A stretch of 64,000 nucleotides of DNA, from the NCBI GenBank assembly GCA_903813345.2, contig CAIIXF020000005.1:32927375-32991374 (forward strand), written 5' to 3'. Position 1 is the stretch's first letter; each line of letters starts with the position of its first letter. The DNA comes from Owenia fusiformis. Its lineage: Eukaryota; Annelida; Polychaeta; Sabellida; Oweniidae. A model generated the notes under the pieces. It was not told where the DNA came from, did no database searches, and saw only the letters and a program-made list of their open reading frames with translations. This document shows, piece by piece, positions 1 to 64,000 of the stretch. Made by a program: the position numbers and the translations under genes.

Positions 1-1219
1 ACACCTTCCTACGCCCCTGTAGTATTAACTTTTAACATTTCACATCTTGTTTTCATTGAGTGAGAATATACATGTTCAAAATATAGTAGAAAAGTTGCCA
101 AGCTGTGACAATAGAGAGATTTCATAACACACTTATACGTAGTGTGTTCATAATTCCCTTGTTCATAACTTATAAAATGTGTGTACTACTTCATCATTTG
201 TAGCAAAGCTCTACCCATTCATAATGAGCCATTTGCAAAAACACACATTGTATACATATCTCTTCAAAATACAAAATAAAAGGTTTACTTTGATTTTTTA
301 AGTTTTGGGGTTTTGTTTTGTTTTAATTTTTTGAATATTTTTTGTTCAATGAACCAAACTTTCCTTTGTATAACTATAATATTGAGAGATCTAAGAAAAT
401 GTTGTATATGCTATTTTGTTCCAATAAGGTTCTGAAAAGATATTACATTTCATTCTTAAGAATTGGTAGAAAGGAACAAAAAACAAGTGTACTAAAAACA
501 AAAAAATATTAACAAAAACAGTTATTCACTGTATATAATGTATGTAAATGATTTTTGCATCAAATTGTTGTCAATCAGTGACCATTACATAAAGGACCAT
601 GTTTTCACAGAATGTTTTCAATAATTGGTTTAAGAGAAAAACAATGTTGAATTAAGCTCATCATATCAATACCAATCCTTTCAAATCACTTATATGGCTA
701 TACATAAACGTACATTTTACTTATGAGTGAAATCTCTCTATTATGTTAAAACGATACAGGTGAATCTTTTAGCCAGAATGAGCTTTTTTACCACATCAGG
801 TGCTAAAAGTTTAACATGATGCCATCTATTTAAATTAGCTGGTACTATTCTGAAATCCTTTTAAACTCAAGTTCAATTCAGTGTATATCAGAATCATTGA
901 AATGTGACACAAAGGTGCATAGCTATTAATGTAGCTGTGAATGGTAATGTGTTAAAATAGAGTATAGTAACATTAAAAAGGCAGAGTACTTCATTAAAAA
1001 TAAGGGCAAAGCAATATTTATATATAGTATGTAGTATTTCATGTTTACACTATATGTATGCAACATTATCCCATGTGTATTTAGATATGATAAAGTAATC
1101 CTACTTAAAGCACCTGAAAAGAAGTAAAGTATTTGAGAACTTTTCAAACAGTAAATGTACTTAAAAATTCAATTGCACATCAGACTGTACAGACATTTGA
1201 ACAGTTACTCTCAATTATC
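1..1219. other. No gene recognised
   Basis: AT-rich sequence with T-runs (around 290-345). No open frame with protein-like composition, no RNA gene and no repeat structure could be supported. Confidence 0.5.
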
Positions 1220-1361
1220 ATGGAGGATAACAACAATTTGCAAGAGTATGGGAACTCTTTTGACTCTAGAAGGGGAGGTGCGGCAGCCAGGTTATGCCGT
1301 AATGTGTTTCACTTTGGACGAGACTTCTTTCATACAGTAAAAGGAGTAGTTGAGAAAACTG
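1220..1361 (+). CDS. Candidate host coding exon (first exon?), unknown protein
   Basis: An ATG at 1220 opens a frame of 47 codons plus one base that ends at a donor of the form ACTG|GTAGGT, so the exon would end in phase 1. The peptide starts MEDNNNLQEYGNSF and continues with an Arg/Gly/Ala stretch and then aromatic-rich residues (RNVFHFGRDFF). This looks like real protein rather than translated AT-rich noise. The frame also stays open upstream to 1133, so it could be an internal exon using the AG just before 1207 instead. I do not recognise the family. No partner exon was found nearby. The call rests only on composition and the donor site. Confidence 0.35.
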
Positions 1362-4300
1362 GTAGGTCAAAAAGTAAATATATTACTTTAATACAGTCAT
1401 GTACTAACATGTGTGTCATATATAAAAGTACCAAATAGTAACAATTATATAGAGATTTTCATGTTTTTCTGTTAATCATTTATTGTTTACTGTTGATATG
1501 TTCATTCACACAGATTGGAAATGTTTAATTTAGAAATTTTCAATTTGGATGGAAGAGGGATGGGTGTGAGTATTCATGTGAATGCCAGTGTATTCAATTG
1601 CTAATAGTAAAAATATAAATTGAAGGTTTTGCTTATTTAAATACGCTCAAGAATATTTCTGAGTCAAGTATGACTTATCCTTTGTTCAGCCAAAAGATGG
1701 CAGGTTAAGTAAATCCCAAGGCTATAATAATCAAGTTTATATCTGATTTGAATTTGCCTAGCGAAGGGGCCAATATGCTGTTATCACCTTGAATCCCACA
1801 TCGGTTTAAATGGGTTTATTAAGTGTAGTCATCAAATAGAGTATGGATATCTTGTAAAGCTATCCTCAGACAGCAATTGAGAACGTTATTTTTGTCATAT
1901 TGCTCAGAAACACACTGGGCAACATTACAAACTCATTTCATTTAATATAAGTCCCATACAAATCTCATAAGCTAGTCAAATAAGGAATAGAGAACTAGAA
2001 GACTAAATTGTTGCAAATGCATATGTTCACTTAGCAGAGCAAGCAAGCAACAGGAGTTCTAATTTAAAAAATGTACGAAATAATTCACTAGAAGTTGATT
2101 GTACCTGTAACATCCTGTGCTTTCTCATGTGGAAATGTAACACTTTTTTACAACAGTAGCAGATTTATTTATTTGATGCATATTTGGGCATTATGAACCA
2201 ATTGATCAAACTATTGAATAGATTAAAGGGAATACTGTGTGCTGTGAATAAACAATAAATAAACATTTATAATGTTTAATATCAGTCTATTTCATACATA
2301 GAATAATGTAACTAAAGGCTTAATTTAAATTAAAAATTTAATCTAAAACTTTAAGCACTGAGTTTATTTGAAATACATGTACATGTATATGTAAGCACAA
2401 ATGCTAAATGAATGACAAAAGATCAAAACATTAGAGTCAATGAACATTTAAAAGTACAAATTTAAAAGGTTATAAGTTAACAAACCCTTCACATCCAAAA
2501 CTATACAAATAAATAATAAACATGTCTGGCCATCCATCAAACCATCAATTATCCAAAAACAATTATCACAAGATATATATATAATGATGGAACAAATAGT
2601 ATATTTTGTATAAAATCATATTAATTAAAATATAAATACATGAAGAATTAAACACCCTGGCATCCAGACTCATCTAGAGATAAAGACGCATATAGTTCTG
2701 GTCCATGACACATAGTCTACCAATTAGATAATCCACATATAGCTCACACAGGTGTTTCTGATCTGGTTAGGTATTGAGAACCACTGTTTACTGAACTGAT
2801 AGCTAAGATGTGTGGGGATAATTATCACCAAATTGCAAACATTGTGCCCTTGGGAATTTCAGAGATAAACATAAACATTGAGAACCTTGCAAACATATTT
2901 TATTGCTTCAATTAAAATACTCAAATGTATACCCAAGTGGTTATTTTAACTGTAATGTGATTGTTATTTCAATTACACTGCGTTAAAGTGCCTGCAATAA
3001 TATAAAAAGTTTTAAGATGTCAACACAGAAATTGTTTATGATTCAACTCTGACATTGCCGAGTGTATGTTGGATTGACTTGTACCAATATCGATGAGAAT
3101 CACATGATTCAGCTAGCCAGTTTCTGATATGATCATCCATTATTTTTTAGATCACTGGTATTCATATTTGTTTCATTGAAAACTTATGATTGGCTCAATT
3201 GACCATAATGTAGTTGATTTAGAATATCCAGTTTACTGTTTGGTATAATGTATATATGCATATATACAGGTTTAGTGTTGTCTTCAAAAAAATTTATTTT
3301 TTCAGGATTTTTGCTAAGCAGTTAAATATTTAATATTCCAATGAATTTTAAAATAATTCATGCAATAGTAAATGTTATTTGATGTTGATGGTGAATTCAT
3401 ATTTTTTCTACATTTTTCTATTCTGTTGACTGATTGATATCTCCAAATAAAAAGGAAAGCCCAAAGACTTTATTTTGAAAGTCCTTTTAATAAATGACCC
3501 ATGCCATATATCAAAGGGGTCTCATTATGGGTAACTGCTCTTTCATATTTTCCCCTTTCTAGGTTTCCTCTTTGTAGCATCATTTTCTAGACTTCTTTTG
3601 ATGCGTAATATGTATTAGGTCCATAAAACACATTAAAAAATAATAGGAAGATTAGATGGAACATTTAATCGAGTTAGGAAATTAGCAACAGATATTACAT
3701 ATCATGTGAACCTTACTACAAGTAGCTGATCTAAGAAATATCATCACCTGAAAGCAATGTGTAAAAGATGATCAAGCAACAACATTGGCCTAGCATAACA
3801 TAATAATATAATCCATTCACAAGTGACGTTTATAAGAGAAAGGACAACTATAACATAATTGTCATTTCAGGTTATTCCTAGCTTTACAAGTGAAAGGGAT
3901 TGGCTGATCTAATTTCTGTTTTCTGCAGCAACTCATTTACGTATTGAATGCCTGTTAATAGTTGATGTGTTGCTTGAAGGAGCAATATTTGTTCTTGATC
4001 ATTATTGCATGTTTTAAATAGTCAACGTTTGACTTATTCGAGGAGGAATATTAATTTACAATCATAATTGTATAATTTAGAAGGGTTGTCTTCAGAATGT
4101 TCTGGTCTGATTATTATCTGATAGTCATTTAGTACAAACAAAATTCAATGTTTTTAATTAGATTATTGAATTTCAACTATTTCAGATAACATTTTTTCAA
4201 TCAATGCTTTTCTTGTGATTGGGTTTTTCAGGTCAATAAATAGTTTATAAAGTACTCTAGGTTATCAGGTTTTTCATTACCAGTTGATTTTTGATTGGTT

Positions 4301-4640
4301 GCATAACATCTAAAATTGCCTATGAATTCTAATACAGACTACATAAACACTTTTCCCCAGGCACCTTCAATAACTACAATAAAAAGTACTATTGATGACT
4401 GTATTTCACAACAGTCTCACTATATATCCGCAAGTCTCATAAGCTCTCATAATAAATTCCAAATGATATGTTTTTATACGCTGGATGTATTTGATTTTTC
4501 CCTTCACAAAGATCAGGTAATACCTGGAGTGTTCTTTATTACACTTAATGCACAGCAGAATAGCACCTTGGTAAACACACCTAGAGACATATAGACAGAA
4601 TGACATAAACTCAGTATTTATTAATCATATATTATTTGAA
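1362..4640. other. No gene recognised
   Basis: AT-rich intronic or intergenic sequence. Short AT and TATA runs (around 2570-2640 and 3245-3265) are the only visible structure. The short frames at 4316-4606 lie on both strands of the same AT-rich DNA and do not look coding. Confidence 0.5.
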
Positions 4641-5440
4641 AATAAAAGCATATTTATTATACCAAAGAACAAAGTTTGGTAGGGATAAAGTGAAGCCCTC
4701 AATCTGTTCATCACAGTCTGTCCGTCCATCCGTCCGTCTGTCCGTAAAATAGACTCTATACTCTATTATACTGGATTGATTTTCTTCATATTTAGTAGAA
4801 AGATATTGGAAAATAGTTTTACCCTTAAATATTTTTTTCAAGATGACCACCACTTTCAAAATGGTGGGAATTTTTCATTTCAAACCAAAGTAATGGGTAT
4901 TATTGTTTGAAATTATATCTATTTGACATTTATTTTACCTTCTTCTGTACAACCCCAAGGGGCTGTGTAGGGGGTTGGGAAATCAAAAATTTTCATCAAT
5001 TTTGAGATCTTTCTGAAGTATAGCTTTATTATATTCAAATGAAAGGCAGTATTATGCCATTTTCTGATTCTGGGCTTGAAAAATTCAAAATTGCTGGCTG
5101 ATGTGAAATTTAGTAATAACATCTTTGATTCAAAATTGCTGACTAATGTGGAAATTCACAAATACATCTCCAATTGCTGGCTGATGTGTAATTATAATAA
5201 CATCTCTGATTCAAAATTGCTGACTAATGTGGAAATTCGAAATACATCTCAAATGTCTGTCTTTTATTATCTGCAAATCAAAGGTAAGTATTAAGTTGTG
5301 GCATATACAGATATTAATATTTTGTTCGTTAGCTTTGTTTGTTGGGATTTACTACTCCATCGAGTTGCTGTTTTCTAGTTTATGTGTGGTGTAATGATAG
5401 TAATACTCATATGCATATTCAGAAATCAGTACGAGTTATT
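4641..5440. repeat. Dispersed repeat with TCCGTC core
   Basis: The segment starts near AGTTTGGTAGGGATAAAGTG, runs through a pyrimidine tract built from TCCGTC/TCCATC units (4717-4746), then TTCTTCATATTTAGTAGAAAG and an AAGATG...TTTCAAAATGG block. The same order of motifs, diverged, recurs at 56190-56660, and partial versions occur at 21940-22100, 27035-27120 and 28005-28310. This is a multi-copy family of unknown class. No TIRs or target duplications could be fixed. Short frames inside it (4632-4859, 4919-5122) are repeat-derived. Confidence 0.55.
5088..5255. repeat. Tandem repeat, ~83-bp unit (two ~42-bp halves)
   Basis: Two adjacent copies (about 5090-5171 and 5172-5255) each contain AATTGCTGGCTGATGTG, then ATAACATCT, then AAAATTGCTGACTAATGTGG. 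Within each copy the TTGCTG-CTAATGTG motif occurs twice, so the unit is itself an older duplication. A frame runs across it at 5076-5294 but reflects the repeat. Confidence 0.7.
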
Positions 5441-8400
5441 GTGTGTAATAATGTAATGCATATTCAGTATAATGCTTGGAAGGTTAGATAAGTGAGCAGC
5501 AAGGGGCATGATCTTTATAAGGCAAAATTAGCTGAAGTTAAAAGGGGTTATTCAATTGTAATGGCACTACTGGATTAGGAAGTGACGTGGAATCAAACTC
5601 ATTGTGACTGTAACTTTATCTTTGCCCTCTTACAAATGACTTTATGCTCATTTATCATTATCCTCACCAAGCATTTCCGTTGAAACAGGAAAATAGCATC
5701 TTATACGAGGGGAAATCTTGAAGCTTATTTGGAGCAATATTTCTTTCAGATTATACATGACAATTAGATAGTTTTCGAAAGGCCACCTACAGGAGAAATG
5801 AACTGATGGAGAATTAGCTGTGTTTGAGTGAATCTTCTTCATTAAAGGTTACACGCATCAGAAGCAATTTCAAATATCTCAGAGCTGTAATATAAAAGGA
5901 CAGAATAACCGAGAGATAAATGGGAAAATCATAACATAATATAAGTGATAAAATTAAGTAATTGTTTTGCTTCTTGCTCATTTTATCACGAAGAATATTT
6001 TTGAGGAATAAAATTATAGCAGTTCACGTATTATTATGGGATTAATCGCTACGAGAATTGCAGAAATTCACCTGGATTTTGGTAAATGTAATGCAGCTTT
6101 GTTTGATCACTTTGGCTATTGTTATTTGTGAATAGAATGATAATAGTTAAGTATATAGTATATGTTCAGTGTTATTTCTGTTATTTTTATCACATTTTAG
6201 CATGTTAAGAGATAGTATATGTGTCTGTTGTGCAGAGAATTCACTGTAAATGCATGCATATACGTAATAGATTTACCTAACAAAGGGTGTAAATTGCTGG
6301 AAATGGCAAATAACAATATTAAGTGCACAGTTTTCACGATCGGTTATTATTATTAATCTAACTACAATACTGCTAGCAACATAAATTAGAGTAAATGAGA
6401 TTAATGACACCCTTTTTTATAAAACAACCTCAGAAAATGTACATATAGGGTATATTTTAACTATGTAGGGGTCACAATGAATGCAAATTCTGCAGGTACT
6501 CAGAGATGTGTGCTCATCATTGTTCCTCACTAACTTGTGCAAAATCTTTAACAAAGGTTTAACAAAGGTTTATTGTTGTTACTGTTATTGTTGTTATTGT
6601 TACATGTTGACTGTGAAGTTAATGAAAGGCAATTTACTTTAAGAAAGTAATTATGCTCTGAGTACTGCTGTCAACTAGTGAATACTATCCAAAGGAGGGC
6701 AACATTGAAAATTTTGAAAAACAGAATAACGTAAACTGAACAGAAGGTTTGAATGACTTGTTTGACATGTTTGATGGTAATTTGTTTTGATAGAATCGAC
6801 AAACGAAACAAAGTAATGATTTCAATAGAAAAACATATAAGTGAATGATCTTGTAAAAAGTGTATACATGAATTATTTGAATTCCAAAATAGAAAACTGT
6901 ATTTTACTTGTCAATTCTTAGGCTATAAACTAAAATGAAAACTCATACAAACTGCTCATATATTAGACATTTAGTGAAATAAGAAGCATGATACAAATAA
7001 GTTTGTCACGTCTGTAATACATGTGCACCTACACTGCTGGGATATAACGAAAGCAACGGACATGAAACTGCAATGAAACAAGACTATATACAAAAATGAC
7101 CAAACTATTTGGAAGAATTGATGACATATTTTCACTTCAGCCCTTAGCTCAGGATTTCATTCTGTGTTTTCATAAACTAATTTGTTTGTTTATTTGTTGA
7201 TGGAGCAATATGTCACTGACGTCACAGATTGTGGTATCATATTCTGAGAATTCATGAACAAAAGTGTTATATGACATCATGATAAAACAACACTGAAAAT
7301 GATGAGCTCTCAGTTGCTATGAATAACTATGTCCTGAAGCGTCATATATCGTCATTCTGCGTCATTGACATTTAATTATAGAACACATGTCAAACGTGAA
7401 GTTAATAAACAAGCTTTTCCTAGAGGTGTTTATTTTCTATATCTGTAATCTCAAAACAAATCACCATTGTCATAAGGGTTAGCATGGTATATCCTTAAAA
7501 TGACAAAAAGCCCCACTTATTGGGGCCTTAAGACATATGAAACTGTACATGTACAACTACATTATTTTTTTGAACATTTAGTACAATTGAAATAGGTTGA
7601 TAGAGCTTTTTGAGAAATATTTGAAATATTAAGTTAAAAAAGCAATGGAGACCAATAATGGAAAGTTAAAAATGATTTAAATATTAACCAATTTTGCCCT
7701 TCAAAATTATGGTGCTCTTGATGAGAGACACTGTTATGTTAATTATCATATCTTGGGTATTCCTATAGGGTGTGTTACTCATACTTATTTATTTCAATTT
7801 GTTGTGAGTCATGTAATTAAGGAAAATAAATGTTTCATTTAAACATGTATTGAAGCAGAGTGAGGCATGCTGTGAATGAACTGTAATAACAGGATATTGA
7901 ATTGTTATGTCAGCACAGCAACCCTAGCTCAGTTGCTCAGTTGTTAGATGCTTGAAAAAGTTGGGTTAAGAATGGGGGCATCATCCTTTCAAAAGGGAAA
8001 TAGTGTAATGGCCCTGGATAGCAAGTAACTTCTACAGGACAGCTACCCTAGCTTAAGTTTTGATAGCTCAGGAACTTGAATTTACCACACTTTCTTTCAT
8101 GTCGGAATCTGGCTTGTTACATTACGCTGTACATTCGTCATTTACCAGAGGGCCTCCAGTGATGACAGTACTACAACTTGTATTATTTTTGAAGTTTTGA
8201 CTTTTTGGTTGCCCTTGTAGTGAGTGAGTGAATGAATGGGTGATTGAGGTTTCAATTTTATCATTTAGGCTTGGTGTTATTACAGAAAAGATGTTGCAAT
8301 TGTTTATGATCATTGTGAAATAATGGTTTTATGAATTAAGGCGTCAGCTTTGTGGTGGGATGTTGACACTTTAATGCACTTATGAACTTTAAATTGAATT

Positions 8401-10342
8401 TTTTCTCATCCACATCTTTTGAAACTGAATGATATATCTTGAACTAACTCTTGTATGTATTTTTGTCTTTGGGGTTATGGTTTTAGATTGTGATATTTGT
8501 ACTTGAATGATGAGGGGATGGCCAGGGTTTTTTAGACAACATTTCTTTTTATGTTGGATTATGATTTGGGTTTACTCTTTGGGTGTACTCTTAGATGTTT
8601 TCTTTTTCTTGCTGTGCTCTGTAACTATACTTTGGCACATCATACATATTCCATTTCAAAGGAAAATATAATGTTACTGAATGTTGTTGTTATTAATGTT
8701 TAATATATTAAGGGATGGTTACATAGATGACTTTTTATTACACTTTTTCAAAGTGCTATATTGTCATCATCTTGTGTTGATGGATGTCTTGACATCCGGA
8801 TGTCATTTATTGTTGCTGCATCAGTGCCTTCATTCATTGTCTTCTTTCTTCTCTCTTTGTCTGGATTTGATTGTGATGTTAGTTATCTTTCTTCAGGGAC
8901 CACAGACTTGAGACTGCACGTAGATGGGTTAAACGTTTTGATCCGGCCGGAAAACTCTCCCCTTCCCATTACTGGTGTTCTTATGGTGTCTTCTGTCGGT
9001 TCCTTCCTCTTACTTGTGATCGGTCTTCTAACTTCTCGTAGTTTACTCTCTTTGCGGAGAACATACTGTTTCGTATTCATTTGTGGTTTGTTGTATCTTC
9101 CAATGGTCCTTTTTCCATATAGCTTTGAAATCTCATTAGATTCTCATTTTTAATGAGATTTTAGGAGATCTGCATTTTTAACCATTTTCTTCTATTTGAT
9201 GTATTATTTGAATTCTGTGTGTAATTTCCTATCAAAACAACTTTGATTTGCACCATTATTTACCTTTATTCAAATTCTAATGCTTTTCTAGTTGTCTAAA
9301 AAAGGTCGGGCTAAACCCCCATTGACACGATGCTGAAAAACCTTTAAAAGTTCATTTACTCTTATAAGGATCACAATGTGGAATGTGGAATCACAATCAA
9401 CATGTCGATAAGATCATATAGTTACATTCCAATGGTGTTTTAAGTTGATCCAAATGAAATTACTTCTTTAATCAAGAAATTAAGTGACTCTGGCAATACA
9501 TTTACATGTATTCTAGCCCTACCCTAGCCCTACCAATACCCATGATGCTATCTATTTTTCCATTTATATGGAAAAAGGTCAATTGACTGCAGATTAAATC
9601 AAAAACAGCTTACTCCTTCAATTTGATTTTTTACATGCATGATCAGAATAGTGCCAAGATCTGATCATTTAATTTTGGACATGCTTTGTAAACCACAAGG
9701 TGTGTCTTATTGGTATGATTACTAAAGAAACCCTATTTTTCATATTTTTAAAAATATGATACCATTCAATTATACATTTATTGTTTCTATCCTGCCTTAA
9801 ACTTTGAATCTGTGAATTATATGTAACGAATTACACATGTATATACACATATATATTTGTACACACACTATTTGCCATGCAATGAAAAAGCAGAAACTTC
9901 AAACAACAGCGTGTAACAAATGATTGTTTGTCATGTTTTTGTGTAACATACAGAATAGAAAAGGGCATCCTTTTTTCCTCCTTAATGTCATTGGTTTAGA
10001 TTCATTGACTCTACCTAATGATAAATAGACAATATTAATTCACAATTCATTTGTGTAATGACTTAAAATAATAAAAGCTGGGATATTAGTATTAGTGATG
10101 GTAAGGAAATTTGATAACATTCTTAATCAGGACTACAGACTGAGGATATTAACGTTTCCATAGTTACCAACAAAATGTATACCTAGCAAAATAACAAGGT
10201 ACTTATAGATGCTGTATTAAATAGTTGAGTAGAATTATAAATTTTGCATTTGCATACAAATCAGCTTTTGAATTGAGTGGTAATAGACTTCAAATCCTTG
10301 CAAAACACATGATAATGGAATATTTGAATGTGTGTCTATATG
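5441..10342. other. No gene recognised; possible degenerate tRNA-derived repeat head
   Basis: Mostly AT-rich sequence. At about 7923-7975 the strings TAGCTCAGTTGCTCAG and GTTGGGTTAAGAATGG resemble a tRNA A box and B box with plausible spacing, so a decayed SINE head is possible but weak. A GTT/ATT-rich run lies at 6568-6600. The hydrophobic frame at 8761-9153 is opposed by an open frame on the other strand and has no splice, start or family support, so it is not called. Confidence 0.4.
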
Positions 10343-10548
10343 CAGGCCGTAGCCAGGATTTGCCAAGGGGGGGGGGTTCAGTTTTCAAAAATTTTCCAGG
10401 GGTTCACATTTGACAAGTTTGGCCCGAACATGGCTAAAATCACTTGTGAAGTGCTCAAAATGGTGAAAAATTGCATGATTTTGAAAGAATTTTTGGCCAG
10501 GGAGGGGGGTTCGCCCGAACCCTGCGAACCCCCCTGGCTACGGGCTTG
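10343..10548. mobile_element. MITE, CAGGCCCGTAGCC family, full-length copy
   Basis: A 206-bp element with terminal inverted repeats: the left end reads CAGGCCGTAGCCAGG and the right end CCTGGCTACGGGCTTG. It is flanked by a 5-bp direct repeat, ATATG, on each side. Inside are subterminal G-runs (left) and GGTTCG...CCCGAACC patches. It encodes no protein. Frames on both strands (10225-10635) are by-products. Other copies lie at 36963-37140, 37480-37516, 38286-38440 and 52390-52521. The 5-bp duplication suggests a DNA transposon. A CAG terminus is compatible with a hAT-related superfamily, but that is inference. Confidence 0.8.
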
Positions 10549-13500
10549 ATATGTATACTCATACGTGTTCCATTTGGAACTTGTGCATACATTTTTAACA
10601 GGCTCAGTCTGAAATGGGTGATATATTATATTCATTGATATCTACTTCTTGAATCTGATTCATTATATCATCTGTTTGATTAACTCTTTCAACCACTTTG
10701 TATTATTTGTTGGAGAGGTGTTTTTCTTTGTTTTCTGATTTTTTCTTTGTTTTTCAAAGTATTACCCCTCATGTTTTTTTCGTCTGCTCCAGCATGTATA
10801 TTTTTCTGTTATTTATAGGTAAGTTTCAATAGATGGAGTGATTTCACCCCCCTGTGTTCATATTTTGTGACTGTTTAATATGTTGTTTTGGAGAGGGAGA
10901 TTTAAATTTAGCAATGTTTTGTTAAACTTCCAGATTCATCAAGCTCATCATATTTTCTCATTAGGTCATACCACTATGGCAGCACTATATGCATAGAACT
11001 AATCCAAATAGTAAAACGCACAGTAAAACCATGGCCAATTAAATACTGTATATGATAATAATGTGCCTTTTCCCTTTCTTTTTTTTCATGTGCTGTTATT
11101 CTGCTGCTGTGCAAAAATTATCTGATGACCAACTGAAATTGCACCCTGTTATCGTTCAAATCTCTTTATCTTTATGATGCCTTTGATCATGATGTACTGG
11201 CATTGTTATTGAAACGCTTCTTGACAACAGGTAAGTTATTTTTCATATTATTCTACATGTCTTATCTCTGATTGGAGACATTTGATGTAAACCCTCAAGA
11301 TATGACAGAAGAAACATTTTCTAATGAATAACAGGATTGACACGTGTCTTGTTTTATGGAAATTAAAGTAGCTGTGATTTTGAACTTACACAAAGCAGAT
11401 AGTTAAGGGTTGGGTTCATTATTCTTTGTACAAATTGGGAGAAAATTTGGAGTTGCTAAAAGAAATGATTTCTAAAAGGAATATAATCATATCAGTACAA
11501 GAAACAAGATTCTCTAACTGAAAAGGAGAATTTGATGTAAAAATGACTTCTTCATTGATTCCTTTCTTCAACTTGTTATTAGGTTGATCAGTCACCATGG
11601 TGATTTGTGTTTAACACTAGACGTATAAAGGAACTGCAAAATGCTTTTTGTATAAATTGACCATACGTTTGATCCAATTGACATGTTGCTTCCTGAAGAA
11701 GGATGGTCAAGAACACAAGATTAAGTCTGAAATACAAATCAAATTCACCTTTAGACAGAACTAATACTCAAGGCTCCATTAGGATTTATGTGTGATCTCG
11801 TAGAAAATATTTTAAGAATTAAATGCATGAGTCTCTGATATTCTCCATGCTGGGTCATCTTGAACGTATCAATTATACAGCGCTCACATGGGAATCATAT
11901 TTTTGTCTTTAGAAAAGTTATATCTCGAGCTGTGCAACATAAAGAAAAACTAAGAACAAATATATTTTAGGTGCCACAGTAAGATCTTTGTTTATCTATA
12001 CCCATGCAAAACTGGTATGGGGAATAGTATTCAAAATGGATGCAGATCATTTCCAAATGCAATAATGGGATATGTGCAAATTTCAAAATGTTCTTTAATT
12101 TGCTGATTTTACCTTATTACACAATATTTATGGGATAATAAATGATATATTATGAAACATGATAACTAACTATGTTAGTATATTAATTACAATATCATTA
12201 AAGCAACAAATCACAATAAATTCTGCAGAATATTTCCTGCTTAAATCGAGAGGATCTTGAACAACATTTAGGGATTTCCTATATTAGTAACAGAAAACAC
12301 AAAATAAATATAATTTCCAAATATACCCACGTATCAATGCAGCTATAAGACTTGAGATTTTATTCAAAAATTCTTTATTCAATCACAAACATTTAATTGC
12401 ATCAATTCATATCTTGTCTAGCAATGATACCCTTCCCATTGATGTTCATTGAACTGCTATTTAGTTTCCTGAAACTAGCATATAATTCTAACTTATGACT
12501 CAAAACGGATATTAGTGGCAATATAAGTAACTGTTTATGAGGATTAAAAGTAGTATGAGAATAAAAAGTAGTTTAGGTCTATGTTTTAAGATTAGAGAAA
12601 ACTCATAGGACAGTATTAGAAAGTCACAAACCCATTAGACTGAAAGCAATGTATTTTCTTAATAATCTAGTTGATTCAAGCTTGTTCTGAAATCAGTGAC
12701 AAAGATATTTTTCTCAACCTTTTTTTGATTTTTTGTTGATTTTTCAGCAAGGATGCAAATTTAATTTAGAGTAGAAACTATGGCCATGTTTCTTTGTTAT
12801 ATAATTTTCTTGATTTAACAACTAAATCTTCAAAGATATCAAAATTTGCTAATGAGTAATGTTGTTCACTGTTAAGAGGCAGTATTTAATGATCCATTGC
12901 AACCTCATTTTTATCGAATCTGTCTTCATTCATCATTGATGTAGTCAATATATCAGATGTCTCTGAAACATGGGATAAGGTGTAATCCCACTGGAATTGA
13001 CCGAACAAATTTGTTCTGGCATAGAAAACTCATTCATTTTAATTTTTCAAATCTTTTTTCCTTGTATAATCTAAGATGAATTGTATAATATGAATGTTCC
13101 TAAAAAGGTGTCATATTGTTGTCAGCCTGGCAGGTCAGATGGGGGACGGATGGTGGCATTATACTTTACATGTCTGTGTATTTCAATTGCAAACTGCTTG
13201 ACACAGAATTTTTAGGGAAGATGGCAATCTAGACTTGATTCGTTTTTCAGCATGTTTGTTAAATGTTAAGATTGCCATTTTGAAATGTGAAATTGATCAT
13301 CCCATGCCTTGTTTCTCCCTGCTTAAAGTTACAGAAAACTGAATGCCCAGCTAATATCTTACATTATCTAACCTTGATGTGGTTCACAATGAGAGTGCTC
13401 CACTCATATATATTTTATATATAATTTATGTCTGAGAGAAAAATGATTGAAACCAGTTTCCAAAAATTGTCTTGGCAAATGTTGAAAGGTTTAAGGCAGT

Positions 13501-16500
13501 TGACATTATGTCACCTTATTTTCTGTCAGCCTACTATTCATTTATCTAGCAACAGGTGTTCTTTATTACCATATGCTTTATGAGAGCTCTACGATTTTTA
13601 TCCCCCCATTATTTTGAGATATTGGATACTTTCTACTTTAATTATAATATGTTGTTTGTCATAACTATGGCTAGAATAATGTGAATATGTTGAACACAGG
13701 CTTTCCCTTGAAAGTACATGGTATTAACAAAGCCATTTATTACCCTAGATCGAATAGTTGGCCCCATTTATTCTCCGTGTAATGTGATGACATTGATGTT
13801 CTGTTTCTAAATTATGTGCTTTGAAGTACTGTATTGTGCCAATGACAGAATTTTTCACTCAAACTAGGAGTAACGATAACATATTATACTCTAGGGGATT
13901 CTCACATACATACTAAACAAGATATGTCTGTGTGTCACTTGTTATTGTTCTGCTTGCTTATCAGGTGGCACACTCATTTGAGATCAGTTGGAATGACTCT
14001 TATATACATATATAATGTTTGTATATATAAAGGCTATATATGTACATACATCCTGAATGTGAGACTGAATCAAAAAGAGAATAATACTGTACATATTTTT
14101 ATATTCACAAACCAATTTGGATGACAGAAGTTTAAAACCAATTCCAGTCATGTCTTGATACTTTTAAAGGTGTCAAGGCCATAGGACATACTGAAGTCAT
14201 ACCAATACAATACAATGTTGAAGAACAAAGAAGAAGTATATTCTAACTTTAAAATAGTTGCAGATACTTTATGTAGTATTCATACAAGCTGGAGCAATTG
14301 ATCAGTGTCAAGCAAAGACAAAATCTAGCCTCAAAATCAATAGGTTAAAGAGTCAGCATCCATAATCCATATACAAACCTGTTGTTAAAGTCCATAAACA
14401 CACTAATTATTAAATAGTCATCAGGGGTTAACAATATGATTAGTTTTTATTGAATGGCATTACATGATCATAAACACAGGCAAACAAACTTATTCTTGGA
14501 AAGACAAGTATGGATTCATTCATTTGAACAAAAAAGTAATCTCGAACATCTGAATCTCAAATTATAGAATGACCAAATATGTTGAATTTTTCTGAATTGG
14601 CAAATACATTAGTTGTCCCCTTTAAGTGCATTGGAAGAAAGATTCCTCTGGTTAGAGTACCCATTATCAGTATAAAACATTTATTTTATAAACTTTCAAA
14701 ACTATATACAACTTTATATTACTAATGTCACACTTCAAAAAATTCATGTTCAGATTAAATACCAAGTCATATTTAGAAACATCCCACTCTACAATAATCT
14801 GTTTAGATTGAAATGATGTATTTATCTGATGATGAGTAAAATATGGATTTTATGTCTAAATGTTTCATAACACAGGATCGTAGTTTTTTTATTGTAAAAC
14901 TCGGTCTTAAAAGGAGGGAAAGGGGTTCTTCATATGTTAGATCATTGTCAGATATTTGTCGTTAAAATTATTTTTTCTGCTTTCAATGCAAACCTCTATA
15001 TGATTATGTTAATTTGTTATGCATTGAGGTATGATTTAATGTTAAGATCATTTATCAACTTTAGAGGGCGTAGTCAAGCAATGTGACTCTAGCTAAAAGT
15101 GCTGTGCGATGAAACAATTATGATCTCAGTTGTTATATCAAAACATGGCGTCATATGTGAGACAGCTTTGTTGCGAGGACTCACTAGCAATGGCGAATAA
15201 TTGCAGTCTGATTATACATTATGACCGTCTACAATGTAGATTAAGCATCGTTTAAAGGTAATGAGTAACATATCGGAACACATTTATAATGAGTGCACTC
15301 TATAGATGTATCCTTCAGTTGGTTTATGCATTGGCAAGATGTTACGAGACACCGGGTAAGTGAAATTGTTTTTTTTTGTTTGTTTGTTGATCATTTTAGG
15401 AACTGCTCTTAAAATGTAAGATAGAAAAGACTATTTAGTTATACATATGAACCAAATTAAAGTTGCATTGTCCATATTTTAAAGCTACTCCTGAACATGA
15501 TTTAGGGATTGTACAAGTACAAATATGTAACAGTGACTTAAAGGAGAAAACTAGATGTATCAAGGAAACATTGGAAAAACAGTTCCAAAGTTCATTTTGA
15601 TGCTTTGAATTAAATAATAAATAAATAATTCAGACATGCCTCTTTGATTTCATTTAAATTCAATTAATTCAAATAAACAGCTATTTATACAACAAACACC
15701 AAACCAACATTGGTACTTATTCTTCATTTTGTTCAAATTAATTAAACTTAAATAAGTATTTGATCAGCAAAATAGTTTATACACAGGATTAAATATACTG
15801 TCTGGAAACCACCCATAAAACACCTGATGATATGTTAGATATCATCAAACAAGAATCTTTGTGGCAATGAAATATAACACACAGACTTATGTTATAATAA
15901 ATTATTTTAATAAGCTTATTTCTAATAGATGTCACTACAATAAATTCAAGGATAAAATGTTTAAGATGCTTATAATGGTTATTTTCACTGTTGGGCAGTT
16001 TTCTCCTGTGGAGAAAGCATAATTCAGATTTATTGGTTTAACAGTTTTTCACATTTCTTTTAAATGTAAAATCCTAGACATCAAGGAAATGACCTGAAAT
16101 CCAAGAATGATACTATAAATTCATATAATCACCAATCACCACTTTGTTGAATATATTAAACTAAAATTATATTAATACAATCTCCCCACATTGAAGGTCA
16201 AGAGAGAGCAGTAGCATGGCCTGGTATAACTCAGTATTGGATTTAATACATTTTATTTGGAAGATATTAATATGTGGCTCAAGTAAGTAAATATGAAATT
16301 ATGAATGCATATCTGCAACTATTCTAATAATGTTAAATAATTTCCAATTGGCTGGTAGGTACTGTGTTCCTGGTAGACACAGATGAGATTTGGGATATTG
16401 ACCTAGACCTTATTGCATAATACTGATTTGCAATATACTGTACTTGGAAATTTTGCCAGTAGATGCTATTTGGGCTACTTAACCTAGACTCTATTGAGAA

Positions 16501-18329
16501 TAGACCAGCAATTACTTTGAAAGGTCTTTTTCTGGCTCTTTTTGTACAATATACAGCTAAGATACTATTAAAGAGACCATGCAAATAAAACATAAGTCCA
16601 TTGTCTAAATAAATGCATTAATAAATGTTGTTTTTTGTGTTTGTAACAAATCTATTAGGTTATTATTATCCAAGATGATTGCTTCATATCTAATTATCAA
16701 TACCTAATAGCATGTTTACACTTCTATTTGATTAGTAATCTGTTATGTATACAATTTACTTGGCATTTATTGTTTGATAATTATATTTCCCTTGGATTCT
16801 GAGACATTTGTCCATTACAATGCCTATTTATTATATTGCTTTAGATTTCTAATATGATTGCAAATACAATAAAGTCTCAATGTAAAGGTTCAGCATTATG
16901 ATAAAACATTACAACTGTAATATAACCTAAATTATACTTTCTTGTGGCGGTATTAACAGTGGAATGGAAAATATGTAGCAATGAGACAAATAGCTAATAT
17001 GCAATAGTTACATGTATGTATTACTCATAATACAGTTCAAGTATACTTTCAGAGTCATAATGTTAAGTTAAGAATCCTATGGAAATGATGGCAAACTCTT
17101 TCTATTTCTCAATCTATTGTGCAGTAAGACTGTACGTAAGCAATGTTTCTCTCAAATTACACCATCTATTGTTCGAATAATAGTTTAAGGTTGATTTGCA
17201 AATATAACTGAGGACTGGATGCCTTGATAATATTCTATGTGTATATATTCTCTATGTATATGCAGTCTAAAGTGAATGATTTTCAGTGGATATAATTTAA
17301 GCATTTTATGGAGGAAATTGTGCATAGGATAATTATCACCATTATTGCATCAAAACTGCATTGAGTTTTGCATAGTTGAGGATTTAGTGTGTTTGTAAAA
17401 AGGAATGCGCGATTAGGAAAGAAGGAGAGATATTGAATATCATTAATGAAGTTCTGTTTTTATTAAGTAAAAGCACATTCAAACAAATGTAAAAATGGAG
17501 ACTACATTCTAATCTTTAGTAAAACACATTAAAGTAAAAGTTGACAAGGAGAGATTAAGTTGTATCTTTAGCACCTGTACCAGGTAAATGCAGTTTGATA
17601 ACAGAAGCTGTCAGCAGCAACAGGTGGCATTTATATTGATTTTTCATATTTATTCACTTTACTTAACACAATTGTACATATTTTTTGCTTGATTTGGCAA
17701 CATTAAAGGTTATTACTTATACATATTTGTAATTCTGTTCTTTATTAAGTGTCAATGTTGACATTCTGTATATTGGTTACATCAGCAATGCTGTAATACA
17801 GGTTCATTGGGATTAGTTTGGAGTCATATTTCACATTGTAATGATCATTAATTCTTATGTCACAGGTCTAATTTTAACTCTTGGTATTAAGTTTTAGATT
17901 ACCTCATGCACAAGATTCAGATGTAATTCCAGACATTCATGATAATGATTAAATATGTATAAGGCCATAAGAAGTTGATTCTTTGTTTTGCGTCCTGGTA
18001 ATATCCAAATCTTGCAAGGGTACAAGGAAAACAAACACAAATTAAAAAAAAAACACAAACTTATTCGCAAGGAAATGTATACACTTAATGGGTCTAATAA
18101 TGGATGACATACCTATATGCAGTAATTGCAATGTGAATCTATATTTCTACTTTGGTTCAGCCTTCGTAGTAGTTTGCAATAACAAACAACAAATAACAAC
18201 ATTTCAGAGGTTGATAATCTTATTCTAATAAATTGAATTAAATCGGTTAAAGTACAACTTTAAAGACTTGCAAGTATTGAAGATGTGATTTTAACTATAC
18301 TAGAAGTGTCAGTGTTTAATATGTAAAGT
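10549..18329. other. No gene recognised; one very short candidate exon
   Basis: AT-rich sequence with small microsatellite-like TATATACATATA runs (13998-14055). At 15306-15355 an ATG, directly preceded by an in-frame TAG, leads through 16 codons to GG|GTAAGT. This could be a tiny first exon but is too short to call. The rest shows no gene, RNA or element. Confidence 0.4.
16379..16503. repeat. Imperfect tandem duplication, ~78-bp period
   Basis: ATGAGATTTGGGATATTGAC followed by CTAGACCTTATTG (about 16384-16418) is echoed by ATGCTATTTGGGCTACTTAA followed by CTAGACTCTATTG (about 16462-16496). The copies are diverged, so the duplication is old. Confidence 0.5.
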
Positions 18330-18554
18330 CTATGTTGTTGTTGTTTTCGACTTGTTTCTTGTTCTTGGTCTTGCACCCTTCGCAAAGCAAGCTCCACACA
18401 CAGGGTGCACAGACTGAAAGGATGCCCTGTCCTCAATTGGAAGGAGGCTGACCATGGTGCCACAGGAGAAACAACACTCAGGATATTTGCTCCGTGACGA
18501 GTAGTAGTGTGGGCTCACATCAGCTCCACATGGTAATGTGGACATGTAGCACAC
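18330..18554 (-). CDS. Candidate Cys-rich terminal exon of a host gene
   Basis: On the minus strand a pyrimidine-rich tract ends in TTTACTTCAG at 18555, and from 18554 a frame of 74 codons runs to a stop at 18330. The peptide has cysteines arranged as C-x6-C, then ECCFSCG and VCGACF, which looks like paired CxxC knuckles of a zinc-binding module. A Lys/Thr-rich tail (NKSKTTTT) follows. I do not recognise the family. It reads in phase 0 from the acceptor. The upstream exon at 19419-19602 ends in phase 1, so the two cannot be joined directly and at least one intermediate exon would be needed if they belong together. Confidence 0.45.
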   Translation of the reverse strand: MCYMSTLPCGADVSPHYYSSRSKYPECCFSCGTMVSLLPIEDRASFQSVHPVCGACFAKGARPRTRNKSKTTTT

Positions 18555-19418
18555 CTGAAGTAAAATAAAATTTCTTCTGTTTCAAAATTTAAAAATTTGA
18601 CAACGTGAATGTATTCAGTCTAGGGAAGTGAGAAGCAGATGGCATGATTGTTTTGTTGAAGGTATAGTACCGAACAGAACAGCATATAGAGGTAGATATT
18701 TACTGTACTGCATTTGCATTTTTATTCCTATCGATTTAATGAATGTTAATATCTATTTTACATGTCATTCATTGTTAAAGCAACGCACAGTCTGGTCTGA
18801 AAATGAGAACAGGAAAAATTCTAATTGAAGTGTATACCTAAATAAATAAAAAATAAAATGTGTGTTGTTTTTATGTATGTGTGTATGTATGTTTGTAATT
18901 TCCCACCACCCTACCCTAGTTCACAAACTTTAAATTTTGAAGTTCAACAAAAAATCCAATTGGCGCAATTTACAACTCCTAAAATAAATGAAGAACAATT
19001 TCCAAACTGTATCATTTCCCTTGGCCGTAAAATCGCGATATTCGATATTCACTCTATTATCGCCCACAAAATTTCTGCATGTTTTGCGTGAAGTTTTCTG
19101 GTTTGCAATTACGTGGTCTGTTGACATAAAACAAACTATGAATTGTTATTTATACCTAGTTTGTGATCAACTATTTATACAGGTATTCATGATCTCTATT
19201 GATCTACGAATTCAGACAAGAAGTCGGGGAACGGCTCTTGAAAAAAATCTGTCACCAAAAAGACGACCAGCGTTGCCACTATAATATCGATCGAAAACAT
19301 TTATTTTAGTCTTCACATGAATGAATTTCAAATATATCTTTGAGAAATAATTGAAGTGGGTGAAAATAGGAGAGAATGGCAGATCGATCCTAATTCAAGT
19401 CTGAAAAGCCTTGCCTAC
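18555..19418. other. Probable intron(s) of the minus-strand gene
   Basis: This lies between the two candidate minus-strand exons. An additional small exon is predicted here by the phase mismatch but was not identified. The frames at 18858-19284 on both strands show no protein-like composition. Confidence 0.3.
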
Positions 19419-19602
19419 CTTTTCCGATTTTAATGGCTTTCTTGAATCTCTTTAGCGGTGGGCCTGACGTAGTCCTACCGGGAAGATCTTCCTGTCTGCT
19501 AGCGATAGACAGGCCTTCTAGCACAGTACTAATCGTCGTTTTAGGCCCCATCTCCATGGCAAAATAGTCAATGAATCCTTCGCAGATCAAATCGCCCGCC
19601 AT
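19419..19602 (-). CDS. Candidate first coding exon of a host gene, unknown protein
   Basis: An ATG at 19602 (preceded by GGCGGGCG-type context and a more GC-rich leader) begins 61 codons plus one base ending at AAAAG|GTAGGC, a plausible donor (phase 1). The peptide begins MAGDLICEGFIDYFAMEMG and ends in a basic stretch (LKRFKKAIKIGK) that could be a nuclear signal. The frame is open further upstream to 19644, but that ATG context is weaker. Codon and base composition differ clearly from the AT-rich surroundings. The likely downstream partner is the Cys-rich exon ending at 18330. No family was recognised. Confidence 0.5.
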
Positions 19603-19740
19603 CTTTCTTTCAAATTGAAGCGCACTGAACGAAATTTGGTTCAAATTTAGATCCCGGGGATCGATATTTGAGTGTGTTTGTTTTTTCTGATTTGCTCAAA
19701 ATCGTGCACGCACGGGGACGCAAAACATAGAATCAACTTC
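19603..19740 (-). promoter_or_regulatory. Probable promoter / 5' leader of minus-strand gene
   Basis: Directly upstream of the ATG at 19602 the sequence becomes CpG-containing (CCCGGGGATCGAT near 19652-19664, then GTGCACGCACGGGGACGC near 19702-19719). This is unusual in this AT-rich window and typical of a housekeeping-type promoter. No TATA box is obvious. Confidence 0.35.
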
Positions 19741-21688
19741 TTATGGCCTAATCTGTAGATAAATGTTCATCAGTTGAAATGGCAACTACTTATATATGTG
19801 CTTTTAATTCAATCATACCTTATTTGGTGCAGAAATGTGTAATGATATAAGCATGAATGAAAGCATAATTGTAAATATGTCTAAAACCTTTTTGTTTTTC
19901 AAATAGAAAATCTACTACCTGAATCCATATTCTTACTTACATTTATCTGCCAGTTTGTTAACCTTTTAAACAAAGAATACAAAATACCTTTTAAAGGATT
20001 TCCTTTTTTCATGAATAATAAATTTAATGGAATAATTGAAATAGCATTGTTATTGATTTGATATACATTATTCTTCTCTCTGTTATATTGAAGTTATCTG
20101 CACATGTAGAGTAATAAAATATGTATGACATAACCGTTCCATCACCATGGTAATTAAACACATAGAGAAAAGATAAGCTTTTAATTTTCAAACTTAGCAA
20201 TAATTTAAGAATAATGTAGAATTGTAATATGTCACCTATAGATTTACTCAATCAGCTGCAATTAAGATACCTTTAGAAATAGAAAGATCATCTCTTCTTC
20301 TGTGTCATTCTGACTCATTAAAGCTAAATGTTTCTATTGAAAACTCAGGATTAAATCGATCCTCCCTTCCCATGTATAAATACCAACTGAAAGAGGGGTT
20401 TCTGCCAATTTATGTATCCATTTCATTAAACAGGACTTATGAATACAATTCTGCTGCAATAAGGATTTGTTTTGACATCATTTTGCATGATAAATTATAC
20501 TATTTCATAATCTATTGCTGCTGGTTCAGACTGGAAATGGCATAGAATTTCATCTGTCGATGCATACTATTGTTCATTATGTGAATTATACAGGGATTAA
20601 TATGGAGGCTTCACAATGCAGATATCATCAGCCTTTTTAAAATATATCATTTTTCAAGGTCACACAGGTAACAAAACTATTCATATATTTTGAGAAAGCA
20701 AGTAAAATATGGATACGAGCAATATATATTATGCTTTATTTAGAATACTCTTATTTTGCTGGCGAATCTAACACTTTTGGGATTTCCTTGACTAATGATA
20801 GGTTATTGCAGAAATGTTGAGTTGCATTTTAATGCAATCTTACAAGTAGAACATATACTCAATGAAGATTCCATATTTGGAGATTAAAATCTACTTGGTC
20901 GGCTTAAAGGATTTAGAAGGGATAGAAAGTGTAAAATTTTCAAAGCCATATTTTCAAATTTTTTTAAATGTAAAGTTATTGAAGATATCAGATACAGAAT
21001 TTGAATTGAAAAGGGAATGTTACATTTTCGAACTCATTGGCTGATGTCAAAGGATTATTCTACAATAAAGGCAGGACTGTGACAGGCAGGACAAGAGCAA
21101 AACATATTGTAAAATTGTGACAAATTTTTCCTTACTTTTCCTTAGGATATTAATCAGGTGTTTCTTGTAGAATTCAATCTGATAAATCCAGTACATTTTT
21201 ATTTTATTTTTTATCAAAATATTTTATATTTTATTCTTGATTGCATGTATATGCTTTTACCTAAAGTACAAAATGTCATGCCAGTGATCAGGATTTGACA
21301 TATCCAATATTTTCTGGGTCATACTCTACCCCTGCTATGCTAATGATCATGTTCTTTTAATCCCAATGAATACTAACTAAACAAATATATTAACCTTCTA
21401 AGCCCTTATGTTATAATATGTTCAAAGCTTTACCATTTAGAGTATTAAGTTGCCAAATTCAAGCCATTGGAGTAATTTATATGTTGCTTCTTGTCAATAC
21501 ATTTAGATTCATAACTTTGTATGGACACATTTTATTCAAAAATCCACCTTGGCAGTACAGAACACTGACAGCAGTTGATAGATTGAATAAGATAATTTGC
21601 ATTGGAGCCAATAAATTGACAACAGTGTTTATAATCCTCCATGGATATGTGAGGATAAGTCGTCTCTGACTGTAAACATTGACTGAAA
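19741..21688. other. No gene recognised
   Basis: AT-rich non-coding sequence. The frames at 20024-20251 and 20862-21044 are low-complexity and have no splice or family support. Confidence 0.5.
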
Positions 21689-21848
21689 ATGTTGCGAGCA
21701 AGTACAACTAGTGGAAGCACTAGTAAATATTCTCCAAAACAACATACATGTACACAAAAACGACGTAAGGTGAAAGTAAAACGATTCACCTGGATTTGGT
21801 GGTATAGGCTTATTCCATGTAAAGAATTCTTCTTTGGATATGATATAG
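21689..21848 (+). CDS. Candidate first coding exon of a host gene, unknown protein
   Basis: The ATG at 21689 has an in-frame TGA three codons upstream and opens 53 codons plus one base, ending at ATAG|GTAAGT, a near-consensus donor (phase 1). The peptide has a Ser/Thr-rich start, a basic patch (KRRKVKVKR), then a Trp/aromatic stretch (FTWIWWYRLIP) and ends FFFGYDIG. The composition is strongly protein-like. Like the candidate at 1220-1361 it ends in phase 1, so the two could be alternative first exons of one gene, but no shared downstream exon was identified. The family is unknown. Confidence 0.45.
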
Positions 21849-21939
21849 GTAAGTTTTAATTCACTTGTTAAGGTAAAAGAAAATAACTTATTATCCCATT
21901 GAAATATGTTTTGAGGGATATAGAGAACCCCTCTGTACA

Positions 21940-22110
21940 TACATGTCAATCTGTAAGTCCATCCATCTGTCTGTGTGTCCAGGCAATAACTCAAAATCCA
22001 TTTGCCCAATTGTTCATATTTTTTACACCTATGTCCTATGGGGGTCGAAGTTCAGCTTGAAAGCAGATTTTCAAAATGGCCACTCATTTAAAAATGCAAT
22101 ATGTTTTAAA
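21940..22110. repeat. Partial copy of the TCCGTC-type dispersed repeat
   Basis: Contains CCATCCATCTGTCTGTGTGTCC followed by a short AT-rich block and TTTTCAAAATGGCCAC, the same motif order as the copies at 4641 and 28005. Ends are not definable. Confidence 0.4.
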
Positions 22111-22561
22111 TGGAAAAAGTTATATAGGACATTAATAAACCTAGAAATGTAGATATTAAGAGCTCTCTCACTTAACATAAGCTAAGTTTACCTACTACTA
22201 CCCTATCCAAATAAAATGTAATATTCAATTCCTAACATTATTTATTCAGGAACTACTATAGTCACAGAGCTATGTCATTGCATAATAATGACATGATGAA
22301 GATGAAAAAAACTCGGTTTTCCAGAGCTGTCAAGTGTCCCGAATTATCTCAAGATTTTGATTAAAATTAGGCTAATTCGCGTGTCCCGCAAAGTCCCACA
22401 AATGTTGACTTTGACCTCGGCCAATTTCCGAAATTGTTGCAATCCCCTGTATTGTGATGATCTTGATATGAGAAGCTAAGTACCTAGCATATGCCGTTAT
22501 TTGGTATCAAAATAAAGAGGAAGAGTTCAACTCTCATTTTAATTCCGAAAATAGGGATGTA

Positions 22562-22602
22562 CAAGGCGCGTTTGAAAAGTTCCTTTCTTTTTGCTCTAAA
22601 AT
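22562..22602. repeat. Mariner left TIR
   Basis: 41 bp, beginning CAAGGCGCG immediately after the TA target. It matches the reverse complement of 24891-24931 with one C/T difference. Confidence 0.93.
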
Positions 22603-23055
22603 CTTTATCAATGCATGAATTTTTATGAAACTTTCACCACACAATGTTTATCCATATTTCCTTGATTTGTACTAATTTGATCAATTTACCATAAAAGGAA
22701 ATGTACTTTCGGTTGCCATGGTAACCAGGAATTGAGTACCCGTGGAGCACCCTTGAAACACAACCAAATAATTTGTATGAGTAAGTTTAAAACAGTTGAT
22801 TTTTCAAATTATTCTGTATATCTGTTGTGCTTAACTGTTTCCATGGTAACAAAAATATGATGTAATGATGCACAATGGAGTATGACATCATATGCAGTAC
22901 TCTATGATGTCATAATCTTTGTTACATCAAGACTCTCAGTAGCCATCTTTAACAAAAGTGGAGCAAAATTTTCATTTCTGTGGAGCAAAATGGTATCTGG
23001 TATCGTCAAAGAGCAGAGAGTATGCATAAAAATATGTGTAAAACAGCAAAAAACA

Positions 23056-23821
23056 TTGAAAGAAACCTGGGTCACATGCAAAATGACATATGGTGATGAC
23101 TGTTGTACCTATCCAACGATTAGGACATGGTACAAAAAATTTAAAAGTGGATTCTTTGACATTGATGATTCACCCCGAAACGGAAGGAAAACATCTGCAA
23201 CACTTCAAGCAAACATTAACCTTGTTGAATCTATTGTAGAAGAGGACAAACGTGTTACAATTAGAGAGATACAAGACAGGACCCAATTAAGTGGTGAAAG
23301 AATTCATTTTATCTTGAAACACAAGCTGAATTTGAGAAAAATATCTGCAAAGTGGATTCCTAGAATGTTAACAGAAGAACAGAAAAAGGCCCGAGTTGGC
23401 CAGATCTACTAAGAAAGTGATGGTGATGACATTCGCCGATATCAAAGGCATCGTCTTGACTCATGCTGTGCCACGGGCCTTGAAAGAAACCTGGGACACA
23501 TGCAAAATGACATATGGTGATGACTGTTGTACCTATCCAACGATTAGGACATGGTACAAAAAATTTAAAAGTGGATTCTTTGACATTGATGATTCACCCC
23601 GAAACGGAAGGAAAACATCTGCAATTCTTCAAGCAAACATTAACCTTGTTAAATCTATTGTAGAAGAGGACAAACGTGTTACAATTAGAGAGATACAAGA
23701 CAGGACCTAATTAAGTGGTGAAAGAATTCATTTTATCTTGAAACACAAGCTGAATTTGAGAAAAATATCTGCAAAGTGGATTCCTAGAATGTTAACAGAA
23801 GAACAGAAAAAGGCCCGAGTT
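23056..23821 (+). repeat. Internal duplication in the mariner transposase
   Basis: The blocks 23056-23397 and 23480-23821 (342 bp each, offset 424) differ at only a handful of sites. The spacer 23398-23475 is a copy of transposase sequence found downstream at about 23987-24064, and joins at a GAGT microhomology. Relative to the intact order, ~167 bp is missing between block 1 and the spacer. This fits duplication of a larger segment with an internal deletion, or template switching. Confidence 0.9.
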
Positions 23822-24100
23822 TGGATGGCAAAGAGATTTCTCAAAAGCTTCACCAAAGAAGGGGATGTCTTCTTGAATAGGTTCCTAACTATGGATGAAA
23901 GTCTTGTATCTATGTATGACCCTGAGACAAAACAAAGTAGCAAACAGTGGACTGTTATCAATAGCCCTCGTCCTAAGAAATTCAGAGTGGCCAGATCTAC
24001 TAAGAAAGTGATGGTGATGATATTCGCCGATATCAAAGGCATCGTCTTGACTCATGCTGTGCCACAAGGGAAGACAATTAATGCTAACTACTATGCCAGG

Positions 24101-24223
24101 GTACGTAATTACGTATGTCCTATTTCTTTTTTAAACCTAATGAAAATTCTTTTCGAATTGAGCATACTGTATAGCCTTGTACCAATGTATGGTATTAAAA
24201 TAGAAGCTCTGATATGATTGCAG
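24101..24223 (+). other. Candidate spliceosomal intron inside the mariner transposase
   Basis: A 123-bp insertion with boundary AGG|GTACGTAA and a 3' end of TGATTGCAG|GTT. Removing it joins the transposase in phase 0 between Arg and Val, giving the expected family sequence across the junction (YYAR then VLRRDL). It contains an in-frame stop and is AT-rich relative to its flanks. Mariner genes are normally intronless. Confidence 0.7.
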
Positions 24224-24890
24224 GTTCTTCGTCGTGATCTACAAAATGCATTACGAAAGAAGCGCCCTGAGCTAATAGGCAGAGTAATCTACCATGCAGA
24301 CAACGCGCCAAGTCATTCAGCACATCGTCTTCGTGTAGTTATCAAAAATCTAAAAATGGAAGAATTCCCCCATGCCCCCTATAGTCCAGACCTGGCTCTA
24401 TGCGACTTCAAAATATTTCATTTCCACAGCTTAAAAAATGTCTCCGTGGGAGAAAGTTTGAAAGCCGTACTTCACTAATCAAAGCTATTGAACATGCGAA
24501 TAAGATTTCCTTCGCCGATGGTCTCCATGATGGATATATGGAATGGATAAGAAGATTCCGTAAATGTATTGTCTTTAAAGGCAAATACTTTGAAGGGGAC
24601 AAAGAGCCTTGAGAAGTTAAGAAATTATCTCATTCGAATGTGCCATTGGAATGTAGGAGTAGTAATAGGCTGGTGTAAAGCCAATTCTGTGACGTGTTGA
24701 TTCCTTTTACAGTTTTATGTGACGTTAATATAACTGCAAATATTTGCTCCACTGATTCTTGACGACCCCTTTTAAAAGTGCTGCCAGATTTTTATTTCTC
24801 AATCAATTCTAATTATATTTCTAAGATGTATTAATAAATGATATCTACACATTCCCTGAAAATTTCGTGATGTTTGATGCCATAGTAAAA

Positions 24891-24931
24891 ATTTTAGAGC
24901 AAAAAGAAAAGAACTTTTCAAACGCGCCTTG
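24891..24931. repeat. Mariner right TIR
   Basis: 41 bp, ending CGCGCCTTG directly before the TA target. It is the inverted partner of 22562-22602. Confidence 0.93.
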
Positions 24932-26307
24932 TAGTTCACAAATAGTTCCAACGTTGGCCTTTTTACTACGCGTGTCGCCTTCATCTCAGAACTGAACAAA
25001 TGTTAGCAAACGCAAGTTACAATAAATTGACACTGATATCTTGAAAAGTAACCCGACTCCCTATCATTTGATGTAGATTAATCGAACCCCTATATGAATA
25101 GGTATTTTTTAATAAATAACACAATGGGGGGTATGTGTTTCATAGTTGGTCATGAACCATAAGTGCAAAGTATTGTTCAGATTTGTTGAATTTCCTAATG
25201 GATTACAATACTCACACCTGAAACATACTTTTTGTTTTTGATAAATTGCAATAAAGTTTGATAAAATTCCTATGCGTACAGTATTGTGTAAGAATGTGTT
25301 GACGTTTATTTTAGTTAAGTGCATTATATTTGAGTAATCAGTATCTGAAAGTTTGATTTGAGTACTTTAACATTAAGTTCCAATCATGCAAATCTCTTGA
25401 ATGTCCCGCTACATCCCGCAAATTTAGGTGGATGTCCCGCAAAATCCCACAAATTTAGGGTACTTTGTCTAAAAATCTGTCCCTCTATGAAGTCTTAGGT
25501 GGTTACCCTGTTAACTGTCCGCAGTTAGCGTGTTTGTCCCTCAAATGCCACAAAATCACGCAAATTTCGATGGATGTCCCGTAAATCCCGTGAATTTTGG
25601 GCAATGGGTTTAAAAATCAGTCCTGCGAGAAAATCTTTGAGGGTTGACAGTGCTGGTTTTCAGTCAGGGGGAGTGGTGAATGTGGCATAAACAAGCCAAA
25701 AAATAAGACTTATTTTACAATAATTGATGTAACTTCCTTCAACGTTTAGCTAGAAGCTTCAAATAAAAAACATTTTGAAGCTCTTTTCTTCTTCTTTTAT
25801 TCTTATTGGTTATTGGGGGAGGGGGTGCTGGCTACGCCTATGCCTTCTAGCCTTACTTGATGGGCTGTGTTTTTGTGTCACCCTAATAAAAATTTCTTAT
25901 TTCCAGTTGCTTCAAATTATTTGATTCAACAAAATTAAATATGATTGATTATTTAACACATCAATTTTTACTTGAATGGTGGGGTTTGTTTTCCTTATTT
26001 TCCCTATGGCTGGTGTACTCTTAGATATGTTTCTTTCTGTGATATGTAGTAATTTCTGGTCTCTTCCCTTGCATACATATTAACTATGAATGGAAAGTTT
26101 TGGTCTTTTCACTTTGATACATGTGGCTTGCTTTATCATAAATATTGCTTACAAGAACTTTTTAAAGTTAATGTTGAATAGTGTTAAGTGTAGGATTATT
26201 ATAATGATGATAGTGTTGTATTATTTTGTTAGATATTGAATTTTGTAAGTTGCATATTTTTGTCAATTTTGTTGTAAATTGCTCTTACCTATTGCAATCG
26301 TACAGCA

Positions 26308-26376
26308 ACAGTTTTGCATCATAGATCCCAATGGAATATGTTCAAATTAACTAAGTCTGAACATCCTAATCACAAT
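26308..26376. repeat. Dispersed repeat, inverted partner at 52613-52684
   Basis: Contains AGTTTTGCATCATAGATCCC and, further on, GTCTGAACATCCTAAT. The reverse complement of 52613-52684 carries the same order with few changes (AGTTTTGCATCATGGATCCC ... GTCTGAACATCCTAAT). Confidence 0.6.
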
Positions 26377-28004
26377 GAGAATATTGATGACTGTGAAACA
26401 AGAGTGAGATTGAAGTCATTGTTCTGATTTGATTTGCTGTTGATGTATGTGTGCATTTCACATAATACGGAAGTCACTTTAGGGTCAGTTCTAATAGAAA
26501 TATAACATTATAATAATTTAACAATAGAGTATTTCCCTCAATAGACCTGATCCTGGTTTATTTAAGATTATGGGAAATATAGGTATTGTGTGATTTCAAT
26601 TGTGGTAAAATCATAATCTTCAAATGCTCGAACCAATATTGCTAATACAAGCTGTTTGATAAGTTGAACCAGTAAAAATATCACATAAACTACATACACA
26701 TGAAATATAACAAAAACCTTTATTTAAGTTGTGCATCACTTGGATATAAATGCCTATTATGAATGGGCTTATGAATTGATGTGTGAAGTATGAAGTGTAC
26801 GGCTTTGATCTGGCTTTACATTTTGTGATTTTGAAATGTTGACAGCAGTGGTGTCCATTTTTGGAGGAAGTCTCAAGAAAAAAATTGCTGCAAAAAAAGG
26901 TAAATGTTCATAGAATAGATATGAATAAGGCATATTTTTACTGCTTCTGAATATAATCTTATCCATACTTAGTAGCTTTAGAGAAGAAAATTGATAATGT
27001 ACTATAAAATGGTTCATTCAGGAAGTACAGCAAATACTAGTAGTATTTTCTTCATATTTGGTGGAAAGCTCCATTTTTTGAAAGATTCATTTTGGAAAAT
27101 GGTTGAATTTTTTCCATGAATACCTATTTTTGCATTTCTAGCCAATACCAAGTATGAACAATGTAGCTACATGTAGGATTATATGTGCTCTTTTTGGCAA
27201 AAGATTATGTTGGTTTATACTTGATATTATTAAATGATTTGGCTCAGTGGTTTATTATTATCATGGTGTTATTAAATTGTTGTTGTCATATTGTGCTGCT
27301 GTGCATGTATGCAGGTGGGCCGGCTCCACATAAATCTTTATATTAACATATGCATATAAATATATATACATCGTACAAATCTGTCAATCTCTTAGCCTTT
27401 CGTTCAGTGCAATCTGTACCTCCTTTACTTACCTCATGCAGTTAAATTCCCGCAAAATTTACCCTTCAAAAAATGTTGATATACTTCGAAAAAATCGTTT
27501 TGAAGTGAGGTCACCCCCATATTTGTAATTTTCAACGACTAATAAACGAATACCACATGTTGATGTGATGTTTTAATTGATAAAATTGAATTTCTTACAT
27601 GTTTCTTTATCTTTTTCTTAGCGAGATATCAGAAATTAACATATTATTTGAAGCGTTTTTAGACAATTTTGACACCGCCATCTTGAAAACATGTAGTAAT
27701 GCTGAACCTAGTGATTATCGATCTTGACATTTTACAATTTGTTGCTCTGCGGAGATTTTACCTAAAAACACATCAAATACAACATGGATTACATTACCAA
27801 TTTCGTTGATGATTAAGTATTACAGATCGAACTAATGACTGAAGCATTCTCAGATTGTGCCCCGGAAATTTTAGAACTATTTTAACAACGTCGGAGAGGT
27901 AGTGAAAATATGCAACAAACAAAAGGAATTTGAGAATGTAAATCTGTATCTAATATTTACTGCACTATGTGTCTTGTTAGCTTACATGGCCGAACTATAG
28001 TTAT

Positions 28005-28310
28005 CACCCACGTATCTGTCCATCTGTCCGTCAGTCAACACATTGGTAGCTAATTCCAAATCCTCCATGAAAATTGGAACATTTTCACTTTTAAAATGAG
28101 TCTACATAAGGTCGTCAATTGTTCCATGGGTGGTGTCTCAAAAAGTTGTTTCAAAATGGCGGAAATATCTTTCCTATAAATCAGGTTTTCAGCTCATATT
28201 TGGTCATAACTCCACAAGTGTTCCCTCAATTTGCTTGAAATTATACAGTTACCTTTATTTCTAGATTATCAACAATGTTTACAAGTATCGTTCAAATTGG
28301 CCGCCATTTC
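28005..28310. repeat. TCCGTC-type dispersed repeat, diverged copy
   Basis: CTGTCCATCTGTCCGTCAGTC is followed by CTCCATGAAAATTGG, then TTCAAAATGGCGG and, after a second block, TTGGCCGCCATTTCTTT. The order matches the copy at 4641-5440. Confidence 0.45.
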
Positions 28311-29904
28311 TTTTTAAGAGCAACACCATGTGAGCCCAGTATCGACAGTACTATATACTACTAGTATGCAGGGTTGTGTTTTGTCATTTTGCCTTTTGTG
28401 TTTTTACTCAGGGCACATTCTGCTTCCTTTTTTCTTGCTTGATTCTGTAAACAATTTTGGTCCTTTCCCTGGTTCCTCTGGTTCCCAAAATGGGAAAATG
28501 CATTATTTTTATACTTCATCAAATATAGATGTCAGTAATTGAGGGATATAGGTGTACTTGAAGCAGGAGAGCATGATATACATTATTGTATCAGAAGAAC
28601 TATTGCACTATTTATTTTTAATCATTGAGAAGGATGAAATATGGTATATTAATTATACCAATTACACGATATTAATAGTAGTCTATTAATAATTGTATAA
28701 AACGAGTGTATATCCATGATGTACATATGGATTATATATTATAATCTCAGTTATCTTTTCAATCTTAGTCTTAGACTACCATATTATATACAAAATAAAT
28801 CATACTATGAACACATATAGTAATATGCAACATTCAAACCCTTTCAAAAGTCCAAAAGTATATTAGTAATAAAGCCCGACAGTAATACTAATAAATATCT
28901 GAACCATTACAATATTGGGTGATGCATAATTCATAAAAACCCAGAATTAGAAATATAAAACTCCTTTATGTTTTTTGATTATAAGGCATTCTAGAATAAC
29001 TGTTTTAAATAGAGGAAAAATAAAAAATGGAATTAGGAAAACTAACAATGCAAAATCCCTATAGGTCATATATCAACTGATATTATGATTATGAAAAACC
29101 AAAGCTAAGCATCAAATTACGATCAAATTAATCTTGATATTTCAAATATGTAGGATGTTACACAATTGATAGATCTCTTGTTGATATTAAAATATGCAAA
29201 TCATTTACTGTGCAGTTTATAGATGATCTGTTAATTTTGGGTTTTGTTTTCTGTTAGGTAATATTGAGTGGCGATATAAATCACCATTATTTTTACATTT
29301 CTTCTCTGTAAATAGTAACACACAAAAATGTTGATCAACATGGTCTACCACTCATTTTATTGTGGTCTTTTTGTTTTTATTGATTTAAAATCAGACTGGT
29401 ATATGAGTATGGGGATAACCTGGATATTGTGAAATGTGATATTTGAAGTAAACTTAGCCAGATATTTGTGGAATACAGAGCTCCGATATGCACTATTTCA
29501 TGACAGAACATTACAATATGACTGTACATCATTAATCGTGATCTCTTCAAACATAGCTGCTAAGATAATGGACAAGACATATATCATGCAACTAGCCATG
29601 GCTATAATCAAAGATGTAGAGGCGTTTTGTTAGGTTTCCAATTTATCTTTTACCTTGACAGATGCTTCGGTGCTTCAAAAACTGGAATAATTGATTTCAA
29701 CTGAAGTAGACATGAGGATTTCCAATCTAACTGAATTGAATAAGCTGTATTGGAGTTCAACTTATTGAGAGAGTGAATTCACTGAAATGTTTGTTAGGTT
29801 AACCTCATGTATCTTGAATTAGAAGACTAATGATGCACAATTAGATAGAGATTGTCTTGAGGATGATTTGCAATGTTGGGTGATTTCTTGTTCCATAATA
29901 TTAT

Positions 29905-29996
29905 TTGATCTTTCTGGTTGAGATCACTTTCTGATTAAGATCATTTGCTGGTCTAGATCACCTTTTGATTGAGATCACTTACTATAGTAAACATCA
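29905..29996. repeat. Short imperfect tandem repeat, ~20-bp unit
   Basis: Successive variants of TCTGGTTGAGATCACTT, CTGATTAAGATCATTT, CTGGTCTAGATCACCTT and TTGATTGAGATCACTT, sharing a GATCA core. Confidence 0.6.
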
Positions 29997-32640
29997 CTTT
30001 CTACAATAGCACAAGGCAAGGATTGTCACCTGGAGAAATTCGGAATGTTGCATAGTAATCATTTTTTTAAACATTGATCGCACATTTCTATTTTCAGTTT
30101 TACATATCAAAAATATTTGCATCTTTATTGATGAAATGTTCCAATAATTGTACATCTACTTACTTTGATTATTTAATTGGCAAGAAAAGTGAATAATAGT
30201 TGCAGGAATGGATGTTATTAGGGTTTGTTTATGATAAAAGCTATTGTTTCTGCCCATGCATAATGGATAGATGCTGAGCTATAGCCATCCAGGGACTTGA
30301 ATAGGGACTTACTTTTCCTTGTGTCCATAATTGTCATTTGTTATAATAATATATCATTTCTTATATTACTTCCCATATGGATATATTAGCAGTGCAAAAT
30401 GCATTAAGAACATAGATATACTGTATATAAAGTCATTAGGAAAACAAATTACTGATATCCCAAACTATGATAGCACAATGTAACAATATCGATACTCATT
30501 CCTACATTATTATTAGAATGTGTACAGGTATGTTGCACATAAGAGACAACATGCTAAGGATGTTTGTTCTTCAAATTCTCTTTCTTAAAGTCTGAAGTCA
30601 CCAGTAACATTTGCTCCATTGTATCTCTGATCTATTTAATTAATGTCAATTCACACCCTAGATTAGACAAAGAAAATATGTTGCATTGTCCTTTTTAGAT
30701 TAAAACATTTATATTGATCACTCCAGGTTAACAAATCAATTTTCTGTATTGTCGTATCATTGTTTTCCTTGTAGAAAGACATCTTACATTTCCGTGCTCA
30801 GCCTTTGTTCAATGAGCATATTTATTGCCCAAGGTTTAACAATGGATATCAATAGCAATTAATTTTACTTTTACAATGTTCAATAGTATACTGGAATGTG
30901 ATGTATTGTTACTGCATTGACATATTATTGAATGAAGCATTTAATACTTATAGTGATAAATCGAGTGACATCACATGAATGTTTTGCTTATTGTACATGC
31001 ATGGTTATAGGTATGGTATAATCTTACCCAATACAGATCAGTACTGTTCTGCTTGCACTGAGTGTCTGACTGTCATATCATATACATTTTCAGTGTTGTC
31101 TGCATTATTATTTTTATATGTTATGTTGGCACTTGTGATCTCTTATTAATGAATTTCTAGCAAACTCAAACTTTGAATTAAACCTCATTAAAGCATATGC
31201 TAAATTACAGATAACTCAATTTCTTTTTTTCAATATAGTTTATTTTAGTTTCTAAAGTAAGTTCTTCCTTTTCCGTAGGTGAACACTTCACACAGGTTTT
31301 ACTGGACTTATTCATGAGATAGAGGTCAGTTTTATAGGATCTAGTCTATGATCTACGGCAAAAATACATAAATTCATGAACAGTATCATTCAATTGATTT
31401 CTGTACCATATGTTGTTAAGTAAACTTACTTGATGCAATGATTTAAATCGCTCTTGTAATATTTATTTTATTCAGTTGTAAGTATTTGATTTTCCGCTCT
31501 AAAAGTAACATTATTTTGTGAATGTTTCATCTGTTAACCTAATATGATATTAAAAAATATTAATTTGCGACAGGATGGCACCATATCAAGTATTATGGAC
31601 TCAACTTTTGAGGGGAATGTTTTTTTACTGATTGACTATTTAAAATACCATTCATGAATGCATAATTTAACTTTAAAGGATCTAGTCCGCAATAGTTTAA
31701 CTTGGTTTAGTTAGGTTCAATAATATCTGAGTAATGTCTAAACTGGGACCATTTATATACACAATATGATTTACTAAACCTTTAGAATCACTCTCTTGGT
31801 GATCAAATTGAATAGTATAATATGGGGTTAAAGAATATCCAAAGACTCCATTTCCCATTTTACGAACTCACTTGGGATACATTTGACAGCAAAATATTTC
31901 AGAAGTCTCACATGATTACATTCTAAACCTATGTTTCCAAAATTCTAACAATGGTTAATTTTTGTAGCATAATGAAACCTGATATTGTTTTGTTTATCAG
32001 TAATCAATGGCAATGTCTTCAAGTTCACCGCTGCATATCGAAACAATAGATCTTTGGATTAATATTACTGGGTAATACCAAGAAGTAGGATTTAGCCTTA
32101 TTATGTGCAGTTTTAAATCATAATCCCATACAATTCATTGAATAAGTAACAAACTTACACTCTGTGTAACTTACAAGGTAAAGGAAAAATCACTTATGTA
32201 AAAGCAACATTAAATGTGTAATAGTAGATGTTTAGTACTTGAGTTTATAGGCCATATCTTACCTGTCAGATATTATATGGGAGACCTGGGTAACAACCAA
32301 GAATGTTGCAGAACATGCCACCTCTTGAAAACATTAATTCCAACAAAGTGATCCTTCTGTTTTGGAATTGCTGGATATGATCATACAAACAGTGAATCCT
32401 TCAAACATTTTAATGTGGATTCTTAAAATACATTTTAAAGTAAATAAGTAGGACACAGACTAAATGACTGATGTTGGATGGAAATAATTTGCTGCAATTT
32501 TTATTGATGACTTAAAATTATAATATCTGGACCTCTGGATGATGTGAATGCAATACAGGCATTACAGATGAATAAATCCTCAATGTCTCAATTAGTATTG
32601 TAATCAACATAACTTACAGTACTCTCAGTAACAAAGCTCA

Positions 32641-32810
32641 CACATCGCCATCCGCCGTACACTCGTTCGGGAAGCGGGCGTAGTTCGTGCGCTGAGCGTT
32701 CGTTGGTAGCTCGCTATTCGCGCGCGATGCGGTCGTAGATCGCCAGCGCTCAATGCGCTGAGCGTCCGCTTCGCAGTCGTTCACCACCAGCGCAGTTGAA
32801 GAGCATGTAA
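32641..32810. other. GC-rich, CpG-dense islet
   Basis: About 170 bp, sharply GC-rich within AT-rich DNA, with the internal repeat GCGCTGAGCGT(T/C)CG at about 32688 and 32755 and CGCGCGATGCGG between. There is no coding frame of note. It resembles in composition, but not clearly in sequence, the islet at 50940-51085. It could be a promoter islet or the GC-rich core of a repeat. Confidence 0.4.
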
Positions 32811-32897
32811 GATACGGCCGTAGAATTCAATGCAACATTGCAACATTAATTACTGTAATCATTTTAAACTGGAATTCCAAGGGAGAAATGTAATTTG

Positions 32898-33043
32898 AGT
32901 TATTACTTTCAACGCATTATTCATTATTTTCTATTTTTATTTACCTTTTATAGCAATTCATAATTTGAAAGAAGTTATTACGTTCAACGCATTATTCCTT
33001 TTCTTTTCTATTTTTATTTACCTTTTAAAGTAATTCATAATTT
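32898..33043. repeat. Tandem duplication, ~72-bp unit
   Basis: Two adjacent copies run from GTTATTAC(T/G)TTCAACGCATT to CAATTCATAATTTGA / TAATTCATAATTTGA, sharing TTCTATTTTTATTTACCTTTT. Differences are few, so the duplication is fairly recent. Confidence 0.75.
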
Positions 33044-34049
33044 GATTTGAAAAATTTTAATGAAATAAACGGTTCAATAAAAATCACGTAAAGATGCCTA
33101 AAACATAACGCTGAGAGTCCGTTAAGCAGTTGCTGTAACCAGTTAAAGTTAGATCCCGTCCGTAGAATGTAATATGAAACTGTATAATGCAACATTACGC
33201 TTTGTGATAGGATAAAATGAACTGAAGGGGAGGCGTCGATTTCTGCAAGAAAATTCAACAAATCTAGTAGATTTTTTTCAAGATAAAGAGAACGTTTACT
33301 CTTGAATTGCTAAAAGAATACAGTACGCGCTGCAAACATCATGACATCTAATAAAAAGGTTCATCGTCACCAACGTGCAAAAGGCAATGTTTTTGCTATA
33401 AATCAGTGATCTACACGAGCCGAAAACAAATACTTATAAGGGACGTTATTATCACAAAACTAATGTTATTGCTTTCTTGTTAGTTTAATGTACATGTACA
33501 CGTACCATACGAATGCGGTTGCCGTGAACGGGGAAGAGGGGTAATACATACGATGGAACAAATTCACGAATTCGTATATTTTAAAAAGGAACTCATTAAC
33601 TCTGAAGAGTGAAATGGGAAAATTTGGAGTAATTATATGAAATAAAATGAAGTAACATATTATAATCATGTCTTTAGACACATTACAGTACTCCCCCGTT
33701 CAATTTGTATAGGCCTATACAGTAACGCATGAAAACTTATTCTTAAAAGCAAGCAAGGACATTCATTTTGATGATGACTTTACTAACATGTATTTAAATC
33801 ACAGGTCGTGTAGATCCCCGTGGCTTGATTTATAGCAAAAACATTGGCTTCAGACAGTGGGCGGAGCGGTCTCCCGATGTTTTCGTCCAGTACAGTTGTC
33901 AGAATTCCCGGGCGGAAAATACGCCCGGCAATACGTCTTTTAAAATCCAAATAGAGCTTTAATATATGTTATGGTATTTTTGATCACATGGTACTGAATC
34001 GACCAATGAAATCACACGGTTTCTAGCAATGATACTAGGCTATTATTAG
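33044..34049. other. No gene recognised
   Basis: Mixed-composition non-coding DNA. GGAGCGGTCTCCCGA at about 33863 is echoed at about 34075 (GAAGCGGTCTCCCGA), which hints at a diverged repeat family. The frames at 33025-33261 and 33466-33681 (minus) have no support. Confidence 0.4.
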
Positions 34050-34357
34050 CATTGGGTACGCTATTCCAGTGAGCGAAGCGGTCTCCCGACGGCAAGCGGC
34101 TGACATTCTGAACAGCCTATTCCATCATTCGACACGTACAATTCTAGGGTTTTCCCTTCGTCCCTAGTGATATTTTGAGCTATAGGCCTAATGAGAGATT
34201 ATACAAAAATTAAAAAATGGGGAAAATAGGGCGGGCAATCCAAACTTTAATAAATGGTCCATGATCATTGAGTGGCCGCTTGAAACTGATTGTTGCACTT
34301 TTAATATAGTTGTTTTTTATTATATGGTACTGTTAAATTGCTCATAGTAATGATTGA

Positions 34358-34429
34358 TGTTGAGGTGTCGAAGTTTGGAGATCCTCGCCTGCCACGCGGA
34401 TGGTCCGGGTTCGAGTCCCAGTATGACAG
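34358..34429 (+). pseudogene. tRNA-Gly(GCC)-like pseudogene or SINE head
   Basis: The anticodon arm CTCGCCTGCCACGCGG (anticodon GCC at 34391-34393) and the B box CCGGGTTCGAGTCCC closely follow metazoan tRNA-Gly. The acceptor stem pairs only partly (TGTTGAG against TATGACA, with wobbles and one mismatch), the last pair of the anticodon stem is lost and the D arm is degenerate. It is therefore unlikely to be a functional tRNA. A Pol III-type T-run follows directly. Confidence 0.55.
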
Positions 34430-34442
34430 TTTTTCTTTTTTT
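34430..34442 (+). terminator. Pol III-type T-run terminator
   Basis: TTTTTC followed by a longer T-run lies directly after the tRNA-like sequence, as expected for a Pol III transcript end. Confidence 0.45.
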
Positions 34443-34612
34443 TAGTAAATGGTTGTGCTTTGATTTTACGCTTAAAATACATTTATAAATACGTTTACTT
34501 TATATTAAAGCATTTATTATCCCTTCAGTTGTATGAAAATGAAAAATTATTTATGTTCTCATATTGCGTTTTGGTTAATGGCCAGCCTTTAACATTGGGT
34601 ACGCTATTCCAG

Positions 34613-34952
34613 TGAAATCTATAATATCCAAATACAACTCCAGAAGACCGTAGAAGAGAACAGCAGGAAACTCGACCTTATCTTGAACCATTTTAAAATA
34701 AATGAAACTCCCAGAACAAGAACAACTTCTCCATCAGATGAAATATTTTCAGACACCCGCATTGGGAACGCAACTATAGAACAATTTTACAAGGTCAGTG
34801 AGACAAGAAGAGTGTCCTTTGACACACTCTCTGACTTATGTGAACCCCCCCCCCCTTATGATGGCCTACCTGATGTGAGCGATCCCTACACTATCGAGGC
34901 AGGAATTATCCAAGTAGAAAATTCTGATAGTTTACAACATCAATGGATATAA
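34613..34952 (+). CDS. Candidate terminal coding exon of a host gene
   Basis: The acceptor CTATTCCAG ends at 34612. From 34614 a frame of 112 codons runs to TAA at 34950-34952 and contains no Met before the frame is well under way, as expected for an internal or terminal exon (the upstream exon would end in phase 2). The peptide begins EIYNIQIQLQKTVEENSRK and forms an amphipathic, probably coiled-coil helix (LQKTVEENSRKLDLIL). It then has a Ser/Thr-rich, Pro-rich acidic tail with PPPPYDG, a possible WW/SH3-type ligand. This style fits the cytoplasmic tail of a channel or receptor, but the family is not recognised. The C-run behind PPPP (34846-34856) could be length-variable. AATAAA occurs at 35466-35471. 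Confidence 0.55.
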
Positions 34953-36962
34953 TTACACAGTCAAATATACGTTGTTATTAAATTCAGAAACTTTTACGGC
35001 CGGAGCGTATTGTCGGATTTTAAACTTGATATTGTTTATTGGATTGTAATCTAGATTCTTCTCCTATTTTTTTTTATTTGGGAACGTATATCTTTTGTTA
35101 TTATGTATGTATGTATCTTTTATTCCCGATTTCAAATCTCAGATCGGATTTACTCTTTATAAAGTTCAAAAGACGAGAGCGTTTGTTTAAATAAATAATT
35201 GAATAACGCAAACCACGTTCTTAAAGTTTTTATTCAGAATCGTATTTTATATTCAGTACTTAATTTATTTATTAGTTACAGTGAAAAGCGGGCACATACA
35301 GGTTTGTTGCAAGACCATTTCTGCCAAGGACCGTATTTTGGGTTTATAACGGGGATATTGCTCGAGCTTGAAAATGAAAGGCATGTTCTTATACCTGTAT
35401 TCTGTTCTTTGATTGTGTATGAAGTTGCGCTGCACGCCAAACGTTAATATTGTTAAAACACTTAAAATAAAACTTTATTCCTTTCAATTTACATAAAAAT
35501 GAAACAGATTAGATTCGAATTCCAGTCACACCAGCCACTGATCAAAGGAAGTACAAATATCTATATTAATCAAATGTCTGAGAATTTGATAACTATCTGG
35601 GATCCAATGTTAATTTTATTGAATCAAGAAAAGTAAAAAGATGAATTCTAAACTTTTAGAGGGAAAAGCCAAATATGCGTTGTAAACCTAAAAATAATTC
35701 ATTAAAGTGTCACTTGTGAACTACACATTTCATAACATTTATATTAATAAAACGAATAAAGCACACTTAATGAGGTCGTAACGGCGCTAAACGGCCCTCG
35801 CAATAAAAACGCATCGAAGTAGGGAATGCTTGGTAAATTCTTCCGAGACAGACTTTTGCTATTTCAAAATTGAAATATGCCAAATTCCTATGAAATAATC
35901 AAATTACCACGCGATCTTTTTCCCTGGGTTTTACTCTATTTCAAATTTACTAGAAACATGTTTATTATAATATTATATCTCTTTATTTCCCATTTAGCAT
36001 GGAGTACAAAAATTTAAAAGTTTGATTGCATTTGATCGCCGGGATTTTCCAAGCGTATTGTTTAAGAAGCGATCGTGTTTTTGGATCTTGATAACTTCCT
36101 ATTTTAAGTTTTGGGTTGGAACTGGAAGCAATGAGTATGTCGGCCTTTCTCAAGTCCACATAATGAAACGATACCCCTTTATATCAGTCCAATTGGGTTT
36201 TGCATAAACATACCAGTTTTATATTGCAAAGAGAACTATAATTAATAGCCTATATAAAAGCATCATGATAAACCATGGCATCTCATGTCTGCTCAGCATG
36301 TTTCAGGTGAAAAAGAAAGATACCAAGAGTATCAGAATGACATAAAAGGGTTTTGTTTGGTATTCAAAATAATTGTAAATAATATTTAATTCATCATACA
36401 ATTGAATAATTATGATGCATCAATTAATACAATGTACATGAAATTCGTCTGTTTCATATATTAATATTCATTTCAGGATAGTGGGATGCTACGAGAGGGA
36501 TAGCAGGAAGAGAGGCAAGGCCGAGGGGGTTGGTGCAAGCCTTCACTATAGACAGGAGTAAATGCATTGTGGAATTCGACGCAGTTCTGAAAAATATTTA
36601 GTTATAACTGAGACTATGATAGTCTCAGGTTATAATTAATTCAATGAATGCATTCGACCATTTGCAACCACAACTGACTTTCGAATCCCAAGAGTCAGTG
36701 GGTTACTTGGCGTTCATGTTAATTTTCAGTTACTTGTTTCATTGTTTATATTTGAAAGTTAATAATTAAGGGTTTGCGTTATCTTTCAGATATGTATTAA
36801 GAGAGATTCGGCTACATGCATTTAGCAAAACCTGAACGTGTAATATTGTGACCCTAAGCAAAATTTTCCCCCATCCAACGGTTTATAATAATAATAATAA
36901 CAACTTACCTAAGATCTTTATACTAAACTAGTCGAATTTAAAGACAACTTTGAGAGATACCC
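34953..36962. other. Probable 3' UTR then intergenic; no gene recognised
   Basis: AT-rich sequence downstream of the terminal exon. AATAAA at 35466-35471 could be its polyadenylation signal. The frames at 35199-35447 and 36022-36207 show no protein family signal. Confidence 0.4.
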
Positions 36963-37140
36963 CAGACCCGTAGCCAGGATTTGCCAATGGGGGGGGGGGG
37001 GTTCACTTTTTGATAAATTCTAGGGGGTTCACTTGTGACAATTTTGGTCCAAAAATGGCCAAAATCACTCAATTTTGAGAAAAATTTTGGCCGGGGGGGG
37101 GGTCGCCCGAACCCATCGAACCCCCCTCGCTACGGACCTG
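36963..37140. mobile_element. MITE, CAGGCCCGTAGCC family, full-length copy
   Basis: A 178-bp element with left end CAGACCCGTAGCCAGG and right end CTCGCTACGGACCTG. TACCC lies on both sides (the duplicate can be read as 5 bp, or 8 bp if CAG is included). It has the same long G-runs and GGTTCACTT...CCAAAATCAC interior as the copy at 10343. Confidence 0.8.
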
Positions 37141-38285
37141 TACCCCAGGGAAAAATAAGTTTTACGCGTTCACCTAAAGAACGTGTAGCTTAACCTCTCT
37201 ATTGTTTTATTACAGGTGGCAGCGATCGTGACAATTTCGAAGACAAAAAGCTCTATATTAGCAATATTGAAATAGATTTATTGTTTTTGCATGTTACATA
37301 ATATAAGCTTATATATAGTTACAGTTTATAGCATGCTCTTTTTATTAATTTTGATATAAAAATGTTGCACTGCTGCCGCTGCAGATGTTTATTTCTTATG
37401 ATTATTTAGCAAATAGTTCACTCTATTGTGGTGAATACCTGTACATCTTTCAAAAGTGATACTACATGTACTAGTATTCCACGAATCCCCCCTGGCAAAT
37501 CCTGGCTACGGGCCTGAGATAAATAAAATAAACGAAATATTTGTTTTATTATATGACTGTCCAGCTTACATTCTCAATAATACTAAATATATAAAATTAT
37601 GATATAAATGAATGTCAGTGATAGAACTGAATGGGGGGCGATGAGATTCAGGCCCATAGTCAGTTTTTCTACATTTTGAGCAGTGAACATGTGCTTTTGG
37701 GCGAAAGTTTTCATTAGTTTTCATTGTTAAATGTGACCCCTGGAATTTTTCAAAAAGGTTTAGTTTCAGTGTGTTCAATGCTGAATGTTGATATTCATTT
37801 TGGAACACCACTACGACTGGTCACTGCACTATGGCCCGCTATTGCTCAAGTCATATAGTAAAATATAAGACTTCTAAACTAGAAGTTATACCCTTAGAAC
37901 AAGGTGGTTATTGTGGCTGCCTTGTTCTGCTTTTAGGGATTGCTTCACATGATGGATTTGATACATACACTTGTATTATAATCGGAAACAAACGTTTTAT
38001 ATTTGTCAAAACAATAAGTATAATTAAAATAACAAACAAAAGATTATTCATTAATCCATCAATTTCCCTGTTCAGCGGATGTTTGGCTACTTTAATTATG
38101 AGAAAGTCTAAAGATCACCCAGGACTCTGATTACAGCAGAAATCGTCTAAGACTCTGATTATAGAAAATATCGTCTCAGCCTTTCCTTTGATTACAGAGA
38201 TCGTCTAGGTTTTCACCTTCAGACCCACCTTGTGGATTGGGTGTATTATGAGCTTTCGAGAAATCAATGACAATATTTGCCCTTT
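37141..38285. other. No gene recognised; MITE end fragment at 37480-37516
   Basis: At 37480-37516 a solo right-hand end of the MITE family (CCCCCTGGCAAATCCTGGCT then ACGGGCCTG) is visible without its left part. The frame at 37831-38130 is hydrophobic and AT-driven, with no support. The rest is unremarkable. Confidence 0.5.
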
Positions 38286-38440
38286 CAGGCCCGTAGCCAT
38301 TTTCCAGTGATGGGGGCAGGGGTCCACATTAAACAACATTGGTCATCACTTAAGTTAAAAGAGCTCAGAATCATGAAAAACTGCACGATTTTAAATAAAC
38401 TTTGGAGAAAGGCGATGATTGAACCTCCCCCTTCAAATGC
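38286..38440. mobile_element. MITE, CAGGCCCGTAGCC family, truncated copy
   Basis: The left end CAGGCCCGTAGCC is followed by the family interior (GGTCCACATT, AAAACTGCACGATTTTAAA) and CCTCCCCCTTC, but the right TIR is missing or too diverged to see. Confidence 0.6.
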
Positions 38441-38875
38441 AATTGAGGTAAATTGCAATTCTATTCGAGGGTTGCCATTTGAATGAAAGAAAAGCATAAA
38501 TTAAATATAAAACTTCCCACACTTTCACGTCTTTGCCTCTCTTTGTTGGAATTCTTATTTTCTAATCCTTCAGGAAAAATCTAAATATATAAGGATATGT
38601 GACTTGATCTAGCGTATACCCCCAAAGGTCTCAAAAGTTTATAATTATTTTTGAAAAACCTCTCCCTTAGAAAGAATACCGGAGGAGGTGGAAATGGCTT
38701 CGAAACCCTAAAAGTTAATGTTACCAGAGACTTCAAAGCCCTTCAAAGTACACGCACGTTCGCGTATATGGATTGAATACTTCATGTGGCAAAAGTTCTA
38801 AACTAACTATCAAAACAAAACAAAGCATGCAATTCTATTGGCGATGCTGCCAGGCACACATGCACTCTTGGGAGC
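38441..38875. other. No gene recognised
   Basis: Flank of the Polinton-like insertion. Non-coding, no structure seen. Confidence 0.5.
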
Positions 38876-38881
38876 GTTACC
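38876..38881. repeat. 6-bp target-site duplication, left copy
   Basis: GTTACC directly before the AG terminus of the element. It matches 47189-47194 perfectly. Confidence 0.93.
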
Positions 38882-39092
38882 AGTAGATATAAAATGTCAG
38901 GTTCTGGCTCGCCACGGGCCGCCACGGGCCCGGGGCTTTCAAAATCTCTGAAGATGAGCAGGAGATATTGATGAGCAGGAGATAAATTAATTGAATGGGG
39001 ATTAGGAGATAAATTAATTGGATGGGGCTTTCATCTTAAATGGGTGAGAGATAAGATGCGCATGACATCATTGTTATCTTAAATGGGTGAGA
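38882..39092. repeat. Polinton-like left TIR
   Basis: Begins AGTAGATATAAAATGTCAGG. It is the reverse complement of 46982-47188 with a single 4-bp indel (AAAT present here at about 39038). It contains short direct repeats: GATGAGCAGGAGATA twice and AGGAGATAAATTAATTG twice, plus a GC-rich CCACGGGCCGCCACGGGCCC patch. Confidence 0.95.
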
Positions 39093-39140
39093 GATAAGAT
39101 GCGCATGACATCATTGTTATCTAAATGGGTGAGGACTGAA
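39033..39140. repeat. 43-bp tandem repeat at the inner edge of the left TIR
   Basis: The unit beginning ATCTTAAATGGGTGAGAGAT and ending in CATTGTT occurs at 39033-39075 and 39076-39118, followed by a diverged partial third copy from 39119. The right TIR carries one unit only, so expansion took place at the left end. Confidence 0.85.
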
Positions 39141-39582
39141 TTTTAAAACGGAAGCATAACAAATCAATAACACAACATTTTTGTTTGATATATACATTAT
39201 ATCCAATCTTAAATTTATTTTACAATTTTCTTTACAATTGATGTAATATTAACATTTTTAAGGTAGAAATGATAGATTCTACTACAAAATCCATGTTATT
39301 AGACACACTGAAAGTGTTTACAATTTCGTTCGGTAATGAATTATCTGCTTTCAAGATGCGCATGACATCATTGTTATCTAAATGGGTGAGGACTGAATTT
39401 TAAAACGGAAGCATAACAAATCAATAACAACATTTTTGTTTGATATATACATTATATCCAATCTTAAATTTATTTTACAATTTTCTTTACAATTGATGTA
39501 ATATTAACATTTTTAAGGTAGAAATGATAGATTCTACTACAAAATCCATGTTATTAGACACACTGAAAGTGTTTACAATTTC
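39096..39582. repeat. 230-bp direct duplication with templated 26-bp filler
   Basis: 39096-39327 and 39353-39582 are identical except for a 2-base indel. The right copy is the authentic 3' end of the protease gene plus its downstream region. The left copy is a fragment holding the last ~31 codons and the poly(A) signal region. The filler 39329-39354 is a perfect 26-bp copy of 41037-41062 inside the major-capsid-like gene, in the same orientation, and overlaps the second copy by AA. Confidence 0.93.
39469..39474 (-). promoter_or_regulatory. Polyadenylation signal after the protease gene
   Basis: AATAAA on the minus strand, 12 nt beyond the protease stop. It is the only gene-end signal at the end of the five-gene block and a likely shared 3' end for the late-type transcripts. 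The duplicated copy nearer the TIR carries the same hexamer. Confidence 0.5.
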
Positions 39583-39933
39583 ATCTAAACTATACCCTAA
39601 AGTTCTCAATAATATATACATGATACAATATTGTCCACAATTTGAACTGTTCAAACCTTGAACACGAATGGGATTTACAAACATTGCATCTCCATATTCT
39701 TTTAATCCATAAAACGTTTCTGTATGACCTAAGGAGTCAAAAAATTCAATTTGTGAATCTCTATAATAACATACCCAATGTTGCCCCATTTCATAGTGAG
39801 GTCTAGTATTTGCTATAAAACATTTTTTATCCATGATAATAGATGGTAATTGATCACTTGCAAATACTCCTAGAAATCTATGCTTAGTATCTGGATGATT
39901 TGATAAAATAAAACTTATATCTTGTGAATTCAT
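39487..39933 (-). CDS. Adenain/Ulp1-type cysteine protease (capsid maturation protease)
   Basis: 148 residues when started at the ATG at 39933, which follows the capsid gene's stop after one base. An in-frame ATG 13 codons upstream (39972) would overlap that gene and is less likely. The catalytic set of the C5/C48 protease clan is visible: His52 in GQHWVCYY, Asp66 in EFFDSLG, Gln92 as the oxyanion-hole residue and Cys99 in SSNCGQYC. The size is close to other Polinton and adenoviral proteases. The family cleaves capsid precursor proteins during virion maturation, which fits its place directly after the capsid gene. The final 31 codons are duplicated downstream (39232-39327) as a non-functional fragment. 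The gene itself is intact. Confidence 0.9.
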   Translation of the reverse strand: MNSQDISFILSNHPDTKHRFLGVFASDQLPSIIMDKKCFIANTRPHYEMGQHWVCYYRDSQIEFFDSLGHTETFYGLKEYGDAMFVNPIRVQGLNSSNCGQYCIMYILLRTLGYSLDEIVNTFSVSNNMDFVVESIISTLKMLILHQL

Positions 39934-39934
39934 A

Positions 39935-41281
39935 TTAGTACTGAATAATATTGCGGGATGCGTCAACCTCAAATTTTCCCGGAAATGTTGCCATTAAAAT
40001 AATGTTTAATGATTCAGGTGTTGCCTCAGAAAAATGAATGTCAAGTTTTACATTTCCCTTTTTAAACAATGGAAGAATTTCACCATCTGAATATGTGTCT
40101 TTATAGCCTATATCAAACTTAAAGATACAAAAACCAGATTTAAAATCATCTATGCTTATATTTAACCCATCATTGTGTTCAAGATCTGAAAACAATTGTG
40201 TAAACTCATGAACATATTTGTCTTGTGAATCATTTGAGCCAAACTTAGGTTGAAATGCTCTAAATGGAGTAGGGACATTATCTACTGAAATTTCAACATA
40301 TGAAGTGTTTGCATGAATGAAATTGTAAGGATTAAGTTTATAGTTTCCTTGATATGCTGCATTTTTCACAATGACACAATACAATCGTGTAGGTACACGT
40401 CCTTGAAATAAATCATCTTGATTAAAAGAATATATATTACTAGGTAATGAGAGTACTTTCATTTCATTTCTATCATAAGTATATACAGCATTTCTCTCCT
40501 GTAATTCAGTATTATATGCTTGTAAAATACCATTTGAAACTGTAATCATTGGAACTTCTAAATGTACATCTAAAAGTTTGACTTTATATTGTTCATTTGA
40601 ATCAGTCATAAGTCTAAAACTGTTTTTTGTATGATTTAGTTTTATCTTCACTTCAACACCATTAATGAGGTATTTGTTGATGCTGAAGATATCTTCATGA
40701 AATTTACATTCCATATCAACTACTTTTCCACCTTGAGTTTTCACAAATCTTTGTGTTAGTCCCATGTTGTTAGAGCCTTGTCCCAGAGGTTTTGTTGCAT
40801 CCATTCCATTAGGTGGATATATCCCACTGTCCATATAAAACAGACATGCCGTACCTTCAGATTCTAATTTTCCTTTACTAGATGTTAACAATGTTTTCAA
40901 CATACTTTTATAAGGATAGTTTAAGACAGATGATGCCATGTTATTTTGTTGTAATGATATCTCAACCTCACTCCATAAAGAATGAATCCAATTATTTATT
41001 GGTCCATATGAATCATAATCTGTCAAATCCACATATTTCGGTAATGAATTATCTGCTTTCAATACCTGCGCTTTGACAGATAGCTTTACATTTTGAAGAT
41101 CTATAAACTGTGAAGTGTTGTTTGGTAAGATGAACTCTATTGGAGACTCACTGTCTATTGGATTGATAGGTCTGTACTCAACATAGTTCCTTCTAACAAC
41201 ACTACTTTCTGTTGGAGGTGTGTTAAATAACTGTAATTTCCCATTCATTACATCAGCACTGTTCATGAGTTTATATGCCAT
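39935..41281 (-). CDS. Putative major capsid protein (double jelly-roll type)
   Basis: 448 residues, intact. The amino-terminal part has the pattern seen in Polinton-type and related capsid proteins: an early Tyr/Pro region (YVEYRPINP), then a motif around IEFILPNN-x-SQFIDLQNV leading into alternating beta strands. The whole protein is rich in Asn, Tyr and beta-branched residues, consistent with stacked jelly-roll domains. There are no signal peptide or membrane segments. From memory it resembles invertebrate proteins catalogued as F54H12.2-like. It is shorter than the ~600-residue capsids of many Polintons. It starts 21 nt after the basic-protein gene, and its stop is separated from the protease start by one base. 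Fold assignment is by style and gene context, not structure prediction. Confidence 0.75.
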   Translation of the reverse strand: MAYKLMNSADVMNGKLQLFNTPPTESSVVRRNYVEYRPINPIDSESPIEFILPNNTSQFIDLQNVKLSVKAQVLKADNSLPKYVDLTDYDSYGPINNWIHSLWSEVEISLQQNNMASSVLNYPYKSMLKTLLTSSKGKLESEGTACLFYMDSGIYPPNGMDATKPLGQGSNNMGLTQRFVKTQGGKVVDMECKFHEDIFSINKYLINGVEVKIKLNHTKNSFRLMTDSNEQYKVKLLDVHLEVPMITVSNGILQAYNTELQERNAVYTYDRNEMKVLSLPSNIYSFNQDDLFQGRVPTRLYCVIVKNAAYQGNYKLNPYNFIHANTSYVEISVDNVPTPFRAFQPKFGSNDSQDKYVHEFTQLFSDLEHNDGLNISIDDFKSGFCIFKFDIGYKDTYSDGEILPLFKKGNVKLDIHFSEATPESLNIILMATFPGKFEVDASRNIIQY

Positions 41282-41302
41282 TTTTAATTATTTGAGTTGA
41301 AT

Positions 41303-41668
41303 TTACTTTTTTCTTTTCTGTGATGTCTTTGTTGACCTACGTTTGTATTCCTGTGGAGATTTCTTATTGACTGAAGACTTACTATTGCGTTTGCTTTTAT
41401 ATACACGTTTTTTCTTTCTAATTGTATCACGTGACTCGTTTGACTCGTGTGACTCGTGTGACTCGTTTGAGTGCTGTCTTTTAAGTGTAGCTTTTGCTCT
41501 CTCAACGACAGCTTGCATTGGAGATATTATTTGTTTCGGTTCATCTTTAATATCATCTTCACTTATCCAACCTCTTCCTGTTTGAGATACTTTCAATCTA
41601 TTCTGTCTACCAGCTCTAATAAGTTTCAACCAGTGTTCTGGTCTGTCTACATATGGTACTAATTTCAT
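41303..41668 (-). CDS. Small basic protein, putative core/DNA-condensing protein
   Basis: 121 residues if started at the ATG that overlaps the preceding gene's TGA in an ATGA arrangement (41668-41665). A start nine codons earlier (41695) is possible but overlaps more. The first ~45 residues (MKLVPYVDRPEHWLKLIRAG ...) look folded. The rest is Lys/Arg/Ser-rich with clusters such as RKKKR and KRRSTKTSQKRKK, plus a short Asn/His-Glu-Ser repeat. The charge and position beside the capsid genes suggest a virion core protein comparable in role to adenoviral basic core proteins, but there is no clear sequence match, so this is inference. Confidence 0.6.
   Translation of the reverse strand: MKLVPYVDRPEHWLKLIRAGRQNRLKVSQTGRGWISEDDIKDEPKQIISPMQAVVERAKATLKRQHSNESHESHESNESRDTIRKKKRVYKSKRNSKSSVNKKSPQEYKRRSTKTSQKRKK
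41425..41470. repeat. 9-bp tandem repeat TGACTCGTK inside the basic-protein gene
   Basis: Four consecutive units with K = T or G. On the minus strand they encode (Asn/His)-Glu-Ser triplets. The 9-bp period keeps the frame when unit number changes. Confidence 0.85.
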
Positions 41669-42081
41669 GATACTTGTTTCAAATGAAGTGTACACGTCAA
41701 AGGTTTGTCTTTAAATGACACAAGTGTGTTACCATTTCCTCTTATATAGACATGTATGCGATCAAACTCCCAATTCCCGACATCCTTGTATAATACTTGA
41801 TTAAAACTCAACCAAGAATAATCCTTTGGAATACGCCTTAAGATTGGTTGTACATTTCCATCAACAACACTTTCTATGCATAAATCACAAAACACATCTA
41901 AATACAATAATGCATCATTTGAATCCAATGGTGGTAACTGTATGTCAACAAGTCCTATTTTCCATTTTCCTTTAAGATAAAAGTATCTTGGTAACTTTAC
42001 AGTAAACTCTGATGCTGTATTATTGGGATAAATATTGGTTGAATCAGTGCTACTTAAATAAAAATAGATGTCTTTATCCAT
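41665..42081 (-). CDS. Minor-capsid (penton-like) protein, short form
   Basis: 138 residues, intact. The amino-terminal region has the motif order (Y)LSSTDS - YPNNTASEFTVKLP - LKGKWKIGLVDIQLP, which I recall from proteins encoded beside capsid genes in metazoan Polinton-like elements, where the consensus reads roughly FPxN...F...LP...L.G.WEVGL.EI.YP. Those proteins are usually longer, so this copy looks like a compact version holding about one jelly-roll. It starts 3 nt after the membrane-protein stop and ends in a TGA overlapping the next ATG. A role at capsid vertices is an inference from the family and gene order. Confidence 0.6.
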   Translation of the reverse strand: MDKDIYFYLSSTDSTNIYPNNTASEFTVKLPRYFYLKGKWKIGLVDIQLPPLDSNDALLYLDVFCDLCIESVVDGNVQPILRRIPKDYSWLSFNQVLYKDVGNWEFDRIHVYIRGNGNTLVSFKDKPLTCTLHLKQVS

Positions 42082-42084
42082 TGT

Positions 42085-42384
42085 TTAAACTGATGTACTA
42101 AAGTCTGTGTCACTATTTGATTTTTGTATTATCTCATATAACTTTGCAAACTTTGTTATATTATAGTCATGCTTTTGTTTTTTCAGATAATAAAACATCA
42201 ATATCATAAATGAAACACTTGTAGATCCAATTGCTAAATTACTAATTGATATTTCTTCAATTGCTAATATATTTGAAGGTGTTGAAGCACTTATTCGTGC
42301 TAATGATGTTGCATTTTCTTCTGCCAAGAGCACTTTAAAAATATGTACTAATATACAGTAGAACCTCACACTTTGATACTTCAT
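42085..42384 (-). CDS. Small membrane protein of the Polinton-like element
   Basis: 99 residues with a hydrophobic amino terminus (about residues 6-20, possibly a signal sequence) followed by a potential N-glycosylation site (NAT), a Ser/Ile-rich spacer, and a transmembrane segment at about residues 49-67 followed by a basic stop-transfer patch (KKQKHDY). The carboxy terminus ends TSV, which fits a class I PDZ ligand, though such a short match can be chance. No family is recognised. It is the first gene of the tightly packed five-gene block and has a TATA-like box ~33 nt upstream. Possible roles in envelope or membrane passage are speculative. Confidence 0.6.
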   Translation of the reverse strand: MKYQSVRFYCILVHIFKVLLAEENATSLARISASTPSNILAIEEISISNLAIGSTSVSFMILMFYYLKKQKHDYNITKFAKLYEIIQKSNSDTDFSTSV

Positions 42385-42417
42385 TGCTAAATAACAAAAA
42401 TGAGATGTACTTCAACA

Positions 42418-42425
42418 TTTATATA
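42418..42425 (-). promoter_or_regulatory. TATA-like box before the five-gene block
   Basis: TATATAAA on the minus strand, 33 nt before the ATG at 42384 and inside the ~100-nt gap after the integrase stop. The spacing would give a very short leader. It is the only sizeable gap between integrase and protease genes, so it is a natural promoter position. Confidence 0.45.
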
Positions 42426-42483
42426 AATATCAACATAACATAAAATAATGTTTTTCTATTTATTTTAAGTATAATATACAATA

Positions 42484-43581
42484 TTAAAAGGTTTTGATAT
42501 CCGTAGCTTTAACCCAAGAATCAAATTTCTTAGGCCAATATTTCCAATGTACCAAGTATTCTTTTTGACCTTGTTTTGTGCGTTGTTTTAAAACTTTTTC
42601 TATTTTATATAGATTGTCTTCATCAATATGCACACGTTGAAGCTCAGGTTGATAAAATGTTCCTTTAATCTCTTCACCTTCAAAATCTTTCAAGCGATAT
42701 AGAGGTAGACCTTGTCTGATGAATCGAGCAGCTATTTTGAAAATCTCTCCAGTCCAATGTTGATCATATTCTCTGGTAAAAACATGCCTTGCTTGTGTAA
42801 TTCTAACCTGAGCTCCAATAGGGAATTTGAAAATTTGCTTGGATTTGGTTTGACTTTTTATTATTGATTTAGGATAATACATACGCCACCAAATATTAAG
42901 CTCATCATCTTTAGAGACATCTTGGGGTGCTTTTTTAATACTTCTATGATGTGTAGCATTATAGCTTTTGACAAAGTCCTGTAAATTATCAATATATCTA
43001 AGATTTTGTTTATATGTGATGTATCTCATTATTTTCGTCTTCAATGTCTTAATAAAACGTTCAGAGTAATTTGCCTTGGAAGTATTACGCGTAACAAAAT
43101 GACGCACTCCCCATCTGCGTAACAATGTCTGTACACGTTTTGCACGGAATTCTTGACCAGCATCACTACGTATTACATCTGGTACTCTCCCTTCTTTAAA
43201 GATATCATCAAATGCATCTGCTACAGCTTGTCCAGTTTTATTCTTAAGTGGTCTGACAAATGCAAAACGGGACATGATATCAATGACAACTAAAATAAAA
43301 CGTATCCCATCATTCTCAGATGACATATTAGAGACATCCATTAAATCAGCATCCCATTGTTGATCAATGTAAGACACGTACACTTTGTTACGCCGAAACC
43401 GTCTTCTATATGGTCTTTGTAGACTATAAGCTTCCTGACTATCCAACCATTTTTTGACTTGGTAGTATGATACATCAAATCCAACTTTTTGTAAAGTTCT
43501 ATGTAATTTTTTAGGTCCACTAAAACTTGCTGGTTTAGAAGTATCATAATAATTCTTTTCTACATATTCTTTCCAAGACAT
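42484..43581 (-). CDS. Polinton-type integrase (DDE, rve) with chromodomain
   Basis: 365 residues, intact. The amino-terminal ~60 residues form a helix-rich region (LHRTLQKVGFDVSYYQVKKW) typical of Polinton integrases. The catalytic core shows Asp80 (WDADLMDVS), Asp140 (VIRSDAGQEF) and Glu174 (NYSERFIKTLK), with 33 residues between the last two, as in retroviral-type integrases. An SH3-like DNA-binding segment (GAQVRITQ ... GEIFKI) follows. A chromodomain closes the protein (residues ~324-364, YKIEKVLKQ ... YLVHWKYWPKKFDSWV), with the aromatic residues expected for a methyl-lysine cage. The enzyme would join the TIRs to target DNA, making the 6-bp duplication seen here. The chromodomain may bias insertion to marked chromatin. 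Confidence 0.95.
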   Translation of the reverse strand: MSWKEYVEKNYYDTSKPASFSGPKKLHRTLQKVGFDVSYYQVKKWLDSQEAYSLQRPYRRRFRRNKVYVSYIDQQWDADLMDVSNMSSENDGIRFILVVIDIMSRFAFVRPLKNKTGQAVADAFDDIFKEGRVPDVIRSDAGQEFRAKRVQTLLRRWGVRHFVTRNTSKANYSERFIKTLKTKIMRYITYKQNLRYIDNLQDFVKSYNATHHRSIKKAPQDVSKDDELNIWWRMYYPKSIIKSQTKSKQIFKFPIGAQVRITQARHVFTREYDQHWTGEIFKIAARFIRQGLPLYRLKDFEGEEIKGTFYQPELQRVHIDEDNLYKIEKVLKQRTKQGQKEYLVHWKYWPKKFDSWVKATDIKTF

Positions 43582-43633
43582 CTTTCCTCATAGACGTATA
43601 TTTTAATAATGTCCCAGGTATTGAAATTATACA

Positions 43634-43643
43634 TATATATATA
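43634..43643 (-). promoter_or_regulatory. TATATATA run before the integrase gene
   Basis: An alternating TA run directly after the ATPase stop (43644) and ~53 nt before the integrase ATG. A possible integrase promoter element, but simple AT repeats are common in this genome. Confidence 0.3.
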
Positions 43644-45248
43644 TCAACTGCTACTTTCAGAATTGCTTTCATCTTGATTATAATATTGTTCTTCATCAGT
43701 AAATTCTTCATTAGCATTGCTTTCATCATAATTATCAGACTTTTCTTCATCAGTAGATTCTTCATCTGAATTGTCTTCTTCATCTGTATCTATAAATAGC
43801 TCACTAAACTTATGTTCATTTTTCACAAGTATCTTTCTGATTGCAAGATCTCTAGAGACACCTCTCATTAACATATCATTTACTTCATCTACAATATTTC
43901 TGTGTAATACATTGTCTGCTAAACCAAATACTTGTTTTAAGACCTTCTTATAGTGCTTCATGAATATTTCCTTATCCATTTGTACAAGTTTCTTCTCAGC
44001 CTTTTCTATAGCCTCCTTTTCATTGTTTCCCCTATCTATATACTCCTTTACTTTATGATCATAATCCTTTTCATTATCATTTCTAGCCAGGTTCTTTAAA
44101 TATACAAATGTTTCATTTAATCTGAGATCATCATCTTCTTCTTCTTTATTTGTTTGTGCATTGGTTTCAATCTTCATTTTCTTGGTCGGATGACCTTGAC
44201 ACCAATTTTTAACATGATGTTGTAAATCATGAATACTCTCAAAGACTAAACCACAGTCATCACATGAGACCATATCGTCACATCCACAATGAGAGGAATA
44301 AGGTGACGTTCCAGTTTTTATATCATACATACTTGTACCCTCTGCATTTATTTGAGGTGTTTCTGGTACATGATTAGGTATATTTCCATTACTTTCAAGT
44401 TGTTGTGATTGTATTCCTCTGTTCAGACTTTGTTTTGATAATGGTTTTTGAAGCATTATATTTGAAGTTGTGGAAGGATTATACAATCTCATACTTTCAG
44501 GAGTTTCTTGCTTGAGGTCTACTAACAAGTAGCTGAAAGGTTGATGTGTAGCCTTTTCATATGCATCCAATAACTTGTGAGACTTCCCAGGATACATTTG
44601 ATGAGCCAAAACAGATATTTGTTGCCTATCTCTTGGGTTCTTATACAACACAATGTAGTGGGAATTTAAACTGAGAGTCCGACTTTCTCTACCACATGGG
44701 AACAAATTCTGCATCAAGCAAATGACACTTAGATTTCTATGATGTGATCCACGTGTATACAAATCAGCAATCCTTGTATCTTTTGATATATCACTCATTA
44801 AATCATCAAAGATCATCAAGTTCCTCTGATTCACATCTAAAAAATCTGGGTTACTCAATTCGTCTGGTATTCCCATCATAAACTCAATATTTGAGTTGAT
44901 TGTCTTGATGTTGTCATAAAGAGGTTGCCATTGACTGTAACACCATATGATTTTTTGCGGTGTTGGAGATATTGTAGTATCAGCATGGTCAATCAGTTCC
45001 TTTATATATGTAGATTTTCCAGAACCTGTCGGTCCAACCACCATCATGGTAAATGGATGGTAGAGCACTTTTGATTTTGTTGATGTCATAGCTGGAATTG
45101 TTGAATAAATTCCCATGTCATGTTGTCTATTAGGTGAGTTTATGATGCTTTTCTGCAATGCATGGTCTATTCTTTTATGACGATACATACTGGTTGCATG
45201 ACTAAATGTCTTTCCACACTCACAGGAATAAGAAGAAATTTTAGACAT
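43644..45248 (-). CDS. Packaging ATPase (FtsK/HerA, A32-like) with two zinc fingers
   Basis: 534 residues from the Met at 45248, chosen because a zinc finger follows at once. The frame is open to an ATG at 45362 that is formed by a minisatellite unit. In order: C2H2-type finger (residues 8-28, CECGKTF...H...H), Walker A GPTGSGKST (72-80), Walker B LMIFDD (144-149), the family-typical RGSHHRN and MQNLF motifs (166-183), a second finger of C2HC type (329-350), a charged Lys/Glu helix region, and an acidic tail of Asp/Glu/Ser/Asn repeats (EEDNSDEESTDEEKS). The ATPase core matches genome-packaging enzymes of Polintons and related DNA viruses. The long carboxy extension is unusual. It is the first gene after the GTGAAC array. 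Confidence 0.92.
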   Translation of the reverse strand: MSKISSYSCECGKTFSHATSMYRHKRIDHALQKSIINSPNRQHDMGIYSTIPAMTSTKSKVLYHPFTMMVVGPTGSGKSTYIKELIDHADTTISPTPQKIIWCYSQWQPLYDNIKTINSNIEFMMGIPDELSNPDFLDVNQRNLMIFDDLMSDISKDTRIADLYTRGSHHRNLSVICLMQNLFPCGRESRTLSLNSHYIVLYKNPRDRQQISVLAHQMYPGKSHKLLDAYEKATHQPFSYLLVDLKQETPESMRLYNPSTTSNIMLQKPLSKQSLNRGIQSQQLESNGNIPNHVPETPQINAEGTSMYDIKTGTSPYSSHCGCDDMVSCDDCGLVFESIHDLQHHVKNWCQGHPTKKMKIETNAQTNKEEEDDDLRLNETFVYLKNLARNDNEKDYDHKVKEYIDRGNNEKEAIEKAEKKLVQMDKEIFMKHYKKVLKQVFGLADNVLHRNIVDEVNDMLMRGVSRDLAIRKILVKNEHKFSELFIDTDEEDNSDEESTDEEKSDNYDESNANEEFTDEEQYYNQDESNSESSS

Positions 45249-45354
45249 GTTGACTCGTCTAATGATAACAGTTAAATGATAGTATGTTTGAGGTATCCTT
45301 GTTAAATAATCAAACCATGATTTAAACTTAGATAAATGTTGATGTAATACATAA

Positions 45355-46142
45355 GTGAACATTTGTGAACATCAGTGAACATTTGTGAACAATACTAGTG
45401 AACATCAGTGAACATTTGTGAACATCAGTGAACCTTTGTGAACATTACTAGTGAACATTTGTGAACATTTATGAACAATACTAGTGAACATTTGTGAACA
45501 ATACTAGTGAACATTTGTGAACTATAATAGTGAACATCAGTGAGCATTTGTGAACATCAGTGAACATTTGTGAACAATACTAGTGAACATTTGTGAACAT
45601 TACTAGTGAACATTTGTGAACATTACTAGTGAACATTTGTGAACATTTATGAACAATACTAGTGAACATTTGTGAACAATACTAGTGAACATTTGTGAAC
45701 ATCAGTGAACATTTGTGAACATTACTAGTGAACATTTGTGAACATTTATGAACAATACTAGTGAACATTTGTGAACAATACTAGTGAACATTTGTGAACA
45801 TCAGTGAACATTTGTGAACAATACTAGTGAACATTTGTGAACATTTATGAACAATACTAGTGAACATTTGTGAACAATACTAGTGAACATTTGTGAACAT
45901 CAGTGAACATTTGTGAACAATACTAGTGAACATTTGTGAACAAAACTAGTGAACATTTGTGAACATCAGTGAACATTTGTGAACAATACTAGATAACATT
46001 TGTGAACATCAGTGGACATTTGTGAACAATACTAGTGAACATTTGTGAACAATACTAGTGAACATTTGTGAACATTTGTGAACAATACTAGTGAACATTT
46101 GTGAACATCAGTGAACATTTGTGAACAATACTTGTGAACATC
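45355..46142. repeat. GTGAAC minisatellite (iteron-like array) upstream of the ATPase gene
   Basis: About 790 bp made of GTGAACATTT and GTGAACAATACTA (also GTGAACATCA, GTGAACATTACTA and ATGAACA variants). The heptad GTGAACA recurs at 10- or 13-bp steps, roughly 70 times by spacing. Composite units are 23 bp (GTGAACATTTGTGAACAATA then CTA) and 20 bp, with frequent ACTAGT palindromes at joints. The array ends in decayed units near 46140. It lies between the right arm of the element and the first gene, and could serve as origin, enhancer or packaging signal. It has no spacer variety or palindromic repeats of a CRISPR kind. Confidence 0.95.
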
Positions 46143-46981
46143 AAAGAATATTTGTACATGATAATTAAAGTATTCGACCATGTCACAATGCTAAATTCTC
46201 TCAATTTCTACTAAATTATTTACCCTCAATTTCAATGAAATTATTTACATAAAATACAATTCATATATAACAACTAATCAAAGACATTGGAACATATATG
46301 ATCCTACTGCATTTAGATGTTGTGTTATTGAATATCATGTACAGAATATTTAGGACTTACCTTAAACAAGCATACAGATATGTCTAAATCACCAGTTGTT
46401 TACTACCATGTTCATAAATGGTCCACACACTTTTTGGAGATTTTTATATGGTAAAAATGATGTCAAATTCTATTTTAGGGCATGATGTCATATATTTTTT
46501 AAGAAACTTAGGTCATAAAATGATGATGTCATATACTCTAGATCATTCTAGAAAAAAGGATTAACACATTAAACAAAAGATGTTCTAGAATATGAAGGAT
46601 TAACATTGTGATGACACAGTTAAATGTCAACATTCAATTATTACATTAAAAGACCATTATTGTTGAAATCAAGTAGAGTAAGATCAAATGGTCAATTCAA
46701 TATAGAACTTAAATAAATAAACCTTTTCAACGGTCAATTCAATATAGGACTTAAATAAATAAACCTTTTCATCTGTACTCATATTTAATCCAAAATCCAG
46801 TTCTCTTTCCTTTTATACCAACAGTATTTGTTTGACCAGCTCAATAGGATTATTGATTCTTTTCAATGTTGGGTTAATATTGAAAGTAGAATTGTAAACA
46901 CTGTTAATGGATTATACCAAATTTAAAATAATATTAAAGGGATTTATTTTGTACTTTACTATTCAGTCCAAGAAATACATT
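46143..46981. other. Non-coding AT-rich segment of the Polinton-like element
   Basis: About 840 bp with no frame of note on either strand. It includes two adjacent copies of a 42-bp unit (46690-46731 and 46732-46771, GGTCAATTCAATATAG(A/G)AC...) and an ATGATGTCA-rich patch (46455-46535). This is the only place in the element that could hold a further gene, and it is too short for a polymerase. Confidence 0.7.
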
Positions 46982-47188
46982 TCTCACCCATTTAAGATAA
47001 CAATGATGTCATGCGCATCTTATCTCTCACCCAAGATGAAAGCCCCATCCAATTAATTTATCTCCTAATCCCCATTCAATTAATTTATCTCCTGCTCATC
47101 AATATCTCCTGCTCATCTTCAGAGATTTTGAAAGCCCCGGGCCCGTGGCGGCCCGTGGCGAGCCAGAACCTGACATTTTATATCTACT
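46982..47188. repeat. Polinton-like right TIR
   Basis: 207 bp ending ACATTTTATATCTACT. It matches the left TIR across its full length apart from the 4-bp indel. A short frame at 47011-47208 is TIR-derived. Confidence 0.95.
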
Positions 47189-47194
47189 GTTACC
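47189..47194. repeat. 6-bp target-site duplication, right copy
   Basis: GTTACC directly after the CT terminus of the element. Confidence 0.93.
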
Positions 47195-48022
47195 ATTTCT
47201 ACACTTAAATCAATTATCAGCAAACTTTATTAAATTAAAATCAATTATAGGCTATATGGAATTCCTTGTAGGCTAGTCCTAACTCTGTTAAAAATTATTA
47301 TAAATAAAACACAGAGATAAAACCAAAAGTCGCTTTGAAAAGTATATCAAAATGAAAAAATGGATGGATTAATAAATATTCCAAACATATAAAATAACAA
47401 TTAACATAACTGGAAAAAATATTCATGCCTTATAATCAGCCATCTCAATGCAGATAATATCTGAAAATCCGTCTAATCAAGTAACAATAACAAAAACAAT
47501 TAACAGATTCGTGCCAATTAATTAATTATCGGACTATGGATTTTTCATAGTTTATGCTTGCTTCAAGCAACTGCGTACCCCTCTCTCGTCAGTAAACATA
47601 GGTCGGAAGAAATCATCATGAGATTTTGACATTGTACTTGAGGCAATTTTCATGAACTATAAAATGAAGACCGCCGTGTTTAATTGTTGAACACTCATTT
47701 AACCTGCGATATATTGCCTGTGTTGTAACCAATTTCAATGGGAACCCGTAAAACAGAATGCAAATATATTATACAATATATTAAGAACGGAATGATAAAG
47801 TTTGAAAATTCCCCTCATTCGTTATCCGGAATCGTGATTCTTAACAGGAAAACAGATATGATAGATAATTCTATCTGAATTAAAGGGGACAGTTTACTAC
47901 CCAACCTCGGAATTCAAGGATGCACTTTCCGTGCTGATTTTATTTGCCAGTCACATAAGGCTCAGGACGCATGGACTCTGTCAGATTTCCCAGATTTCCC
48001 CTCTCATTCTTATTCCCAGTAT
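47195..48022. other. No gene recognised
   Basis: Right flank of the Polinton-like insertion. AT-rich, with no coding or repeat structure identified. Confidence 0.5.
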
Positions 48023-48242
48023 CGGGAGATTTAACCAGTAAAATGTTCCGATCGTCACAACATCCGATGGACCGAGAGGTTTCACAGGTTTATACATGCA
48101 GCACTTATTATTGGAAGGATATATGGAATGTGCATGCATACTGTGCTGAATATACATGTACAGTATGCATGTATGAATCCGTGAAATCTTTCGGTGTATC
48201 GAATGTTGCGACGATCGGAACATTCACTGGTTTAATCTCCCG
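48023..48242. repeat. Long foldback (inverted repeat) hairpin
   Basis: The outer arms begin CGGGAGATTTAACCAGTAAA at the left, and the right arm, reverse-complemented, begins CGGGAGATTAAACCAGTGAA. Pairing continues through ATGTTCCGATCGTC, a GGTTTCAC/GATTTCAC block and CATACATGCA (left arm ~48023-48097, right arm ~48168-48242). A second, inner hairpin uses GCATGCATACTGT and ACAGTATGCATG. Open frames on both strands here (47971-48300 and 47981-48223) mirror each other because of the symmetry. Confidence 0.85.
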
Positions 48243-49986
48243 ACACCATTGTGTGATCCACAGCAAGTTTTATCCTTTGGAATACCAAAGGGTTAGATAA
48301 AGTGAGACTCCGATAGATCAGAATGTCCCGACACGGGAATCAGAATGACAGAACAAATATAATTTTGAATACCATGGCCAGAGACTAAATCTATGAATGG
48401 GAGGTAGGGAATCGCACAATTCTGTAATTCCAATGCTGCCCTTGTGTTTTATCAACGTTATACAATGAACGATGCAAACAAAACAGATCGTAATAAATCT
48501 TATTCTAATTCTAATTCCTACATGAAATCTCACCACCAAATACTGGTAACATTTGAAAGACTTTATCTAATTCGTGTAATTCAAAAAAACAAATCAAATC
48601 AAAATTAAAACATGCAAACATGTATATCTGCTTATGGAGGAATATCCGAGAAAATGTACATGTGTGACGCTGGTTTTCAGTCCCGGGTTTTCAGTCCTAC
48701 ATCGCCGCTTAATACCTGAAAAGCAACTAACTTATCTGCTTATTATAAGTTATCAAATAATTTAACAATGAAACAGAAACACAATGCATGCCAAACATTT
48801 ATCTATATTATATTAGGGTTATTATTTTGTATTTTGCACTTGTATCGAGGAGCTGTGTAGGCAAGATTCACAAACTATATCTCCATGGGCTATAACTTGA
48901 AGAACGCCACTGACGGGTCTGTGCCCTTTAGGATGGGCCGTATTGTTCTTGTTGGTATCTTACCCACGGGAACCTACAAAACAGAAAATATATAATTACA
49001 TTGTGAAGAGGAAGTCCTGTCTATATAAAACTCCCTAGAATAAGATACAAGCAGTATAAACATCCATATTTGCAAAAAGTTACGATAAACCACTGTCAGT
49101 TAGTAGTTGTAGTATCATATGCTTTTCGAAAAGTTGATAAAACGCAAAATATGATTGGAATATTTGCTGAAGTCTGGGATCGATGATCTGATAGAAATTG
49201 AGGGAAAGCGTTGAATCATAATTGAATGTTAGAGCAAAACAATAATAATTGCAATTTATGTTTGTCATTACAATTTTTCCCTGAAATCAAGAATAAAATG
49301 TAACTTTCTTTAGATACATGTATCTGTCGCATTTGCTTTTCCTGAAAGGCTAGTTCCGGGGGATAGTTTAGTCAAATTGACGAATTTCTAAAATGACAAA
49401 TCATCATACTGCGAGTATCTTTGGATTCTTTTCCACAGATGTACGCTAATATCCGATCTAATATCGTACTTCAATATTTTTGTTTTTACGAAATGGAAAC
49501 AAAATCTTTCATGTAAACATCCGCATTTCAAATTAATTTTAGTATATCCTCAGATTATCATAGAATAATTCTGTGAATCCCAAGCACAACCCATTACAAT
49601 TAAATGGTCTATCAGTCAATCTGTATTACAACAAATGAATAACAATCATGAAAATATTCCAAATATATTTGTCTTTGAATGTCGGAATAAAAATCATTGA
49701 CGGTCCAACTTCAACGTACAATCTACGTGTGCGTACAGACATAATGACAGACTTATTATTTGTCCTCATTGTGATTTGCCCGTCTGAAAGATTATTTTAT
49801 AAATTATGGTACAGAATGCTCTATAAAAGGATTCCTACATTTTTAAAACGGCAATAATAGTTATTATTGAAAAAAACTAGTTCTAAGTATACTTATTTAT
49901 TGAATTGTTTCAAGAATATAACTTAATAGTGGACACAATTTTTACCCGCTCAAAACATAATCTAACTCTGAAGAAATATTATTTAA
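48243..49986. other. No gene recognised
   Basis: Mixed AT-rich sequence with small palindromes. No exon or element could be supported. Confidence 0.45.
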
Positions 49987-50145
49987 GGAATAAATAATGA
50001 TAGGCCATTCAATATGGTGAAATTCAGCACGAGTTGGACAGAATGTTGTACAAAGCACGAACCGAAGGTGAGTGCATTTGTACTAACATTCTGTCCAACG
50101 AGTGCTGAATTTCACCATATTGAATGGCCTATCATTATTTATTCC
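49987..50145. repeat. Near-perfect 68-bp inverted repeat (foldback element)
   Basis: The left arm 49987-50054 (GGAATAAATAATGATAGGCC ...) and right arm 50077-50145 pair with two mismatches and a 1-nt bulge, separated by a 22-nt loop. It would extrude as a long hairpin, or give a hairpin RNA if transcribed. The frame at 50014-50334 crosses it and is not considered coding. Confidence 0.92.
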
Positions 50146-50380
50146 GATTCAAACATAAAAATTAGTAAAAGCCGTGTCTGTGGAACGGGCATGAAGGAAG
50201 AATACGCATGCTGTCAAGATTCTGAAGTCGGCCGGAAAATTTTTAGAATTTGTTTGGGCTGTTCTATTTTACTCCCCGTTTTAGATTTTATACGGTGTAT
50301 GCAAACGTGCATACACGTGTTACGGAGGGAGTAAAAAAGAACAGCTATCCCCGGACAGAGCCCCAGATGTGCAGCTGAGA

Positions 50381-50513
50381 TGTGACGTCACTCAAAACAA
50401 TGCAAATTGCAGATTGAACAGAGCATGGTCGTGCATCTATGGAGAATTAGAGAACGTTCTATATTGGCTATGCTGCATTCTGATTGGTTGAGAAATTCGA
50501 ATAGAGCACGGTC
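50381..50513 (+). promoter_or_regulatory. Possible promoter (CRE and CCAAT-type motifs)
   Basis: TGACGTCACTCA at about 50381-50392 (a CRE/AP-1-like site) and CTGATTGGTTG at about 50480 (CCAAT box, reverse) precede an ATG at 50514 and a strong splice donor at 50564. The arrangement is suggestive only. Confidence 0.3.
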
Positions 50514-50563
50514 ATGTTTGAATATGAGTTTATCGATGTTTTCTTGGATCCTCCGATGTACAG
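50514..50563 (+). CDS. Possible short first coding exon
   Basis: The ATG at 50514 opens 16 codons plus two bases, MFEYEFIDVFLDPPMY then R, ending at CAG|GTAAGT, a consensus donor (phase 2). It is acidic and aromatic with no recognised family. Very short, so support is limited to the donor and the promoter-like motifs upstream. Confidence 0.28.
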
Positions 50564-50860
50564 GTAAGTTGCACAATGCATTGATGTACACTGTGCCGAC
50601 GGAAATGCCGTCCCGATGACTTTGCCGATCGGCAGAACTATCCCGATGGCGATGCCTATTGGAGTGTTTCCAAAAAAGAAAACACCGTGGATTATATACA
50701 ATTTGAATTCAGTTACATGTTGTTTGTGTGTATTATGGCTTTTTCAACTGATAAACTTACTACCAATTTATTCATTTAAAGTATCGAGCATATTAGTGAA
50801 CCAATGGTCAATTACGACCGCATACAGTATAATGGATAATCTAAACAAACTTGCTTTCAT

Positions 50861-51000
50861 TTCGTGCTCACTGTGAATTCTACCGCTAAGCATATGTACA
50901 GTGCATACAGGTATAAATTACAATCTGATAACTACATCGGTCGTATAGCGCATGCTAAGCGCTAGCTAAGCAGTAGAATCGCTGTCGCTGTGAGCACGAA
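50861..51000. repeat. Imperfect inverted repeat, bordering GC-rich islet
   Basis: TTCGTGCTCAC...ATTCTAC.GCTAAG (50861-50892) pairs with the reverse complement of about 50962-51000 (TTCGTGCTCAC...ATTCTACTGCTTAG). The right arm carries a 6-bp insertion. A loop of ~70 bp lies between. Confidence 0.6.
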
Positions 51001-51085
51001 GAGCGCTCGGCGCACAGACGAAGAGCGGGCGTGCAGCGGTCGCGATGCACGCGTAGAGCAGCCGGCATCTCGACGGCACGGCATG
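50940..51085. other. GC-rich, CpG-dense islet
   Basis: Contains AAGCGCTAGC, AGAGCGCTCGGCGCACAG, GAGCGGGCGTGCAGCGGTCG and CGACGGCACGGCATGG. It is similar in composition to the islet at 32641-32810, not coding, and adjoins the inverted repeat at 50861-51000. Confidence 0.4.
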
Positions 51086-52389
51086 GTGTGAGCTTTGAAA
51101 ATACTTGTACTGTATTTCAATATTTGAAGATTATGAGGAGACTTTAGGTCAACATTTCCCCATGAAGGTGCAGATGATTATTTCAGCTGATCAAGATCAT
51201 ACAATAAACAGTAATATGATCATGCAGAATAGCAATGGAATAATGTGATAGTGAAATACCAATAAGTTGTAATAGTTAACGATGATATTGGAATATTGCT
51301 AGATGTAACAATTTTTTTCAATTAAACCTGTATGCGTATTGACAGTAACCTAGATTAAGAGATAAAACCAGGAGCTGGCTATTGTTCAAATGGGCTTTAT
51401 ATTTAATTTCATATACCTGGAGAAGTAGACAACCTAACTAGGATAATCATATAGTAGATTTCTGCAAAGAATATATACATATAAGTATAAAATAGGCTCA
51501 GTATATAGTTTATGAATCAACAGTTTATAAAGCCTGAGAAGCATTCTACATCTGTACAGTTGCAGCAATACACACTTGTACTCAACATGATACAATGAGT
51601 TAAAGACTAACATTGTTGATGAAGGAATTGTAGTCTTAACAATTGACTTGTATTAATAACTATGGAATAACTGTACATATTATGATTGATCGAACGTGAA
51701 TTGTACAATTTAACATAGGATGCTTATAAATATATTAAATTGCAGATTTCTACAGAAGCCTATCTTGTGAATAAGACATAATACAAGCATATGTCGATAA
51801 CTGATAAAATTCATCAGGTCCATTAACAACCTAAATATAAGATCAGTAAGCAGTTGATCTTTACAAAAGGAAAGGGATTAGTGGCAAGTTGTATTTAAAT
51901 AAACCATAAGTATATGTACATACACATTAAATACTTGTACCTTGACCAGTGCAATTCCACACTGGAATTGAACATAGGATTGACATAAACAAGTTTCTTA
52001 TTAAAGCATAAAAATGTATTCTATTGTTACATCTATCAGGAGTAGTATAAGGCGACGTAGTAGGCGGGGCAAAAAAGGAGGTAAGAGTCATTAATTAACA
52101 ATCTAATTATGTTACAACTTAATATTTATCTATTGTTTTATCTTTAAATAGTGCATTTAAATTGATGTGTTATGATATTTGCAATGCGGGCATCTGATTT
52201 TGCCAGTCATAAATTTTGAACATGATGAAGTTCCATGACATTAAATGGCAAGAAAATATTAACTAGTTAAATGTTGCATCTTAATTTTGGATTTGGATGG
52301 ATTTTTGAATGTCAAAACTGATTTTTTCACATATGTTGATAATTTCTCCAAATTGCCAAGACCTGTTATACATTTGTGACATGTAAAAT
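51086..52389. other. No gene recognised
   Basis: AT-rich sequence. A short GGCGACGTAGTAGGCGGGGC patch at about 52052-52071 stands out in composition but has no associated frame. Confidence 0.45.
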
Positions 52390-52521
52390 CAGGCCTATAG
52401 CCAGGGGGTTCGAGGGGTTTAAGGCAAACCCCTCGAACCCCTGGCCAAAAATTCTTTCAAAGTCATGCAGGAATTCACAATTCTGAGCATTTTCAAAAAA
52501 GCTGGCCATGTAATGGGCCTG
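52390..52521. mobile_element. MITE, CAGGCCCGTAGCC family, short diverged copy
   Basis: A 132-bp element: left end CAGGCCTATAGCCAGGGGGT, right end AATGGGCCTG. AAAAT (left) and AAAAC (right) flank it. It has the GGTTCGAGGGG/CCCCTCGAACC inner palindrome and the family interior (AAAATTCTTTCAAAGTCATG). Confidence 0.7.
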
Positions 52522-54703
52522 AAAACAAAAACAATACTGAAATACCATAATTTAATACAACTCTTCATTTTGGACTCAATTCTAATGTTCGTTTCAAAGG
52601 CACTGGTCTGCCTGATCTAATTAGGATGTTCAGACTCAATTGATTATAGATGGATCCCATTGGGATCCATGATGCAAAACTGTTGATAACTCTTTATGGT
52701 TATATAATATTTATCAACTGCATCATATATCTAATGAGAAAGTGGTCACAATTTGATTATGATTTTTACGTATTTCACAGATGGTTTCGAAGTTACTTAA
52801 CATCAGACCTCACTTGCAAATTGAAGTAACCATGAAACTTCTGGAAAAAGAACTGATGTTATTACCCTGAGTATTAGAGCCTAGTATAAAATACTCAGAA
52901 TAGAGGAAAGAATTCAAAGTTTTGATACTGGTCAAATCTAAAAAGAAATTCCCCAAAAAGTAAGGCCTTAATGAGTGTTTAATTACAAAATAATGCCAGT
53001 ATTTCTGCAGGCATTCTGCAGTCCCTTACTGCTATTTTGATGCGGGGAGACTAGATAAAAAGATAATCTACAATTCAAAGCCCATAGATAAAACTCCTTT
53101 TAAATAAGCAAATAAAACTACTGGGAATTGCTCTGATGTGAAATATGTTGTTGGACATTTAATAGGAATATATATTGATTCTTTTAACAGAAGGTCATTT
53201 TCAGCTCATAACCTTCAAGTCATGTTGTTCTAGCTCATCTACATATTATGTTGTTGAATTATTTTTTAAGTATTCACATTCATTATAGATGATTGATTCC
53301 TTGTTTTTTTTTTAGATGAGTTGAGAGTTTTTGGGATAATAGCATAGCATGATTATAATGGTTATCTCAATGCTGTCCTGTTACGGATTTTAGGCTGTTT
53401 TTGTCATTTTGTTTTACTTGAATGCTGCCTCGATTGAACATATACTGACATTTTGGTGTTTTTTACTATTTTACTAAATAAAGCTGGATTTAACAACATT
53501 AATAGATATTAGGCTTGATGTAATGAATTCATTATACCTTGTCTACTTCTATAAATAATGTGATGTAAGAACTCATGTGAATCGCAAATAAATATTTTCG
53601 TAATATTTGGTAAAGTAAGCTAAACAAATGTGTGAATTGATATAAAACATCAGACTATTCAAGTGTTGTGTTTTGGCTGATCAATCAATATAGTTTGATA
53701 TCAGACATAAAGATGCTCATACTATGTCTCATCCCATGTGGACTTGTGTCCGTATGGTGCATTTTTCTCTGGAGTAATCATTTCTAAAACATAATGATGC
53801 TTTAATCAAAAGAATAGTACACCATATATCTCTATCAGGAAAGCTAAATCAAAGCAATGGGGAAAACCTTATCTCAGGAGGTCTGTAAATGTCCCCAATG
53901 ACCTCTTGGAGAAAATCATATATAGTAAGCTTCTAAAATTGGCAATTTCTTTATATGTATTATATTTGTTATATAACTACGTTCCGAAATGGCCTCTGTA
54001 TAATATCCTTAAAATATGCTAACATTTACTTTAGACTAAGTTTAAATTTACTTTTATCTTTTCGGGATATGATTGGCCTATTTTGTGGAACATTTCACAA
54101 AGCATATTTTTTGTTGTTTTATTGAAGTCAGTGGTTTGTATTTTAATGTTATCAACATCTTACATGTGTATGCCTGTATGTTATTTGTAAACAAATGTGA
54201 CTCTCAAAATGAATGATATTCTGATACATTAACTTTAAACTGAACAGCATTAACATCAAGGGATGAATATGATACTGGAATTCCCATGTTGTACGTATAC
54301 GTATTATAGTAATTGGGATAACCCTTTAATCAAGTGCTACCAGCAGATTAATATAAACATACTCTTGCTTGGATTGGATCTCTGCAATTTATGACACATA
54401 CACATTAGCACTTTTACTGTATTACCTGGTGCCTTATTACACCAGGTAACCTGGCATCTTATTTGTAGTATAGTGGAATATTATTCTTGGAGAACTATAA
54501 ATAAATAGTTTTTTGTTTATTTTGGTAGAATTTATGGAAGACTGCTTTTACCTCTGAGTAGTTATCAGCTGTTATACCCATAATAAACATTAATATAGTT
54601 TGTCAGGAAATGACAGGTGAGCTATTCTATGAAAATATATCTTTCTTGTATACGATATTGTTTTCTTTATTGATTGATATGCATTTGAAATACACATATA
54701 GTA
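52522..54703. other. No gene recognised; inverted copy of the 26308 repeat
   Basis: 52613-52684 matches 26308-26376 in inverted orientation. The rest is AT-rich without recognisable content. Confidence 0.45.
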
Positions 54704-55071
54704 CAGGATGAGCCAAAAAAGGTACCACTAACAAATCTTAATTACTTAGTCATTCAGCATGGGTTTAGTGTCATATTCAGCATAATTAGGGCTTGTCCAA
54801 TGTATTGTCACTCTACCAAGTTTCAGTGGTCTATCCCTAGTGGTCACAATTTTATGGCCATTTTACAAAACATGCCATAAAATATGGGCGTCATGTTTGG
54901 AGGCCAACTTGAACGTATTTGGTGTAGTTTTTCACAACACAAGCATAAACATCATGTGTTATGGCTCTCATCTTTCTTTTTATCTCTTGTTTCAATGTTT
55001 CAAGGGTTGTTAGTATAGAAAATAGATTAATAACATACATTTGTTTGGGTTACCTTTTTTGGCTCAATCTG
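54704..55071. mobile_element. Mariner-type MITE, 368 bp
   Basis: The left end CAGGATGAGCCAAAAAAGGT and right end, reverse-complemented, CAGATTGAGCCAAAAAAGGT form TIRs of ~22 bp. TA flanks both sides (54702-54703 and 55072-55073). It has no coding frame. TA duplications place it in the Tc1/mariner group as a non-autonomous derivative. Confidence 0.85.
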
Positions 55072-55073
55072 TA

Positions 55074-57281
55074 TAATATTGGTAGACGTAGTGATGGTTT
55101 TGATGATATTTCCCACTAATTCTCAAAATTAAAAATATAGATATACTTACTTGCCTCAGATAAAAATACTAGGCTTGCGGATGAATATGAGCGGTAATTG
55201 TATAAAAGTTCCTTGCCATCGATTCAAAAAGTAATAATTTCCTTTCATGATTTTTGAAAAAACTGTAAATAAATCCTGGATAACAAATTGTAAGAGCAAA
55301 ACATTTTCCTGACAAGTGCATTCACCAAGAACACACCCCATTCTCAACACATCATAATTATGGAGCTGGGCACATAGTTTGTAAGTACTGATTTATTTCA
55401 AAGTTTTGACAGACTATGAGCCATTCTTCTTCATAGGAGCATCGTTCATGCTACTCAGAGATGCTTCTAGTATTGCTACGTCTCAACATTTTTTCTGAAA
55501 ACGATCTGGAACTGCTCAAATCTTCTGGAAAGCACGACAATTTAAAAAAAAAATCATTGGTTGTGGTTTAAGTTATATTCTATGATTTTTTCTTCAAATT
55601 TCATGGCACCAATTAGTGAATAGTGACACTCCATCTGGAATTCATAGAAAAATGTTTATAGCAATGCTTATCACTGATCTGTGAAGGTGCAGAGCATTAA
55701 TTGGGATAACCAGAGTACACCATGCTGTCAGGCTAGGTTCCCCACCTGATACAGGTGATTCACTTGTTCTCAAGATACTTTGGGCAACATAATTACTGGG
55801 AAAACAGGCATTACACAAGTACGAGACAAATCAGGCTGTGATGTCTTAATTTCTCAAAGAATGTGAACATCAGAGGACAATTTTTTTATTACTGAGAAAG
55901 CCTACAAGCTCAATATAACACTGATACAAAAAATCATAAAATTGTGTATTCTCTGAAGATAAGAGGAGCAATTAAAAAAGGGAAAGGGAAATAATTGAGG
56001 TGTTAATTCTAAGATGCTTCTAAAAGCTATTTGTCCCACAAATATGGATAATATATCACCATGTCATAATCTGAAGACATAGTACCAGATACGGTAGATA
56101 GACATCCCTTTCATCTTTCTAAAACAAACCTCATTCGAAATCAATCACAATTTGAATGAAATCTGTCTTTGAGATCAGATTATCATATCAGATTATTATC
56201 CCAACAAATGAAGTTCAGTAGGGATATAGTGAAGAAAAATTCAAAATGGCTTTCTTAAGCAGGAATTTACTATGATTTAGAGATCTCTTCATAATATGGT
56301 TACACTACACTACAATAGATCATAAATACTAAGATGATAATAATAGTATGATAATAATTTCTTAGATGAATATTATATATGAATTTTGATGTATCTCTAA
56401 TTCCTGTCTTTCATTATCTGCACCCGGAGTAGAATAGATGGTAAATATTAAATAACATTTATGAATATTTTGTTCATAAGATTTTCTATTCTGTTGAGTT
56501 TCCATTTTCTAGTTTCAACCACAGTCTGACATTATTTAGGTGATATTACAGATGGTTTAATGGCATGTTTCCTGTTTTATTGCTAAGGATTGTGACTCCT
56601 CATTTGCTAATGGTGAGCTATTTTCTCAATGAATATTAGTTGTTAAGTATTATGGTCCCAGTATTTTAACACTTTCTCATTTCCCTAACTGATTACAAAG
56701 ACTGAATATTTCTGCAGTTAATACAATCATGCAGGTCTTCGTATAAGTAAATTACTTTATATGTTACTTCAATTTGTATATCAACAGATGAACTGTGTGT
56801 TGCAAATTGTACATAAGCTATAGGAAAGATGGTCAATTAAAGGAGTGTGTTTCATGTCTATGTATAATATTTCTATTATTAAGACTGACAGTTGTTATCA
56901 AATTATGATGAACGTTTATAAATCCATCGTTTACTTCTGGAAATGTTGTATTTTTGACCACACCTCTACCAAATTATGAACATATTGGTAGGCTAGGTAT
57001 ATGCTTTTTATTTCTATGTTTGATTCAAATGGTTTCACTTCTAAAATGTACTCAAAATGGCAGCCATCCTGAATATTAAAAACTTTCTTCAGAATTTTTC
57101 TTTTTTGGTGATACAGCAGCTTTTCCTTTTATGCATTCAAGGCATGGGTTTGATCCAAGTTCAGCAGGTATCTTTGCTTGTTGCATCTTGATGTTTAGGG
57201 TCTTAGATCAACTGCTGAGTGACAGTAAACAAAATTTGATACAATATATGATGCACACACAACTTACAGTATACACAAATA
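55074..57281. other. No gene recognised; TCCGTC-family relative at 56190-56660
   Basis: The segment 56190-56660 repeats motifs of 4641-5440 in the same order (GAAGTTCAGTAGGGATATAG; CTGTCTTTCATTATCTGCA; AATATTTTGTTC; GTTTTCTAGTTT-like blocks) without the pyrimidine tract. Otherwise AT-rich non-coding DNA. Confidence 0.45.
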
Positions 57282-57783
57282 CTGTAGATTGGGTTAATTT
57301 GGCGCTACTTAATTTGGCGATTTTGCCATTTTTGGCATATTGGCGGCTATTTAATTTGGCGGACATGCAAAAAAAATTTAACTTACGCGCTGTTTGCGAA
57401 TTACCATGTAAATGGGCATGTTTGGCTATGTTGATTTTTTGCTTTTGAGGACCACTGGCGATATTCACCAAGTTTGCACATTTTTGTGAGATCATCCTTT
57501 ACATTTTGGACCTCAATCGATGCTGCTACTATACCATGCTTTTCCTCTCCAGTTATTCCCTGAGTATTAATGAGTGACTGACCAATTCTGAGCCAATTTA
57601 TGAGAGGCTTTTTCATATTTTTGAAAAAACTAAACCGGAAGTGACCTAAATACACTGGACTAAATACCCTAGATAATTCCCGGGGATTCATTCTAAATTT
57701 TGGCGAAGATTTATATTGGCGAATTTTTCAATTTCGCCAAATTCGCCAAATTAAAGCGGGCGCCAAATTAACCCAATCTACAG
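57282..57783. mobile_element. MITE, 502 bp, TA-flanked, GGCGC-type TIR
   Basis: The TIR CTGTAGATTGGGTTAATTTG followed by GCGC is present at both ends in inverted orientation and perfectly matched over 24 bp. TA flanks lie at 57280-57281 and 57784-57785. The arms are rich in AATTTGGCG / CGCCAAATT repeats. Frames at 57131-57691 on both strands come from this symmetry and are not genes. Confidence 0.88.
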
Positions 57784-57785
57784 TA

Positions 57786-60700
57786 TACATTGTGATGCAA
57801 ACACAGAATATTATGGAAAGTTGAGTACTCAATTTTCCATGGTATTTGATTATTGGTCTAAACTCCATATAGTTTTCCATGCTCCCATGTCTCCCACCAT
57901 GGCTAGTTAGAAGCACATGACCTGAACAATTGCACACCAGTCATGTTTAGTGCATTTCTCTAATAAAACTATTTTCCCATTGATACTGAGTAATTTTCTT
58001 GGAAAGGAAGAACAAAGGGCATTGATTAATGTATCAAATACAGAAACAGGACATAGTAATATAACAATAAGATGTGCTCTTTCTAAATTATGTTTCCCAT
58101 TTCTTGATATATTGCTACAAATAGTCTATTGATAAAACAGAAACAGCGGATATCTGGAATTTCTTCAGAAAACAAAACAAACACAATTATAACTGCAAAT
58201 GGCATGTTTTCCAATGATTGATGTGATATTAATGATTTCATATTTAATTTTTACTTAAGATTGATGAATGTTTTGATTGATGGTTTCATATTTCTTGGAA
58301 GGTCAGTTTACATTTGATATTGTGCAGTTTCAGCATTTTAGCAAGATATCATCGATGTATTTCAACTTTTTTGGGGCTCATTTTTGACTGTCTGAAATAT
58401 ACAGTATGCAACTGTATTTTTAGTTTAATTCAAGTATGACTCTCTTGCTTTCATATACTTGTGCAAATCATTAAATTTGGTATTAAGTTCAATTGAGATT
58501 ATTTTTAGGTGAGGGCATTTGTTTAGATAGCTAGATGTTGAATCTTCAAGGATTCCACTGTCTGCATTTAATAAAAAGCTAACAGTAATCACAATAGATG
58601 CAAAGTGTCCCCTGACAAGAACATGGCATGCATACATGATGTTCTTAACAAGGTCTGGTCCAGGTCCAGAATCCGCAATTATTAAATGTCTGACATTTTA
58701 TGTGATCTCAGCTATTCAATAAACGTGTATTCGGAAAAAAGTTCCTTCCTGTAATAGGATATTTGTCCGGTTTGCTCTATTTATTATTCTGTATAATGTG
58801 TTGCAAGGTTTAATTTCATCCTGGGAAAAAGTTCATTGGAGCGGAACTACATTCATTTTATTTCTTTTATTAAATACTCAGTTAATAAAGTTACCAATTT
58901 ACATCACATTAACTCTCATCTCAATATCTGCATTATTTGGTAAGTGTGCCTCTGTAGAAGGAGCCAAAATGGGGTTAATATATATTAGTGAGATATTTTT
59001 TCAAAGATTCGATGTACTTAAATAACAGATGTCAGAGTTATAAAAGGGACTAATACTAATACGACTGTATCAGAGCTGAAGTTCGTTTTACTTAAATCAA
59101 TGTGCCTGTATGTGTCATAGTATAACTCTAGGTCTCTTTCTGAATGTTTTATTTCTGGGAGTTCATACCATAAACCTGTTTATCTGTTAACAGATAAATG
59201 AAAGATTAATAAGAATATACAAAGGGCAACATGTAAAAATTATAGCAATGCAACCTCCATCAATCACATCAGTTTCTTAGTATAATCAAGTTCCACCTCT
59301 TGATATGCTCAACATCATGGTATAGTATGGTGATTTCAATCATGATTGCTGTGGTATATAGCCAGCTATTTTCTGATTATTTTTGAATTTTTGTATTTTA
59401 TGGATCATGACAATGGGAGCATTACATACTGTTTCAGTGCATGATATGTCATTGTTAGGGATGTTCGGGCTCAGTTTTTTTATCATCACATAAATTACTC
59501 TTACGCATTTGTTCCTGCATATTTATATGGCACATTGGACCATTCAGGGGTGGGATTTTGACATAGTACTTCATTCTGGGAGAAGGGACTAGACTAGCTA
59601 CTAATTTGCTGAATTGGGGAATTTGCCTGACTAGGTTGGTCCTCAGTAGGGAATTTGATAGCCCAATATTGGGTCTCACATAAACCTTTGAATGGTGCAC
59701 ATACTAAAAGAGACTTCTTCAAGGGGAGAATAACTAAAAAGTTTTTACTCTCTGATTATATGATATTTGATTTTAAGGTTACTTAGCAATATTTCAACAA
59801 AGGGATGTCCCAGTTTTCAATGCTAATGGTTCCCCACTTTCTGCCACTTAAATTCTTCAATTACTTCCATATTTGATCAGATTATCTTGTTGCATATATT
59901 GAATTTGGAATGGTAATGGGTGTGACATTGACATGTTTATTGAGCAAATTGCTTCTGACAGGTTACCTCTACAAATGACAATACATAAATGTGCTTTGTG
60001 TGGATTTTGCTGTCCCTTCAACTCAAAATGTTGTCATGTACCCCCTTACCACCACAATTTCACCACCATAAACTTTTTCTGAAGTACCATCATTATTTGT
60101 GAAGTATTTCAGAACATCACTTATACATCCCACTATAAAAAAACAGACAAAGGAAAGACAGTATAAAAACATCAAATTGCATGTCAGCAAACATTGGTCT
60201 GATTTGACTGACACTGCCATCTTAAGTGAAATTAATATATATTATATATATATATATACATTATATATATTTTAAATATATATATATTAGATGTGTTGAA
60301 CATATGATTTTGGTATTTTTATACAATTTGCATATATGTATAAGCTCATTCTAGATAATCAAGATCTTGGAGTGTTTTCCAATACTCCAATAAATCAAAT
60401 AGTCACCCTGTTTACATTTACTCTTCGGCTCTCTTTTATGTATTTTCCCTAGGTTATTTTTAAGACCTATCTATGCTTGCTGAATACAGATGTAGGTCAT
60501 AAATATCTCTTATATGTCCTAAAGGAGATGTTTTACAAAGCAACTTAAGTGCCCGTCGTTAACATGAATTTGTTTTCGAGATAACATCACCATATTGACA
60601 TAACACTTGTGTTTATTCCTTTACTCAATTACTCTTCATTGTCTCAACGTGCCATGCTCAGAATTCCAATGAGGATAATATGAGGTCAAAATAACAGACA

Positions 60701-63700
60701 ACAAAAGTGCTAAATTGCCCTTTATTGTTATTATATCCAATATTATCAGCATGTAAATCCTTATACATAGCAATATATATACAGTTAATTCAACTTTAAA
60801 TAATAAATGAACTGACTTTGAGAGATCGTTTTTGTGAATTTTAAAGAACTTGTTTTGCTCTGTGTTGACTTGATGCCTTACCCATAATTCATTTGTACTT
60901 CACAAATTGGTTTATGTATGGATTTATGTTCTTCAAATGTAGCATATGCAGCTTCCTGATTAAAATAAGTAAGCTGCTTACCCTTTACTTATGATTTTAC
61001 TTTTTGTATTTTTCATATTGCTGTTATCTGCATCGGCTGACTGGATGAAACCTAATGGTATATGAATACATCTTTTCCAGGTAAGAACATATTTTTACAC
61101 ATCCCATGGTTCTCACATGTATAACTTCCCAGTTAATAAAAACCAGAGAATTAAATTAATATTTAAAATCCTCAACCAAAAATTGTATGTGTGTAGTCAT
61201 CCATGAATTGAAGTCATATCCATCTCTTTCCCCACATATTTTAAATGTATTTATTATTTATAAACATTAAAATTGAATTTGAATAAGTGTTTTTCAAAAT
61301 TGTCAAATAATTAATTTTGGAGACAACCACGTTAATGTGATATTTTAAAACGTTTTTTTTTTTAATATCAGTTTTATTGCCTGGTGATATTTACTCGGAA
61401 GTAGTAATATCATTGAATAAATGTTTAATTGATTAAGATAATGTCATCAATTAAAGATTTATGAAGGTATATAGCTTATTATTTGCAACAATAATTTGAT
61501 ATCACAAGAACACAACCAAAATCATTGGCTGTCATGCAATAAAACCCTTATTTCCTGCTAGAGAATTGAATAGGTTTGAATTATAGGTTTCACACCACCT
61601 AAGTTGATATGATATTATCCTATGTACCTGGTATGGAGCCCATGTTAACTTTCCCAGCAAATATCCTCTAGATATAGCATGAGGATTTTGTGATATAATG
61701 GGGGAATATATTGCATATCTGCTGCCATCTATGGAAAAGAGTGAAATAATATTTGCATATGCTGGAAACGATTCCTATCTTGAAGGTCTGTACATTTAAG
61801 TGGTTATGTTATCAAATGGTTAGGATAGATGGAGATGTCAGACACAATTGAATAAAGGTTCTGTATAATTGCTCAGGAATGAGAAGTGACATGATTACAT
61901 TTCTCCTGCCTGCATATTTATATTGGAGATGACTTGTGATTAGAGTTTTTTAACTGGTAGCCTGGAGTCATCAAGCAATTGAGTATGCATTGACATTTTC
62001 CTCTAATAGATCCATCTAATGGATTTATTTGAGGAAAATTGCTTTGGAATCTTCTATTTTTAGACAAATTTTATTCAAGACTTCGAGCATATGTGGCTTG
62101 TTTGCTAACATGCTCTTCTTACCCTTGGGTCTCTCCTGTCTGTGCTTATAACAGAAATGTTAAATCTTTTCAAGCATTTAGTTCATCATTCCATTTCCCT
62201 TGTTATTACACTAGGCATTTACCTAATATTGAATGTCAGTCTTGTGTAGACCATTTGAAGAAGTCTCAGCTAGTTACTGCCAATAAACAATTTAGGAACC
62301 CAAATGCTGATTTTATTCAAAGGATTTTGTGAGGATTTATATTTGATTTGGTTGTTTTATAGAGTTTATAGGGTTTTTGTGACCCAATAGTCTGATGCAA
62401 TCTCTAATGTGGCATTAACAGCGGAATTTATCTTTAATACATTCACATTTAATGTTAAATGAAGCAGTACTTTTATGATATATAAAGAAAGGTTTCAAAT
62501 CTGTCGCTCGTGTTTTTAATGGAATAAGACATGAATTTCTTCCTTCTGGCAAGATGAGGAAAACATGAACTTGTTCTTGAATCTATAAATTCAACTTTAA
62601 AGATATCTGGCACATAACCAGCAATTCAATTATTAGACTTTGAAGATTATATTGAGCTGACACTTTTCATTAGCAGATATCATCCTAAAAATATTGGTAT
62701 CATAATGTTAAGGTGCTAATATAAAAGTGCTTTAATACTTTAAGTCTAACATACTTTCCTGTCTTCTTGTTTTCTGTACTTATTGCATCTTAGATGTAAC
62801 AGCTATAATTTAATGAAGCTTGAAATACTTGGAATGAATTGCCTTACCTGGTAACCCCAATTTATCATCTGATATCGAGCATGAAAATAATTTCATGAAA
62901 CAATTAATCAAAGAAATATTGGCACACACTTCAGCCTATTCAACTCAATACACAGAATAATGATCGGTCATTCAATAAAATGGGTTGTAGCTGTTATATT
63001 TTTGCATCATCTTTTCCCATATGACCAACCTACAGGGTAAGCCATGAAACATGACCATATTTTTGCAATTATTTTCTTTTTGATGTTGAAAATAACATAA
63101 TGGCTGTATTTGGCAAACTCTTTATATTCACAAAATGACATACACATATGGCCAAAATATAATTTGAATTTAAAAAAGTTGTTACTTCGGTGCAAATAGA
63201 TGTTGAAATACCTTTTGCATTGAAATAGATATGTAATCTTTTTTTGAAATAGATATGTAATCTTTTTCTTTTTTCATTACACTGATAAATTTTATATTTT
63301 CTTGACAAAATGTGAATGTATCTTGTTTAATATCTTCAAATTATTCCTATTAAGAACCACCAAGCTTTGATTAGATTAATTTTTCAAGATCCATTTTGAC
63401 AAGTGGTTCCTGTCACTAATTGAATAATTCTCGCTACATCAAGTGTTATTTGAAATGTATGTCCTGATGTGTTGAAAGGCTGTAAGCCTCTGATATACAG
63501 ACAACATAAGTTACTCTCTGAAGTAAGATTATGTTTATTCAACCCAAGAGAAGCAATATCCATTATTTAAACAATGTCAGTTTTTTCATTTTCATTTCCA
63601 TATCATATGATAGCTGATATTGCCTTCAGTACATGATATTATTCAAATCATGAAGTAGACCGGCTGGCACTTCGGTGGTTTCTGGTAAAATAGAATATGT

Positions 63701-64000
63701 AAAACTCTGAATAGTTCGTTTCAAACCGGATATCAACCTATGCCATAATTCATTTGCTTTCAATCCAGAGCAAGTTATTATTGAATTGAATTGAGACCAT
63801 TGAAAATTTAAAGGAAATGGATCTGAGCGAACATTGAAAAGAACACAGCATAGGGAGAAAGTTGCAGATGTAATTAACTGTGAAAACCCAAACCCTGCTC
63901 TGTTATTCATACCCTTTTACGCTCAAAATATTATGTCATAATCAATATTTTGGAAATGAAACAGTCTTTTGAGACTATCTATATTTCCATAACCTCCAGT
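57786..64000. other. No gene recognised; simple repeats only
   Basis: AT-rich sequence with a (TA)n-type run at about 60234-60292 and a 24-bp tandem pair (TTGAAATAGATATGTAATCT) at about 63219-63268. TACAGGGTAAGCCA at 63030-63043 resembles one end of a mariner-type element, but no opposite end was found. Frames such as 58798-59025, 62039-62332 and 63626-63910 lack start, splice or family support. Confidence 0.45.

Follow-up and report, generated by a model that had tools for sequence, protein, structure and literature searches.

A Polinton-type element of Owenia fusiformis with capsid and integrase genes lacks PolB and probably borrows it from relatives in the same genome

Inspection of the window (the whole 64,000-nt stretch of DNA analysed, on contig C5 of a 498 Mb, 525-contig Owenia fusiformis assembly) revealed a Polinton/Maverick-type element of 8,307 bp at positions 38882-47188, with seven open genes, all on the minus strand (Table 1). 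A preliminary description of this DNA had placed there an element with terminal inverted repeats (TIRs), a GTTACC target-site duplication (TSD), this gene set and no polymerase, all of which was confirmed. The two TIRs are 97.7% identical (blastn). The arms 38878-39037 and 47033-47192 (160 nt, 99% identity, four flanking bases per end counted in) extend further as 39041-39095 and 46979-47033. The element is not a chance arrangement, since at least 21 elements in the assembly carry the same TIRs, all 21 between perfect 6-bp duplications, each different from the others.

Table 1. Features of the element and its borders (positions in the window)
Feature	Position	Strand	Remarks
Left target-site duplication	38876..38881		GTTACC
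Left TIR	38882..39095	+	214 nt, tip AGTAGATATA, tip variant alpha
Tandem duplication, 255 bp	39172..39582		With second copy of protease 3′ end
Adenain-like cysteine protease, 161 aa	39487..39972	-	Weak Peptidase_C5 match plus motifs
Major capsid protein (MCP), 448 aa	39935..41281	-	Double jelly-roll by predicted fold
Small basic protein, 130 aa	41303..41695	-	
138-aa protein, candidate minor capsid	41665..42081	-	Position and conservation only
99-aa membrane-like protein	42085..42384	-	By eye
rve integrase with C-terminal chromodomain, 365 aa	42484..43581	-	Pfam: rve 8e-12, Chromo 2e-8
A32-type packaging ATPase with C2H2 zinc finger, 572 aa	43644..45362	-	Pox_A32 2e-7, above cut-off
GTGAACA tandem array	45354..46142		63 exact heptamers vs ~1 expected
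Non-coding end module	46122..46978		Longest frame 52 codons
Right TIR	46979..47188	-	210 nt, tip AGTAGATATA
Right target-site duplication	47189..47194		GTTACC, perfect match to left

The 6-bp TSD, the AG..CT ends and the long TIRs are Polinton/Maverick features, as are the genes for an rve integrase, an A32/FtsK-type ATPase and a double jelly-roll MCP; the protein-primed PolB of these elements is missing. Of the genes that define adintoviruses (PolB, adenain, integrase and capsid genes), PolB is likewise lacking. The protease matched Peptidase_C5 at E 7e-4 (19.8 bits, slightly under the 21.3-bit Pfam cut-off) and contains the catalytic-looking motifs GQHW...FFDS...NCGQYC. The 448-aa protein had no Pfam match. 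Its AlphaFold2 model, built on 16 sequences (mean pLDDT 79), matched the MCPs of Sputnik (4e-16) and mavirus (7e-15) in Foldseek, and also that of PBCV-1, these being double-jelly-roll capsid proteins of virophages and NCLDVs; by this predicted fold, the protein is a double-jelly-roll MCP. The D-D-E residues are present in the integrase, and the ATPase probably starts at MSKISS, residue 39 or 40. Among the 120 ATPase relatives listed of 440, those with names were from bivalves or bacterial records; one of these bacterial records is a bivalve gill symbiont. The 138-aa protein had no Pfam match, and a homologue search of proteins returned solely the genome's own copy. Another Polinton-like element, C2, has a homologue with 51% identity in the corresponding position; the ~12.5 kb of this family that were read gave no PolB match, its ends were not found and it is not counted as PolB-less.

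The seven open frames of the window element yielded no polymerase (Pfam) and no non-PolB replication gene of the virophage or Polinton-like virus (PLV) kind, and comparison of the element with the genome's own PolB (tblastn, E ≤ 1) gave a short zinc-finger similarity in the ATPase and nothing else. The preliminary description had reported no polymerase, helicase or replication-initiator frame, and none was found here; for 46143-46981, where it had considered a diverged replication gene, the absence of any such gene, primase, helicase and Rep included, is argued from frame length, as this segment contains no frame longer than 52 codons (stop-to-stop). The end module is shared with one of the palindromic elements described below (L017; ~1.1 kb including the TIR, 91% identity) and, via L028, with 4-kb elements (~0.65 kb). 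Its similarity to the sequence preceding PolB in the relatives sampled is only ~75%, so none of these can be named as the direct parent of the element. No GTGAACA array was found in the 4-kb elements or in the tested parts of the PolB-only elements and of C369 (see below).

The TIR search of the assembly gave 48 matches; 40 of 67 candidates were scored, leading to 21 elements, a lower bound, all of which were read. Seven are PolB-less capsid elements, one is 14.5 kb long, seven contain two genes and six are palindromes. In each of the 21, the left and right tips are of one and the same variant; the two variants in existence are both present in the capsid class and in the 4-kb class. The PolB-less capsid copies, including that of the window, are 7,964-8,537 bp long, and five of the seven have all seven genes as in the window; in L011 the tail of the basic protein is altered and the ATPase is 12 codons shorter, and in L013 the integrase is broken. 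Since seven copies have the same PolB-less gene set, a one-off deletion in the window copy alone was rejected. The preliminary description had stated that its interpretation would fail if same-TIR copies proved to be mostly longer and to carry PolB, which is not the case: among the eight same-TIR copies with capsid genes, seven (8.0-8.5 kb) are PolB-less and one has PolB. A PolB search (tblastn, E ≤ 1) of the 20 elements other than this one returned only the ATPase zinc-finger similarity and two chance-level fragments. The mean pS of the MCP over the eight copies was 0.0025, indicating that they are young. Over 150 nt, end identity averaged 97.7% within elements vs 93.4% between elements. Viral contigs scanned for relatives provided no confirmed one.

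The PolB-bearing copy (L009, at C3:31497900-31512420; TIRs closely similar to those of the PolB-less copies, 99.5%; TSD GCTTTG) has the same seven genes as the window element, the 99-aa gene being frameshifted. A stop had suggested a broken ATPase, a reading that was dropped as only 12 codons of the acidic tail are removed. Between the left arm and the ATPase lies an open frame of 1,287 codons (1,275 from the first ATG) with N-terminal C2H2 fingers and exonuclease and polymerase motifs. We take this frame to be protein-primed PolB from its motifs as well as from its length and its many relatives in the genome; it had no match to the Pfam family DNA_pol_B at E ≤ 0.01, and among the best 60 of 99 matches to solved structures only zinc-finger regions were aligned. 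This copy has matches to all four adintovirus genes (PolB, adenain, integrase, capsid). Its extra length consists of PolB plus small ORFs; a nested transposon was rejected as the cause, the eight inverted pairs detected being only 25-33 nt long and 70-81% identical. A PolB search of the genome produced at least 84 matches (36 of 1,289 candidates were scored); among the matches listed, three further places showed 94-95% identity, the others mostly 54-81% and a few short ones 38-39%. A second PolB-bearing element, C369:3448-17960 (14,513 bp, TSD TCTAGA), is a ninth capsid-type copy, with a related tip and a different inner TIR. The parts read contain the MCP, the protease, integrase sequence divided between two frames and a PolB altered at both ends.

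Two further elements carry PolB together with the C-terminal part of the ATPase: C91:94833-102549 (7,717 bp, TSD AAAATA) and C11:3246778-3253607 (6,830 bp, TSD TGTATT). Both have inverted repeats with AGTAGATA tips at both ends, and over their whole length neither matched the other six window genes (no capsid, no integrase). They most likely have one deletion in common, since their alignment runs unbroken across PolB and the ATPase remnant (93% identity) and the ATPase match adjoining PolB begins at residue 291 in both. On its other arm, C91 repeats the ATPase end in inverted orientation; C11 has a stop within PolB. What these PolB-only elements and C369 have in common with the window TIR is the tip and a weak inner similarity only; recognition of all these ends by one and the same PolB or integrase is thus putative.

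The two-gene elements (3,933-4,473 bp) encode an ATPase of 516 aa (AT2) and a basic protein of 124 aa (BA2), 40% and 57% identical, respectively, to their counterparts in the 8-kb class; the ATPase/basic lineage is thus an old one. Despite such distant genes, their TIRs are 89-96% identical, and AT2 and BA2 are both open in all seven. The six palindromes (3.8-7.2 kb) have arms of 1.6-2.9 kb that are 97.5-100% identical; four contain the basic gene twice, in inverted orientation, and the other two are without such a frame. AGTAGA tips and 6-bp duplications were present in the examined members of every class.

Selection was assessed with simple site counts, with no transition weighting. Between C91 and C11, PolB differs at 15% of its synonymous sites and 3.5% of its non-synonymous sites (115 distinct S changes and 105 N; N/S ratio 0.22, p = 5e-28). 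The N/S ratio was 0.33 for AT2 (p = 4e-4) and 0.10 for BA2 (p = 5e-5). For the PolB-less class, leaving out the L011 ATPase and basic genes, the L013 integrase and the 99-aa gene, the pooled ratio was 0.50 (S 31, N 63; p = 0.0016), single genes being weak (p 0.02-0.6). These counts show purifying selection that is strong in the PolB-only pair and the two-gene class, and modest in the PolB-less class. The 8-kb copies are young, which may explain in part why their genes are intact; exchange with full-length elements could also have preserved them. When the C3 copy was compared with the 8-kb copies, MCP and protease were nearly identical (pS 0.000-0.011), vs pS values of 0.052-0.066 for the integrase and 0.051-0.085 for the ATPase. 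This mosaic indicates that PolB-bearing and PolB-less classes have recombined.

The seven PolB-less copies, the PolB-bearing relatives C3 and C369, the PolB-only elements C91 and C11 and the modest selection together argue that the window element is probably a non-autonomous Polinton segment, a provider of capsid and integrase that relies in trans on the PolB of relatives within the same genome. The preliminary description had proposed that the element keeps packaging and integration modules and borrows replication from a helper or from the host. A helper is identifiable by sequence, as the C3 copy with its PolB and the two PolB-only elements; its action in trans, in replication and in packaging, is what we infer from them. 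The element would have originated from a full-length protein-primed Polinton of ~14.5 kb that lost PolB and its left-arm genes but retained the TIRs, integrase, packaging ATPase and capsid/protease genes. Upon expression of a PolB-bearing or PolB-only relative, its PolB would begin protein-primed synthesis at the common AGTAG tips. The displaced strands could then undergo extrachromosomal replication and recombination between classes, and could be packaged and/or reinserted by the integrase of the PolB-less segment; this segment would in return lend integrase and capsid to the PolB-only and two-gene elements. Palindromes would be the product of strand-switching on displaced single strands. Matched tips, palindromes and the C3/PolB-less mosaic are the traces expected of co-replication and template switching. 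Vertebrate Mavericks are described as having repeated terminal triplets, thought to serve jumping-back in protein-primed replication (PMC8097293). Left and right ends are identical over 150 nt beyond the tip in only 11 of 16 elements (84-97% in the remaining five), which speaks against strict co-replication.

A bolder reading, possible although we give it clearly less credence, is that of a multipartite endogenous virus: PolB-only, capsid/integrase and ATPase/basic elements would be stable segments of a Polinton, co-replicated via the common terminal motif alongside rare full-length versions, and each selected because the others fill its missing functions. The gene contents are indeed complementary, 6-bp TSDs occur in every class, the ATPase/basic lineage is old (its genes are 40% and 57% identical to those of the 8-kb class), and N/S ratios of 0.22 (PolB-only pair), 0.33 (AT2), 0.10 (BA2) and, modestly, 0.50 (8-kb class) are compatible with such selection. 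However, full-length PolB-bearing elements also exist, so that a split is no necessity; just two PolB-only copies came to light, and in one of them a stop interrupts PolB; and, the tip apart, the TIRs of the PolB-only class are different from those of the capsid class. It is unlikely that the 8-kb element simply moves by cut-and-paste in the chromosome, using its own integrase without PolB replication and carrying capsid genes as undecayed passengers. An integrase intact in six of the seven PolB-less copies and the youth of the copies (MCP mean pS 0.0025) would suit this; nevertheless, the matched tips in 21 of 21 elements, the near-perfect palindromes and the C3 mosaic point to extrachromosomal replication and recombination, and the pooled N/S of 0.50 speaks against free decay. 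Replication by the host polymerase alone, with the PolB relatives irrelevant, would fit an element in which no replication gene was found but is very improbable and gained no support, as PolB is strongly constrained in close PolB-only relatives within this genome and the element has preserved the tips thought to be required for protein-primed initiation (PMC8097293).

Under the preferred reading of a PolB-borrowing segment, the distinct life style suggested in the preliminary description was an overstatement: the element belongs, as a non-autonomous derivative, to an ordinary Polinton family that has PolB, and does not represent a lineage that gave PolB up. The splitting of this family into complementary pieces could not be perceived from the window alone. 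Short Polintons with capsid genes may readily be discarded as incomplete, and here they outnumber the full-length form 7 to 1 among same-TIR copies. In a founding study, Krupovic et al. 2014 excluded Polinton-like elements shorter than 10 kb, which they regarded as incomplete, and also noted Polintons that had no capsid genes (PMC4028283), and Bellas et al. 2023 describe many protist elements without detectable polymerase (PMC10120064). The open-access literature searched yielded no description of capsid Polintons that lack PolB and have PolB-only partners; within the limits of that search, a class that bears capsid genes, lacks PolB and is complemented by partners in its own genome is new. 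The components of a single virus-like transposon seem to be distributed among separate elements, some of which carry the copying enzyme and almost nothing else. With a candidate helper in the same genome, the exchange of polymerase and capsid in trans between capsid-bearing transposons becomes directly testable, as does an origin of multipartite DNA viruses from Polintons. Were the multipartite reading true, one animal genome would keep separate replication, capsid plus integration, and ATPase plus basic segments under selection.

The window element resembles Polintons/Mavericks, adintoviruses included, in its 6-bp TSD, AG..CT ends, rve integrase with chromodomain, A32-type ATPase, candidate adenain-like protease and double-jelly-roll MCP, but it lacks PolB and its 8.3 kb compare with the 12.7-24.6 kb given for intact vertebrate Mavericks (PMC8097293). 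PLVs and virophages are likewise small double-jelly-roll dsDNA elements, possibly reliant on another element. PLVs are described as mostly lacking pPolB and an rve integrase and as encoding other replication proteins (PMC11071308), whereas the window element has an rve integrase and no replication gene was found in it, its putative helper being a sister element of the same genome. Bidnaviruses and the multi-segment, bidna-like Vesanto virus are likewise reported to have PolB on some of several pieces whose terminal repeats are related (PMC8363768). Those, however, are ssDNA viruses, while the segments described here are chromosomal Polinton pieces with an integrase and a double-jelly-roll capsid. 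Non-autonomous transposons and defective-interfering derivatives share the TIRs of a full-length helper and have lost a gene needed for autonomy, and the window element is like them in both respects. Unlike these, it is accompanied by complementary PolB-only elements and keeps seven open genes, capsid and integrase included, which would make it a donor as well as a borrower.

A further Polinton-like element was present in the same assembly (C2:18845860-18853738; read as L053 and L054). Its gene order matches that of the window element, with a homologue of the 138-aa protein (the candidate minor capsid protein; 51% identity) followed by the basic protein (47%), the major capsid protein (51%) and the protease (39%). 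The genes for an integrase and a 220-aa A32 ATPase come after the protease. Two additional proteins of this element, of 300 and 220 aa, gave no significant Pfam match. The approximately 12.5 kb read contained no match to PolB, and the ends of the element were not located within it.

The GTGAACA array of the window element was also found in all five of the other 8-kb copies tested, in the six palindromes (TIR-sharing elements with inverted arms) and in the PolB-containing C3 copy (L009), and was absent from the two-gene 4-kb class. The zinc fingers of the ATPase or of PolB might bind to this array. On either side of the 255-bp duplication, the other full-length copies gave unbroken single DNA matches, as if they carried one unit at this position.

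Features located in the window and in L009
Feature	Location	Strand	Remarks
GTGAACA heptamer array	window 45354-46142		spacing 10/13 bp
255-bp tandem duplication	window 39172-39582		protease gene 3′ end repeated
384-codon open frame	L009:3-1154	minus	spans left end of 14.5-kb copy

The 14.5-kb copy may be located at the margin of a host gene. In the window itself, two frames (22882-24217) resemble fragments of a mariner-type transposase.

Integrase matches with 73% identity were detected within the assembly (e.g. C1:15586883, C2:1939710 and C3:13026829), with 373-codon frames at 13 loci and equal or almost equal scores. Among the matches listed, none of these loci had capsid or PolB neighbours; they perhaps represent another reduced, amplified class of elements.
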